A DNA stretch of 64,000 nt. Source: an uncultured Oligoflexia bacterium (GTDB lineage Bacteria; Bdellovibrionota; Bacteriovoracia; Bacteriovoracales; Bacteriovoracaceae). Under the pieces are notes generated by a model. The model was given only the letters and a program-made list of their open reading frames with translations, ran no database searches and had not been told where the DNA came from. Each line of letters opens with the position of its first letter. Position 1 is the first letter of the stretch. Position numbers and translations under genes: made by a program. Positions 1 through 64,000 of this stretch are shown here, in pieces. The DNA lies in assembly GCA_950061135.1 (NCBI GenBank), contig CATLVU010000001.1, positions 1-64,000 on the forward strand. The letters are read 5' to 3'.

Positions 1-1
1 A

Positions 2-964
2 ACCAAAACCAAAAAAGAAACAAGCAGAATATTAAAAGAATACGAGGAATACTCTGTAGATGAAATATTTAGATTTGTTCACACCTTAAAAGGAAATTCA
101 GGACTCTATTCAATGAGAGACTTACATCTTTTTTGCAGCGAACTTGAAGAGAATATAAAAGCACAAGAAGAAACAAATACTGAAATAATAGATGATCTAA
201 AACAGTTAGATGATATTCTACAAAAAGAGATACAAAAAATTAGCAAAATTGTTTACATCTCACCTGAGAACTTAGAAAGTTCTGTTGTTCTTTCTCCAGG
301 CCGTCTTGATAAAAGAAAAACATTTCTATTGGATCAGAATAAACTACTAGAGAAAAAAGAGCTAGATCTGTTAACAGATTACTCATTAATAAATGAAGAA
401 ATGAATAGTATTGAAAAAATGATTTTTGAAATTTCACAAAAAGTTAAAAAGCCTGCTCCTAATGTCATCGTAACGGGCCCTGAATTATACTTAAAGAATG
501 ATTTTTGGATGACTATTTCAGAACAGCTTGTTCATTTAATAAGAAACTCTTTAGATCATGGAATTGAATATCCTGAAAAAAGAATAGAAGATGGGAAAAA
601 TGCAGAAGGTAACTTGAAATTAGGATGGGGAGAAACAGCAGGTGAGTTCTTTTTTATCCTACAAGATGATGGTGCTGGAATTAATGCTGAGGCCTTGAAA
701 AAGAAATTGATTTTGACAGAAGTGTTAACAGAAGAAGAGTTTGATATTAACAAAGTTGGCGAATATTTATTCTTGGATAGGGTCTCAACGAAAGAGGAAG
801 TAACAGATATCTCCGGTCAAGGCGTAGGGCTAGCATCTGTTAAGCAGATAATTGAAGAGCTGGGAGGAAGGATAGAAGTTTCCTATGAGAATGGTAAAGG
901 CACTGCTTTTACCTCTATTTTCCCTATTAATAATGAGATGATTTTTAGAGATAAAGGCGTATAA
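2..964 (+). CDS. CheA-like histidine kinase, 5' truncated by window edge (HPt-like 'FRFVHTLKGNSG' plus HATPase_c)
   Basis: Frame of ORF 113..964 is open to base 2; reads ...EIFRFVHTLKGNSGLYSM (HPt His-box) and LVHLIRNSLDHGIE / DDGAGIN / GQGVGLASVK (CheA-type ATPase boxes); no CheW-like C-terminus. Confidence 0.8.
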   Translation, partial: TKTKKETSRILKEYEEYSVDEIFRFVHTLKGNSGLYSMRDLHLFCSELEENIKAQEETNTEIIDDLKQLDDILQKEIQKISKIVYISPENLESSVVLSPGRLDKRKTFLLDQNKLLEKKELDLLTDYSLINEEMNSIEKMIFEISQKVKKPAPNVIVTGPELYLKNDFWMTISEQLVHLIRNSLDHGIEYPEKRIEDGKNAEGNLKLGWGETAGEFFFILQDDGAGINAEALKKKLILTEVLTEEEFDINKVGEYLFLDRVSTKEEVTDISGQGVGLASVKQIIEELGGRIEVSYENGKGTAFTSIFPINNEMIFRDKGV

Positions 965-985
965 TATTTTCTGTAAGGAGAGAAA

Positions 986-1381
986 ATGAAAATAAATGTT
1001 TTAGTCGCAGAGGATGATGAAACTACAAGAGAAAAGGTTGTTGCGGATTTAAACGAGCTTGGGGTCGCGGGTAAAATTATTACAGCTGAAGATGGTGAGA
1101 TAGCTTTTAATGAATTAAAGCGCATTACCGGAGCGGGAACAACGATTAATCTGGTTATTAGTGATATGGTTATGCCCAATAAAACAGGATTCGAGTTTTT
1201 AAAAATGATGAAAGCTGAGACGGATTTTAAAAGTATACCTTTTTTAATGTTAACCTCTCGAAATGATAAAGAGATTATTCTTCAATGTGCCAAAGCAGGT
1301 GTTACATCTTATATGATAAAACCTTGGAATAAACAGGGACTCGCTGAAAAGATATCACAATGCTTAACAGGTAAAAAGTAA
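986..1381 (+). CDS. CheY-like single-domain response regulator
   Basis: VLVAEDDETTREKV..., LVISDMVMPNKTG, LTSR, KPW motifs. Confidence 0.9.
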   Translation: MKINVLVAEDDETTREKVVADLNELGVAGKIITAEDGEIAFNELKRITGAGTTINLVISDMVMPNKTGFEFLKMMKAETDFKSIPFLMLTSRNDKEIILQCAKAGVTSYMIKPWNKQGLAEKISQCLTGKK

Positions 1382-2064
1382 TGACTCTTGAAGGTAAGAA
1401 AATAATTCTAGTAAACCCTAGTGGACAACTAGATAAGTTGCAAAGTCTCAAGAGAAAAAACAAAGTAGTAATCACTAACTTTCAAGAAGCAACACGATTG
1501 TTAAATTGGAAAGAAATAGACTACGTTGTTTGTGACTACAACTTAGCTGATCCAGCCTGTGCAAAATTTTTAGCAGGCATTAAAGATACTAAATCATATC
1601 ATCCTAATCTTGTACTGACATATTCAGAACTTATAAACGATGAAGAAACATTTATTGAAATTGATGTCAACGAAGTTGATAAGTTTATTGATGAGATTTA
1701 TGGTAACGAAACAGTAGATGATATCATTGATTTAGACGAGATTCCTGAGTTAAAACTTTCAGCCGAATATGAATTTTTTAATAATGTGTATTTGTATTCT
1801 TTTGATGATGAAGAGATGCTACTTGGGATTAGAGATATTGATCAAGGCACACTCCCTTCAGTTTTAAAGCTTATTTATAGCTATAAGGAAGATAAGGTTG
1901 AGTTGGAATTAAGGGGGAGTTATTCTTCTGTGGACTCTTTCTGTGAAGACGAAGATGAAAACTTAGTCTTTTTAAAATTTTCTTTTGAATCGACTTTAGA
2001 GTGGAGTAAGTTTATCAATCTACACAAGCAGGGATTACAAAAAGTTAATCAGTTATTAGACTAG
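1381..2064 (+). CDS. Hypothetical protein with receiver-like N-terminus
   Basis: Coupled to the preceding CheY (1-nt overlap); N-terminus IILVNPSG...VVCDYNLAD resembles a REC fold. Confidence 0.5.
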   Translation: MTLEGKKIILVNPSGQLDKLQSLKRKNKVVITNFQEATRLLNWKEIDYVVCDYNLADPACAKFLAGIKDTKSYHPNLVLTYSELINDEETFIEIDVNEVDKFIDEIYGNETVDDIIDLDEIPELKLSAEYEFFNNVYLYSFDDEEMLLGIRDIDQGTLPSVLKLIYSYKEDKVELELRGSYSSVDSFCEDEDENLVFLKFSFESTLEWSKFINLHKQGLQKVNQLLD

Positions 2065-3286
2065 CTTCAGTATCTTGAAGCAGAGACTTTATTTCTTGGA
2101 ATTCTTCAGCTTCAGGATGTTCTGCAAATAATAAGTTGAGGACTTTACGAAAACAAGTAGAGTCATAACCATTATTAATAAGTGTTTTTATTTGGTTACT
2201 TATCTTTTTAGGATCATGAGTTCTTAAAATGGCCTCATAGAATAAAATTCTTTCGGTGTAGTTGTTCTCAATCCTTTCTTTTTGCGCCATTCTCGCAACG
2301 CTATTAAGTTTGATCTCTTCATTGTTTAGGTAGAGAACTTCTCCAAGTATTACAAGCAGCTCCGGTAATTGATCTTTTATTTTTTTTAAACGGCTTAAAT
2401 ATTTATGAAAATCCTCATTAGAAATTTCTGCAAACTTATTCTTAAGATGAACAAATGTCGCTAGAGCAAATTGTTTTTGAGACTCATTGTCGCTTGAAAA
2501 GTATTTTTGAACATATTGGTCTAGGAGTTTATATAGATCTATATTTTTTTCTAACAGGCTAATTTTAATCAAAAAATGTAATGTATCTGGATCAATAATT
2601 GTAGAAGATAATAATATTTTTGATAAATAAATTGCTTTATCCCAAACCTTATAGAAATATAAAGACTTAATATAACCAATCAGGCATCCTCGATGATATT
2701 TATTAAGCTGTAGTCCTTGTTGATAAAGTTTAACTGCTTTATGAACTTCATCAATCTGTGAATAATAATTAGCACAGATTTCAAAGAACATAGGATTACT
2801 TTTCACATTTGGAGGAACTTTATGAATTCGATTTTCAGCAGTAAAGGTATTCTCTTCTTGTGTTAAGACAGAGAGATCTTTTTTAAGCTCTAAAAGTTCA
2901 GTTTTACTTGAAAAGAATTTATGGCCTTTATCAAAGCCTTCTTTTACCGAATAAAGATTAAAAGGTTTTGTGATAATATGATCAATAACATCAGAATCAA
3001 TTTTAAGTGTTTCCGCTAAATTATCTTTATTTGTCCCGAGAATAATAATTTGGTGAGTAAGCACCTGAAGAACTTGGTCAAGTTTACTCGCGTCAGTAAT
3101 TGGTGGTCTGCCCCAGTAGAAAGTAAAAGTATCGATTTTATCAGCAAGAAATTGCTCGATATTTTGTTTGTTTGTAAGCTTTGTATATTCTTGAGGAGGA
3201 ATTTTTCCAAACAGAGATTGAAGAATAAGGTTTTTTTCAGTATCAGATGTATCTAAAAAAACAATATCTTGTTGTTTTTTGGGCAT
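2045..3286 (-). CDS. Degenerate receiver-like domain plus TPR-like helical repeats
   Basis: IVFLDTSDTEKN...TKPFNLYSVKEGF then FFEICANYYSQIDEVHKAVKLYQQGLQLN TPR-like repeats. Confidence 0.55.
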   Translation of the reverse strand: MPKKQQDIVFLDTSDTEKNLILQSLFGKIPPQEYTKLTNKQNIEQFLADKIDTFTFYWGRPPITDASKLDQVLQVLTHQIIILGTNKDNLAETLKIDSDVIDHIITKPFNLYSVKEGFDKGHKFFSSKTELLELKKDLSVLTQEENTFTAENRIHKVPPNVKSNPMFFEICANYYSQIDEVHKAVKLYQQGLQLNKYHRGCLIGYIKSLYFYKVWDKAIYLSKILLSSTIIDPDTLHFLIKISLLEKNIDLYKLLDQYVQKYFSSDNESQKQFALATFVHLKNKFAEISNEDFHKYLSRLKKIKDQLPELLVILGEVLYLNNEEIKLNSVARMAQKERIENNYTERILFYEAILRTHDPKKISNQIKTLINNGYDSTCFRKVLNLLFAEHPEAEEFQEIKSLLQDTEASLITD

Positions 3287-3529
3287 TTAGCTGTTCCTTT
3301 CCAATCATTTTAGCTCCACTACGGGCAACTAATCAAGGTATTTCCAATATCTTAACATATTACAGAAGCAGCTTTATATGGCTTAAAATTTTAGCTTTTT
3401 TGAGTTTCTATAGATAAAAACTGCCAATTTTTTAGGGACAATATAGCTAAAAATTGCTAAAAATTAAGAAAAAGTTAACATTTTTAGAGTGTTTGTGTTA
3501 ACCTAGTTAAGGCTTTACTAGAGGTTAAA

Positions 3530-5722
3530 ATGAAAACACTCAAAGACTTTCACAATATTCACTGGTTGATAGTTGTCTTATCTTTTGGACTAACATTTTT
3601 TGCTTGGTATCTAACAAAACAGCAAACTGAAGAAAAAATAAATAATATATTTAAAAAAGAAGCAGAACAAGTTGTAGAATTATTATCAGAGAGAATGGAA
3701 AAATATGAGGATGCTTTATGGAGTGGCGTTGCCACGATTCAAGCTGTGGGAAGTGATATTCGCTATGACCAATGGAAAACTTTTGCTTCGAGCCTAAAGC
3801 TGGAAAGTAAGTATCCTGGGATCAATGGAATTGGCGTTATTTATAACATTCAAAAAAATAATCAAGAAAAATTCGTAAAGAAAATCAGAAAGGATCTTCC
3901 AGACTTTAAAATTCATCCTTTGCACGATAGAGAAGATTTATGGCCCATAACTTATATCGTCCCTGAGAGTTTAAATAAAAGTGCCATTGGCCTTGATATG
4001 GCTTTTGAGAAAAATAGATACCAGGCAACATTAAGATCAAAAAACTCATTAACTTCACAAATAACAGGCCCAATTATATTGGTTCAGGATGAACATAAAA
4101 CTCCTGGGTTTTTATTGTTTACTCCTTTTAACGATAACTTGAGAAAAAATACTGGAATGGTTTATGCGCCTTTTATAATGAAAAAACTAATGAAGGGGAT
4201 ATTAGACGTCACAAAAAGACATGTTGTAATTGAAATTAAAGATGGGGAAACAAGTTTATATAATGAGCTAGATATAAATGAGAAAGATTATGATCCTAAT
4301 CCCGTCCTAAAAATGAAAAAGCAAATTACCATGTACGGTCGTGAATGGGAGTTTTCTATTCAGACAGGAAAGTCTTTTAGATCATTTGTTCATGATGAAA
4401 AGCCAAGCTTAATTCTTATTGGTGGAATTGTAATTGATATTCTAATTTTATTATTAATATTCTCTTTACGTCGCAATCAAAAAGATGCTGTTTTGTATGC
4501 AAACGAAATGAATAAAAAACTTATAGTAGAAAATCAAGAAAGAAAGTTTGCAGAGCAAAAAGCACTTAAATTAAGTAAAGCTAAAAGTGAGTTTTTAGCA
4601 AGGATGAGTCATGAGATACGTACGCCTATGAATGGGGTTCTCGCGAGTGCAAATCTTTTGCTTGAAAATAGAAATAAAAAAGATGAACAACTATTACAAA
4701 CAATTATCAATAGTGGAGGACACCTCACAGGCTTAATAAATGATATTTTAGATCTAAGCAAAATTGAATCAAAAGGTATTACATTAGAAAATAATGTAGT
4801 TGATATAAACTCATTAATTGAGGAAGTTAAAGACTTGTTTGTGGTTCAAGCTAAGCAAAAAAATAAAACACTTTTTTTGAATAAAGATTTACATGCAAGT
4901 CGTTATATTATTGCAGACAAACTGAGACTTGTTCAAGTTATATCAAACTTGCTTTCGAATGCGATAAAATTTGCCGAAGATAAAATTATTTTAGAGGTAA
5001 CTTCTAAAGAAGTGGAAAACCAGACCGGTATTGAGGTTCAAATAAAAGTCATCGATGATGGCAAAGGTATCCCACATAATAAGATTGAAAAAATCTTTGA
5101 TAACTTTTCTCAAGCGGATGAGTCGACGACACGTAAGTATGGAGGCACCGGATTAGGTCTGGCCATAGTAAAAGGGATTGTAGAATTATTTAATGGAGAT
5201 ATAAAAGTCTATAGTGTTCAAGATGTGCAAACATCATTTCTTTTTACTTTTATGGCAGCTAAGTCGAGCCAAGATGAATACGAAGATTTTTTAGAAAAAG
5301 ATAAAGAAGAAAAAGTATGCTCTGATTTTGTCCCAGAAGAGTCAGTAAAAATTTTAATTGTGGAAGACAACAAAATGAATCAATTAGTGCTACTCAAAAC
5401 TCTCGAAAAACTAGGTTATAATGCGGACATTTCAAATAATGGTCTTGAAGCGATACAGAAACTTCATGAGCAAACCTATGATATTATTTTTATGGATCAG
5501 CATATGCCGGTAATGGATGGAGTGGAAGCTACTAGAAAGATTATTCAAGAGTGGGGCGATATAAAACCTAAAATAATTGCTTTAACTGCAAGTGCTATGC
5601 AGGAAGATAAAAAGAGATGCTTGGAAGCAGGAATGGATTTCTTTTTAACAAAACCAATTGATATTAATGAGATAGCGAATACTTTGAGATTATGTGGGAA
5701 GCTTGAAAAACAAGTCTCCTGA
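3530..5722 (+). CDS. Hybrid sensor histidine kinase (CHASE - HisKA - HATPase - REC)
   Basis: Two TM segments flank a CHASE-like sensor; FLARMSHEIRTPMNGV H-box; FDNFSQADESTTRKYGGTGLGL; C-terminal REC ILIVEDNKMNQ...FMDQHMPVMDG...TKPI. Confidence 0.93.
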   Translation: MKTLKDFHNIHWLIVVLSFGLTFFAWYLTKQQTEEKINNIFKKEAEQVVELLSERMEKYEDALWSGVATIQAVGSDIRYDQWKTFASSLKLESKYPGINGIGVIYNIQKNNQEKFVKKIRKDLPDFKIHPLHDREDLWPITYIVPESLNKSAIGLDMAFEKNRYQATLRSKNSLTSQITGPIILVQDEHKTPGFLLFTPFNDNLRKNTGMVYAPFIMKKLMKGILDVTKRHVVIEIKDGETSLYNELDINEKDYDPNPVLKMKKQITMYGREWEFSIQTGKSFRSFVHDEKPSLILIGGIVIDILILLLIFSLRRNQKDAVLYANEMNKKLIVENQERKFAEQKALKLSKAKSEFLARMSHEIRTPMNGVLASANLLLENRNKKDEQLLQTIINSGGHLTGLINDILDLSKIESKGITLENNVVDINSLIEEVKDLFVVQAKQKNKTLFLNKDLHASRYIIADKLRLVQVISNLLSNAIKFAEDKIILEVTSKEVENQTGIEVQIKVIDDGKGIPHNKIEKIFDNFSQADESTTRKYGGTGLGLAIVKGIVELFNGDIKVYSVQDVQTSFLFTFMAAKSSQDEYEDFLEKDKEEKVCSDFVPEESVKILIVEDNKMNQLVLLKTLEKLGYNADISNNGLEAIQKLHEQTYDIIFMDQHMPVMDGVEATRKIIQEWGDIKPKIIALTASAMQEDKKRCLEAGMDFFLTKPIDINEIANTLRLCGKLEKQVS

Positions 5723-5744
5723 TTTCAAGAGACTTGTTTTTTTT
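5711..5744 (+). terminator. Rho-independent terminator overlapping the histidine kinase stop codon
   Basis: CAAGTCTC-N10-GAGACTTG followed by T8. Confidence 0.8.
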
Positions 5745-5752
5745 AATACTTA

Positions 5753-6343
5753 TTACTTTGCGTGTTTTGCAAGGTAAGAAGCTACACCTTCAGCTGTTGG
5801 CTTCATTGCTTCTTCACCTTTTTTCCAGTTTGCTGGACAAACTTCTCCATGCTCCTCATGGTATTGAAGTGCATCTACAACTCTGATTGCTTCTTCAACA
5901 TTTCTTCCAAGTGGAAGGTCATTAATTGTTGAATGTCTTACTGTTCCTTCTTTATCGATTAAGAATAATCCTCTAAGAGCAACCGAGTCATTAAAAAGAA
6001 CTCCGTAATCTCTAGCAATATTTTTTGTAACATCAGCAATTAATGGATAATCAATTGTTCCGATTCCACCTTTATCAACAGGTGTATTTCTCCAAGCATA
6101 GTGAGAGAATTGAGAGTCAATTGATACACCAAGTAGTTGAACACCTCTTTCTTTGAATTCTGCAACTTTGCTGTTGAAAGCTAAAATTTCTGAAGGACAA
6201 ACAAATGTAAAGTCTAGAGGGTAAAAGTAAAGACAAACATATTGTCCTTTATAATCAGATAGAGAAACATCTTTGAAAGATCCATCTTCCATTACTGCAG
6301 TTGCTTTAAATTCAGGTGCTTTTCTTGTAACTAAAGTACTCAT
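5753..6343 (-). CDS. Typical 2-Cys peroxiredoxin (AhpC/Prx)
   Basis: FYPLDFTFVCPSE peroxidatic Cys motif; resolving EVCPANW motif. Confidence 0.95.
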   Translation of the reverse strand: MSTLVTRKAPEFKATAVMEDGSFKDVSLSDYKGQYVCLYFYPLDFTFVCPSEILAFNSKVAEFKERGVQLLGVSIDSQFSHYAWRNTPVDKGGIGTIDYPLIADVTKNIARDYGVLFNDSVALRGLFLIDKEGTVRHSTINDLPLGRNVEEAIRVVDALQYHEEHGEVCPANWKKGEEAMKPTAEGVASYLAKHAK

Positions 6344-6437
6344 AAATACTCCTATGTATTAGTTAAGGTTGAATATTTACGAGGAAGTTTATCCCGCATT
6401 TAGGGGTACGTCTATACCCCTAACGCGGTGTTATTGA

Positions 6438-7823
6438 TTAAATTAGAGATTCTAATTCTTCTATTGTTAATTGTGGATGATGTGGGTTCTCGTGGTAGTG
6501 ACTATGCACATTATTTTTTTCAATTGATTGCCCGTAAATATATTGATCAAAGTCTAGCTCAAAACTCATCTGTGCATATTCTTCAAGATCAGATCTAAAG
6601 TCTTCCGTTGTAACTGTCGTAAACTTTCTTTTCTCAAAATATTGTCTTAGAAAATCTTTTAGACCTGCCTTTCCAATTTCTTTAAGACGATAATCAACAT
6701 AGGCCATAAAAGATCGACCATATTCATATGATCTTTTATCAGTATTTCTTTTATAAATACTTTGTCCTCCAATATTTGAGTGTGAAAAGAATGGTAGTTC
6801 ATGGGTTTGATGGCCTTTGTCTCTCCAGCTTGCAATCGCCTCATCCATCCAACCAGAGTTTCCATTCGCAGGAACTAATCCTTTAGCAAAATAACTATGC
6901 TGAAGCTCATGCCCTAGTGAGACAAGAGAAGTCGCTGTTGCGCCCGGATACTCCATACCTCCACGAATATTATTTCCATAAATAAGCACTTGAGGGTGTG
7001 GCCATGGACCGTAATCATTTTCTAATTCTGCTAATACTTCAAAGGCCCTATCTTTAAGCATCTTATTGAAAAACCTAAATGCAGAGTAGATAATTATCGG
7101 GATTTGTCTTCCATCAATTGAAGGATAAGTTAAGTAATAACGAACAAATCTTGACTTTGGAACCAAGTGAAAAAACACAGATGAAGAGCCATACCATTGT
7201 GGATATTCAATCCTTATATGGTTTTTTGCAAGTTCAGTTACATCTCCATTAGCAAAAACATTATGGGAAACTTTTGAGTTTAAAATTTTTACATCGAAAG
7301 TCATTTTGTATTGGTCATACTCATAATTGCTTGGAACATATTTTTCCAAAAATAATCTATCTGTTAGGTCTTTGATAAAAAAACCACTTGCAACAGATAC
7401 AACTTTTTTATGTCGTGGTCCCTGGCTAACTCTGTTCCACCTCGTTCCATTAGATATTGGACTTTCAATAATAAGCTGATGGTCTCCTGCTTCTAAGTAA
7501 GTCTCAACAATTCTTGCTTGAGTAACATTTTGAGGCATTGGTATTAAGCTTTGTCTTGTTTCCTCTCCATTTATATAAACCTTTGTTGGTGTCGTGACAT
7601 TGTCAAAAACAGGATAGCCAGCTTCCTGAAGATGAAAATTAATTGTCGTCGTGGCAGTCGCTTTTTGTTTTTTTATATCATAGACAAGTGAGTAGTGTGC
7701 ATCTTGAAAATCAGCCCAAACAATTTTTTGATAATTATAAAAAAATGAAGGCGGAGCTTGTTCTATGCCCGCGAAAGTAGCAAGACTAAAAAAGAATGCA
7801 AGAAAGATTAAAGAAATTCTCAT
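6438..7823 (-). CDS. Exported gluzincin (M1-like) metallopeptidase
   Basis: Signal peptide; HELQH-(18 aa)-E, i.e. HEXXH-X18-E zinc site. Confidence 0.7.
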   Translation of the reverse strand: MRISLIFLAFFFSLATFAGIEQAPPSFFYNYQKIVWADFQDAHYSLVYDIKKQKATATTTINFHLQEAGYPVFDNVTTPTKVYINGEETRQSLIPMPQNVTQARIVETYLEAGDHQLIIESPISNGTRWNRVSQGPRHKKVVSVASGFFIKDLTDRLFLEKYVPSNYEYDQYKMTFDVKILNSKVSHNVFANGDVTELAKNHIRIEYPQWYGSSSVFFHLVPKSRFVRYYLTYPSIDGRQIPIIIYSAFRFFNKMLKDRAFEVLAELENDYGPWPHPQVLIYGNNIRGGMEYPGATATSLVSLGHELQHSYFAKGLVPANGNSGWMDEAIASWRDKGHQTHELPFFSHSNIGGQSIYKRNTDKRSYEYGRSFMAYVDYRLKEIGKAGLKDFLRQYFEKRKFTTVTTEDFRSDLEEYAQMSFELDFDQYIYGQSIEKNNVHSHYHENPHHPQLTIEELESLI

Positions 7824-8629
7824 GTATTTTCCTTTTGTGAGTTTTTATACTGACATGCTTGATCTAAGAACCAATTAAAAACATTTTTTCTCAGTTTTCC
7901 CAAGCTTAGCTCTGGATGAAACTGAACACCTAAAACAGGGCGATCTTTAAATTCCAAAATTTCAGGAATTATTCCATCGTTTGAAAGTGCAGTAACTGTA
8001 AAATGTTGAAAACGGTCTTTATTATTTAAATAATATTGAAAGTCCATTGCTTGATGATGTAACTCGAGCGCATGGGCTTCATTGTGTTTTGTAAAGATAG
8101 AGCTTGGGGCTCGCTGTGTTACCTTGTCAATGGTGTAGATTCTGTTTTTTAAATTTAGCTGGGTTTTTAAATCTAGAATTAGTGGAACTCCTTGTGCAAT
8201 AGAGATCGCCTGCATTCCTCTACAAATCCCTAGGAGAGGCGGTGATTTACTCTTAGGAAGAGAAAAGTACTTCTCAAGTAGTCCCAGTTCTATAGGGTCT
8301 CTTTTTTTCCCTTCAGGTGTTAGTTTTGATAATGTTAGATCTGTCTCTTTGGGTAATAAGGTTGCGTAATAGTTTGGATTAATATCAGCGCCACCAGGAA
8401 TCAATACTGCATCAACTTGCTGAGAAGATAAGGCCTTTTTATCGATAGAGATGAATTCAATGTTATACTTTTTATCTCGTGCGAAGTTTTTCAAAGCAAA
8501 ACGATTAAAGAAACCACATTGATCATAAGTACAACCAATCTTGATTACCTCACTTGACTGGAGTTTGCATTCAGAATGAGAGTACTGAACAAAGCTCAGT
8601 GCTATTAAGCTTAGAAAAAAATATTTCAT
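7820..8629 (-). CDS. Exported class-I glutamine amidotransferase-like hydrolase (peptidase C26 / PuuD-like)
   Basis: Signal peptide; LLGICRGMQAI nucleophile elbow and FHPEL motif; 4-nt overlap with next gene. Confidence 0.75.
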   Translation of the reverse strand: MKYFFLSLIALSFVQYSHSECKLQSSEVIKIGCTYDQCGFFNRFALKNFARDKKYNIEFISIDKKALSSQQVDAVLIPGGADINPNYYATLLPKETDLTLSKLTPEGKKRDPIELGLLEKYFSLPKSKSPPLLGICRGMQAISIAQGVPLILDLKTQLNLKNRIYTIDKVTQRAPSSIFTKHNEAHALELHHQAMDFQYYLNNKDRFQHFTVTALSNDGIIPEILEFKDRPVLGVQFHPELSLGKLRKNVFNWFLDQACQYKNSQKENT

Positions 8630-8674
8630 ATGTTTAGTTTAAGAGGAAATAATTATCTTTTGTAGAGGGAAAAT

Positions 8675-9193
8675 TTAATGCCAGTCGACATCTAGAATCA
8701 TCTGAGCTTTTAACTTTTGTTCATTTTCGCTTTCAATAATTTCAAATTGCATGATTGAGTTTTTGTCCTGAGAAATTAATTCCCCTGGTTTGTAATTTAA
8801 AAACTGATCATTAGAGTCTTCATTATCAAGGCCAATATCATAGTAGCAACCTTGAAACGGTGAACTATTAGGTGTTGATTGACTTTGATATAAACAATAA
8901 ATTTCTTCAGAATTACTATCAAGGTTAAAAGTTAATTTGGCTTTATAATAATTGTCAGTCTCCTGACTTTTCTCTGCACCACTTGGTATATAAAAAAGCC
9001 CATTAGATTCTATTGTATATATTGTGTTGTCACCATATTCTGTAGTTAAAATTATCTGAGAAGTACCAAGAGCTTCTTGTTTTATTGATCCATTGTTACT
9101 GGAGTTTTTTGGGGCTTTCCCGCAGCTAAATAGTGAGCATAAAACTATACCCCTAAAAATACCACTAAATGAAATTTTTCTTTTCTTACCCAT
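8675..9193 (-). CDS. Hypothetical lipoprotein
   Basis: Lipobox-like VLCSLFSCGK. Confidence 0.55.
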   Translation of the reverse strand: MGKKRKISFSGIFRGIVLCSLFSCGKAPKNSSNNGSIKQEALGTSQIILTTEYGDNTIYTIESNGLFYIPSGAEKSQETDNYYKAKLTFNLDSNSEEIYCLYQSQSTPNSSPFQGCYYDIGLDNEDSNDQFLNYKPGELISQDKNSIMQFEIIESENEQKLKAQMILDVDWH

Positions 9194-9424
9194 TTAAATC
9201 CTTGTGATTTTCTTGTCGGTGGATTTAAAGCTTTTTTTAGAAATTTTATTGCGGTGCGCGCCGCAGGGGGTAAGTGCCCAGATTTAGTGTTAAGACCGTG
9301 TTGGAAACTCAAGAATTGGAGATAAAAAGTTTTTTTCACTCTCAAACCTTGACACTCAAGCATTCGATATTAGATTGTCTGTGAGTAAAATTTTAAACAT
9401 TTACCTTTTACACAAGGAGTAAAA

Positions 9425-9712
9425 ATGCAAGTAAGACCATTACAAGACAGAGTTTTAATTAAAAGGCTTGAAGAAGAGACAACAACTGCATCAGGAATCA
9501 TTATCCCTGACAACTCAAAAGAGAAGCCAGCTGAAGGTGAAGTATTAGCAGTAGGTCCAGGATATAGAAATCAAGATGGTACTCTAAGAGAGCTTGATGT
9601 TAAAGTTGGTGATAAAGTTCTATTTGAAAAATGGGGCGGAACTGAAGTTAAAGTTGATGGTGAAGAGCTTTTAGTTATGAAAGAAGATAAAATCATCGGT
9701 GTTTTACAATAA
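9425..9712 (+). CDS. groES: Co-chaperonin GroES
   Basis: [18 protein letters not shown]...[12 protein letters not shown]; adjacent groEL; RBS AAGGAG. Confidence 0.98.
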
Positions 9713-9724
9713 TAAAAAAATTGA

Positions 9725-11380
<1,656 letters not shown>

Positions 11381-11491
11381 TTCAATCACGTGAAGTGATT
11401 GGACGGGTGAGTTCGGAATACTTACGTATTCGAAGACGAGCGTGATGCGAGTCGAACAGAACGAACCCAACTCGTATAAAATTCAAGTAAG

Positions 11492-11518
11492 AAAGGGAAG
11501 CGATTGCTTCCCTTTTTT
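11492..11518 (+). terminator. Rho-independent terminator downstream of groEL
   Basis: Perfect 10-bp stem AAAGGGAAGC-GATT-GCTTCCCTTT plus T-run. Confidence 0.9.
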
Positions 11519-11533
11519 AATGTAAACTTTACG

Positions 11534-11685
11534 AACTGACCTACAAGATTGGTGTTGATACTTTTGTAAATTACTGAGTTTATGGATTATTTAAGAGAAA
11601 TATCAGGCTGCCGGTTTTGGGTTGGTAATTCTTTTTATAATTGAACGGGTTAAGTTTTTATCAACACCATTGTTGTCAGGCAGTT
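11534..11685. repeat. ~152-bp element copy 1 with inverted ends (putative EBP-binding region)
   Basis: AACTGACCTACAAGATTGGTGTTGATA ... TATCAACACCATTGTTGTCAGGCAGTT; central GGCTGC at offset 72; matches copy at 24743. Confidence 0.75.
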
Positions 11686-11825
11686 TAAAAGTCTTAAGTA
11701 ATTTTTAACAACATACGGGATCAAAATGCTCCTGTATCAATCTTGGTGTCATTATTTCGACCTAAGTGTCACCAATAATTCAGACTAATTTACATCGACT
11801 CTATACAAATTAAACACTTAAGTTT

Positions 11826-11841
11826 TGGCACGATCTTTGCC
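11826..11841 (+). promoter_or_regulatory. Sigma-54 promoter (-24/-12)
   Basis: TGGCACGATCTTTGCC, GG-N10-GC; near-perfect match to TGGCACG-N4-TTGCW. Confidence 0.85.
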
Positions 11842-11851
11842 TTAGATATAA

Positions 11852-11925
11852 TGTGTCCAAGGAAGGACATTCGGCCCAAGGATGGGCCCATTAATTTTTT
11901 TTTAAAACTTAGGCAAGGATTGCCT
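11852..11925 (+). ncRNA. Candidate leader/sRNA with three GGA-loop hairpins; hairpin 2 plus T-run is terminator-like
   Basis: TGTCC-AAGGAA-GGACA; GGCCCA-AGGA-TGGGCC followed by TTAATTTTTTTTT; AGGCA-AGGAT-TGCCT. Confidence 0.6.
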
Positions 11926-11947
11926 CAAGCTTTCAAGAATTTTTCAT

Positions 11948-12436
11948 GTGATCTTATCAACCGATAAGATCAATATGAAAGAGCAAGACAATTGGGTTTT
12001 CTATTTACAATTAAAGTCAAAGTTATCAAAAGACTTTCTAGTTTTAGATAGGGAGTTGAAAGATTACGGAAAGGGCCTAGTTCCGGTTTCAATAGAAAAC
12101 TTATTAGGTTATATAAAAAAGAAAGAAGGAATCGACCTTCTTGTTGTTGTAAAATCTAAAGCAGAAGCAAACTATTATAATAAAAGAATAAAAAAAGTAC
12201 TTCGCTATTTAATTTTATCTAAAAAAATACGTTTAACTTTAGTTTCTTCTTACCAAGACATAAATGATTTAACCTTGGCCAAGAAAGGGCATTATTTTTT
12301 TCATCAACTACCCATGAGTGTTTCATCGGTAGTATTTGAAATGATCTCAACAATACATGACAGGCAAGATAATAAAAATAAATGGCCTGGAGCTTCAAGG
12401 CCAAAAATGATGTTCTCGAGGTATAATGAGTCCTGA
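11948..12436 (+). CDS. Hypothetical protein (downstream of sigma-54 promoter; start could be 11975)
   Basis: ORF of 162 aa; GTG at 11948 or ATG at 11975. Confidence 0.6.
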   Translation: MILSTDKINMKEQDNWVFYLQLKSKLSKDFLVLDRELKDYGKGLVPVSIENLLGYIKKKEGIDLLVVVKSKAEANYYNKRIKKVLRYLILSKKIRLTLVSSYQDINDLTLAKKGHYFFHQLPMSVSSVVFEMISTIHDRQDNKNKWPGASRPKMMFSRYNES

Positions 12437-12815
12437 AAAAAAAATCTTTCAAGATCGCTATTTAGTTTTACTTAAAAACGATGTTATGGAGCTCTATGAG
12501 CGCATTGTCGAGAGACAAGATGAGTATATCGAGTTTTTTTCGCTTCATAGAGAAAGAGAAGGGTTTAAAGAAGTTTTTAGGAATCGTTTTTCAGAAGCTA
12601 CCATGTTTGATTTATCCCATCTACCAGTTGAAGTGATTGAATTGAGTCATGATTTTTATAAAGTAATCGACGATATTTACTGGTATATAATGCATACTCA
12701 AGATATGCCAAATACAATTCAAGATACCTTGGTTAAGCGACTTGGGCCTTTGAAGAAAAAGTATCAAAATCTCATTTTTTATATTGATGCCTCACTAAGT
12801 AACAGAACTGAGTAA
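12426..12815 (+). CDS. Hypothetical protein
   Basis: 129-aa ORF overlapping the preceding ORF by 11 nt. Confidence 0.6.
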   Translation: MSPEKKIFQDRYLVLLKNDVMELYERIVERQDEYIEFFSLHREREGFKEVFRNRFSEATMFDLSHLPVEVIELSHDFYKVIDDIYWYIMHTQDMPNTIQDTLVKRLGPLKKKYQNLIFYIDASLSNRTE

Positions 12816-12902
12816 TTTCAATAGCTTGGTCTGCGAGTAAAAATTTTAAAATTAATAAAATATTTTCAAAAACGATGCAAAATGGTGTAAAAACCATAGC
12901 TT

Positions 12903-13586
12903 ATGAAATACTTACAAAAACAAATCTTAGCTTTAATGCTTATTCCATTTTCAGGTATTGCTTGGGCCAAAATTAATATTACTCCTGTTCAATTAAATAA
13001 ACTTTCAGGAGAAAAACAAATTCAATACGATTCAAAACTTAGATGGGATCAAAGATATAATAAATCTAATTATGTTTATGGAAAAATTCCAGCAAGTTTC
13101 TTAGCAAAGAATTTTACAACATTAAAGCCTAATAGCCTTGTCCTAGATATGGGAATGGGAGAAGGAAGGAATGCTGTTTTCTTGGCCAAAAAAGGTCATC
13201 GTGTTCTTGGTGTTGATATTAGTTCTGTTGCAATTAGAAAGGCTCAGCGATTAGCAAGAGAAAATAATGTAAAGATTAAACCACTGCTTGCTTCTTTAAA
13301 GAAACAAGATTTTCCAGAAAACCATTTTGATGCAATCATATGTTTTTATTATGTTGATAGGGAATTAACAAAGAAAATCAAATCTTGGTTAAAGCCAGGA
13401 GGAGTTTTAATTTATGAGGCCTATACAATGAAAGAATATGACAAAGGAAAAACTCAAGAACCTTTAGAGTATTTCTTAAGGCCACAAGAATTATTAGATA
13501 TGTTTACAGGAATGGAAGTTGTTAAATATGAAGAGCCTATGGATGAGTCTCGTTATAGGGCCAGTATTATTGTTCGGAAAAACTAA
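12903..13586 (+). CDS. SAM-dependent methyltransferase with N-terminal signal-like segment
   Basis: LVLDMGMGEGRNAVFLAKKGHRVLGVDIS motif I. Confidence 0.85.
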   Translation: MKYLQKQILALMLIPFSGIAWAKINITPVQLNKLSGEKQIQYDSKLRWDQRYNKSNYVYGKIPASFLAKNFTTLKPNSLVLDMGMGEGRNAVFLAKKGHRVLGVDISSVAIRKAQRLARENNVKIKPLLASLKKQDFPENHFDAIICFYYVDRELTKKIKSWLKPGGVLIYEAYTMKEYDKGKTQEPLEYFLRPQELLDMFTGMEVVKYEEPMDESRYRASIIVRKN

Positions 13587-14023
13587 TGCCAAAGTTTGTT
13601 TCAAGTAAAAGATTTAAAGGATATCCCTGCACCCATAGACAGTGGAAGGCAAAATCTCACTGTAAATATGTACATGGCTATAGCCGTGAATTTTATTTTG
13701 AATTTGAATCAGCCGAGTTATCAGAAGAGTTTTGGGTTATGGACTTCGGAGGATTAAAAGAAATTAAAGAGTGGCTTAGTTACCATTTTGATCATACATT
13801 TTTGATTGCTGAAGATGATCCAGAATTAGAAACGTTCAAAGAGCTTGATAAAAAACAATTGATTCAATTGCGAGTTCTTCCAAATCCTGGAATGGAGGGA
13901 ACTGCTAAATTTGTTTACGAACAAATAAACCCAATAATTCAAAAAATAACCAACAAAAGAGTTTGGATTTCATTGGTTGAAGTTCGAGAAAATGAAAAAA
14001 ACTCAGCAAAGTATTTGCCCTAG
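13586..14023 (+). CDS. 6-pyruvoyl/6-carboxytetrahydropterin synthase family protein (QueD-like)
   Basis: CKYVHGYSREFYFEFE...MDFGGLKEIKEWLSYHFDHTFL...; HGY replaces canonical HGH. Confidence 0.75.
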   Translation: MPKFVSSKRFKGYPCTHRQWKAKSHCKYVHGYSREFYFEFESAELSEEFWVMDFGGLKEIKEWLSYHFDHTFLIAEDDPELETFKELDKKQLIQLRVLPNPGMEGTAKFVYEQINPIIQKITNKRVWISLVEVRENEKNSAKYLP

Positions 14024-14068
14024 ATAGTCAAGTTTGTAAGCCTTTAATTTCTTTCGTTTCATGGCATA

Positions 14069-14773
14069 ATGGAAGCAATGAAAAAAAGAAAATGGACTTT
14101 CTTATTTACCTTAATCTTTAGCACGATAGTTAATGCTCAAGATTATTCTTTAGCAGATGATACGAGAATATTCTCAGGCAGAATTTCAAAAATAAATAGG
14201 GATGCAAAACTCATCAGAATAAAGATTGAGTTTGAAAATGCCAAATATCTTACAAAAAATAGTCGAATCGATTTTTGGAATGAATCATACCCAGACAGAA
14301 AGTGTAGAGTTTACCTAAAAGGTCGAACGAGCGAATACTTATTAGCGAGACTTTCTGATTATGAGTCTTGTATCAGAAGAGTTCCCTTTGCAGTTGGATC
14401 TTATTTAAAAATGTCTAGTCCAGACTTTGATCGAAACTTAGAAGTAGGAAAAGAGCTAGTAAAAATCCTTCATAAAAAAAGAACAGCATTAAATGCGAGA
14501 AAATCTCGCTATGAAAAAGATATATCTGTTTATATTGAAAAAATCGATGCAACAAATAAACGATATGAAGTGCTAAGGCAAAAGCTTGATCTAGAGTGGC
14601 AAAAAGAATTATCTGCTCTGGAGGAAGATAAATTACAATCATTTCAAAACTTAAAAGACACCACATCAAGTCTTAATGATATTGATTATAAATTGCAACA
14701 GTATCGAATCAGAGATCAAAACCTTGTTGAGGATCGTTGGTCTTTAGACCCAAAACTTTATTATAAAAAATAG
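14069..14773 (+). CDS. Hypothetical exported coiled-coil protein
   Basis: Signal peptide; long charged helix; upstream of ABC transporter genes. Confidence 0.6.
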   Translation: MEAMKKRKWTFLFTLIFSTIVNAQDYSLADDTRIFSGRISKINRDAKLIRIKIEFENAKYLTKNSRIDFWNESYPDRKCRVYLKGRTSEYLLARLSDYESCIRRVPFAVGSYLKMSSPDFDRNLEVGKELVKILHKKRTALNARKSRYEKDISVYIEKIDATNKRYEVLRQKLDLEWQKELSALEEDKLQSFQNLKDTTSSLNDIDYKLQQYRIRDQNLVEDRWSLDPKLYYKK

Positions 14774-14782
14774 GAAATTACT

Positions 14783-16384
14783 TTGCGCTACTTAATTCTC
14801 TTTTTATTATTGATATCTTGTGATTTACGTCCCAAGAAAAATAGTGTTTTTTATCTTAATATAAGTGGTGAACCTTCTAGGCTTAACCCTGTGGGGTCCA
14901 CCGATGGCCATACAGGCTCAGTGGCCGGTTATATTATTGAGAGTTTATTAGAAAGAGACATTGAGTCATACGACTGGAAACCCAGGTTGGCCAAAAGCTG
15001 GGAAGTTTCAAGTGATAAGACTTATTTTTTATTTAAACTTAGGGAGGGCGTTAAGTGGCATGACGGCGTGGAGTTTACAGCAAAAGATGTAAAGTTTTCC
15101 TTTGATGTTATGTTTAATGATGACTTTAATACAGCCGCCCTAAGGCCATATTATGAAGGAATAAAAGAAGTTCAAATTATCGATGATTATACAGTGAAGT
15201 TTATTGCTAAAGATGAAAACTGGCAGAACTTTGATATTGCGGCTTCTATGGATATTTATCCTAAGCATTTTTATGAACAAGACAAAAAGAAAAGCTATTT
15301 CAATAAACATCTTGTTGGTACAGGGCCATATAAGTTCATTGAACACAAACGTGGTTTTAGAATTTTATTAGAAAGAAATAAAAAATGGTGGAAAGATAAA
15401 ATAGAGCCGGAGCATGGAGAATGGAATTTTCCTAAAATTGTTTTAAGGTTTGTTAGCGACCAAACAGTATCTCTTGAAATGCTAAAAAAAGGTGCTTTTG
15501 ATTTTATAGGTATGAGGCCAGATGCTTTTGTAAAAAAAGCTGTTGGACCAGAATGGGGAAAGAGTGTTCACAAAGTCATAACTAAAAACAGTACCGCCAA
15601 AGGTTATAATTATATTGGTTGGAATATGAAACACCCTATCTTGAAAGACAAGAGGGTGAGAAAAGCTCTTTTTCACCTAGTTAATAGAGAGCTGATGATT
15701 GAGAAGTTTGAATTTGGTTATAGTGTACCAGCAGCCAGTCCAATTTATCCAAGCAGTCCATATACAGATCCTAACCTTAAGGCGGTAGAGTTTAATCCCA
15801 AAAAGGCTTTAAGTATTCTACGAGAAGCAGGTTGGGAAGATACTGATGGTGATAATATTTTAGATAAAGTTATCGATGGAAAAAAAACAAAATTTTCAAT
15901 TACCATACTTGAGCCTTTGGAAGGCTTTATGAAATATCTTACCATCTTTAAAGAGGATGCTAAAAAGGCTGGAGTTGATATTAATGTTAAGATTATGGAA
16001 TGGAACTCTTTTATAAAATTGGCAAAAGAAAAGAAATTCGATGCTATAAGACTTGCTACAACTGCGGTTATCGATTGGAATCCTATCCAACAATGGCATT
16101 CTAAATCATATGATGGCGGATCAAATCATGTAGGTTTTATGAATGAAGAAGCAGATGAGTTAATGACCAAAGCAAAATTTATTCATGATCGAACGGAAAG
16201 AATAAAACTTTTAAGAAAAGTTGAGAGAATGATTGTAGAGGAGTATCCAATGGTTTGGTTTAGTTATAAAGAAAGTACTATGTATGGTCATACTAACAGA
16301 ATGAAAAAAGAAAAAGATACATATAAATACGGACTTGGAACTTCTTACTGGAAGTTTAAAGCTGAAGAAAGAGAAAAAATATAA
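14783..16384 (+). CDS. Peptide ABC transporter substrate-binding lipoprotein (SBP_bac_5)
   Basis: Lipobox LLLISCD; AKSWEVSSDKTYFLFKLREGVKWHDGVEFTAKDVKFSF. Confidence 0.95.
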   Translation: MRYLILFLLLISCDLRPKKNSVFYLNISGEPSRLNPVGSTDGHTGSVAGYIIESLLERDIESYDWKPRLAKSWEVSSDKTYFLFKLREGVKWHDGVEFTAKDVKFSFDVMFNDDFNTAALRPYYEGIKEVQIIDDYTVKFIAKDENWQNFDIAASMDIYPKHFYEQDKKKSYFNKHLVGTGPYKFIEHKRGFRILLERNKKWWKDKIEPEHGEWNFPKIVLRFVSDQTVSLEMLKKGAFDFIGMRPDAFVKKAVGPEWGKSVHKVITKNSTAKGYNYIGWNMKHPILKDKRVRKALFHLVNRELMIEKFEFGYSVPAASPIYPSSPYTDPNLKAVEFNPKKALSILREAGWEDTDGDNILDKVIDGKKTKFSITILEPLEGFMKYLTIFKEDAKKAGVDINVKIMEWNSFIKLAKEKKFDAIRLATTAVIDWNPIQQWHSKSYDGGSNHVGFMNEEADELMTKAKFIHDRTERIKLLRKVERMIVEEYPMVWFSYKESTMYGHTNRMKKEKDTYKYGLGTSYWKFKAEEREKI

Positions 16385-17403
16385 TGGGAAAATATTTATT
16401 TAGGCGTTTGTTACTAATGGTTCCAACTTTATTAGGAATTACACTAGTTGTATTTTTTATCATTAATCTTGCTCCAGGCTCTCCCATTGAACAGCAGTTA
16501 CAAGCTTTACAGTTCTCTGGTTCTGCTGATGCCCAATCAACTCGAGGTGAAGCAACAGTTACTAAAGAAGTTTTAGATGCTTTAAAAAAACAATATGGTT
16601 TTGATAAGCCGGTTCATATTCGTTATTGGATTTGGTTAAAAAATATTGCGACTCTAGACTTTGGTGAATCATTTACTTATGAAGAAGATGTTCTGGATGT
16701 CATTATTAGCAAATTTCCAGTTTCGTTGCAGTTTGGTTTGATGTCATTTATTTTGAGTTATTTGATATCAATACCCTTAGGAGTATTAAAGGCGATCAAA
16801 CACGGAAGTAAATTTGATTATTTATCTAGTTTTTTATTATTTGTCGCATACTCTATACCAGGCTTCATGCTAGCAATTCTCTTGATCGTCTTTCTTTCAG
16901 GAGATAGTTTCTTAGATATTTTTCCTGTCGGGGGATTGTACTCTGATTTTTATGATGAGATGACTTGGTGGCAACAAATCTTAGATCGAATCCATCATTT
17001 TATATTGCCTTTAATTTGTTTTACGATCGGCTCTTATACACAACTTACTTTATTGATGAAAAACTCTATTTTAGATGAAGTTAAAAAAGATTATGTTAGA
17101 ACAGCAAGAGCGAAAGGCCTTGAGGAAAAAGTTGTTTATTTAAAACACGCACTTCGAAATGCTTTGATACCAATTGTTACAGGTATTGGAGGGTTTCTTT
17201 CAATCTTCTTTGCTGGATCGTTACTTCTTGAAAAGATTTTTCAGCTAGATGGGATTGGTCTTCTTGGCTTTAATTCAATTTTATCTCGTGACTACAACGT
17301 GATAATGGGCCTTGTTTTTATTCAAAGTTTATTGATGCTAATAGGTAATATTATTTCAGATATCGCTTATGTCATTGTCGACCCAAGAATAGATTTTAAT
17401 TAA
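16384..17403 (+). CDS. ABC transporter permease (DppB/OppB-like)
   Basis: MGKYLFRRLLLMVPTLLGITLVVFFIINLAPGSP; EAA-like YVRTARAKGL. Confidence 0.95.
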   Translation: MGKYLFRRLLLMVPTLLGITLVVFFIINLAPGSPIEQQLQALQFSGSADAQSTRGEATVTKEVLDALKKQYGFDKPVHIRYWIWLKNIATLDFGESFTYEEDVLDVIISKFPVSLQFGLMSFILSYLISIPLGVLKAIKHGSKFDYLSSFLLFVAYSIPGFMLAILLIVFLSGDSFLDIFPVGGLYSDFYDEMTWWQQILDRIHHFILPLICFTIGSYTQLTLLMKNSILDEVKKDYVRTARAKGLEEKVVYLKHALRNALIPIVTGIGGFLSIFFAGSLLLEKIFQLDGIGLLGFNSILSRDYNVIMGLVFIQSLLMLIGNIISDIAYVIVDPRIDFN

Positions 17404-17413
17404 AGAGAAAAAT

Positions 17414-18430
17414 ATGATTGAGCAGTTTATAAAAAATGATGAAACCTTAAAAAAGTGGCGAGCTTTCAAATCTCATAAGACTGGATATTATTCTTTGTGG
17501 ATTATCTTAGTTATGTGCTTGTTTAGCTTTACTGCCGAGTTCTGGGCGAATTCTAGACCAATTTTTTTGAGTTACCAAAATAAGACTTACTTCCCTGTGT
17601 TTAAGGAATACAGTGCAAAAGAATTTGGCGTCAAAGATAGCTTGGTAATAGATTATAGAAATTTAAAATTAAGTGAGGGTGATACAATTGTATGGCCTAT
17701 TATTAAATGGGACCCATATGAGTCCAATAAGAAAGTTGATGAATATCCTTCAGCTCCAAGTGCAAATAATTTATTTGGTACTGATGATAGAGGTAGAGAT
17801 GTTTTTGCAAGACTATTATATGGACTTAGATATTCGATAACATATTCTGTTTTGGTTTGGGTTATAACATTTATTATTGCGCTCATCCTTGGTGGTATTC
17901 AAGGTTATAAGGGGGGCTGGGTTGATCTTCTGGGACAAAGAGTTACCGAAGTTTTATCAACTGTTCCACAACTGTTTTTATTAATAATTTTAATAGCGAT
18001 ATTTCAGCCTTCATTAACTTTGTTAGTGGTGATAACAAGTCTGTTTGGTTGGATTGGTATTTCTCAATATGTCAGGGCCGAGTTTTTAAAAAATAGAAGA
18101 CAAGAGTATGTTGAGGCGGCAAGATCTTTAGGAGTAGGGCATGTTGGAATTTTCTTAAAACATATTCTACCTAATTCTTTGTCTCCAATAATTACTTTCT
18201 CTCCCTTTGTTATCGCTGGGGGAATCACTGCTTTGGCCAGTTTAGATTATCTTGGATTTGGTCTGACTCCTCCTACTCCTAGTTGGGGAGAGTTATTGGC
18301 CCAGGCACAAAATAATTTTACTATTGCTTGGTGGCTTGCTTTGTTTCCATCACTGGCATTATTTTCAATTTTAACTATGTTTAATTTCGTTGGTGAAGCC
18401 GTTAGGGATGCCTTGGATCCAAGACTTTAG
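17414..18430 (+). CDS. ABC transporter permease (DppC/OppC-like)
   Basis: LFGTDDRGRDVFARLLYGLRYS; YVEAARSLGVG; LDYLGFGLTPPTPSWGELL. Confidence 0.95.
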   Translation: MIEQFIKNDETLKKWRAFKSHKTGYYSLWIILVMCLFSFTAEFWANSRPIFLSYQNKTYFPVFKEYSAKEFGVKDSLVIDYRNLKLSEGDTIVWPIIKWDPYESNKKVDEYPSAPSANNLFGTDDRGRDVFARLLYGLRYSITYSVLVWVITFIIALILGGIQGYKGGWVDLLGQRVTEVLSTVPQLFLLIILIAIFQPSLTLLVVITSLFGWIGISQYVRAEFLKNRRQEYVEAARSLGVGHVGIFLKHILPNSLSPIITFSPFVIAGGITALASLDYLGFGLTPPTPSWGELLAQAQNNFTIAWWLALFPSLALFSILTMFNFVGEAVRDALDPRL

Positions 18431-19005
18431 ATATCTCTAAGTAATCTAGAAAGCGAAGGCGGTTGAATCCCAAGATAAGATGCAAGATATGATTTTGGGA
18501 TTCTTTTAACATCAATTCTTTCGTTATCAATAAACTTTTGCAGTCTTTCTTTGGCATTAAATTGAACAAACTCAATTTCTCTTTTAGTTTTAAACATATA
18601 GTTACGTAGTAAAACCTCGCGGTAAACTTCGCTCCAAATAGGATCGTGCTTCATTAGCCTTACAAACTCTTTGTATTTAATAGTGTAGATTTCACTTTCT
18701 TCAAGGGCCTGTACCGAAACCATTCTTTTAGAGTGTCCCCAAGTTAAAAAGAAGTCTAAAATAAAAGATCTTTCAGGAATAAAAGAATAAGTACGCTCAT
18801 CACCTTCCTGATCAATAAGAAAGATTCTAAAAAGCCCAGAACTAACGATCGCTACTTCATCACAGTGATCAAAATGTTGAAAAAAGAAATCACCTTTTTT
18901 AAGTTTTTTATGGGTAGTTATTTCTTCAATCTTGCCCCATTCAGAAATTTCAGTTTGGGTCATAGATTGTAAAAAGTCTTTTGTATTTAAATCAAATTTA
19001 GTCAT
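18427..19005 (-). CDS. Crp/Fnr-family transcriptional regulator
   Basis: cNMP-binding-like N-terminus and C-terminal HTH (YLASYLGIQPPSLSRLLRDI). Confidence 0.85.
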   Translation of the reverse strand: MTKFDLNTKDFLQSMTQTEISEWGKIEEITTHKKLKKGDFFFQHFDHCDEVAIVSSGLFRIFLIDQEGDERTYSFIPERSFILDFFLTWGHSKRMVSVQALEESEIYTIKYKEFVRLMKHDPIWSEVYREVLLRNYMFKTKREIEFVQFNAKERLQKFIDNERIDVKRIPKSYLASYLGIQPPSLSRLLRDI

Positions 19006-19016
19006 TAATTGCCTTC

Positions 19017-20096
19017 TTATAAAGCTTGTAGCTTCACTTTCAATTTCTTTTTCTTATCATCTCTAAGGTATTCAACTGTTATAGTATCACCAATTTTGTA
19101 CTTGCCAACTTCTTGATAGATATCATCCTTTGTATTCACCTCAACACCATTTACTTTTAAAATAACATCACCAAGATATATTCGGCCAAAGCGATCACGC
19201 ATCATTCCTTTAAGTCCTGCTATACCGGCAGCTCCATCAGGATCAACAAATGAAAGCACCACGCCTTTATCTCCAACATAACGATATTTAATTTCATCAT
19301 CCAGCACTCCTATTCCCAGTCCAGGCCTGATGACTTTACCATGCTCAATAAGCTGAGGTACGATTTTAGAGACTGTATCAACTGGAACTGCAAAACCAAG
19401 CCCTGCACTGGTAGCAGAAGTAGAAACAATCATTGTATTTACACCAATAAGATGCCCGTTAGAGTTGAGTAATGGCCCACCAGAATTTCCTCTATTGATC
19501 GCAGCATCAGTTTGGATCATATTGTGAATCTTTACACCACCAATACCATCCATTTTTCTCTCTAGGGCAGAAATAATACCTTTTGAGATTGAATGATCAA
19601 AACCAAACGGGTTTCCAATTGCTAATGCCATTTGGCCGACTTGTAAATCCTTTGAAGTTCCAACTTTTATAGGTCTAAGATCATCAGGCATTGTTTCAAG
19701 TTTTAAAACAGCAATATCTTTTGTGGGTGCAACACCTACAACTTTAGCTTTATATTGCTTAGAGTTTTTTCTAAAAGTAACCATAAAATTATCCCCGCCT
19801 TGGACAACGTGATAATTTGTTACAATATGACCTTTAGTATCCCAAACAAACCCCGTACCAGTACCCTGTGGAACTTCGACTTTTCCGTAAAAGAAACTAT
19901 CAGCAACTCTAATATTTGAGACGTTTACTACCGAATCTACGTTTGACTTGTAGATTTCAATAACTTTATTTTCAACAGGAAGCAGCTTTTTGTTAGTATC
20001 TTGCTTCACTTCCACAGCATGACAATTAACTAAAAATAGAGAAAAAATAATCGCTAAAAATTTCATAGAAAATCCTTTCTTAATTGAGCTTTGCAT
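19017..20096 (-). CDS. HtrA/DegP-like serine protease with PDZ domain, probable lipoprotein
   Basis: TNYHVV / KDIAVLKL / RGNSGGPLL catalytic triad; C-terminal PDZ; lipobox-like FLVNCH. Confidence 0.92.
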   Translation of the reverse strand: MQSSIKKGFSMKFLAIIFSLFLVNCHAVEVKQDTNKKLLPVENKVIEIYKSNVDSVVNVSNIRVADSFFYGKVEVPQGTGTGFVWDTKGHIVTNYHVVQGGDNFMVTFRKNSKQYKAKVVGVAPTKDIAVLKLETMPDDLRPIKVGTSKDLQVGQMALAIGNPFGFDHSISKGIISALERKMDGIGGVKIHNMIQTDAAINRGNSGGPLLNSNGHLIGVNTMIVSTSATSAGLGFAVPVDTVSKIVPQLIEHGKVIRPGLGIGVLDDEIKYRYVGDKGVVLSFVDPDGAAGIAGLKGMMRDRFGRIYLGDVILKVNGVEVNTKDDIYQEVGKYKIGDTITVEYLRDDKKKKLKVKLQAL

Positions 20097-20156
20097 TGTT
20101 TTTATATCCAGTTATATTAGTAAAATTCACGTAAAAATTCTAGCAAGGATTAAAAA

Positions 20157-21068
20157 ATGGAGCAGAGTGACAATATAGCTTTTTATAATAGATATTCTCA
20201 GAATATTGATTATGAGAAAATTTACGGCAAAAAAGCGATAGAATTTGTTTATGAAAATAAAATAGGCCAAATGCTACTACCTATTGTTACAAGTTCGACA
20301 GTTAGTAAGGTATATGGCCATCTACAAAATACAAAATACTCCGCTAAAAAAGTTCCTGAATTTATTAAAAGTTATAATATTCAAATTAATGAATTTGAGA
20401 AGGGAAGTAATCGTTTAAAACCTATTGAAGAGTCTTATATAAACTTTAATGAATTCTTTATAAGAAAGTATAAAAAAGGATTACGAAGCTTTCCTGAGGT
20501 ATCAGATGAATTAGGAGCTCCTGCAGAAGGAAGATATTTTGGGTATTCAAAAGTGGATGCTAACACCAAAATCCCTGTGAAGGGTAAGTTCTTATCGGTT
20601 CAAAACTTGTTATTAGATGAGCGCTTCTTTGAGCCCTTCATCGATGGACCATTGGTTATTTCAAGACTATGTCCCGTAGATTATCATCGTTATCACTATC
20701 CTGATGATGGCTCTACTGTTGATTCATATACAATTCCAGGAGAGCTACATTCAGTGAATCCGATGGCCCTAAGTTTTAAAGAGGATATTTTTATTAAAAA
20801 TGAGAGAAGAGTTTCTATTTTAGAGACAAAAAACTTTGGAACAATGGCCTATATTGAAGTCGGCGCAACTTGTGTAGGGAAAATTGTTCAATCCCACGAT
20901 GAAGATATTGAGTTTATACGAGGACAAGAAAAAGGTTATTTTCTATTTGGTGGAAGTACTGTCATCATTCTCGGTGAAAAGGGAAGGTGGGCGCCAAGCT
21001 CTGACATTCTCAACAATACACAGAACGGTATTGAAACTTATATCAGACTTGGCGATAAGATAAATTAA
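20157..21068 (+). CDS. psd: Phosphatidylserine decarboxylase
   Basis: APAEGRY..., RLCPVDYHRYHYPDDG, GGSTVIIL (autocleavage G(G)ST motif). Confidence 0.93.
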   Translation: MEQSDNIAFYNRYSQNIDYEKIYGKKAIEFVYENKIGQMLLPIVTSSTVSKVYGHLQNTKYSAKKVPEFIKSYNIQINEFEKGSNRLKPIEESYINFNEFFIRKYKKGLRSFPEVSDELGAPAEGRYFGYSKVDANTKIPVKGKFLSVQNLLLDERFFEPFIDGPLVISRLCPVDYHRYHYPDDGSTVDSYTIPGELHSVNPMALSFKEDIFIKNERRVSILETKNFGTMAYIEVGATCVGKIVQSHDEDIEFIRGQEKGYFLFGGSTVIILGEKGRWAPSSDILNNTQNGIETYIRLGDKIN

Positions 21069-22492
21069 AAATTACTCAAACTTTTAATTTTTAAAGATAG
21101 GTTTAGATCGGAATAGCGATAAAATGTTTTTTTACGCTTACTAATTTCATGTTTTGAGTCGCATTTATATTTATGAACTCCACTTTCATATTTTTTGTTA
21201 TTTTTAAAAGAGATATGAAAACTTAAGTTGTTCTCTCTTCTCGCCTCAAGACTGGTAAAAAAAGATTTAAATTCTTTGTAATAGACTGTACGACTATTGA
21301 TATGAAATTGAAGGTATTTATCAATATTTTTGGCAGTAAGTTTGATAGTTTTACTTTCTTGATGTGTTTGAGTGATAGAACATTTAATTTTTTTTATATA
21401 ATCTCGCTCTAGCCCATCCATGTGGATTGAGATTGTTTTTCTTTTCGTTTGAGTTATTGCACTTGAAAGTTTAAAGCTACCATGAATAATGACATCTGCC
21501 TTGGATAGGTTCTTAAGAGAAAGAGTCTTTGGAAGCTTACGATACGTTTTTGTGTAAGTCTTATTCCAAGATGCGTACTTAATAATTTCAGACTTTTTAA
21601 TGTAAATGAGTTGTAGATTATCGAGAGGCGTAGGTTTAAAATTTGTTTTTTGATTTTTTCTATTTAATAAGATCCAATAACTAGGGTCCTTTATTCTAGA
21701 GGATTGTACTTTGTTTAGAAATGAGTTATTTTTTTTACCAACACTTAGTATTTCTGACTCTTTATTAAACTTAATCTCAGGGTAGATTTCTCTTAGCCCT
21801 TCTTGGAGAGTTAGCTTGCTGGATACTGAATATGATTTTAGTTTTCCATCAAAGATTGTGACTTTATAGGTGTTGTTGTTAACACTTTTTTCAAATTCGC
21901 TAAAATGTTGTTCATTCTTATTACGTTCAAAAATAAAGTCCTGAACTGTAGCAATCATAGTATTTGATAATAATTTATTTGCAACGACTACTTCTTCTTG
22001 TTTTGGTAAGATATTGAAATAGGAATTTTTTATAGTTTGATACTTGAGAATGAAACTTGAATTCTTGGTGTCTCTAATTCTAAGGTTTTGCTTAAAGGTC
22101 GATGTGTTAAAACGCGTATTCTTTTCAACTCCACTTATAGTAAAGGAATGAGGATCAGGTAAATTAAACCTTACTTCAGGCTTTTGAATCTGTTTGAAAA
22201 GATCAGTATAAAAAACAGTTCTGTTTAATGTCGTTTTATTTACTTTAAGCGACCGTGTTTTATTTTGGCTCTCTTGCTCTATATCTAAATCAATTGAGTA
22301 TTGAGGGTAGTCAGCAATATAAGGATTCGGATCATTTTTACTTGTAAGAAAATCACCATCGATATCATCTGCGATAATTTTTTGAGGCCCAGGATTGGAT
22401 GAATAGGAATATGTACCATTTCCTGTTTTATTGTTTTTGCCACAAGCAATAAATAAACTAGTAGTTAAGAATAGAATTACAAATGTTTTCAT
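21065..22492 (-). CDS. Hypothetical lipoprotein with Ca-binding-like DIDGDFLTSKNDPNP segment
   Basis: Lipobox TSLFIACGK; last ORF of sigma-54-headed cluster. Confidence 0.6.
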   Translation of the reverse strand: MKTFVILFLTTSLFIACGKNNKTGNGTYSYSSNPGPQKIIADDIDGDFLTSKNDPNPYIADYPQYSIDLDIEQESQNKTRSLKVNKTTLNRTVFYTDLFKQIQKPEVRFNLPDPHSFTISGVEKNTRFNTSTFKQNLRIRDTKNSSFILKYQTIKNSYFNILPKQEEVVVANKLLSNTMIATVQDFIFERNKNEQHFSEFEKSVNNNTYKVTIFDGKLKSYSVSSKLTLQEGLREIYPEIKFNKESEILSVGKKNNSFLNKVQSSRIKDPSYWILLNRKNQKTNFKPTPLDNLQLIYIKKSEIIKYASWNKTYTKTYRKLPKTLSLKNLSKADVIIHGSFKLSSAITQTKRKTISIHMDGLERDYIKKIKCSITQTHQESKTIKLTAKNIDKYLQFHINSRTVYYKEFKSFFTSLEARRENNLSFHISFKNNKKYESGVHKYKCDSKHEISKRKKTFYRYSDLNLSLKIKSLSNF

Positions 22493-22937
22493 AGCTATCT
22501 TCTCCCCAGAAAATAATTTTTTTTGATGATGTTTTTTTGTTTTTTGAATCTAATGAGTCTAAAAAAGAGTTTAAATTATATAGCAAGCCTCTAAATATTT
22601 TTTCCTCAGAGCTATTCATATAGACTTTTTTTAGCTGAAATGTTTTTTGATCATTCTCAAGCCTGTTTCTAATACAGGTTTGAGTAATATCGGTAAGCTC
22701 ATTGTGGAGGCTGTCTATTGTATTGAAGTTTAGTGCAAGGTCGTTTTCTATATTTTCCGCTAATGTATAACCCTGATGAGTGTTAATAACTAATTCTTTT
22801 GTTATTAGTTCAAATAATGAGCTCTCAAGTATAGATCGTTGCAGTTTAGTATTAATTTGAAGTTCTTCAAGAGTGAATGTCTTTTTTTGAATTGTTTCGA
22901 TGATAAGTCTATCAATAATTGTAAGTGAATTGTTCAT
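22458..22937 (-). CDS. Hypothetical protein with winged-helix-like N-terminus
   Basis: ORF overlapping next gene; LEELQINTKLQRSILESSLFELITKELVI. Confidence 0.5.
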   Translation of the reverse strand: MNNSLTIIDRLIIETIQKKTFTLEELQINTKLQRSILESSLFELITKELVINTHQGYTLAENIENDLALNFNTIDSLHNELTDITQTCIRNRLENDQKTFQLKKVYMNSSEEKIFRGLLYNLNSFLDSLDSKNKKTSSKKIIFWGEDSYENICNSILNY

Positions 22938-22946
22938 ACGATGTCC

Positions 22947-23285
22947 TTAGGCTAATTGTTGATTTAGATAACGAAGATTATTATTTTTTACGTTGTGGAT
23001 TTGGATTGCTTGCGCCATTTGTCCCATAATATAAGCGATTTTTTTATCAGAAAGGCACTCAAGACTTTGCTTTGACAGGTTCATGAATTGATTAATTGTC
23101 GGGGCTTGTGAGTTATTTAATAAAGCGTTTTCAAATGCTTCAAATTCTTTTAGCTTCATTTCACTTCCGTTTATTATTCTAAACACTCGAGTGAGTTGAA
23201 TACCTGTTTTTTCCGATGTCTCTCTTAGAGGTTCATCAGGAAAGGCTAATCTGTAGCGGTGTAAAATTGATGATTGTAAACTCAT
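22947..23285 (-). CDS. Small hypothetical, possibly HTH-containing protein
   Basis: ORF with AAGGAG RBS directly downstream of sigma-54 promoter. Confidence 0.6.
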   Translation of the reverse strand: MSLQSSILHRYRLAFPDEPLRETSEKTGIQLTRVFRIINGSEMKLKEFEAFENALLNNSQAPTINQFMNLSKQSLECLSDKKIAYIMGQMAQAIQIHNVKNNNLRYLNQQLA

Positions 23286-23317
23286 GCTTTTCTCCTTGTT
23301 GTTTTGGAAAAGCTATG

Positions 23318-23333
23318 AGCAATACTTGTGCCA
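23318..23333 (-). promoter_or_regulatory. Sigma-54 promoter for the 23285->21065 operon
   Basis: Minus strand TGGCACAAGTATTGCT, GG-N10-GC; predicted +1 ~23307, ~22 nt before the ATG. Confidence 0.85.
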
Positions 23334-23335
23334 AG

Positions 23336-24670
23336 TTAGTGGTGCATTGTTTCAAAAATACGATAAAATGCTGAAGAAGAAATTTTAAGTTCTCTAATTA
23401 CGTGAGTAATTTTTCCTTTGTGCTTTAACATTGAACTTTTTACACACTCTTCTTCAATTGTTCGCATAAAGTCTCGAAGACCATTTTGTTGTATGAAGTT
23501 TATTTGTGCAGGTGTTAAAAGTTGATTTGATCGCAAATTAATTTGTGTCGAGCAAGGTAGAATATCTTCAGCATCTATGATCCCTTCTGAGTTGAGGGTT
23601 AAAATATCGATAAACTTTTTTAGCTCTCGAATATTTCCAGGCCATTGCTTATCTATTATTTTTTCAAGGGCCTCTTCTTTTAGAACAACTCTTCGAGGTG
23701 ATTGTTTTAAAAAGTATTTTACCAGTAGTGGGATGTCTTTTTTTCTCTCTCTGAGGGGAGGAATATTAAGGTTTAGTCCTGAAATTCTGTAGTACAAATC
23801 TTGTCTGAATTTGCCATTGGCTATTTTTTCAAACAGGTTTTCACATGTTGCTGTTATGAGGGTGAATCGACTTTGAATAACTTGATTTGAACCAACAGGA
23901 CTGAAGCTTCCTGTTTCTATTGCTTGTAAGATTTTTTGTTGCATAGACTGTGACATTGTTGCAATTTCATCTAAAAACAATGTGCCATTATGGGCCTGTT
24001 CCAGCTTTCCCTTTTTCTGTGAAGTTGCTCCTGTAAAAGCACCTTTTTCATGGCCAAAAAGTTCAGACTCTATTAAATTCTCAGAAATTTCTGAGCAATT
24101 CAGATGTATAAATGGGGCATTGTCTGGATAATTATGTGAATGAAGAAAACGTCCAAGTATACTTTTACCAACTCCCGTTTCTCCTGTGATCAAGATTGTT
24201 TTTTCCCTTAAATCAATTTTACATAAGTTTTCGATTTGTTTTTTAAGTCCAGAGTGCTGAGTAATATAATTTTCTGAAAATAATTTCTCTAGCGGAGAGT
24301 CCTGATATTGTTTGATAAATTTTTGAATATAGGGTTTTAAGTGGGAGTTAAAACTCCGCTTTGCTAAAAAATGATTACAACCACTTAGGTAAGCTTTTTC
24401 TATTATTTTCTCATCAGTCTGTGAGCTAAGTGTGATTGTGTGGATTTTTTTGCTTTTAGCATATTTAAGAATTTCAATACCGGCTTCAGGTCCATCGATA
24501 TGCATATCAACTAGGGCCAGGTCAAAATGATTATTTTGAAGCAGCTTATGAGCTTTTAGACGGTCATCTGCTTCTGTGAATACTGCGATATCACTTAACA
24601 CTGTCTTAACAGCATGGCGAAAGTATTTATCATCATCGACTAATAATATGTGGATTGTGCCTCTTGTCAT
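23336..24670 (-). CDS. NtrC-family sigma-54-dependent response regulator (REC - AAA+ - HTH_Fis)
   Basis: REC HILLVDDDK...LALVDMHIDG; GETGVGKS Walker A; GAFTGA motif; C-terminal Fis-like HTH. Confidence 0.96.
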   Translation of the reverse strand: MTRGTIHILLVDDDKYFRHAVKTVLSDIAVFTEADDRLKAHKLLQNNHFDLALVDMHIDGPEAGIEILKYAKSKKIHTITLSSQTDEKIIEKAYLSGCNHFLAKRSFNSHLKPYIQKFIKQYQDSPLEKLFSENYITQHSGLKKQIENLCKIDLREKTILITGETGVGKSILGRFLHSHNYPDNAPFIHLNCSEISENLIESELFGHEKGAFTGATSQKKGKLEQAHNGTLFLDEIATMSQSMQQKILQAIETGSFSPVGSNQVIQSRFTLITATCENLFEKIANGKFRQDLYYRISGLNLNIPPLRERKKDIPLLVKYFLKQSPRRVVLKEEALEKIIDKQWPGNIRELKKFIDILTLNSEGIIDAEDILPCSTQINLRSNQLLTPAQINFIQQNGLRDFMRTIEEECVKSSMLKHKGKITHVIRELKISSSAFYRIFETMHH

Positions 24671-24742
24671 TGGGCGATATTGCCACGGATTTATTCGGAA
24701 ACCAAATATTATATTTGAATTCGGAATATTTTATAAGATTTA

Positions 24743-24893
24743 AACTGCCCTACTTAATTGGTGTTGAGGATAGGAAAAGCTAAATATTTACGAAGATATA
24801 CATAAATACATTGTGGCTGCTAATTTTATATTAATAATAATCAATGATTCTAACTATCTAATAATAAATTAACACCATTCTTGTAGGTCAGTT
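24743..24893. repeat. ~151-bp element copy 2 with inverted ends (putative EBP-binding region)
   Basis: AACTGCCCTACTTAATTGGTGTTGAG ... AACACCATTCTTGTAGGTCAGTT; GGCTGC at offset 72. Confidence 0.75.
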
Positions 24894-24898
24894 TGTGT

Positions 24899-24914
24899 TG
24901 GTATGAGAATTGCT
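24899..24914 (+). promoter_or_regulatory. Sigma-54 promoter upstream of 24961
   Basis: TGGTATGAGAATTGCT, GG-N10-GC; predicted +1 ~24925. Confidence 0.8.
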
Positions 24915-24960
24915 TGATAAATAGTAGAAATGCTGAAAATCCCATATTAAAAGGAAAATT

Positions 24961-25197
24961 ATGCTCAAACTATTTACAGTTGTTATTATGTTCTACACTT
25001 CAAGCTTGTTCGCTTTTAGCAGTTTTACTACTAAAGAGTATGTGAAATCAGATCTTTGGCAAAATGGTGTTAAAAAATCCAAAGAAGCTAAAGTACAACC
25101 ATCGCATAGACAAGTCTCTTCCAAGGGACTGAACGAGGAAGTTTTAGTACCTCTATTAAAGTTAGAAAGGGAATTAAAAATTTCTGGCCAGATTTAA
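24961..25197 (+). CDS. Small secreted hypothetical protein
   Basis: 78 aa, signal peptide, RBS AAAAGGA. Confidence 0.6.
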   Translation: MLKLFTVVIMFYTSSLFAFSSFTTKEYVKSDLWQNGVKKSKEAKVQPSHRQVSSKGLNEEVLVPLLKLERELKISGQI

Positions 25198-25218
25198 AAA
25201 TCGTACTATTATAGTATC

Positions 25219-25656
25219 ATGGACAAGGTCGCTAAAATAGGCAGTTTGCTAAAAAAAATTTACAGAGTTTATTCAAACACTCTTATACAAACATTAGAAG
25301 ATCAAGGCTTTCTCGATCTTCGAGTTAGCTTTCTGGAAATTTTGATCTATATATCTCAAAACCCTAATTCTTCAATAAAACTAATTGGAGAGGCATGTGG
25401 TTTAAAAAAACAAACAATGACAAGTCATCTAAATGAACTCGAAAGAAGAGGCTATATTTCTCGTTCTCCTAGTCCACAAGATAAAAGAGAACTTCAGGTT
25501 AATTTAACAGATTACGGTATCAAGTTTAAAGTATCTCTTTTTAATGTGATGAATCAGTTAGAAACAGAGTATGATTCCAAGTTAGGTGAAGTTGAAATGG
25601 AAAGAATTTCTTTTTCTCTAGAAAACTTTTACCAAAAAATTGATTCTAGGAGCTAA
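25219..25656 (+). CDS. MarR-family transcriptional regulator
   Basis: IGEACGLKKQTMTSHLNELERRGYISRSPSPQDKRELQVNLT wHTH. Confidence 0.88.
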   Translation: MDKVAKIGSLLKKIYRVYSNTLIQTLEDQGFLDLRVSFLEILIYISQNPNSSIKLIGEACGLKKQTMTSHLNELERRGYISRSPSPQDKRELQVNLTDYGIKFKVSLFNVMNQLETEYDSKLGEVEMERISFSLENFYQKIDSRS

Positions 25657-26543
25657 AAGAAAGGGTAGATTGTTCCAAAATGGATTTGCCCAATCACAAT
25701 AGAAGCCAGCAGTGAGCTTGTAATATAAATAGAACATTCATAACAACTATGACCTATCTTCTCTTGTTCACTTGCTTGACCTAGCGTCTTTGAACTATTG
25801 ATTTTAAAAATGCTTAATAATCCAAAACGAAATAATGGCAAAATTAAAACTGATAGTAAGCATTTGAGAATAATTTGAATCAAATATGATGTAATTTGAT
25901 AATGTTCATTGGTAAGTGTTGTTGTGATAATAATTGTATTACCTATGAGAAAACCGGAAAAGCTAATACCAATGCTGGTGCTCTTTTGAATCATATAACT
26001 ATTGAATGAAAAATCAGAAATGAACTTAAATAATTTAATTCCAAAACCAATAAGAACCATACTTGTCAGCCATAAGATTGTTAGAATAATAATCGAGTTC
26101 TCAGACTCTTTAAAGATACATCGAATCACAAATGCAAGGGTAATTGTATTTGTAGCACTGATTAGGCCATAAGAGAGATTGTTTTTCTTGAGTACTTCGT
26201 CTTTGTATTCAAAGTTATAAAAAATAATACTTTCTATCGTGAAAATAGAGAGTAAATAAATAAAAATACCTAAAGCACTCCAGAGAAAGAAATGAAAAGA
26301 ACTGATGAATACTCCTAGATATTCTTTGAATTCAAAGGCTGAAAAGATTAGTCCAATACCTATTAGTCGTGAGAAGAAATGAATTGTAAAAATATAATTA
26401 TCATGTGGAAAAATCTTATTATTAATTGATTTTTTTTGTGAGGGATGAAAAAGCATATGGGCGTATTTATAGCCTATGAGGGCAAGACAAATAAAAACTG
26501 TGAATAGTACTCTAATTAATAATTTATCAAAGACTTCGTTCAT
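25653..26543 (-). CDS. Multi-pass membrane protein (possibly DUF350-like)
   Basis: Multiple TM segments with polar N/E residues in helices. Confidence 0.6.
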   Translation of the reverse strand: MNEVFDKLLIRVLFTVFICLALIGYKYAHMLFHPSQKKSINNKIFPHDNYIFTIHFFSRLIGIGLIFSAFEFKEYLGVFISSFHFFLWSALGIFIYLLSIFTIESIIFYNFEYKDEVLKKNNLSYGLISATNTITLAFVIRCIFKESENSIIILTILWLTSMVLIGFGIKLFKFISDFSFNSYMIQKSTSIGISFSGFLIGNTIIITTTLTNEHYQITSYLIQIILKCLLSVLILPLFRFGLLSIFKINSSKTLGQASEQEKIGHSCYECSIYITSSLLASIVIGQIHFGTIYPFF

Positions 26544-26552
26544 AAATACCTG

Positions 26553-27218
26553 CTATATAAAGTTTTCTTTTAAGTAATTTTTGAAAAACGTTTTAAAATT
26601 TATATTTTGTTTTTTTGTACGTTTGTAATAATCAGGAAAAGATTTTTTAGTGATTTTTCCATCTAGCCCAAATAATTTATTTTTACCGTAGTATGGCCTA
26701 TTTTCACTTTCATGAATTTTAATTGCTGAGAACTCGTCTTTTGTTGGATTGTAATCTTCCCATTTTAGATAAACTGGAATTTGTCTATAAGTTCTAAAAA
26801 ATCTCCATTGGTCTTTGCCTTTGTTATTAATCCATCTTCCAAAGTTTTTATCGCCAATGAAAATACTTCCAGGAGGGAGGGGAGTGTAGGTTTCTGTTCC
26901 GTCATTTCGATAGCGTCTAAAGATAGACATTCCAAGGAATGGAGCGAACTCTGCATCAAGTGCCGGGGATGTTCTAACAATGATGTCTACAAAGGTTTGA
27001 AATCCATATACTATTTTATATTTATGGTAATAAGTTTTAATTAAAAAGCCCGTTGAATGGCGGTCGATGAGTATTGCTGATAAAGGAGCCCCTGGCAATA
27101 ATTTACTTAGTCCTTCCTTATTACTGATATAACTAATTCCAAACTCTGTAGGAGCGAGACTTTTTGATAACCCAAGATAGAGTAGGGTCAAACAGAAATA
27201 GAGAACGAATTTATTCAT
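26553..27218 (-). CDS. Hypothetical exported protein
   Basis: 221 aa, signal-like N-terminus. Confidence 0.6.
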   Translation of the reverse strand: MNKFVLYFCLTLLYLGLSKSLAPTEFGISYISNKEGLSKLLPGAPLSAILIDRHSTGFLIKTYYHKYKIVYGFQTFVDIIVRTSPALDAEFAPFLGMSIFRRYRNDGTETYTPLPPGSIFIGDKNFGRWINNKGKDQWRFFRTYRQIPVYLKWEDYNPTKDEFSAIKIHESENRPYYGKNKLFGLDGKITKKSFPDYYKRTKKQNINFKTFFKNYLKENFI

Positions 27219-27220
27219 TG

Positions 27221-28519
27221 TTATTTTTCAATTATATTTAAAATTTCTTTTTGTATATTCGGCTTAAGATTTTCAAAGTCGCAATGTAGTCGACTTACAG
27301 TATGTGCTCTACTAAATTTTTCAAATAGGTCTGTTGCATTGTTTATATCTTTCGTAGCGAATTGGAATTTTGTAAGCGCAGACTCACTAATAACTTTTAA
27401 AGGGAAATCATGAGGATTTTCCATATTAGCGCTATAATACTTTGAAAGTCTGCCTTCAGAGGAACACTTGATATAATCAATAGAGTTGTTCTTTAAAAAT
27501 GTTTCTAGTGTTTTCAGTTTTTCAATATTCGATTGGCCAAAGGCTTCAAAAACTTTCTGAGGAATATTATTTGTGACAACTCTTTGGGCCCATATATTTT
27601 GACTATTCTTTAAATGTTTCATTAAGTGATGGTCGTCGTATTCAAGGTATTGTTCAATATTTGCAGGAATAGTGTATTCATTAGATGACGTCATGAAATA
27701 TCGCTCTAAAACCTTTTCCAGACAAACAGCTTTGTAATGAAAATAGACCATCATAAACATGTGATAACGACAAAGTAAGAAGTCATCAAAAGTGGCTACA
27801 GCCCTTTCTGATATTCCAATAAAAGCTTTGCCATTATTTTGGCAAACGCGGAGATTATCTATTATCCAATCTAAATCAAACTTCCCGTAACTAACACCGC
27901 AAAAATAAGAGTCTCTTAGTAAATAGTCCATTCGATCACAGTCCATCTCACTAGAAACGAGTTGATGCAAAAGTGGAAAATAGTTAACGTTATTAATTGT
28001 AAAATAATCATCACTCTTAGTTCGACCAATAATTAATTCTGCAACTTGTTCATGGGTGATACCAAACTTATTTACAACTTTTGTAAAAGAACTAGTAAAA
28101 CTAGAGTCAATAATAGACTTTATAGTGTAGTCCTCGTGAGTTGCTTGGCGTGTATTATCTTCTACAAAATGGTTTGGTAGCTGAAGTTCAGAAACATTTG
28201 GCATTACAAATTCAGTCGTATGACTTAAAGGAGCATGGCCTATATCGTGTAATAAGCATGCCATTCGTACTGTTTCTTTTAGACGTTTCTTTTCATTGGT
28301 ATCTGGTAGATGTTTGAACAGTTGATCAAACGCCCTTGTGGCAACTTCTAAAACGCCAATGGAGTGTAAGTAACGAGAGTGAGTTGCGCCTGGAAATACA
28401 TACTCGGAAAAACCTAATTGCTTTATGTTTCTGAGACGTTGAAAAAAAGGATGTTCAATAACAGAGATTTCCTCTGGAAACATCTTTATTGATCCGTGAA
28501 TGGGGTCTCTAATTTCCAA
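27221..28519 (-). CDS. HD-domain phosphohydrolase (dNTPase/SAMHD1-like)
   Basis: MEIRDPIHGSI...FFQRLRNIKQLG...ATHSRYLHSIGV...LLHDIGHAPLSHTTE. Confidence 0.9.
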   Translation of the reverse strand: MEIRDPIHGSIKMFPEEISVIEHPFFQRLRNIKQLGFSEYVFPGATHSRYLHSIGVLEVATRAFDQLFKHLPDTNEKKRLKETVRMACLLHDIGHAPLSHTTEFVMPNVSELQLPNHFVEDNTRQATHEDYTIKSIIDSSFTSSFTKVVNKFGITHEQVAELIIGRTKSDDYFTINNVNYFPLLHQLVSSEMDCDRMDYLLRDSYFCGVSYGKFDLDWIIDNLRVCQNNGKAFIGISERAVATFDDFLLCRYHMFMMVYFHYKAVCLEKVLERYFMTSSNEYTIPANIEQYLEYDDHHLMKHLKNSQNIWAQRVVTNNIPQKVFEAFGQSNIEKLKTLETFLKNNSIDYIKCSSEGRLSKYYSANMENPHDFPLKVISESALTKFQFATKDINNATDLFEKFSRAHTVSRLHCDFENLKPNIQKEILNIIEK

Positions 28520-28521
28520 TT

Positions 28522-28773
28522 CTAATTCTTTATTTTGTTTTGATTGTTATCTAGCCAATCAATAATATCGCTTGATTCAAATAATGGCTTATTATCAATG
28601 TATAGACAAGGTACGGTGGAGCGTCCAGTGACATCCATATGATCTTGTCTGAACTTTGGGTTTTGTAATGTGTTTTTTAAGTCTATATATTCTTGAAGAC
28701 CTAAACTATGAACTTTGCCTAAAACCATTTGGCAAAATGGACACTGATCGTAGTAATAAAGTTCAAGTTTCAC
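28522..28773 (-). CDS. Glutaredoxin-like protein
   Basis: YYDQCPFCQMV...STVPCLYIDNKPLFESSDIIDWL. Confidence 0.9.
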   Translation of the reverse strand: MKLELYYYDQCPFCQMVLGKVHSLGLQEYIDLKNTLQNPKFRQDHMDVTGRSTVPCLYIDNKPLFESSDIIDWLDNNQNKIKN

Positions 28774-28782
28774 AAAACCTCT

Positions 28783-29280
28783 TTAGTCATCACTTTGATC
28801 AAGATCATAGCCGACAGGCTTTCCTTCAGCATATTCAGCATCTTCATCATAGTCTTCCATTTCTTTTTCTAAGTCCTCTGGAGAATCAAGGCCTTCATCA
28901 TAACTCCAGCCATATCCAAAAGCATTTAAGTCCTGCTCGTCATCAGGATTGTACTCATCTGCCAAAAAATTATTTTGATCTGTTTCTTTTTCATCTAAGT
29001 CTGAGGGCTTTTCAAGTGATTCAATTTCTGGATCATCTGGATTAATTTTTTCAGCCTTGCTTGGAATCGGAGTCGCAGCAACTTTTTCGATTACTATATC
29101 ATCTTTTTTCTTAGCTACTTTTTTAGTAGCTTTTTTCTTAGCTACTTTTTTAGTAGCTTTTTTCTTAGCTACTTTTTTAGTGGCTTTTTTCTTAGCTACT
29201 TTTTTAGTAGCTTTTTTCTTTGCTACTTTTTTTGTAGTTTTTTTCTTTGCTACTTTTTTTGCAACTTTTTTCTTGGCCAT
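28783..29280 (-). CDS. Lysine-rich histone H1-like protein with acidic C-terminal half
   Basis: MAKKKVAKKVAKKKTTKKVAKKKATKKVAKKKAT... repeats then Asp/Glu-rich tail; start reassigned from 29310 to the MAKKK Met with upstream GGATC RBS-like. Confidence 0.8.
   Translation of the reverse strand: MAKKKVAKKVAKKKTTKKVAKKKATKKVAKKKATKKVAKKKATKKVAKKKATKKVAKKKDDIVIEKVAATPIPSKAEKINPDDPEIESLEKPSDLDEKETDQNNFLADEYNPDDEQDLNAFGYGWSYDEGLDSPEDLEKEMEDYDEDAEYAEGKPVGYDLDQSDD
29104..29276. repeat. 27-bp tandem repeats encoding KKVAKKKAT
   Basis: Repeated TTTTTTCTTAGCTACTTTTTTAGTAGC units, degenerating toward the N-terminal-coding end. Confidence 0.9.
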
Positions 29281-29357
29281 TATAGTGATCCTTTTAATTA
29301 TGTTTTTCATTATTTTCTATTTTAGTTAAGTAATTTTTCAATTCAATAGATTTCAAC

Positions 29358-32060
29358 CTAAAATTGAATATTTTCTAACGTTTCACCAATAGCTTGAATA
29401 TTTAGCGGGTTAGCAAAGCGTTGTCTTTGGGCTCCAGGGCCAGCCGTTTGAGAACCTTCTGATAAAATAGCTCTACTTGAACCTCCTGAAGCACTATAAA
29501 AGCCAGATCCTTGTAAAGAGTTAAGAGGAATAAATTTTGTAGAATAGTAGTTTCTAAACATTTTTTCTCTCCTATTACTGAAAACATTAGTCACTGTTCC
29601 GTCGTTTCGCACGGAGTCGTGGTTTTGTCCAGGTCTATAGCCTGTGAATATTCTGCTCTCAAGATCTTCTTTGATAGTATATTCGGATTGGTAATATTCA
29701 CCTAGAACCTCTCCTCCATTAGTAAAAAACTCCCTAAGAGATTCTCTTAATGATTTTAAGCATGGGCCATCAGTTGTAGCAAGTTCTGTATCGTCATTAT
29801 AAAAAATAGCAAATTTTCCAGCAATACTGTTACAAGTAGGTTTGCCTTCACGTACTTGTTCTTCTGTTCCTGTCCTAAAGGTCGCATTATCTAAATCACT
29901 AATTGTTTTAGCCGCTTCCTCTCCTAAGTTTTGTCCGGTCGAGCTTGATATATTAGAATCAAAAATCGCATCAGCAACAAGGTTTAAAGAAGAAATATAC
30001 TTTTCTAAGGCTTGTTCTTGATTGTTAAGGTATTCGTCTAAAACGGATATTGCTACGCCGGAATCAGGATAAATAGAATCGGCAGTTGATGTTGCAAAAA
30101 TTGGCCCATATAGTTGAAGTGGATAGAGTTTATAATTATCTCCTTGTGCATCTTGAATGGTTCGGTCACTCACTCCACCAATCGCGCCAAAGCTATCAAT
30201 TTCTTGCTCTCGGTTGAGGTCTTCTGGGGAAGGAACGAGATAATTTGCGAAATCATAAAGGGTTGCAGATTTGGAAATTAAAAAACCATCGTTAATATCA
30301 TCAACTGTTACCGTGCCGCCGATGTTTCGAAGTTTAGTTCTAAGTTTTTCATAAATTTGGTTGTTATAAAGTCCAGCCCGAGGCTCAGTTCCAGGAAGAG
30401 GATCAGTAGAGCCAACAGGCTCAGGGATAATTTGTTGAATTTCTAGGCCGTTATCCGCAAGATAGCTATCTTTTTGAAAAATCGCATCAGGAATAGGGTA
30501 ATCATAAACGAGGTTTGGAATACCAAAGAAAATTTCTTGTCCGGTAATAAAACCACCGATAGCACCGGTACTGTCCTTTATCCAAAACTGATTGTCTGAA
30601 AAGTTAATTGGTAAAGGTGTTCCTGCAGCATATTCTCCTTCTGCAATTGATGATCCATCAGGCCTTCTAAGATTCGTAGTATCTAAACTTGAGATATAGC
30701 CTCCTGACTTTATGGAAGGAGCTGGTCGTGGAAAAACTCTATTGGAATCTCTTGTTACATCAAATAATGGAGGACCAATTCGTCCTCCAAACGGTTTTGC
30801 TGCAGAGAAAGTTGTAAGAGTAATTTCTTCAAGAAAGGGATTGAATAGTCCAAAAAACTTTGTTTGTCCTCTAACAGCATAATAAGTTAAAACATCTGGA
30901 TTTTTTATAAAGCCTAATGGGTAGCCCGGAATAGGTAGCCCGATTTTAGTTGCTGTACATTGAGCATCGGCATTAGCTTGAATTGCATTTTGCAAAAAAG
31001 CGTTTTCTTCACTAGTTGAATTAAAAGCTGTGTAAAATGTTGCGATATTTATTGGCATTAACTTGAGGTCCAAATAAAATTTTGTCTTAGCTTCAGGAGC
31101 GCTACTAGGAATCAGTAACGTACTTAAACTATTTGTTGCTTCATCAGTAAAGGGCTGAGGTGGAATTTCTGTTAAGGTAAAACTCGTTTTCATTTGAGTA
31201 TCTTCTCTACCTCCAAGATTTCTGAATCCAGAGAAAAAAGCTTTATAAATTCTTTCTTGGCTTGGTGATGGTTGATTTTGAAGTAGGGAGCTTATCTCCG
31301 TTACGCAATTTACCCCTTGTGATTGTTGACTACAAACGCCTCTTTGATTCGGTCTTTTATTTACTTGTGATTCCAGATTTCTAATTCGAAGTGCAAGTTC
31401 AAATGCTTTAGGAAAAGCACCTGAACGGTTGATTCCTATTTCGGGTGCGATATCTGCAAAGGTGTTTCCGGTGTCATCAGATCCAATAACATTGTAAGCC
31501 CAAACTGAATTTGCTAAGAAATTTATTCTAGACCTTTCGGAGCAGTCTTTTGCTTTCTCTGCACTTAGAGTATCGACAAAAGCATTAGTTGCCTCGTCAA
31601 TTCCAATAACATTTTGAGGGTCGATACGAGGTAAACCAGGAGTAACATATTTTGTACAAATACCAACAGAGCTGGCACCTGCAAAGTCGATACATACCGA
31701 AGGAAAATTATAACTATCTTTATTCGGGCTATTATTAGTAGAGAAAGACTCCATTCTAAAGTTTACAGTTGCTCCGCTAGGCCCATTAGAGACATCATTA
31801 AGTCCAAGGCCGCCGAGAACATAGTACTTAAACATCCATTCTTTATAAACATTTCGCATTTCCCAGTTAAGGTATGCAATATTTGTAAGTTGTCTTGCTT
31901 GGACAGATGCACCTGCATAGGCAGCGGCATCCGTAGCATTTTGAAGGTTGATTTTTGCTTTAACAAAAACACCAATATTAATAATGAATGCTAGAAATGT
32001 GAGCAACATTAAAATTGTTGTTGAGAAAAAAATTGTAATTTGACCTTTTTGATTGGCCAT
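29358..32060 (-). CDS. Large TadE/TadG-like (pilus-assembly-type) exported protein
   Basis: MANQKGQITIFFSTTILMLLTFLAFIINIGVFVKAKINLQNATDAAAYAGA N-terminus. Confidence 0.75.
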   Translation of the reverse strand: MANQKGQITIFFSTTILMLLTFLAFIINIGVFVKAKINLQNATDAAAYAGASVQARQLTNIAYLNWEMRNVYKEWMFKYYVLGGLGLNDVSNGPSGATVNFRMESFSTNNSPNKDSYNFPSVCIDFAGASSVGICTKYVTPGLPRIDPQNVIGIDEATNAFVDTLSAEKAKDCSERSRINFLANSVWAYNVIGSDDTGNTFADIAPEIGINRSGAFPKAFELALRIRNLESQVNKRPNQRGVCSQQSQGVNCVTEISSLLQNQPSPSQERIYKAFFSGFRNLGGREDTQMKTSFTLTEIPPQPFTDEATNSLSTLLIPSSAPEAKTKFYLDLKLMPINIATFYTAFNSTSEENAFLQNAIQANADAQCTATKIGLPIPGYPLGFIKNPDVLTYYAVRGQTKFFGLFNPFLEEITLTTFSAAKPFGGRIGPPLFDVTRDSNRVFPRPAPSIKSGGYISSLDTTNLRRPDGSSIAEGEYAAGTPLPINFSDNQFWIKDSTGAIGGFITGQEIFFGIPNLVYDYPIPDAIFQKDSYLADNGLEIQQIIPEPVGSTDPLPGTEPRAGLYNNQIYEKLRTKLRNIGGTVTVDDINDGFLISKSATLYDFANYLVPSPEDLNREQEIDSFGAIGGVSDRTIQDAQGDNYKLYPLQLYGPIFATSTADSIYPDSGVAISVLDEYLNNQEQALEKYISSLNLVADAIFDSNISSSTGQNLGEEAAKTISDLDNATFRTGTEEQVREGKPTCNSIAGKFAIFYNDDTELATTDGPCLKSLRESLREFFTNGGEVLGEYYQSEYTIKEDLESRIFTGYRPGQNHDSVRNDGTVTNVFSNRREKMFRNYYSTKFIPLNSLQGSGFYSASGGSSRAILSEGSQTAGPGAQRQRFANPLNIQAIGETLENIQF

Positions 32061-32189
32061 TAATCCATTCCTTGAGTGCGTAGTGTCACCATGACTAGGG
32101 CCATTTTATCAGTATTTGAGGCGGTTGATCAACATAAGTATTTGAAAGTAGAGTGAAATACTTTGGTATGGGTTTTGAATGTATATAAG

Positions 32190-32312
32190 CATTCGCAGGG
32201 TGCCGATCTGCGATAGCTGTACGTTTGGTCAATTCGGCGGTCCATCTTTTTCACTTCTTTTTTCGTTTTGTTTCACCCCTAGGGCATGAAGATGCCCTGG
32301 AGGTCCTTTTTT
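32190..32312 (+). ncRNA. Candidate structured RNA (H-type pseudoknot plus terminator hairpin)
   Basis: CGCAG-GGTGCCGAT-CTGCG with loop GCCGA complementary to TCGGC at 32234; AGGGCAT-GAAG-ATGCCCT followed by GGAGGTCCTTTTTT. Confidence 0.5.
32275..32312 (+). terminator. Rho-independent terminator
   Basis: ACCCCT AGGGCAT GAAG ATGCCCT GGAGGT CC TTTTTT. Confidence 0.7.
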
Positions 32313-32373
32313 ACCCCATTAAAAACTACGTTACTGTAATGCTAAAATACATATAGATAAGGAGGAAGATTTT

Positions 32374-32796
32374 TTGAATACCTTAAATAAGCGCAGCTAC
32401 AAGTTAAAAAGCCCAAAGTTAAAATTTATTTGCCCGTTATGTACTTCGAATAGAGAGATGAAATATCAAAAATGTTTAAGTGCGCTTAATTATGTTCAAA
32501 TTGTTCTATTAACTTTAGTGACGACATATTTCGCGTTTAGTGCAATCGGTGCAAAAGCTATACTTTCATTCTTTATGTATTGGATGGTTTTTGAAATGGT
32601 AAATAAATTTCTATATCGTAGGGAGCTTCCTTGTCCTCATTGCGGGTTTGACGCAACATGGTATAAGAGAGATGTTAAAATCGCTAAGAAAAAAGTTGAA
32701 GAGTTTTGGGAAAAACAGGCAGTTACAAAGCCTGTAATGACAAACCCTTCGTCTTCGTCGGAAAACTTGTCTCAGCCGAGTCAAACAACAGCCTAA
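32374..32796 (+). CDS. Hypothetical membrane protein with two Cys pairs (zinc-ribbon-like)
   Basis: CPLC ... TM ... CPHCGF. Confidence 0.65.
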   Translation: MNTLNKRSYKLKSPKLKFICPLCTSNREMKYQKCLSALNYVQIVLLTLVTTYFAFSAIGAKAILSFFMYWMVFEMVNKFLYRRELPCPHCGFDATWYKRDVKIAKKKVEEFWEKQAVTKPVMTNPSSSSENLSQPSQTTA

Positions 32797-32917
32797 AGTC
32801 AGTAATTTTAAGAAAATTCCTTGGTTCAATACTTGCTTTTCTCAATTAAAGATTGCAAGTTTCTACTTTAAATTTAGTAGATTTAATTATACAAGATAAA
32901 CCAACCAAGGAGACAAA

Positions 32918-33364
32918 ATGAGTGTTAATAAAGTAATTTTATTGGGAAGGCTAGGGCAAGATCCAGAGCTTAAATATACGCCGTCAGGTGCTGCTGTTTG
33001 TAATTTTTCACTGGCAACTTCTGAGACTTGGAACGATAAAAATACAGGACAAAAACAAGAAAGAACTGAATGGCACAGAGTTGTTGTTTGGGGAAAACTT
33101 GCAGAGCTTTGTAATCAATACCTTTCAAAGGGAAGACAAGCTTATGTGGAAGGAAGACTTCAAACAAGATCTTGGGAAGATCAAAATGGTATAAAAAAGT
33201 ATACTACAGAGACTATGGCCAATACTGTTCAATTTATTGGTGGACAGGCTGGTGCCGGTGCAGGAGCGGGGGCTTCTTCTGAGCAAAATTATGGTGCAGA
33301 AAAAACACCTGAATATAACGTTACAACAGATGCTAGTTTTGCAGCAGACGATATACCGTTTTAA
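32918..33364 (+). CDS. ssb: Single-stranded DNA-binding protein
   Basis: [37 protein letters not shown]-terminal DDIPF. Confidence 0.97.
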
Positions 33365-33461
33365 ACAAAATATATAAAAAATATTTCCTAGGCCATTTTT
33401 CTATGGCCTAGGTCAAACAAATCCCTCTTTATACAAACTTGAATTATGATAAAATACTCTA

Positions 33462-34601
33462 ATGGATAGAAGTTTTTTTTCAATTAGTTTTGATTTAATT
33501 TTAAGAGGCAGCGAGCTGCCATATGACCTTTATGTGAATTCATCTTCATTAGAGAAAAAACAAAAGTTTATAAAAGTATTTCCTAAAAAAGAAGTCCTTG
33601 AAGACAACGATTTGTTAGAGATGAAAGATAAGTATAAACAGCTTTATGTTGCAGAGGATGAACGAGACCTTTACGTTAAAAGTTTAATAAAAAATGAAAA
33701 TGCTTCAGATATAGAAGTTGCAAGCTTGATTAAAGACTCAGCAATTAGCTACCTTCATCAGATTTTTGATCCTAAAAAAGACTTTAATACTGTCATTCTT
33801 GAAGAAACAATCTCAGGTTGCAAAGACGCAGTTGAAAATATGATTGATGTCTTAGATGATTATAGTATAGATGGCCTATCAAAATTAATCGCTTCGTTGA
33901 GCGCTCATGATTTTTACACTTATGATCACTCAATTAATGTATCAATGTATTGTATCTCTCTGTTAAGAGCGCTTAAGCCAGATGTCTCACGAGTTGAACT
34001 TATGCATGCAGGACTTGGTGGCTTATTACACGACCTTGGTAAAATTAAAATACCAACGAATATTTTAAACAGTCCGGGCGGATTAACAGAAGAGCAGTAC
34101 CAAGTTATTAAGACACATCCTGATATTGGTTTTTCATTACTAGATGAAATAGGAATAGAAGTTGAAGGAGTTGATCTTAAGACAATAAGTCGAGTTGTGC
34201 ATGAGCACCATGAGCAATGGGATGGTAAAGGATATCCACGAGGTTTAAAGGAAAAAGAAATTCATTTGCTTGCGAGAGTGTGCACAATTGCAGATTTCTT
34301 TGACGCCATAACAACTAAAAGGTCATATAGCCAAGTTTTAACTATATCTCAGGGTATCGCTATTATGGATAAAAATGTAGGCACTAAGTTAGACCCTACA
34401 TTATTTAAAATTTTTAAAAATTATATTAAGCATTCTAATGTTGAATCAACAAAAGATATGAGAATGGCGGATCACTTTGATCCAACAATTCCATATGCAG
34501 AACTTCCTTTGGAAGAAATAGATAAGTTATTTACAGACGATGATTTTGGAAAGATAAAGCTCATTGAAGATTCAGATAAACCTAAAAAGAAGAAAAAGTA
34601 A
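33462..34601 (+). CDS. HD-GYP domain protein
   Basis: LLHDLGKIKIP...HHEQWDGKGYPRGL. Confidence 0.93.
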   Translation: MDRSFFSISFDLILRGSELPYDLYVNSSSLEKKQKFIKVFPKKEVLEDNDLLEMKDKYKQLYVAEDERDLYVKSLIKNENASDIEVASLIKDSAISYLHQIFDPKKDFNTVILEETISGCKDAVENMIDVLDDYSIDGLSKLIASLSAHDFYTYDHSINVSMYCISLLRALKPDVSRVELMHAGLGGLLHDLGKIKIPTNILNSPGGLTEEQYQVIKTHPDIGFSLLDEIGIEVEGVDLKTISRVVHEHHEQWDGKGYPRGLKEKEIHLLARVCTIADFFDAITTKRSYSQVLTISQGIAIMDKNVGTKLDPTLFKIFKNYIKHSNVESTKDMRMADHFDPTIPYAELPLEEIDKLFTDDDFGKIKLIEDSDKPKKKKK

Positions 34602-35812
34602 TGGGTTTGAAAGCAGAAGACTTTAAAAAAGCTCACGAGTTAATTAAAGAGTATTTACCATACACTCCATTAATTTTTAATGAATGGTTATCTAAAAAGT
34701 ATGGAGCGAAAATTTACTTAAAACTAGAAAATTTACAACCTGTTGGCTCTTTTAAGCTTAGAGGTGCTCTTAATAAAATTGCAAAACTGACAGAAGAAGA
34801 ACGGGCCAGAGGCGTTATAGCGGCAAGTGCAGGTAATCATGCCCAAGGAGTGGCGTGGGCTGCCTCTAAGTTCGGAATCGAAGCAACAATTGTTATGCCT
34901 ATAAATTCTCCAATTACTAAGATATTAAACACTGAGAAACTTGGAGCAAAGGTTATCCTTCAAGGAACAAATGTAGATGAGAGTTTTGAGTTTTTAGATA
35001 AATATAATCAAGAAAAAAATCATGTGTATATTCATCCTTTTTCCGATGATGATGTAATTTTGGGCCAAGGCTCAATCGCATATGAGCTAAGTGAGCAACT
35101 CGAAAACTTTGACTTTCTTTTTGGAAGTATTGGAGGAGGAGGACTTTTAGCTGGAGTAGGATCCGCTTTAAAAAACCTTGGTGTTAATTGCTCAATTATC
35201 GGCTCTCAGGCTCAGGGTGCATGTTCAATGATTCGTTCCTTAAATCAAGGAAGTATTATTGAGTCTAAAGAAGTAAATACCTTTGCCGATGGGATCAAAG
35301 TCAAAAAGCCTCATCAAAAAATGATGGAATTATTAGATGAAATCTTATCAGATGCAGTTATTGTAAATGATGAACAGATTTCTCAAAGTGTTCTAGATTT
35401 AATCGAGCAAGCAAGGGTGATCACTGAAGGGGCAGGGGCCATAAATCTAGCGGCATTAGATATTCTTTTTCATCAAAACCCAAGAAGGTTTAAGGGAAAA
35501 AGTATTGTTATCATGATTTGTGGTGGGAATATCGATATAAATTTAGTTGATAGAATTATAGAGCAAGGATTAATCTCTTCATCTCGAAGACTGAAAGTAA
35601 AAGTATTTTTAGAAGATGTTCCTGGAGCTTTAAACCTTTTAACAAAAACAATTTTAGATAGTAATGCCAACGTTCTTCAAGTTGAACATAAAAGAGATGA
35701 TCCAAGAGTTAAACTAAACCAATCAATTGTGGAAGTGATTTTAGAAACACGAGGACACGAGCACGGCCAAAAGGTTATGCAAGCATTAGAAAAAAACTTT
35801 GAAATTCTTTAA
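34601..35812 (+). CDS. ilvA: Threonine ammonia-lyase (PLP, with C-terminal ACT-like domain)
   Basis: LENLQPVGSFKLRGALNK PLP-Lys motif; GSIGGGGLLAG; C-terminal regulatory domain. Confidence 0.9.
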   Translation: MGLKAEDFKKAHELIKEYLPYTPLIFNEWLSKKYGAKIYLKLENLQPVGSFKLRGALNKIAKLTEEERARGVIAASAGNHAQGVAWAASKFGIEATIVMPINSPITKILNTEKLGAKVILQGTNVDESFEFLDKYNQEKNHVYIHPFSDDDVILGQGSIAYELSEQLENFDFLFGSIGGGGLLAGVGSALKNLGVNCSIIGSQAQGACSMIRSLNQGSIIESKEVNTFADGIKVKKPHQKMMELLDEILSDAVIVNDEQISQSVLDLIEQARVITEGAGAINLAALDILFHQNPRRFKGKSIVIMICGGNIDINLVDRIIEQGLISSSRRLKVKVFLEDVPGALNLLTKTILDSNANVLQVEHKRDDPRVKLNQSIVEVILETRGHEHGQKVMQALEKNFEIL

Positions 35813-35813
35813 A

Positions 35814-36161
35814 TTATTGAGCGTCAGCTGCTGGAGTTGGCTCTGTTTCAGAACTAGCTTCAACATTCATTGCATCATTGTTTAATGGTTGTGCAACAGG
35901 TGTTTCATCATCAAAGATAGATTTTTTAGCATCTTTAGAAGTAATAGTTGTAAGCACAATAGAATTTACCATAAAAGCTACTGCTAAAAAGGTAGTCATC
36001 TTTGTAAAAAAGTTACCTTTTGATGAAGTAGTAAAAACAGCTTGAGATCCACCAGAACCCATCATCGCACCAGCTTCAGCACCTTTTCCAAATTGAAGAA
36101 GAACTACTACTGTTAGTAATATACAAATAACGACGTGAAGAATGATTAAACCTGTGAGCAT
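35814..36161 (-). CDS. secG: Preprotein translocase subunit SecG
   Basis: Two TMs, LLQFGKGAEAGAMMGSGGSQAVF; next to tpiA. Confidence 0.92.
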   Translation of the reverse strand: MLTGLIILHVVICILLTVVVLLQFGKGAEAGAMMGSGGSQAVFTTSSKGNFFTKMTTFLAVAFMVNSIVLTTITSKDAKKSIFDDETPVAQPLNNDAMNVEASSETEPTPAADAQ

Positions 36162-36217
36162 TTATTTTCCTATTGTTTTAATAATTTGACATACTTATCT
36201 ATCAAAACTTATTCGAG

Positions 36218-36967
36218 CTACCTAGTCGCATCGCATAATTTCTGAAAACTTTCAGGTTGTAAGCTAGCTCCGCCAACCAGTGCACCATTAATATTTTCCA
36301 TTCTTAATAATTCCTCTACATTTGATGGCTTTACGCTACCCCCATAAAGAATTGAAATGTCATTACCATGATCTGGATATGTTTCGATTAAGTATTGTCT
36401 GATTGTTTTATGTACATTTTCTGCTTGTTCTGGTGTCGCTGTTTTTCCTGTGCCTATTGCCCAAACCGGCTCGTATGCTATAACAAGCTCATTAGGACTT
36501 GCGATATTAATTTGCGCAAGACCTTCATTTAATTGACCCAGAATAACATCATTTGTTTTATTTGATTCAAACTCTTCTAAAGATTCACCAATACATAAAA
36601 CGGGTAAAGTTTTATTTGAAATTAATGCTTTTATTTTTAAATTGATATTGGCATTGGTCTCATTAAAATATTGCCTTCTCTCTGAATGTCCCACTAGAAC
36701 AAAGTCGATTCCTAGGTCATTAATTGCTTCGATTCCGATTTCACCAGTGTAAGCTCCATTAAGATGTTGACTACAGTTTTGCGCTCCAACTTTGATATTT
36801 TTTTGATTTTTTTGAGCAGTTGTTATGTGCATAGCTTGTGGGGCAACACCGATATATGTGTTGTTGTCTTGAGTTGGAATTAAATCAAAAAATGAGTTCA
36901 CATCTTTTTGAGTTTGATTCATTTTCCAATTTCCTAGTATATACGTTTTTGGCATTTTATACTCCAA
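36218..36967 (-). CDS. tpiA: Triose-phosphate isomerase
   Basis: GNWKMN; VGHSERR; AYEPVWAIGTG; GGSV. Confidence 0.98.
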   Translation of the reverse strand: MEYKMPKTYILGNWKMNQTQKDVNSFFDLIPTQDNNTYIGVAPQAMHITTAQKNQKNIKVGAQNCSQHLNGAYTGEIGIEAINDLGIDFVLVGHSERRQYFNETNANINLKIKALISNKTLPVLCIGESLEEFESNKTNDVILGQLNEGLAQINIASPNELVIAYEPVWAIGTGKTATPEQAENVHKTIRQYLIETYPDHGNDISILYGGSVKPSNVEELLRMENINGALVGGASLQPESFQKLCDATR

Positions 36968-38138
36968 ACTTTAGGGCCTGAACACCTGGGAGCTGTCCCT
37001 TTTCTATAAACTCAAGGCTTGCACCTCCACCAGAAGAGACATGAGAAAACTCATCAGCAAGGCCTGATTGCATAACTGCACTGACTGAATCGCCTCCACC
37101 AACAAGGGTAAAGCAATCATTGAGTTTTGCGATTGTTTTGCAGATCTCAAAAGTTCCATTAGAAAAATTTTTATTTTCAAATAATCCCATAGGACCATTC
37201 CAGAAAACTGTTTTAGCTGAAGATAAAAACTCTGAATAATACTCAATTGTTTTTTGTCCAATATCTAGGCCCATCTCGTTTTCAGCTATATTCTGAGCTG
37301 GACATTCAATTGCTTCACCACCAAAACTTAGAGAAGTAATATGGTCTTGAGGCAATTTAATTTTTCCTGCTTTGTCCTGCTTTAGAATGGAGCTTGCCAG
37401 CTTTTGATCTTCTTCAGAACAAAGTGATTTCCCAACGGTATAACCTTTAGCTTTTAAAAAAGGATAGGCCATGGCCCCACCAATAAGGATGTGGTCAACT
37501 GAAATTAAAAGTTTTTCGAGGGTTTTTATTTTATCACTAACTTTTGCTCCACCAACAACTGCAACAAATGGTTTTTGTGGAGATTCAATAATTTTTGATA
37601 AAGAGCTAACTTCCTTTTGCATTAGCAGGCCTGCATATGTGCTTCTTGGAAAAAACTGAATAATAGAATGAACAGAAGCATGTTTTCTATGAGCTGCACC
37701 GAATGCCTCATTAACATAGACATCAGCATAGCTTGCAAGTTGTCTGGCAAAGTCACTATCATTATTTTCTTCTTCCGAATGAAATCTTAAGTTCTCAAGT
37801 AGGACTATCTTGATTTTACTAAGACCTAATAGTTCTTTGACACCACTTTTTATAGCTGATTCAGTTAACACAACCTCTTGGTTAAGTTTTTGTGCTAAAT
37901 AATCTGCAACTGGTTCTAAGCTCAAATCAGCAGACGGCTTTCCTTTAGGTCGTCCAAGATGGCTCATTAAGATAATTTTATCTGCACCATTCTCCAATAA
38001 TAGTTTGATCGTCGGGATAACTAAATCAACGCGAGTTGTATCAGTGATTTTTCCGTTTTCTAAAGGGACATTAAAGTCACATCTAACTAATACTTTTTTT
38101 CTATTTAAATCCACGTCTTGGATTAATTGTAATGCCAT
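36957..38138 (-). CDS. pgk: Phosphoglycerate kinase
   Basis: VLVRCDFNVPLENGKITDTTRV; SHLGRPKG; GGGDSVSAV. Confidence 0.98.
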   Translation of the reverse strand: MALQLIQDVDLNRKKVLVRCDFNVPLENGKITDTTRVDLVIPTIKLLLENGADKIILMSHLGRPKGKPSADLSLEPVADYLAQKLNQEVVLTESAIKSGVKELLGLSKIKIVLLENLRFHSEEENNDSDFARQLASYADVYVNEAFGAAHRKHASVHSIIQFFPRSTYAGLLMQKEVSSLSKIIESPQKPFVAVVGGAKVSDKIKTLEKLLISVDHILIGGAMAYPFLKAKGYTVGKSLCSEEDQKLASSILKQDKAGKIKLPQDHITSLSFGGEAIECPAQNIAENEMGLDIGQKTIEYYSEFLSSAKTVFWNGPMGLFENKNFSNGTFEICKTIAKLNDCFTLVGGGDSVSAVMQSGLADEFSHVSSGGGASLEFIEKGQLPGVQALKFGV

Positions 38139-38147
38139 TTTAAATTC

Positions 38148-39158
38148 CTATAGCTTATCGGCGATATAACTTGCTAAGTCTAAAACTCTTGCTGAAAAAC
38201 CAACCTCATTATCATACCAGCTAACTACTTTTGCTTGATTGCCCATAGTATTTGTTAATTGAGCATCAACAATCGAAGAGTGAGTGTTTCCCATAAAGTC
38301 GATTGATACAAGTGGCTCTTCTTCAAAGCCTAAAACACCTTTAAGATAAGTTTCAGAAGCTTTTTTAAGGGCCGCATTTATTTCTTCTTTTGAGGCCGCT
38401 TTTTTAAGAGTAACAGATAGATCAACTACTGAAACATCAGGAGTTGGAACTCTGATTGCGTAGCCATCAAGTTTACCGTCTAGCTCTGGAAGAACTAGTC
38501 CTACAGCTTTTGCTGCACCTGTAGAAGTAGGGATCATGCTCATTGCTGCAGCTCGCGCCCTACGAGGGTCACTATGAGAGCTATCAAGAATTCTTTGATC
38601 ACCTGTATAGGCATGAATTGTAGTCATAAGTCCATGTTCAATACCAAACTCGCTATGTAGAACTTTAGCTATTGGAGCAAGACAGTTGGTAGTACAACTT
38701 GCATTTGAAACAATATGGTGAGAATCGTTCTTATAGTCTTCGTGATTGATTCCAAAAACAAATGTTCCATCTAGATCTTTTCCTGGAGCACACATAATAA
38801 CTTTTTTTACTGATCCTCCAAGATGTTTTCCTAGACCGTCTTTATCTTTAAAAACTCCTGTCGCATCGATTACAATTTCAACTCCAAGGTCACTCCAACC
38901 AATTTCTTTAGGGTCTTTTTGGTTAAAAAAAGTAAGAGTCTTATCACCTAAAGTTAATGATTTATCACTCGCAGAAACTTCAACAGGAAAACGTCCATGA
39001 AGAGAGTCGTATTTTAAAAGATGAACAAATTTATCTGGAGTTCCAGGATTGTTAACAGCAACAATTTCGATTTGGTCTAAAGAGTTTTTACAATACTCTC
39101 TTAAGACTGTTCTTCCTATTCTTCCAAGTCCGTTAAGACCAACTTTGACTTTAGCCAT
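38148..39158 (-). CDS. gap: Glyceraldehyde-3-phosphate dehydrogenase (start reassigned from 39296 to 39158)
   Basis: MAKVKVGLNGLGRIGR; SNASCTTNCLAP. Confidence 0.97.
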   Translation of the reverse strand: MAKVKVGLNGLGRIGRTVLREYCKNSLDQIEIVAVNNPGTPDKFVHLLKYDSLHGRFPVEVSASDKSLTLGDKTLTFFNQKDPKEIGWSDLGVEIVIDATGVFKDKDGLGKHLGGSVKKVIMCAPGKDLDGTFVFGINHEDYKNDSHHIVSNASCTTNCLAPIAKVLHSEFGIEHGLMTTIHAYTGDQRILDSSHSDPRRARAAAMSMIPTSTGAAKAVGLVLPELDGKLDGYAIRVPTPDVSVVDLSVTLKKAASKEEINAALKKASETYLKGVLGFEEEPLVSIDFMGNTHSSIVDAQLTNTMGNQAKVVSWYDNEVGFSARVLDLASYIADKL

Positions 39159-39216
39159 GGTAATTCCTTGATTTTTAGTTAAAATTTGCTCCTGAGTATG
39201 CCATAGAAACTGTTTA

Positions 39217-40305
39217 TTGAACAGTTTGAAATCTCCCTGTATGATGTCTCCTATGATAAATTTAAAAATTGCCGATTTGCGGCCAAAACAAGACATTGAA
39301 TCAGTTTACTTATTGAAATATATCAATTTAGTAGAAGCTAGAGATGGAAAGAAGTACCTAAATATTATTCTCTCCGACAATACAGGAGATTTAGAGTCAA
39401 GAGTATGGAACAGTGCAGAGAAGGTTTTTGAGCAGTTTGAAAAAGGTCAATTTGTAAAAGTTCAAGGGAAGGTAAATCTTTATCAAGGACGTAAGCAATT
39501 CGTTATTCAACATATTGAGCCCGTTGATACAAAAGAAATTAATACAGACGATTATATTAGCAAGTCTGATCAAGATGCAGAAAAAATGTATGTTCAACTC
39601 TTACAGGTTGTGAAGAACCTTGATGATGTCTACATAAGAGAACTTTTACATAATATAATTTCTGATACAGAAATTGCTAGAAGACTAAAAAAATGGCAGG
39701 CGGGAAAGACAATTCACCACGCTTATCAGGGTGGTCTTCTTGAGCATATTTTAAGCTGTGCAGACTTAGCGGTAATGCTTTCAAAGTTTTATAAAGTTAA
39801 TAAAAACTATGTGGTTTGTGGTGCAATCTTACATGATCTTTGTAAAATATATGAACTTACTGATGATTTTAATGTTGAATACACGGAAGAAGGAAAATTA
39901 GTTGGGCATTTAGTGAAAGGGGTAGAGCTTGTTGATCGGTTTGCCTATAAGATTGATGGATTTCCTTATAATTTAAAACTACATATAAAGCATATTCTTT
40001 TATCTCACCATGGAGAATATGAATACGGATCGCCAAAAATTCCTCAAACTATTGAGGCAATGTTGGTTCACTTAATTGATATGATGGACTCTAAAATGAA
40101 TAGTTTTAGAACTGTTCAAAAAACAGATCAAAACCAGGGCCATTGGTCTGGATTTATAAAGCATTTAGATCGAATTGTTTATAAAGATGAATTGCCGTTC
40201 TATCCTGAAAAGGTATCATCGCCTAAACGCTCGAATCAAAGTAAAAAAACTTCCAACGAATTAAAGCAAAATTTAGGCGACGTGCTTAAAGATATAAAAC
40301 TATAA
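39217..40305 (+). CDS. YhaM-like 3'-5' exoribonuclease (OB-fold plus HD domain); start may be 39241-39253
   Basis: OB-like KYLNIILSDNTGDLESRVW...; HHAYQGGLLEHILSC...AILHDLCKI. Confidence 0.85.
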   Translation: MNSLKSPCMMSPMINLKIADLRPKQDIESVYLLKYINLVEARDGKKYLNIILSDNTGDLESRVWNSAEKVFEQFEKGQFVKVQGKVNLYQGRKQFVIQHIEPVDTKEINTDDYISKSDQDAEKMYVQLLQVVKNLDDVYIRELLHNIISDTEIARRLKKWQAGKTIHHAYQGGLLEHILSCADLAVMLSKFYKVNKNYVVCGAILHDLCKIYELTDDFNVEYTEEGKLVGHLVKGVELVDRFAYKIDGFPYNLKLHIKHILLSHHGEYEYGSPKIPQTIEAMLVHLIDMMDSKMNSFRTVQKTDQNQGHWSGFIKHLDRIVYKDELPFYPEKVSSPKRSNQSKKTSNELKQNLGDVLKDIKL

Positions 40306-40782
40306 TTTAATAGACTCTGAATATACTGGTTTGCAATTTTCTTGTGGAACAACATTTCCAACAAGTGTGCATTTTTGAACAACTTCTAATTCATCACATG
40401 TAGACTCTAATACTGCAGCTTTAGCACTTTGAGTTTTTGTTTTAACTTTTAACTTAACAGAGCAAGTAGATAAGTCGACTTGAACAATAGCGGCTCTTTT
40501 AGAAACGCACATATGAGTGATCGTTCCATCTCCTGCATCAAAATCACAGCTTGTCATCTCACGTTCGCCTAGTCTGCCAATTAGACGAGAAAATCTTTCT
40601 CCGATAGAAGGTAAATATTTTTCTAAAGATACTTCACTATCAAGAGGCTCGTATCCAACAGCTTCTTTTACAATTTGTTTTGCAGCACTTGTCGGCCAAA
40701 TAGCTTCTGATCCTTCCTCGCATTGACAAGCATAAGAGTTGATAGAGAATAAGGCGGTTAAAATAAGTACTAGTTTTGTCAT
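40300..40782 (-). CDS. Hypothetical exported Cys-containing protein
   Basis: Signal peptide; multiple Cys. Confidence 0.65.
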   Translation of the reverse strand: MTKLVLILTALFSINSYACQCEEGSEAIWPTSAAKQIVKEAVGYEPLDSEVSLEKYLPSIGERFSRLIGRLGEREMTSCDFDAGDGTITHMCVSKRAAIVQVDLSTCSVKLKVKTKTQSAKAAVLESTCDELEVVQKCTLVGNVVPQENCKPVYSESIKL

Positions 40783-40854
40783 GGATGGATCCTTGTTTAA
40801 TTAAGGAGCGGAGTTTAGCAGATATTAAGAAAAGGGCTAGAAAGTAAGTAAAAA

Positions 40855-41625
40855 TTACGTATGAAGTTGGAATATTTCTTGCGAGTTCTCAATAAAAATC
40901 TGATGTGAGCTCTCGGGATCAAGGCCCTTTAATTCACAAACTTTTTCATACACAAAAGGCAGATAGGCAGGGTTGTTTTCTTTTCCTCGATGAGGAACAG
41001 GTGTCAGAAAAGGGGAATCCGTTTCAAGTAAAATTCTATTAACAGGACAGATATCAACAATATCTCTGACATTTTGAGCATTTTTGAATGTTATAATTCC
41101 ATTAAAACCAAGGTAGAAACCAAGGTCTAAAGCTGTTTGTGCTAATTCTTTTCCGGAGGTAAAGCTGTGGATAACTCCCTTTTTTACCATTCTGGGAGCA
41201 AACTCAGTTAATATATCCATCATATCTTGATCTGCTTCTCTGGAATGGATGATGACGGGTTTTCCTAAAGAAATCGCCATTTCAAGATGTTCTTTAAATA
41301 CTTTTATCTGTATGTCTTTTGGTGAGTGGTTATAGTAGTAATCAAGGCCTATCTCGCCAATAGCGACCATCTTTGAGCATGTGGCATTATCAAGGATAAT
41401 TTTTTTCGCCTCGGGAGTGAACTTGACTGCATCGTGAGGATGAGTCCCTTGAGAAAAATAAACTTGGGGATATTTTTCACTAAGCTCTTTTACTTTCTGT
41501 AAATTGTCGGGTTCCACTGAAATGGTAATGATTTTTTCTACTTTATTATCTATTGCCTCTTGAATATACTGATCAAGAGGCTTTTTTTCTAGATAATCTA
41601 AATGGCAGTGTGTTTCAATAAACAT
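40855..41625 (-). CDS. TatD-family hydrolase
   Basis: ETHCHLD; GEIGLDYYY; VIHSREA; LLETDSPFLTP. Confidence 0.96.
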   Translation of the reverse strand: MFIETHCHLDYLEKKPLDQYIQEAIDNKVEKIITISVEPDNLQKVKELSEKYPQVYFSQGTHPHDAVKFTPEAKKIILDNATCSKMVAIGEIGLDYYYNHSPKDIQIKVFKEHLEMAISLGKPVIIHSREADQDMMDILTEFAPRMVKKGVIHSFTSGKELAQTALDLGFYLGFNGIITFKNAQNVRDIVDICPVNRILLETDSPFLTPVPHRGKENNPAYLPFVYEKVCELKGLDPESSHQIFIENSQEIFQLHT

Positions 41626-42773
41626 TATTTCTCAAGCAGAGATTTTAATATTGTTCTTAAATGAACAGTAGGTAGTGCGCCCTCGAGTTTTCTTCCATTG
41701 ATAATCATCGTTGGAGTAGAGCGAAGTTCGTATTGAGTTCCTGCATTTAAACTTTGTTGAACATAATCAGCTGTTTTTGGGTTTTCCAAACAATTTGATA
41801 GTCCAAAGTCTTTTTCCCATTTATCTAAGTTCTCACTGCTAAGTTCATTTTGATGTTCAAAAATATAATCATGTATCTCAAGAAATTTTTCTTCACTACA
41901 AGCAGCAAGGTAGGCAGCTTTACAAGCATAAGCGTGAAGTGATCTTTGCATTTTAGTATTACAAAGATTATCAAGAGGATAGAACATGTATTGCACCTCA
42001 AGATCTTTTTCAAATCCCTCAAAAGCTTTAGGAAGTTCTTCTGCTACTTTTTGGCAAAACGGACATTGAAAATCAGAAAAAACAGTGATTCTAATTTTGG
42101 CGTCTTCAAACTTTTGTCCCGAAGTATGTAACCTAAATGGCGAAACATATAATGGTTTACCATAATCTTTAAGTTGATTGAATTGTTGGATATATTGTTT
42201 TCCTAAGGCTTCTTTTTTATTTTGCTCTGTTGAGTAGTAGTTGGCCATAAGCCCAGCAGGTACAGCAAGTAGTAATAAATAAATTCCGCCGAGTTTCGGA
42301 TCAATACTTAGAGAGTAATCACTCTTAAGGTAAAAAAGAGCCGCTACTGCGATAGAAAGGATATAATATAAAAAACAAAATGGGCATATGCTTTTTAAAA
42401 CAATGCTCGAGATAATAAATAAAATGATACAACCTACAGCATTGATATAGCTCAATAATTTGTTAGTTTTTTCGAGACCTTCTGATTGAACAAATGCACC
42501 AATAACTCCAATTAGTCCCATGAAAATTCCCCCAAGAGAAATTGGGATACCAGCGAGGTTACTAAAAGCCGATAGCGTGGTTTTGTCACAGCTGAAAAAA
42601 TCATTAATATTACAAAGGGTTGATGCTTGACCTAGACCTTGTGGAAAGTGAAGATCATAAAAGTGATTGGTCAAATAAGCACTAACTAAAATCATTGCGC
42701 TTGAGAGTAAAAGATAAATCATATTAAGGGTCGTGAGTCCTCTAAGTGTAATCGATCGTTTTTCGCTATTCAT
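41625..42773 (-). CDS. VKOR-DsbA-type thioredoxin fusion
   Basis: VKOR-like CNINDFFSCDKT...CPFCFLYY TM bundle plus DsbA-like FSDFQCPFCQKV...STPTMIING. Confidence 0.92.
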   Translation of the reverse strand: MNSEKRSITLRGLTTLNMIYLLLSSAMILVSAYLTNHFYDLHFPQGLGQASTLCNINDFFSCDKTTLSAFSNLAGIPISLGGIFMGLIGVIGAFVQSEGLEKTNKLLSYINAVGCIILFIISSIVLKSICPFCFLYYILSIAVAALFYLKSDYSLSIDPKLGGIYLLLLAVPAGLMANYYSTEQNKKEALGKQYIQQFNQLKDYGKPLYVSPFRLHTSGQKFEDAKIRITVFSDFQCPFCQKVAEELPKAFEGFEKDLEVQYMFYPLDNLCNTKMQRSLHAYACKAAYLAACSEEKFLEIHDYIFEHQNELSSENLDKWEKDFGLSNCLENPKTADYVQQSLNAGTQYELRSTPTMIINGRKLEGALPTVHLRTILKSLLEK

Positions 42774-43362
42774 TTTTTTCCTTTTTAGGCATTAGGATAT
42801 GCCAATTTCTTTTCGTTGTTTTGTTTCTTCTATAACTATGAAAACGATTATCCTCAAAAGTACATATATTTGAAGTTTCAATTTCACATTTAGGAAAAAT
42901 ATTTTTAATTTGAGATATTGCTTCCTTTGTGAGATCAAAAAATGTTTTCTGGTTAATGCTAATAAAGGAAGAACTATTTGGAAAGTTTTGATGAAAATCT
43001 GCTTGAACTTCAAAGTTTTCCACACTGATACATGGGCCGATAAAAGCTTTTGCCGGTTTTAATTCTTTAATCTTATTATTTTGAATAATGCCATCACTTA
43101 AGCCTTTCCATCCCGCATGAATAAAAATAATTGCTTTGTGATTATAAAAAACGATGGGCAGGCAATCAGCTGTAATAATGAGTGGAGTTGTTTGAGATAA
43201 TTCTTCAATCTTTAATGAGATTCCGTCTGCAGGGCAATTATCGGTTAAATTATTAATTATAATTGAGTGGGTTTGTTCTAATTCATGTAAGTTGTATAAT
43301 GGGCGCTCGCTATAAGTTTGCCATTCAAAGAACTCAAGCTCTTTTTGAAAAATAGCTTTCAT
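42766..43362 (-). CDS. Multicopper polyphenol oxidase/laccase-domain (YfiH/PgeF) protein
   Basis: ITADCLPIVFY; FIHAGWKGLSDGI; GPCISVENFEV. Confidence 0.9.
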   Translation of the reverse strand: MKAIFQKELEFFEWQTYSERPLYNLHELEQTHSIIINNLTDNCPADGISLKIEELSQTTPLIITADCLPIVFYNHKAIIFIHAGWKGLSDGIIQNNKIKELKPAKAFIGPCISVENFEVQADFHQNFPNSSSFISINQKTFFDLTKEAISQIKNIFPKCEIETSNICTFEDNRFHSYRRNKTTKRNWHILMPKKEKNE

Positions 43363-44306
43363 TGGCGAAAACCGTCCAGAACTTGAGAAAAAAGAGTGGG
43401 AGGATTCGCTTCAAAGAAAAGTTCTTTTTTTGTGATTGGATGAGTGAAGCCTAAGATTTTTGCATGCAAAAAGGGATATTCATAATCGGAGATCAGCCCT
43501 TTTATTTGATTGGGGAGAAATTGTTTTTCTTCTTTATTTCTGCCATAGGTATGATCGTTTAGAATCGGGGAATTTAAATCTTGTGAGAGGTGAACTCGTA
43601 TTTGGTGGGTTCTACCGGTTTCAAGTGTAAGCTCTACATGAGAAAAATAATTAAAATATTCAAGAACTTTTAAATGAGTAATAGCGTTTTTGCCATTTTT
43701 AACATTCGACTTCATTTTTAGTCGATTTTGTGGATTTCTACCGATCGTTGATTCAATTGTTTGATCTTGAATTTTATTGCCAAGACAAATTGCTTGATAT
43801 TTTCTTTGAATATCATGTTCTCTAAACAGTTCGACTAGGCCTTCGTGGGTTTTTTGTTCTTTGGCTACAACCATAATTCCACTGGTTCCTTTGTCTAGGC
43901 GATGAACGATCCCCGGACGTTTTTCATTTCCTATCCCTTTCAGATCAGGACAATGCCACAAAATAGCATTCACTAAAGTTTGGTCAGGATTTCCAGGGGC
44001 TGGATGAACAACAAGACCTGCTTGCTTATTTATAATAAGTAGAAACTCATCTTCATATAGGATCTCTAAAGGAATATTTTGAGGTTCTAATGAGGTATCT
44101 TTTGCAATGGGCTCATGAAAAAAAATGGAGGTACCAGCAATAGGCATTTTTTTTAGTTCAATTTTAGACTTTGATTCAAAGACTCCATCATCAAAATATT
44201 TTTTAATGAGACTTCGACTTAAATGAGGGTATTTGGCGACTAAAAATGCATCTAGTCTTTTAAATTTTTTGCGATCTTCTTCGGTGATTATTATTTCTTG
44301 GCTCAT
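43359..44306 (-). CDS. RluA/RluD-family pseudouridine synthase
   Basis: S4-like N-terminus; GIVHRLDKGTSGIMVVAK; GRTHQIRVHL. Confidence 0.96.
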   Translation of the reverse strand: MSQEIIITEEDRKKFKRLDAFLVAKYPHLSRSLIKKYFDDGVFESKSKIELKKMPIAGTSIFFHEPIAKDTSLEPQNIPLEILYEDEFLLIINKQAGLVVHPAPGNPDQTLVNAILWHCPDLKGIGNEKRPGIVHRLDKGTSGIMVVAKEQKTHEGLVELFREHDIQRKYQAICLGNKIQDQTIESTIGRNPQNRLKMKSNVKNGKNAITHLKVLEYFNYFSHVELTLETGRTHQIRVHLSQDLNSPILNDHTYGRNKEEKQFLPNQIKGLISDYEYPFLHAKILGFTHPITKKELFFEANPPTLFSQVLDGFRQ

Positions 44307-44890
44307 GCCTTACTTTTAAAATGTTCAAGATAGCTTCTACCAACAAGATCAGGATCTAATCTTAGAGTTTTAGCATATTGATAGGCGAAAGATCTGAGGT
44401 AAACATCAGCAGGTGTACGATCAAATTTTTCGGCTTCGATTCCTCTAAGGTTTGTTTTTGAAATCTTAGTTAGGTCTGCCATCTGTTCGATACTCATACC
44501 TTTATATTCACGAATTCTTTTTAAAAGCTCTCCTGTAAAAATGGTAGTATTTGCAATCTCTTCTTCAAACTCTTGATTGGTTTTGAAATCCAGCTCATAG
44601 CCCTTATTTATAGGAGTTGGCTTTGTTACTTCTTTTTGAGCGGATAACTTATTTGCAAATTTATTTAAGCCATGTGCTTCGTCGTATTGTTGTCTTTTCT
44701 CTTCATCGCTTAAAATAAAAAATGCCTTCTCTGCTTCTTTTAAAATGTTTTCACATTCTTCCGGTGAAGCGATTGAATACATCGCAACATCATCAGAGTA
44801 GGTATTTATAGTACGTTTATATGCTTGTTCTATTTGAGTATGACTAGCGTCTTCATTGATACCTAAGATCTTATAATAAGATTGATTCAT
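44303..44890 (-). CDS. Degenerate J-domain fused to RodZ-like HTH domain
   Basis: YYKILGINEDASHTQIEQAYKRTINTYSDD (HPD lost) plus LLKRIREYKGMSIEQMADLTKISKTNLRGIEAEKF. Confidence 0.8.
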   Translation of the reverse strand: MNQSYYKILGINEDASHTQIEQAYKRTINTYSDDVAMYSIASPEECENILKEAEKAFFILSDEEKRQQYDEAHGLNKFANKLSAQKEVTKPTPINKGYELDFKTNQEFEEEIANTTIFTGELLKRIREYKGMSIEQMADLTKISKTNLRGIEAEKFDRTPADVYLRSFAYQYAKTLRLDPDLVGRSYLEHFKSKA

Positions 44891-45820
44891 TTATTGGCCT
44901 TTATTTTTTAATAAATTATTGATGAGTTTTTCAAAGTTATAAACAAGTCTTGATTGAGGAAATTCCATTAATAGAGGCTTTCTATTCTTTACTGACTGCC
45001 AAACACTAGCATCAAAATCCAGTGTTCCTGCTAAGTTCATATCCAGATCAAAATATCTTTTTGAAACAGTCACTATAGAGTTTCCAATTTCAATATCATG
45101 TGGAGTTCTAACTTGGTTAATAACAAGCTGGGGAGTGAAGTTTTTAAACTCGTTACGAATTTTTTCGCCAAGCTCTGAATCTTGTTCCGAAATTTGATCT
45201 ATAAGTTGCGCCGGAGATGGACTGCCGCTTGCTAGTTTCGCATTCATTGTTTCATTAATGAGCTCGTCAACAAGAGGGTTATCAATTAGTGATTTTAGTT
45301 TTCTAAAAAACACAGACTTTAAAAAACGATAAGTGTTTTCTATCGAAGTCGGTTCGGGAAGGGCAACTAAAATACCTAAATTTGCGTTAATAAAAAAGTC
45401 TAATGTGTTGATGGTAGTACCAGCCCCTAAGTCAAAAACGATATAATCTACATCTAAGCTTTTAAGTCCTTCTAAAATTTCAATTTGTTGGGCTTTTTGA
45501 AGGTTCGCTATACCAAGAGCGTCTTGCGCCCCACTAATAATTTTTAAATTATCAATAGGTGTGGGCGTTAAGAGTTCTCTAATATCATCAACTTGTTTTG
45601 TTACAAAATCAGAAAGCGTTTTCTCAGGGATAGGAACTCCCAAGCATGTGTGGAGATTTGCACCGCCTAGGTCTAAATCAATCACTGCAACTTTATGGCC
45701 TAGTAGAGCTAGGCAGATTGAGGTGTTTGCCGTGACAAGACTTTTCCCGACTCCTCCCTTGCCGCCACCAATGGCCCATATCTGTGGTGTATTTGAATGT
45801 TTTTCGTCATTATTATTCAT
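44891..45820 (-). CDS. MinD/ParA/FlhG-like P-loop ATPase
   Basis: IGGGKGGVGKSLVTANTSICLALLGHKVAVIDLDLGGANLHT. Confidence 0.92.
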   Translation of the reverse strand: MNNNDEKHSNTPQIWAIGGGKGGVGKSLVTANTSICLALLGHKVAVIDLDLGGANLHTCLGVPIPEKTLSDFVTKQVDDIRELLTPTPIDNLKIISGAQDALGIANLQKAQQIEILEGLKSLDVDYIVFDLGAGTTINTLDFFINANLGILVALPEPTSIENTYRFLKSVFFRKLKSLIDNPLVDELINETMNAKLASGSPSPAQLIDQISEQDSELGEKIRNEFKNFTPQLVINQVRTPHDIEIGNSIVTVSKRYFDLDMNLAGTLDFDASVWQSVKNRKPLLMEFPQSRLVYNFEKLINNLLKNKGQ

Positions 45821-45911
45821 TTGATTATTATAGATGGCCTTTCACAGATACTCTATGAAAATATTGAAACTTTATTATAAATTAGTTATTTAAGGGGACT
45901 GGAAAAATTTA

Positions 45912-46553
45912 ATGACAGGTATTATGGTAAAAAAACGATCAGAAATTCACTTAGCAAGGCGTTTTTGGCATGCTTTGGCGGGGATAATGTTGCTCATTCC
46001 GTATTTTGTATGGGATGCAAAGCTATTGTACCTTGGTATTTTCTCCTTTGCTTTTTCATTAGTAGGTTTCTTTTTTGATTTTAAAAGACAAGCAAATGAA
46101 CGCTTAAATAAAAGATTTCAGTCTTTTTTTATGCCCATAATGAGAAGATCAGAGATCGATAGTTTTTCAGGAATACCGTTTTACGCTTTAGGCGTTGCTT
46201 TGAGCTGTTTTTTGTATAACGAACATATAGCAGTTATTTCAATTCTTTTTTTGATTTTTGCTGATCCCATTGCCTCAATTGTTGGGGTTTATCTAAGCAA
46301 GGGACGTATATTCCCAAACAAGACATTAGAAGGAACCATTGCTTGTTTTGTTGTATGTTTCTTTGTCGTTATCTTTTATTGTAGAGTTTTTGATTTTACA
46401 GAGGAAGCCTTTATTCCATTTGCCTTACTAGCCGCTATCGCAGGTGCAGTGGCAGAATTATTAAGCGCTTTTAATATTGATGATAACTTTACAATCCCTG
46501 TAGTTGCCGGTGGCTTGATGACTATTTTAAATTCTTGTTTTTTGATCTTTTAA
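45912..46553 (+). CDS. Dolichol/phytol kinase or CdsA-like membrane protein
   Basis: Polytopic; FADPIASIVG...NKTLEGTIACF motif. Confidence 0.8.
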   Translation: MTGIMVKKRSEIHLARRFWHALAGIMLLIPYFVWDAKLLYLGIFSFAFSLVGFFFDFKRQANERLNKRFQSFFMPIMRRSEIDSFSGIPFYALGVALSCFLYNEHIAVISILFLIFADPIASIVGVYLSKGRIFPNKTLEGTIACFVVCFFVVIFYCRVFDFTEEAFIPFALLAAIAGAVAELLSAFNIDDNFTIPVVAGGLMTILNSCFLIF

Positions 46554-46699
46554 TAACCGTTTAAAAATAAATTCAATTGGGTCTTAAGAGGAGAGTTTTT
46601 AGGAATAAACTCTGTATCTATATAATTTTTGAAATTAATGATCTCAAAAATCAAAAAAATAAATAAGCCGACTGTAAGAAAAAATTTTGTGTTAAACAT
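46550..46699 (-). CDS. Possible small membrane protein (49 aa; not in supplied ORF track)
   Basis: MFNTKFFLTVGLFIFLIFEIINFKNYIDTEFIPKNSPLKTQLNLFLNGY with AAAGG upstream; single TM. Confidence 0.4.
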   Translation of the reverse strand: MFNTKFFLTVGLFIFLIFEIINFKNYIDTEFIPKNSPLKTQLNLFLNGY

Positions 46700-46964
46700 A
46701 ATACCTTTGATTATAAATACATCTTTTTTACTTTTTCAATAAATACTATTTTACTCAGAATTGCCCATACAAGATATAGTATGCTTGCAACTTCACCGCA
46801 AAGCAAAACAACAAAATATGCTAAAAAATTATAAATTGTAAGATTTTTTTTATGGCCCGAATACGGAATCTTTCTTACTCTGTAATTAGCTAACAACGAA
46901 TAATAATTTTTGAATAAAAATCCTCTTACACACACAACCCATAGACGGATTTAAGGAGAAGTGC

Positions 46965-47948
46965 ATGTCAGTTAAAGAGCCCTTGCTCGACCAGAGTAAT
47001 GATCGTTTTGTTTTGTTTCCAATTAAGTATGAAGACATCTGGGAGATGTATAAAAAGGCGATGGCGTCTTTTTGGACAGCAGAAGAAATCGATCTTTATC
47101 AAGATTTAGATGATTGGAAAAAACTTAACGATGATGAAAAGCATTATATTAAACATATTTTAGCTTTTTTCTCTGCAAGTGACGGTATTGTTAATGAAAA
47201 CCTAGCGCTTCGTTTTTACAACGATGTTCAAATTCCAGAGGCAAGATCATTTTATGGTTTTCAAATCGCAATGGAGAATATTCACGCGGAAACTTATGGG
47301 TTATTAATTGATACATATATAGATGATCCAAAAGAAAAAGATTATTTATTCAAAGCTATTGATAATATTCCATGTATTAAAAAGAAGGCCGATTGGGCGT
47401 TAAAGTGGATTTATAGCGACGATGCAACTTTTGCAACAAGGCTACTAGCGTTTGCAGCGGTTGAGGGAATTTTCTTCTCAGGAAGTTTTTGTTCAATCTT
47501 TTGGCTTAAAAAGCGTGGTTTAATGCCAGGGCTTACATTCTCTAATGAATTAATTTCAAGAGATGAAGGTCTTCATACTGATTTTGCTTGTCTTCTGTTT
47601 AAATATTTAAAAGACAGGCCATCAGAGGAAACTGTTAAGCAATTAATTCACGAAGCAGTTGAATACGAAAAAGCATTTATAACAGAAGCTTTACCTGTTT
47701 CATTAATCGGTATGAACTCTGACCAGATGAAAGAATACATTGAGTTTGTTGCAGACAGACTTTTACTTGAGCTTGGATGCTCTACTTTATATGACGCCAA
47801 CAACCCATTTGATTGGATGGAGCTTATCTCCCTTCAAGGAAAAACAAACTTTTTTGAAAAGCGAGTTGCTGAATACCAAAAAGCAGGTGTTATGAACTCT
47901 GTAAAAGGTGATGGCGGATTTGATTTTAATTTAGATATGGATTTCTAG
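46965..47948 (+). CDS. nrdB: Ribonucleotide reductase beta subunit
   Basis: [17 protein letters not shown]; diiron ligands E...ENIHAETYG. Confidence 0.96.
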
Positions 47949-47960
47949 GAGGGACACATA

Positions 47961-50321
47961 ATGTTTGTAATTACACGATCAGGAAAAAAAGAAGCTGTAC
48001 AATTTGATAAAATCACACACAGGATTCAAAAGTTAACGTACGGCCTAAACAGCGCATTTATCGACCCAATGGAGGTTGCAAAAAGAACTATTCAAGGGCT
48101 TTTTGATGGAATCACTACTGAAGAACTCGATAATTTATCAGCAGAAGTTGCTGCTTATATGACAAGTACGCATCCAGATTTTTCTAAGCTTGCTGGAAGA
48201 ATTGCGGTAGCAAACTTACATAGAAAAACTAGTGATTCATTCACTGAAACAGTAGCTACTTTGTATAATCATATTGACCCAAAGACTAAAGAAAATATGT
48301 CTTTGATTTCTAAAAGTATTTACGATTTAAGTATTGAGTTTAAATCGAGAATTGAAAGAGAGATCGCTTACTCAAGAGACTATGAGTATGACTATTTTGG
48401 ATTTAAGACACTTGAGAGATCATATCTTTTAAAAGTGAATGGAAAAATTGTTGAAAGACCTCAGCATATGCTTATGAGAGTTGCTCTTGGAATTCATGGA
48501 GAAGATATTGATAAGGCGATTGAAACTTATCACCTTTTAAGTGAAGGATGGTTTACTCACGCAACTCCAACACTTTTTAATGCTGGAACAAATAAAGCAC
48601 AAATGTCTTCGTGTTTTCTGCTTTCAATGAAAGACGATTCAATCGAAGGGATTTACGATACACTTAAGCAGTGTTCATTAATCAGTCAGTCGGCCGGAGG
48701 TATCGGACTTTCTATTCATAATATTAGAGCGAAAGGTACTTTTATTAAGGGAACCAATGGCTTTTCTAATGGTATCGTTCCAATGCTAAGAGTTTTTAAT
48801 GATACAGCAAGATATGTTGATCAAGGTGGTGGAAAGCGTAAAGGATCATTTGCGATTTATCTTGAGCCATGGCATGCCGATATTGAAGACTTCTTAGAGC
48901 TGAAGAAAAATCATGGAAAGGAAGAACTTCGAGCTAGAGATTTATTTTACGCTCTTTGGATCAATGACTTATTCATGGAAAGAGTTGAAAAAGAAGAGAA
49001 TTGGTCGCTGTTCTGTCCACATGAGTCTCCAGGATTATGTGATTCTTACGGAGAAGAGTTCAGAGAGCTTTATTTAAAGTATGAAAAGGAAGGAAGAGCG
49101 AAAAAGACTATTCCTGCAAGAAAGCTTTGGTTTGAAATTTTAGAATCTCAAATTGAAACGGGATCGCCATTCATGCTTTATAAAGATGCAGCTAATGAAA
49201 AATCAAACCAAAAGAACTTAGGAACAATTAAGTCTTCGAATCTTTGTACTGAGATTATTCAATACACAAGTAAAGATGAAGTTGCGGTTTGTAACTTAGC
49301 ATCTTTAGCACTACCAAAGTATGTTCAAGATGGAGCTTTCGATCACAAGCAACTTTTTGACGTAACTTATAAGGTAACTAAGAACTTAAACAAGATTATC
49401 GATCTTAATTATTATCCTGTACCAGAGGCTGAGTATTCAAATAAGAAAAACCGTCCAATTGGTATTGGTGTTCAAGGTCTTGCGGACACTTTTGCAAAAC
49501 TTAGAATTGCATTTGATTCCGATGAGGCTGCAAAGTTAAATAGTGAAATTTTTGAAACTCTTTATTTTGCGTCTCTAACAGCTTCTTGTGATTTAGCAAA
49601 AGAGCAAGGTGCATATGACTCTTTTGATGGATCACCTGTTTCTCAAGGCATTTTACAATACGATATGTGGGGAGTAACTCCTTCAGATCGCTGGAATTGG
49701 ACTGAGCTAAAAGCTAAGATAAAAGAAAATGGTGTTAGAAACTCTTTATTATTAGCTCCAATGCCAACTGCTTCAACATCTCAAATTCTTGGAAATAATG
49801 AGTGTATTGAACCATTCACTTCAAACCTTTATACAAGACGTGTTCTTTCTGGAGAGTTTGCAGTTGTTAATAAGTTTTTGATTAGAGACCTTATTAAATT
49901 AGATCTTTGGAATGACAATATGAAGAACCAGATTATTAAGCATAATGGTTCAATCCAAGCAATTGAAAGCATTCCTCAGGAGATTAAGGATCTTTATAAA
50001 ACGGTATGGGAAATTAAGCAAAAAACAATTATCGATATGGCCAAAGATAGAGCTGCCTATATTGATCAATCTCAGTCTTTAAATATTCATATGCAAGATG
50101 TGAACATGGGTAAATTAAGCTCAATGCATTTTCATGCTTGGAAATCAGGACTTAAGACTGGAATGTATTATCTAAGAACTAAAGCAGCTAGTGATGCGAT
50201 TAAGTTTACAGTTCGTGATGATGAGAAGACTAAGACGCCAACCGCGCAAGATATGAGTGCGGAAGAAGCAATGATGTGTTCTCTTGATAATCCAGATGAT
50301 TGCATTGCTTGTGGCTCATAG
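47961..50321 (+). CDS. nrdA: Ribonucleotide reductase alpha subunit
   Basis: ATP-cone N-terminus; [48 protein letters not shown]-terminal CIACGS. Confidence 0.98.
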
Positions 50322-50376
50322 GGTACGTAGGGTACACGCTTCCTTTTGGAAAAATCAATAACTTAGAAGTATAACG

Positions 50377-50404
50377 AAAGCCGGTATTACGCCGGCTTTT
50401 TCGT
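50377..50404 (+). terminator. Rho-independent terminator after nrdA
   Basis: AAAGCCGG-tattacg-CCGGCTTTTTC. Confidence 0.85.
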
Positions 50405-50477
50405 TTTTGTCAGGACAACTTGGTACTTATGTCACAAAAATGCTAAGTTCTACGAATTAAATTACAAAAGGAATCTC

Positions 50478-51539
50478 ATGCAAGACACTACAAAATCAGT
50501 TCAGGATTATTATGGAAAAGAGCTATCCACCTCTTCAGATTTAAAGACTAATGCCTGTTGTACAGCTTTTGAATATCCAGAGAAAATCAAGAAAATTCTG
50601 AGCGAAATTCATGATGAAGTACTTATAAAGTACTATGGTTGTGGTCTTACTATTCCAACTGATCTTAAAGGGCTAAAAATGTTAGATCTTGGTTCTGGAA
50701 GTGGAAGGGATTGCTATTTAGCAAGTAAACTTGTTGGTGAGGATGGCCATGTAATTGGTGTTGATATGACAGATGAACAATTAGCTGTTGCTAATGAGCA
50801 TATTGATTATCACACTAAGAAGTTTGGATATGAAAAAGCAAATGTTGAATTTAAAAAAGGTGAAATTGAAAAACTCGATCAGCTGAATATTTCTGAGAAT
50901 TCGCTGGATTTAATAATTTCTAATTGCGTAATTAATCTTTCGACTAATAAACAAAAAGTGCTAGCAGATTGTTATAAACTGCTAAAACAAGGGGGAGAAA
51001 TGTATTTCTCTGATGTTTATGTTGATAAAAGAATTCCAAAAGACTTGGCCCAAGATTCTGTAATTTATGGCGAGTGCTTAGGAGGTGCGTTGTACTGGAA
51101 TGACTTTATTCACTTTTCTAAAAAAGCAGGCTTTACAGATCCTCGAGTGGTTGAGGTTGCGCCAATTACAATTGAAAATAAAGAATTAGAAAAAAAACTT
51201 AAGGGTTATGAGTTCTACTCTGTTACATATCGTCTGTTTAAACTTGATGAGCTAGAAGGCGACTGTGAAGACTACGGTCAGGCCGTTATCTACAAAGGAA
51301 CAAACCCTGATTATCCAAACGCTTTTATGTTAGATCAGGGACATGTATTTCAAACAGGAAAGATCGAGCCTGTGTGTGGTAATACATTTTTGATGTTGGA
51401 GAAAACGAGACTAAAAGAGCATTTTGAATTCATAGGAAGCTTTGATAAGCATTATGGAATTTTTCCAGGTTGTGGAAAAGAAAACCCTTTCAGAGGAGTA
51501 CATACAAAGGGTGCATCAGAGCTTGGGAGTTGTTGTTAA
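50478..51539 (+). CDS. ArsM-like arsenite methyltransferase
   Basis: TNACC...YYGCGL...MLDLGSGSGRDCYLASKLVGEDGHVIGVDMTDEQL...SNCVINLS...YGECLGGALYWNDF...KHYGIFPGCGKE. Confidence 0.92.
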   Translation: MQDTTKSVQDYYGKELSTSSDLKTNACCTAFEYPEKIKKILSEIHDEVLIKYYGCGLTIPTDLKGLKMLDLGSGSGRDCYLASKLVGEDGHVIGVDMTDEQLAVANEHIDYHTKKFGYEKANVEFKKGEIEKLDQLNISENSLDLIISNCVINLSTNKQKVLADCYKLLKQGGEMYFSDVYVDKRIPKDLAQDSVIYGECLGGALYWNDFIHFSKKAGFTDPRVVEVAPITIENKELEKKLKGYEFYSVTYRLFKLDELEGDCEDYGQAVIYKGTNPDYPNAFMLDQGHVFQTGKIEPVCGNTFLMLEKTRLKEHFEFIGSFDKHYGIFPGCGKENPFRGVHTKGASELGSCC

Positions 51540-51540
51540 T

Positions 51541-52464
51541 ATGAATAATCAAAAATTTCAAGATATGAAAATAACTGCTAAGGGGGAGCAAAGGGCTTAT
51601 GTTGAATTAACAGGTCTTGAAACATTGTGGTTTAACACTGGTACTTTATGTAACCTTGAATGTAAGAATTGTTATATCGAGTTTTCTCCAAAAAATGATA
51701 GACTTTCATATATCACAGACGAAGAAGTGGCCGCTTATCTAGATGAAATTTCTAAAGAAAAACTTCCTGTCAAAATGATCGGTTTAACGGGAGGCGAGCC
51801 ATTTTTAAATCCTTATATTATAAAGGTTTTAACCCTTATTCTAAAGTCTGGCCTAGAAGTTTTAGTTCTGACTAATGCAAATCGTGTTCTGAAAAGACAT
51901 CAGGCAGCACTTTTGGAACTAAAAGAAAAGTATCACGACAAGCTACATCTTAGAGTGTCGCTGGATCATTTTACTGAAGAAATACATGATGCAGAAAGAG
52001 GAGAGGGAGCTTTTAGCCGAACGATGGAACAATTGAAATGGCTCAATGAGAACGGTTTTAATCTCTCACTTGCCAGTCGATCTTTACTAACTGAAACTCA
52101 TGAGGAGTCGATTATAGGGCATGAGAAAGCTTTAAGTGACTATGGAATAAAGATAAATCTTGCGGAGAAATTAGTAGTTTTTCCAGAGATGTTATCAGGA
52201 AGAGATGTTCCAGAGATCACGACTGACTGTTGGAATATCTTAGATAAATCTCCAGCGCAGCAAATGTGTGCAACCGAGAGGATGATAGTTAAAAGGAAGG
52301 GGGAACAAAAGCCTGTAGTCATGCCATGCACGTTATTGGCCTATGATGATAAGTTTGTGATGGGGCAATCATTAAAAGAATCTGAAGATAAAGTATATTT
52401 GAATCATCGATTTTGTGCTGAGTTTTGTGTTCTTGGCGGAGCGAGTTGTTCTTCTACAAATTAA
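51541..52464 (+). CDS. Radical SAM protein adjacent to ArsM
   Basis: CNLECKNC (CxxxCxxC) and GLTGGEPF; start reassigned to 51541, 1 nt after arsM stop. Confidence 0.9.
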   Translation: MNNQKFQDMKITAKGEQRAYVELTGLETLWFNTGTLCNLECKNCYIEFSPKNDRLSYITDEEVAAYLDEISKEKLPVKMIGLTGGEPFLNPYIIKVLTLILKSGLEVLVLTNANRVLKRHQAALLELKEKYHDKLHLRVSLDHFTEEIHDAERGEGAFSRTMEQLKWLNENGFNLSLASRSLLTETHEESIIGHEKALSDYGIKINLAEKLVVFPEMLSGRDVPEITTDCWNILDKSPAQQMCATERMIVKRKGEQKPVVMPCTLLAYDDKFVMGQSLKESEDKVYLNHRFCAEFCVLGGASCSSTN

Positions 52465-52468
52465 AAGC

Positions 52469-53185
52469 TTAAAGATCTTTGTATTTTGAATTTAACTTTG
52501 CATTTTTTTCGTATTGTTGGTTCATTTTTTTGTGATCAATTTTAAGGTAATAACAAAGTTTTAGATATTGATTCAAAACTGCCTGTTTTACCACTCCATT
52601 TTTAATAAAGCGTATGGCCCAAGTTGTTGAATGATAAGGAAGTATTATTGGTGACCCAAGTTTTTGGTAGAGGAGCTTACTTATGATTGTATCTTCAAAA
52701 ATATCGACTTCGCTTATCGGGAAAATATCCTTACTTGTTTCACGCGTAAAAAAAATACAATGATCGAGGTAAATGATTTTCTTCCAGCGAGGTCGAATAT
52801 TATTAGAATACCATGATGTAAATTTGAGAAGAGGATGTTGAATGTCAAAACGGTGAGTAAAGCCTCCCCATACTTTATCTTTTGTAAAACTCTTAAGCTT
52901 TTCTATCCCTTGAATCTCTAGAATGCTTCTGGGATGATGTAATAATATGATCGCACCTTGAGCATTAAGAATACCTAGATTAATCCTTGCAGCTCTACTA
53001 GAGGTTTCTTGAGAAAAAAAGTGGAAACTGTATTGCGCTACAAGACTTTGAGTTTGGTCTTTACTACCACCATCAGCGATAATAACTTCAATGTTTTCGA
53101 TAGAAGATAAATTGGCCAATGTTTTTATAAAAAAGGGATTATCTTCTTCGTTAAAAGTTGGAATAATAATTGAAAGCAAGATCAC
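52469..53185 (-). CDS. Family-2 glycosyltransferase
   Basis: LLSIIIPTFNEEDN...EVIIADGGSKDQT...RAARINLGILNAQGAIILLHH. Confidence 0.85.
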   Translation of the reverse strand: MILLSIIIPTFNEEDNPFFIKTLANLSSIENIEVIIADGGSKDQTQSLVAQYSFHFFSQETSSRAARINLGILNAQGAIILLHHPRSILEIQGIEKLKSFTKDKVWGGFTHRFDIQHPLLKFTSWYSNNIRPRWKKIIYLDHCIFFTRETSKDIFPISEVDIFEDTIISKLLYQKLGSPIILPYHSTTWAIRFIKNGVVKQAVLNQYLKLCYYLKIDHKKMNQQYEKNAKLNSKYKDL

Positions 53186-53601
53186 TTAACACCAAAATTG
53201 TTTTGAATCAGATAGTAAAAATAAAAACATGTTACAATAATAAAAAAAGGGCGCTTAAGTGGTTGCAATTTTTCTATCATCTTTTTCTTCTTAGGCTTTA
53301 AGAAAGCTTCCGAGCTTTGCTCCTCTTCAAATAAACCTTCAGGTACTTCACTTGAAATACCAAAGTTTAGAAGTTTTAGTCTAATATCAGTATTCATTTG
53401 CTCGAAATGTTTATCGTCAAATTCTAACGCTAGAATATGAGTGCTAACTCTTGTTGTTTGGTGATATTCCAAAGGTTTCTCATTAGGGTCGTCACTTAGC
53501 TTTATAGGTTCGTTTACTTTGGTTTCAAATGGAATATTTGCTTCTTGTAATACAAGGACGAGTTTTTCATATTCATCTGTTGATAGACCCTGAACTAGCA
53601 T
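53182..53601 (-). CDS. Hypothetical protein with C-terminal TM segment
   Basis: 4-nt overlap with glycosyltransferase start. Confidence 0.6.
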   Translation of the reverse strand: MLVQGLSTDEYEKLVLVLQEANIPFETKVNEPIKLSDDPNEKPLEYHQTTRVSTHILALEFDDKHFEQMNTDIRLKLLNFGISSEVPEGLFEEEQSSEAFLKPKKKKMIEKLQPLKRPFFIIVTCFYFYYLIQNNFGVK

Positions 53602-53604
53602 CTA

Positions 53605-54225
53605 TTAATCCAAAAACTTGATGTTTTGTATATTTGAACATGTATTAATATTCTTAGGCTTTGAATGAATATTTGAGTCGATATAGCCTATAGTGATGTG
53701 TGGAAAATAATTTTTATAATTAAAATTTGTCTTTGTACCTGTAAACATCGCTCTTCTTTTTAGTTCATCCAGTATTTCTTTACGTATAGCTATAAGCTCA
53801 GGAGATGAAACAACAAGGTAAAAAACTTGATTTGCTCTTTCTTTGAGACTACCCAAGCATTCTATTTTAAAGCTAGCATCTTGTATAACGGAAGAGTACT
53901 TTTGATGGATTTCCATTGCACTGATATAGTAGTTAATCCCTCTATGATCAGTAAACCAGCCCTGCGCTTCCGGAGGAGTGATCACTGTAATATGAGCTTC
54001 GCCTCTATCTTTGAGTTTTATATCATATAATTTCTCAATTTGTGGGACTAGAGAGCGAATAGATTTATAATCAACATTGTATATAAGTGCTCCGTCTTCA
54101 ATATAAAGAGAAGAAAAATGCATCTTCTGATACACGTTCTTAGAAATTACAAAGTTTCCAAAGCTTAATTGTGAAAAAGAAGAAAGCAGAAGGAAAAATA
54201 GGAACTTATTTTTTAAGCTCATCAC
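53605..54225 (-). CDS. Exported 2H phosphoesterase (LigT/2'-5' RNA ligase-like)
   Basis: Signal peptide; two HxT motifs AHITVITPPE and FPHITIGYI. Confidence 0.75.
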   Translation of the reverse strand: MMSLKNKFLFFLLLSSFSQLSFGNFVISKNVYQKMHFSSLYIEDGALIYNVDYKSIRSLVPQIEKLYDIKLKDRGEAHITVITPPEAQGWFTDHRGINYYISAMEIHQKYSSVIQDASFKIECLGSLKERANQVFYLVVSSPELIAIRKEILDELKRRAMFTGTKTNFNYKNYFPHITIGYIDSNIHSKPKNINTCSNIQNIKFLD

Positions 54226-54460
54226 ATTGGTCTATATATTCACCAAACTCTTGTAGAATATCTGCTTCAAATTTCTGTGCTTCCAGATGAGTAATTTCTT
54301 GATTTTGAACTCTTAGTCGGTTCATCTTTAAGAGATAGTTTTGAAATGGTTTTATTTCTGAACATGACATCTCATGGCCTGAAAAAATTTGAATACTAAT
54401 ATTTTCAGTTGTAGCGAAAGAATTAAAACAGAATGATAAAAGTAATAATAATATTTTCAT
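54206..54460 (-). CDS. Small secreted protein, paralogue of the next ORF
   Basis: MKILLLLLSFCFNSFA...SGHEMSCSEIKPF...; start reassigned from 54502. Confidence 0.65.
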   Translation of the reverse strand: MKILLLLLSFCFNSFATTENISIQIFSGHEMSCSEIKPFQNYLLKMNRLRVQNQEITHLEAQKFEADILQEFGEYIDQCDELKK

Positions 54461-54480
54461 TTTATGGTTCCCTCGAGAAT

Positions 54481-54735
54481 TTATTCTGCAATCTCTGCAC
54501 AACGCTCATTGTAAGCTGTAAATTCTTCTGCAATTTCATACATGATTTCAATTGCCTCTGTTTGGCTAATTTCTTGCTCGTGAAGTCTAATTTGAGTGAA
54601 TTTTTCCATTGATTGTCTTAATCCTTTAAGTTCGGAACATTCCATTTCAGTTCCCGAATTAAGCTGGATCGTTGCAGTATTTGCCATTGCAAAGCCAGAA
54701 AAAATTAAAAATAGACTCATCATTAGTGTTTTCAT
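54481..54735 (-). CDS. Small secreted protein, paralogue of the previous ORF
   Basis: MKTLMMSLFLIFSGFAMA...SGTEMECSELKGL... Confidence 0.7.
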   Translation of the reverse strand: MKTLMMSLFLIFSGFAMANTATIQLNSGTEMECSELKGLRQSMEKFTQIRLHEQEISQTEAIEIMYEIAEEFTAYNERCAEIAE

Positions 54736-54884
54736 TATAGATCCTTGATAAATATTTGGGGCTGTAATTATCAGGGTTTTGAGACTCGAACAATAGTTTT
54801 GTAAAAACTATACTGCTCCATGTCTTTAGTCAGTGCTTTATAGGACATAGAATATTGGTTTTAATTAAACCAAAGGAAATATAA

Positions 54885-56771
54885 ATGAATCTTAGAGTTG
54901 ACTCAAAAGATACCTATGACCAATTTTCAAAAGAGTGCTTATCAAATAATTTTGATTTTTGGATGAAAAGGTCTCGTTTATTTAGTTGGTTTAAGGAGCC
55001 AGAGACTGTACTTACAGGGGAGTTTTCCAAGGGGAATATTAAGTGGTTTGAAGATGGACAATTAAATATTACAGTCAATGCACTTGATAGGCATGTTAAA
55101 AAGAATCCAGACAAAATTGCTATTCATTGGGAACCTAATGATCCTGCGGAGCCGATTAAGACTTTTACCTATAAAGAAGTACTAGAAAATGTTTGTAAGT
55201 TCGCAAATGTTTTAAAAGATCATGATGTTAAAAAAGGTGATCGAGTTTGTTTTTATATGTCCATGGTTCCAGAGCTTTTATTTGGTGTTCTTGCATGTGC
55301 TCGTATTGGCGCTATTCACTCTGTTGTATTTGGAGGATTTTCTGCAAAGGCTTTAAGTGAACGCATTAATGATTGTGAAGCATCGGTTGTGGTGACAGTA
55401 AATGAAGGTCCTCGAGGAAATAAAACAATACCTCTTGAGGAAATCACCAAAGAAGCCTTGGAAACTTGTAAGAGTGTGAAACATACATTTGTTCTTAAAC
55501 GAACAAATAAAAAAAGTTCTTCTGAATTTAAACAATTGAATGGACTTCTTGATAGTGCAGGGAGTGAATGCGAACCAGAAGTGATGAACGCAGAAGATCC
55601 ACTTTTCATTTTATATACTTCAGGTTCAACCGGAAAACCAAAAGGACTTCTACATACAACTGCGGGTTATATGACTTGGGCGGCAGAAACTTATAAAAAT
55701 GTTTTCCAGGCAAACGATAATGATATTTTTTGGTGTAGCGCTGATATTGGCTGGATCACAGGACATTCATATATCGCTTATGGGCCCATGCTTAATGGCT
55801 CCACCCAAGTTATGTTCGAAGGGATACCTACCTTCCCTGATGCTGGAAGGTTTTGGCAAGTTATAGATAAATATAAAGTAACTCATTTCTATACAGCACC
55901 AACCGCCATAAGAGCGCTTCAGGCTTGTGATGAAAGGTTTGTCGATCAGGCAGACTTATCTTCACTTAAAGTTTTAGGAACAGTGGGTGAGCCCATTAAT
56001 GAAGAAGCTTGGCATTGGTATCATACAAAAATTGGAAAAGAGCTTTGTCCAATTGTGGATACATGGTGGCAAACAGAAACTGGTGGGATCATGATTTCGA
56101 GTATGGCAGGGATAACTCCATCAATACCATGCCAAGCAACGACTCCACTGCCAGGTATTGTACCTGAACTTGTGGATAATGAAGGGCGAGTCATTGAGGA
56201 GCAAGAGGCAGAGGGGAATTTATGTATTTCTATTCCATGGCCTGGTATGGCGCGAACAATTTATGGTGATCACGAAAGATACTTACAAACTTATTTTTCA
56301 ACTTACGAGGGAAAATATTTTACAGGCGATGGGGCGAAGCGAGATTTGGTTGGGAATTATAGAATAACCGGAAGAGTGGATGATGTAATAAATGTGTCTG
56401 GTCATCGAATCGGAACAGCTGAAGTCGAAGATGCTATTAATGAACATGAACAAATTGTTGAATCAGCTGTGATTGGTTTTGCACATGATATAAAAGGACA
56501 GGGATTATTTGCTTTTGTTATTGGAGATGAATCTAAGAGTGATGATGATCTTTTATCGTCAGTTAACTTAGAAATTACTAAACAAATAGGGCCCATTGCA
56601 AAACTAGATGGGCTAGTTGTCGTGCCGGGATTACCAAAAACTCGATCGGGTAAGATAATGAGAAGAGTACTTCGTAAAGTTCATGAAGGAAACTTAGATC
56701 AACTTGGTGATACATCAACATTACTAAACCCCGAAGTAGTTGAAATTATTATTAAGAAAATGAGAAAGTAG
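54885..56771 (+). CDS. acs: Acetyl-CoA synthetase
   Basis: YTSGSTGKPKGLLHTTAGYM; DIGWITGHSY; TWWQTETGG; GRVDDVINVSGHR; KTRSGKIMRR. Confidence 0.97.
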   Translation: MNLRVDSKDTYDQFSKECLSNNFDFWMKRSRLFSWFKEPETVLTGEFSKGNIKWFEDGQLNITVNALDRHVKKNPDKIAIHWEPNDPAEPIKTFTYKEVLENVCKFANVLKDHDVKKGDRVCFYMSMVPELLFGVLACARIGAIHSVVFGGFSAKALSERINDCEASVVVTVNEGPRGNKTIPLEEITKEALETCKSVKHTFVLKRTNKKSSSEFKQLNGLLDSAGSECEPEVMNAEDPLFILYTSGSTGKPKGLLHTTAGYMTWAAETYKNVFQANDNDIFWCSADIGWITGHSYIAYGPMLNGSTQVMFEGIPTFPDAGRFWQVIDKYKVTHFYTAPTAIRALQACDERFVDQADLSSLKVLGTVGEPINEEAWHWYHTKIGKELCPIVDTWWQTETGGIMISSMAGITPSIPCQATTPLPGIVPELVDNEGRVIEEQEAEGNLCISIPWPGMARTIYGDHERYLQTYFSTYEGKYFTGDGAKRDLVGNYRITGRVDDVINVSGHRIGTAEVEDAINEHEQIVESAVIGFAHDIKGQGLFAFVIGDESKSDDDLLSSVNLEITKQIGPIAKLDGLVVVPGLPKTRSGKIMRRVLRKVHEGNLDQLGDTSTLLNPEVVEIIIKKMRK

Positions 56772-56850
56772 TAGTTTTTACACGTTGCATTGCGCAGTAC
56801 TACCACTCCAGTGTACTTTACCACCAATAATTTTTTTATTGGAGTAAGAA

Positions 56851-57249
56851 ATGAAAAAACTACTAATCGTCTTATTCATGACAAGTTTTATGTCTATAAG
56901 TGCTAATGCTTTTGATACTTGTACAATGCTACTTGTTGATGGAACAGGGTATATCCACGGTAATTATAGAGTTCAAGGTCTTAATAGAGTCGATGCTTGT
57001 GTGACCGCAAGATATCGTTGTGATTCGTTAATTCTTTCAGGCGCTCTTAGATCTTTTTATGGCCTTGCTTGTGTTGAAGTGGGATTGAATGTTTTTAATA
57101 ATTATCGAATAGGTGCTCGTTATAGAGGATACATACCTCGAAGATATACACCAATCAGAAGACATGTAAGGCCGGTTCCACCACGTTATGGACATCCAGT
57201 TCCTAGATGTAATCCAAGAAACCGTTTATGTAATGGTGGTCGATGGTAA
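56851..57249 (+). CDS. Secreted Arg/Pro-rich small protein
   Basis: Signal peptide; C-terminal RRYTPIRRHVRPVPPRYGHPVPRCNPRNRLCNGGRW. Confidence 0.6.
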   Translation: MKKLLIVLFMTSFMSISANAFDTCTMLLVDGTGYIHGNYRVQGLNRVDACVTARYRCDSLILSGALRSFYGLACVEVGLNVFNNYRIGARYRGYIPRRYTPIRRHVRPVPPRYGHPVPRCNPRNRLCNGGRW

Positions 57250-57271
57250 CTAAATAGTTTTGAAACATTAC

Positions 57272-57299
57272 AAAAAGGGAAGCGTTCGGCTTCCCTTTT

Positions 57300-57301
<2 letters not shown>
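57272..57301. terminator. Bidirectional terminator between convergent genes
   Basis: AAAAAGGGAAGC-GTTCG-GCTTCCCTTTTT. Confidence 0.9.
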
Positions 57302-59699
<2,398 letters not shown>

Positions 59700-59763
59700 T
59701 TTGCTGCTTCCTTAATTTGATTTGTTGAATTTAAAGAAAATAGCAGATGTTGTGGAAAAATAA

Positions 59764-59798
59764 AAGAGACCGGTTGGGGAAATACCGGTCTCGTTTTT
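59764..59798 (-). terminator. Terminator hairpin downstream of 59802-60188
   Basis: GAGACCGGT ... ACCGGTCTC with flanking T/A runs on both sides. Confidence 0.8.
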
Positions 59799-59801
59799 AA
59801 C

Positions 59802-60188
59802 TTACTGAGCAATATTACAATTGATCGGGTAAGTCATTTTATGGCCTTTGGGGGAGGTTATGGCCAAAAAATCATTATTACTGCTTAGTTTTTCAAGATT
59901 GTGGATGTAAATATAATGTTTGTTACCATTCAGATACATCGTCTTTTTAAAACCTGTGTGCGTTTTTTGCGATTTTGCTTCTCCTATCGAAGAAATACTT
60001 CTTCCATCAATATTATCTTGATGAAAAGCCACAGAGTTATCTTCAATGGTAAAAGACTTTTCTCCAAAATTGGTCTCGCAAGTAATATTTGTTGATGCGT
60101 AGGCCATGTTTCCTTTAAAAACTAGAAACAATAATACGATCACAGATCCTATTGCTAATTGTAAATTTTCCCTTTCTAATACTCTCAT
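59802..60188 (-). CDS. Hypothetical exported protein
   Basis: 128-aa ORF with signal-anchor-like N-terminus. Confidence 0.6.
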   Translation of the reverse strand: MRVLERENLQLAIGSVIVLLFLVFKGNMAYASTNITCETNFGEKSFTIEDNSVAFHQDNIDGRSISSIGEAKSQKTHTGFKKTMYLNGNKHYIYIHNLEKLSSNNDFLAITSPKGHKMTYPINCNIAQ

Positions 60189-60321
60189 TTTGTACTCCCT
60201 TTCTGGGAATTATAGTTACAAGTAGCATGCCAGTTTTTTGTATGTGAATTCGGTGATTTGTAGAGTGGTAAAGTGTTTAAAGTTTAAACATAGATGAAAA
60301 AATGAATATAATTTTTACAAA

Positions 60322-60909
60322 TTATTTAACAGGCGCAAACTTTATTGCATCTTCAGGCCAGTCTTCATAGGTTCTTAGCACTTCATCCATTTGTTCTAGA
60401 GTTTCGCAAAAATGGTACATTTGTGCATGCTTTTGAGAATGAAATTTTTCCTTCACCATATTGTCTAGTAATTTTACTAGTGGGTCATAATAATCATCTA
60501 TATTAAATAAAATAAGTGGGCCTGTGTATTGACCTAGTCTTTTACAAACCAGCCATTGAAAAAACTCTTCCATAGTACCACTTCCCCCTGGAAGAAAAAT
60601 AGTAGCATCTGATTTTGTCATCATTAGAGTTTTTCGCTCATCCATATCTTTTGTTTTAATAAGTTGAGTTAAGCCTTTGTGTTGCCATTCTACCTGAGTC
60701 ATAAACTCTGGTATGTAACCATAAACTTCCCCATTTTTTGAAAGAGCACCGTTGGCAGCTTGATTCATAAGGCCTTTAGCACCACCACCATAGATCATAC
60801 GAATTTTATTATTAGCTAAATGCTCCCCTAAGGTAAAAGCAAAGTGTTTTAGTTTGTCTGAGCATGCTTCTGAAGAACCGCACATTATCCCTATACTTTT
60901 AAAGCGCAT
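60322..60909 (-). CDS. LOG-family nucleotide phosphoribohydrolase
   Basis: MIYGGGAKGLM; PGGSGTMEEFFQ. Confidence 0.93.
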   Translation of the reverse strand: MRFKSIGIMCGSSEACSDKLKHFAFTLGEHLANNKIRMIYGGGAKGLMNQAANGALSKNGEVYGYIPEFMTQVEWQHKGLTQLIKTKDMDERKTLMMTKSDATIFLPGGSGTMEEFFQWLVCKRLGQYTGPLILFNIDDYYDPLVKLLDNMVKEKFHSQKHAQMYHFCETLEQMDEVLRTYEDWPEDAIKFAPVK

Positions 60910-60968
60910 TTTTTTATCCTAGTATGAATTATTTTGTATCAGTTGATATACATTAATATTTATTAGGA

Positions 60969-62354
60969 GTGAAGATGCTAGATCAAAAAATAGCTCAAGA
61001 TGTAATATTTCAAGGGTTAAGCTTAGGTGCGGATTTTTGTGATATTTTTATAGAAAAAAACTTTGTCGATTCGATTGCTATAAACTCTTCAAAAGTTAAA
61101 GATATAAAATCAGGTGTTGATTTTGGAATTGGTATCCGTTTAATATTCGGAACTCAATCTTTATATGGATATACTAATTCTGCTAGAAAAGAAGATTTAT
61201 TGGAGTTAACCAAAACACTTGGAGCACAATATAATAAAAAAATAGATAATATTCCGTCGTTAAGTTTTAAAACTTTTAATCCTACTTTAATAAATGCAGT
61301 CTCTAATTTAGAAAAACCAACAGAATACAAAGTTTCCAAACTTTTGGAGTTAAACGATCTTACGAGAAAACAATCAAATTTAATTGAGCAGGTGAATATT
61401 AATCTTTTACAACGAAGGCAAGAAGTTGAAGTTTTTGACAGTGAAGGTCTTCATATGAATGATATCAGGCCTTATTGTCGTATTAGTTCTAGTGCGATCG
61501 CCAAAGATGGTACTGAACAAGCAAGTGGTTCTTGGAATCCTGGTGTCCGCGGTGGATATCAATTTGTTGAAGATTTAGACTTTAATTGGATTGCTGATTA
61601 TACTGCAAAAAAAGCAGTAACTGTACTTAAGGCCAAACCATGTCCAGCAGGAAAAATGCCAGTAGTTATTGATAATGGTTTTGGAGGAGTTATTTTTCAT
61701 GAAGCTTGTGGACACTCTTTAGAGACTACCGCTGTCGAGAAAAAAGCCTCTGTGTTTTGGGATAAAAAAGGTGAGATGATTGCTCATGAAGCCTTAAGTG
61801 CCGTCGATGATGGAACGATCGATAATTTATGGGGAAGTTTAAGTTGTGATGACGAGGGGATGCAAACTCAAAAAACTCAATTGATAAAGAATGGGAAATT
61901 AGAGAACTTTTTATGTGATAGATTAGGGCATATTAAAACAGGTCATCCAAGAACAGGATCAGCAAGAAGAGAATCATATAAATATGCACCCGCCTCCAGA
62001 ATGCGAAATACGTTCATTGAAGCAGGGCCGCACTCTTTAGAAGAACTATTAAGTTCTATGGGAGATGGACTTTATGCCAAGTCAATGGGGGGAGGTTCAG
62101 TCAACCCAGGAACAGGAGAGTTTAACTTCTCTGTAGAAGAAGGCTATATGGTGAAAAATGGAAAAATTCAAGAGGCCGTTAAGGGAGCAACTTTGATTGG
62201 TCGCGGGGAAGAGATAATGAAAGATATCAGTATGGTTGGGAACAATCTAGACTTTGCTGCTGGTATCTGTGGCTCTGTCAGTGGTGGTGTTCCAGTTACA
62301 GTTGGACAACCAGCGGTGAAGGTTGATCAAATTTTGGTTGGAGGAAATGCGTAA
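60969..62354 (+). CDS. tldD: TldD metalloprotease subunit
   Basis: GGVIFHEACGHSLE (HExxxH); start may be the inner Met. Confidence 0.94.
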   Translation: MKMLDQKIAQDVIFQGLSLGADFCDIFIEKNFVDSIAINSSKVKDIKSGVDFGIGIRLIFGTQSLYGYTNSARKEDLLELTKTLGAQYNKKIDNIPSLSFKTFNPTLINAVSNLEKPTEYKVSKLLELNDLTRKQSNLIEQVNINLLQRRQEVEVFDSEGLHMNDIRPYCRISSSAIAKDGTEQASGSWNPGVRGGYQFVEDLDFNWIADYTAKKAVTVLKAKPCPAGKMPVVIDNGFGGVIFHEACGHSLETTAVEKKASVFWDKKGEMIAHEALSAVDDGTIDNLWGSLSCDDEGMQTQKTQLIKNGKLENFLCDRLGHIKTGHPRTGSARRESYKYAPASRMRNTFIEAGPHSLEELLSSMGDGLYAKSMGGGSVNPGTGEFNFSVEEGYMVKNGKIQEAVKGATLIGRGEEIMKDISMVGNNLDFAAGICGSVSGGVPVTVGQPAVKVDQILVGGNA

Positions 62355-63685
62355 TGAGACAAGAAGTTTTAGATAAAATGAATGATTTAATTTCTTACGC
62401 TAAGGATGCTGGTGCCGATGAATGTGATGTTATCTCTTCAAAAGGTGAGAGCTTATCTTTAAGTGCACAGAACGGAGCAATTGATAAGTTCAATGTCGCG
62501 GGAAGTTCATCGATTGGAATTCGAGTGATAAAAGATAATAAAGTTGGTCTTTCGTATACGGAGTCAATGGACGTTGATGCATTAAAGTTTGCGGCCAAAA
62601 AAGCGGTAGAAAATAGTGTTTGTGTTGGAGAGTCACCGTTTGAATCAATCAAGCTAGAAAATAAGCAAAACCTTAAAGAAAAAAAAATTAATAATCCAAC
62701 TTCACTTGAGGAGAAAAAAGAATTTACACTGGCATTGGAAGCAGACGTAAAAAAACGAGACTCAAGGATTCAAACAGTTCCATATAATGGACTAAGTGAG
62801 CGTACGGTAGAGAAGTATTATTTAAATTCAAAGAACACTCATACGTTTCAAAATGACCATTATTATTCATGTTATACATCGGCACTGATAAATGATGGAA
62901 AAAAATCGAGTATGAATTATCACTCAAGCATAGCAAAAACATTTAATGACTTAGATAAAAATAATTGCGTTGATCAAAGTTATCAACACGCACTCAACTG
63001 GCTTGATGCTACTTCAGTAGAAACAGGGAGATATAATGTAATCTTTACTCCTGATAGCTTTGAGGAATTATTTGGATGTTTTGGGGGAGTCTTTTCAGGT
63101 AAGGCAGCGATGGAGAAAAATAATCCTTTTGAAGAAAAGGTTGGAAAAATTGTAGGACATAAAGAATTAATAATAACTGATTCCCCTCGATTTAAAGAGG
63201 CCTTTTCTGAATATTATTTTGATGACGAAGGCTTTGACCAAGAAGACCTTTGCTTACTTGATAAAGGTGAGTTGAAAACATTTTATCATAATACAAAAAC
63301 TGCTAGTTTTTTTAATTTGAATACTACTGCAAGAGCAGCAAGAGGTTCAAAAAGTGCATTAGGTGTTAGTGGAACGAATATTGTTATTCACTCTGGGAGT
63401 ACTGAGGAATCAAATTTATTAAAAGATAAGTATATAGAAATACATTCAATGCAAGGCTTGCATTCTGGTGCAAAATTTATGTCAGGTGATTTCTCTTTTG
63501 CTGCCTCGGGTTATTTGAAGGAAAACGGACAAGTTTTGCGGCCAATTAAGGGAATTACGGTTGCCGGAAATTTCTATAATATGCTAAAGAACATAGCTCA
63601 AATAGGTAATATTCAACATGGTTCTACTCATAGAAGCTTTTTTACTCCGTTAATAAAGTTCTCAGATATGAGTGTTGCCGGTTAA
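62354..63685 (+). CDS. TldE/PmbA-like partner subunit (no HExxxH)
   Basis: TldD/PmbA family sequence adjacent to tldD; zinc motif absent. Confidence 0.9.
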   Translation: MRQEVLDKMNDLISYAKDAGADECDVISSKGESLSLSAQNGAIDKFNVAGSSSIGIRVIKDNKVGLSYTESMDVDALKFAAKKAVENSVCVGESPFESIKLENKQNLKEKKINNPTSLEEKKEFTLALEADVKKRDSRIQTVPYNGLSERTVEKYYLNSKNTHTFQNDHYYSCYTSALINDGKKSSMNYHSSIAKTFNDLDKNNCVDQSYQHALNWLDATSVETGRYNVIFTPDSFEELFGCFGGVFSGKAAMEKNNPFEEKVGKIVGHKELIITDSPRFKEAFSEYYFDDEGFDQEDLCLLDKGELKTFYHNTKTASFFNLNTTARAARGSKSALGVSGTNIVIHSGSTEESNLLKDKYIEIHSMQGLHSGAKFMSGDFSFAASGYLKENGQVLRPIKGITVAGNFYNMLKNIAQIGNIQHGSTHRSFFTPLIKFSDMSVAG

Positions 63686-63693
63686 GGAGTAGT

Positions 63694-64000
63694 ATGAAGT
63701 CTTGGAAGTGGAGAATATTGTTTCCTTTTATTTTGGTGGGGCTTTTAGTGCTGGCAAAATATATTTTATGGAATTTTCCAGTTTCGAACGGAAAACGAGT
63801 TGGAAACTTAACTAAAATTTCTAAGAAAGGTAAATTTTGGTTTACGAAAACTTGGGAAGGTACGATCGATGAAGGAAGTGGTGATCAGCTGACTTCGCAA
63901 TTTTCAGTAAAAGATGAGGGACTTGCAGAGGAACTTTATAAATACGAAGGCAAAGAAGTTGTAATCTATTATGAACAACATTTTTTAGGATGGCCCCGTG
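63694..64000 (+). CDS. Hypothetical membrane-anchored protein, truncated at window end
   Basis: ATG after GGAGTAGT; MKSWKWRILFPFILVGLLVLAKYILW... open to window edge. Confidence 0.65.
   Translation, partial: MKSWKWRILFPFILVGLLVLAKYILWNFPVSNGKRVGNLTKISKKGKFWFTKTWEGTIDEGSGDQLTSQFSVKDEGLAEELYKYEGKEVVIYYEQHFLGWPR

Follow-up and report, generated by a model that had tools for sequence, protein, structure and literature searches.

The window (the whole 64-kb stretch of DNA that was analysed, from an 88.6% complete genome of a Bacteriovoracaceae-type bacterium) carries the following features, all on the forward strand, between and including its groE genes and a pair of downstream reading frames:

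9425-11380, +, groES-groEL (Pfam Cpn10, Cpn60), the syntenic upstream neighbour
11745-11773, +, candidate enhancer (activator) sites GGTGTCAT and AGTGTCACC, with recurring TGTCA/TGACA
11826-11841, +, putative sigma-54 promoter TGGCACGATCTTTGCC, predicted +1 at ~11852
11853-11870, +, hairpin 1, GTGTCC-AAGGAA-GGACAT, an ANGGAN hexaloop (AAGGAA) with a C-G closing pair, assessed by fold, covariation and rarity
11873-11888, +, hairpin 2, GGCCC-AAGGAT-GGGCC, loop AAGGAT with a C-G closing pair
11895-11903, +, T9 run starting 6 nt past hairpin 2, a possible weak terminator
11911-11925, +, hairpin 3, AGGCA-AGGAT-TGCCT, with GGA within a loop of 5-7 nt
11949-11972, +, perfect 10-bp inverted repeat overlapping the FliA -10
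11961-11967, +, FliA (sigma-28) -10-like CCGATAA, which recurs before the start codons of homologues
11975-12436, +, ORF 11948, a conserved protein with a weakly receiver-like alpha/beta fold, likely true start ATG 11975
12426-12815, +, ORF 12426, next after ORF 11948

In g10, g62, g60 and g15 loci, too, the element is preceded by the end of groEL or by a groEL protein. Inverted repeats (e.g. TTGGTGTTGATA ... TATCAACACCA) occupy 11388-11470 and 11549-11675, between groEL and the sigma-54 element.

A search of 59 relatives with the element's DNA sequence returned the self-match alone, so homologous loci were located by protein synteny; 17 of them have a sigma-54 site and GGA hairpins before an ORF 11948 homologue with no protease gene between. 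In these 17 loci the promoter is conserved at GG (-24) and GC (-12) with fixed spacing, TGGC being present in 17/17 and the G and C of the -12 element in 17/17 and 16/17, respectively, and rpoN is present in the genome. We consider it very likely from these comparisons that the element is driven by sigma-54. The TGTCA/TGACA motifs, candidate activator sites, lie 43-90 nt upstream of the promoter and, by k-mer count, recur in many class A loci. The perfect string TGGCACN5TTGC occurs twice in the 64-kb window; the second occurrence, TGGCACAAGTATTGC, is accompanied by a GGA-containing ribosome-binding site and follows a gene for an NtrC-family sigma-54 activator with receiver and AAA+ domains (23319-24670, - strand).

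Hairpins 1 and 2 fold as drawn in the 52 nt between the predicted +1 and the end of the T9 run (-18.7 kcal/mol, z -2.7), and their motif starts are 19 nt apart in the window and 19-24 nt apart in its relatives (10 clade-1 RNAs), which is near the distance that allows one CsrA dimer to bridge two sites. When ANGGAN hexaloops on stems of at least 4 bp including 2 GC are counted on both strands, the window contains 3, of which hairpins 1 and 2 make up two, against 1.3 in shuffles; a cluster of three occurred in no shuffle. A third GGA hairpin is also found in the g62 relatives. The element thus displays GGA in the loops of stable hairpins with the ANGGAN consensus, as CsrA-binding RNAs generally do, and the ANGGAN hexaloop closed by C-G is a feature of high-affinity RsmE targets (PMC7652899).

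Are these loops and stems maintained among relatives? In the first 100 nt after the promoter of the 17 homologous loci, 33 of 41 hairpins have GGA in the loop, where about 1.2 are expected in shuffles and 1 of 19 was found in upstream controls. A covariance model built from six of the 17 loci has 95% paired cells. In a set of 14 sequences, four of which come from a second sigma-54 leader family, 93.8% of the cells are paired, against 77% in shuffled and 30-51% in slid controls, and 8 of the 10 stem pairs are changed on both sides. Within the loops of the 10 clade-1 RNAs positions A1 and G3G4A5 are constant and N2 and N6 vary, in agreement with the ANGGAN rule of PMC7652899. The sequence-only reading had proposed a sigma-54 promoter followed by three CsrA/RsmA-type GGA-loop hairpins; its coordinates for all of these proved correct, and the comparison with relatives, in near-invariant promoter elements, retained GGA loops and covarying stems, bears the proposal out.

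The combined sigma-54/GGA pattern also matches within the coding sequence of dnaG and at ordinary ribosome-binding sites, and raw counts of it were therefore excluded as evidence. Scanned with an exact pattern, the genome collection yielded 41 matches, among which the Bacteriovoracales-type ones alone look real; the rest were rejected as coding sequence or repeats. Beyond the family, most matches were to flagellar genes that have a sigma-54 promoter and just one GGA.

The protein that such an RNA would bind is encoded in the genome, as the sequence-only reading needed it to be: csrA adjoins fliW, and its RNA-binding residues L4 and R44 are conserved relative to the E. coli and B. subtilis CsrA sequences. 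Each of csrA and fliW occurs in 124 of 132 family genomes, and in 74 of 75 good ones. On this comparative evidence the element is very probably a CsrA-binding RNA.

Of 117 family genomes, 102 encode a homologue of ORF 11948. The ORF has no Pfam match, and a fold search with it returned weak matches that indicated no function. In 61 of 84 homologous loci the motif CCGA(T/A)A stands ~7 nt ahead of the start codon, and it is the same motif as in the Bdellovibrio attack-phase FliA promoter, TTAAG-N16-CCGATA (PMC3627812). The window's -35 matches this promoter poorly. ORF 11948 thus appears to be transcribed from its own FliA promoter, and the positions of CCGATAA (11961-11967) and ATG 11975 suggest that the FliA transcript is leaderless and that the true start is ATG 11975, not GTG 11948. 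In the protein version that begins at GTG 11948, disorder is predicted for the first ten residues, before ATG 11975. Attenuation of ORF 11948 by the element, which had been put forward from the window sequence, is accordingly less likely than was stated, since the gene appears to have its own FliA-type promoter, with the start site at or beside the conserved ATG 11975.

Where the sigma-54 transcript would end was considered as follows. The T-run begins 6 nt beyond hairpin 2, and so makes a poor textbook terminator, yet a pattern scan scores it terminator-like. Neither this spacer-plus-T-run nor any other convincing terminator between the element and ORF 11948 was found conserved in the window's clade, and the suggestion that hairpin 2 terminates a ~50-nt sRNA is not supported, the spacer-plus-T-run being unconserved there. 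Readthrough into ORF 11948, ~120 nt downstream, is therefore possible in this clade. In g60, T7 immediately follows hairpin 2, within the leader. In g13 and g3 (L096) the RNA is longer, ~300-550 nt, and a strong intrinsic terminator lies between it and the ORF, so the predicted transcripts there show a free sRNA form.

The gene order in other genera points to the origin of the element. In 43 of 84 loci, from 19 genera, the gene immediately before the ORF 11948 homologue encodes a matrixin-like metalloprotease (Pfam PF00413). In all 17 matrixin-keeping genera sampled there is a sigma-54-like site ~1.0-1.4 kb before the ORF, and GGA-loop hairpins were called after it in 15 of the 17; the order in matrixin loci is element, GGA-rich ribosome-binding site, small exported protein, matrixin, ORF 11948. 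In most relatives the element is the conserved leader of a larger operon, which is invisible from the window alone. In the window's clade (g1, g62, g10, g18 and g36) the exported-protein and matrixin genes are absent at this place and the element lies 76-161 nt before the ORF (~400 nt in the exception, L005). A tree of ORF 11948 (155 columns, moderate support, g3 left out) splits the matrixin-less loci between two positions, one held by g13 and the other by the window's clade, and matrixin loci stand to either side. Since the matrixin-less loci split into two groups in the tree, the simplest reading is that the leader of an ancestral operon outlived its genes twice. Matrixins encoded elsewhere in the window's own genome (88.6% complete, as above) are similar at the catalytic motif only, and no sigma-54 site was found in their retrieved flanks.

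Two other candidates for long sRNAs, L098 and L123, were rejected, as they have coding genes inside and are operon leaders. The g13 long RNAs (L016, L020, L027, L076, L080 and L089) share a single-stranded CAUCCCUCUCUCCCU, which resembles an anti-Shine-Dalgarno pairing motif, and most have a small ORF after a conserved AAGGAG..AUG. We do not claim this small ORF as a relic of the exported protein, as all that the two share is a start region (AAGGAGCTT..ATG) and a faint resemblance between the proteins.

What might the element do in the window genome? We infer transcription, CsrA binding, decoy action and the transcript end from the sequences. The promoter, loops and covarying stems have been kept after the loss of the genes, so the RNA itself is probably under selection. 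We favour a decoy over a leader of ORF 11948, and think it rather probable that the element is a sigma-54-controlled CsrA-binding RNA which survived the loss of its operon and is now a small CsrA decoy beside FliW; the chances that it acts mainly in trans in the window genome seem about even. With an NtrC-type activator switched on, polymerase carrying RpoN would start near 11852, and the RNA would present two ANGGAN hairpins, spaced to fit one CsrA dimer, together with a weaker third site. The element is, in most of the family, the 5' leader of the exported protein-matrixin-ORF 11948 operon, whose translation is probably controlled by CsrA, because GGA motifs also surround the ribosome-binding site. 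In the window's lineage a short stand-alone transcript would remove CsrA from action during sigma-54 activity, alongside FliW as the protein antagonist, and ORF 11948 would be made mainly as a leaderless mRNA from its own FliA promoter. Against a decoy stands the small number of sites: with two or three of them, an RNA would need to be very abundant to titrate CsrA.

The alternative that survives best, though we think it unlikely, is that the element acts in cis, the sigma-54 transcript continuing through ORF 11948 while CsrA alters its readthrough, stability or translation and the FliA transcript is independent of CsrA. The element does stand directly before the ORF in the five genera of the window's clade and heads an ORF-containing operon in most other genera, the space between element and ORF has no conserved terminator, and T9 (like the g60 T7 right behind hairpin 2) could attenuate; but the long sigma-54 transcript has no Shine-Dalgarno before ATG 11975 and a strong inverted repeat just ahead of it, the FliA -10 is at a leaderless distance in the 61 loci noted above, and strong terminators separate RNA from ORF in g13 and g3. 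It is improbable that the element is a relic, the leader of a lost operon with no present function. The protein genes that it once served are indeed gone from this place, the genome's own matrixins match at the catalytic motif only and show no sigma-54 site in the retrieved flanks, and degraded or missing versions of the element occur in L012 and L013 (g18, g10), but genera whose ORF 11948 proteins are only 28-39% identical to the window's still have the promoter, the loops and the stems, which show compensatory changes. A sigma-70 promoter followed by GGA hairpins, with the sigma-54 match a coincidence, is more improbable still: TTGGCA-16-TATAAT (11 of 12 consensus matches) overlaps the sigma-54 site in the window genome, but this TATAAT is private to that genome and absent from the homologous loci, whereas 16-17 of 17 loci keep the -24/-12 elements, which makes sigma-54 the conserved feature.

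The favoured decoy has partial likenesses among known RNAs. CsrB/CsrC and RsmX/Y/Z of the Gammaproteobacteria are also intergenic and have repeated GGA (ANGGAN) stem-loops for CsrA/RsmA, but the window element has three sites rather than many, is related to an mRNA leader, has a sigma-54 promoter in place of GacA/UvrY control, and belongs to a FliW-bearing lineage. The best upstream match to the GacA/UvrY box TGTAAG-N6-CTTACA has 3 mismatches and is 300 nt away, and better chance matches occur elsewhere in the window. McaS of E. coli is a short CsrA-titrating sRNA, and ~2 GGA sites can in principle titrate CsrA; unlike McaS, the window RNA has no known base-pairing part, and it has a different promoter and an unrelated sequence. 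The CrcZ/CrcY RNAs of Pseudomonas are sigma-54-dependent decoys that target Hfq/Crc through A-rich motifs, and are thus similar in being sigma-54/activator-controlled RNAs that soak up a global post-transcriptional regulator, whereas the window RNA would use GGA hairpins for CsrA. The TwoAYGGAY motif (RF01731) consists of two hairpins with NGGAN-type loops; the window element differs from it in being unmatched in Rfam, in having no enclosing stem and in its sigma-54 promoter. No Rfam match in the window reached the gathering score and the Csr/Rsm families were unlisted to E = 10; miRNA and snoRNA matches at loose E-values were dismissed as chance. The CsrA-FliW-flaA leader system of Campylobacter jejuni (PMC4894983) likewise combines FliW, CsrA and a CsrA-binding mRNA in a non-gammaproteobacterium, and sRNA antagonists are described as absent there; here, in contrast, the GGA-hairpin RNA persists without its coding genes.

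We found no paper on CsrA-antagonist RNAs in Bdellovibrionota in the open-access literature, and sRNA antagonists of CsrA were still called principally gammaproteobacterial in 2026 (PMC13407953). If the decoy reading is true, CsrA would have dual RNA and protein antagonists outside the Gammaproteobacteria. More tentatively, a decoy sRNA may have been born when a leader controlled by sigma-54 and CsrA lost the coding genes that followed it, apparently twice in this one family (in the window's clade and in g13), to act jointly with FliW; a traceable mRNA leader that persists past gene loss would be a route to new regulatory RNAs. With csrA and fliW carried by almost every complete genome sampled, and with a widespread sigma-54-linked GGA-hairpin RNA, the question of antagonism is directly testable in this family, and the co-presence of the two genes bears on a question left open by PMC7652899.

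Other GGA-hairpin arrays were observed as follows. A second sigma-54 promoter with 3-4 GGA-loop hairpins lies at G000:C118:3713-3791 (-) (L167; also L175, L177 and L180); the L167 leader precedes a 43-aa membrane microprotein (MEFSDLNMTLSLILLLGFGSSLIHYSAYAKNKVRVEIRSKNKN), has relatives in g10 and g62, and is a candidate CsrA-controlled leader. Luteimonas genomes (L192, L195, L199-L201, L204, L212, L216, L223 and L227) have multi-copy palindromes, several per genome, in which two AUGGAU-loop hairpins sit in a long outer stem; they resemble TwoAYGGAY more than the window element does and are possible dispersed CsrA/RsmA-binding repeats. At G000:C55:8503-8565 (L168), the 3' UTR behind a gene for a Bor-like lipoprotein contains two or three GGA-loop hairpins, the last of which is an intrinsic terminator (GGCCAAGGATGGCC-TTTT); such hairpins are also present in L172-L174, L185, L157, L158, L161, L186 and L151 (genera g1, g62, g36, g24 and g5), and this 3' UTR is a possible CsrA sponge.
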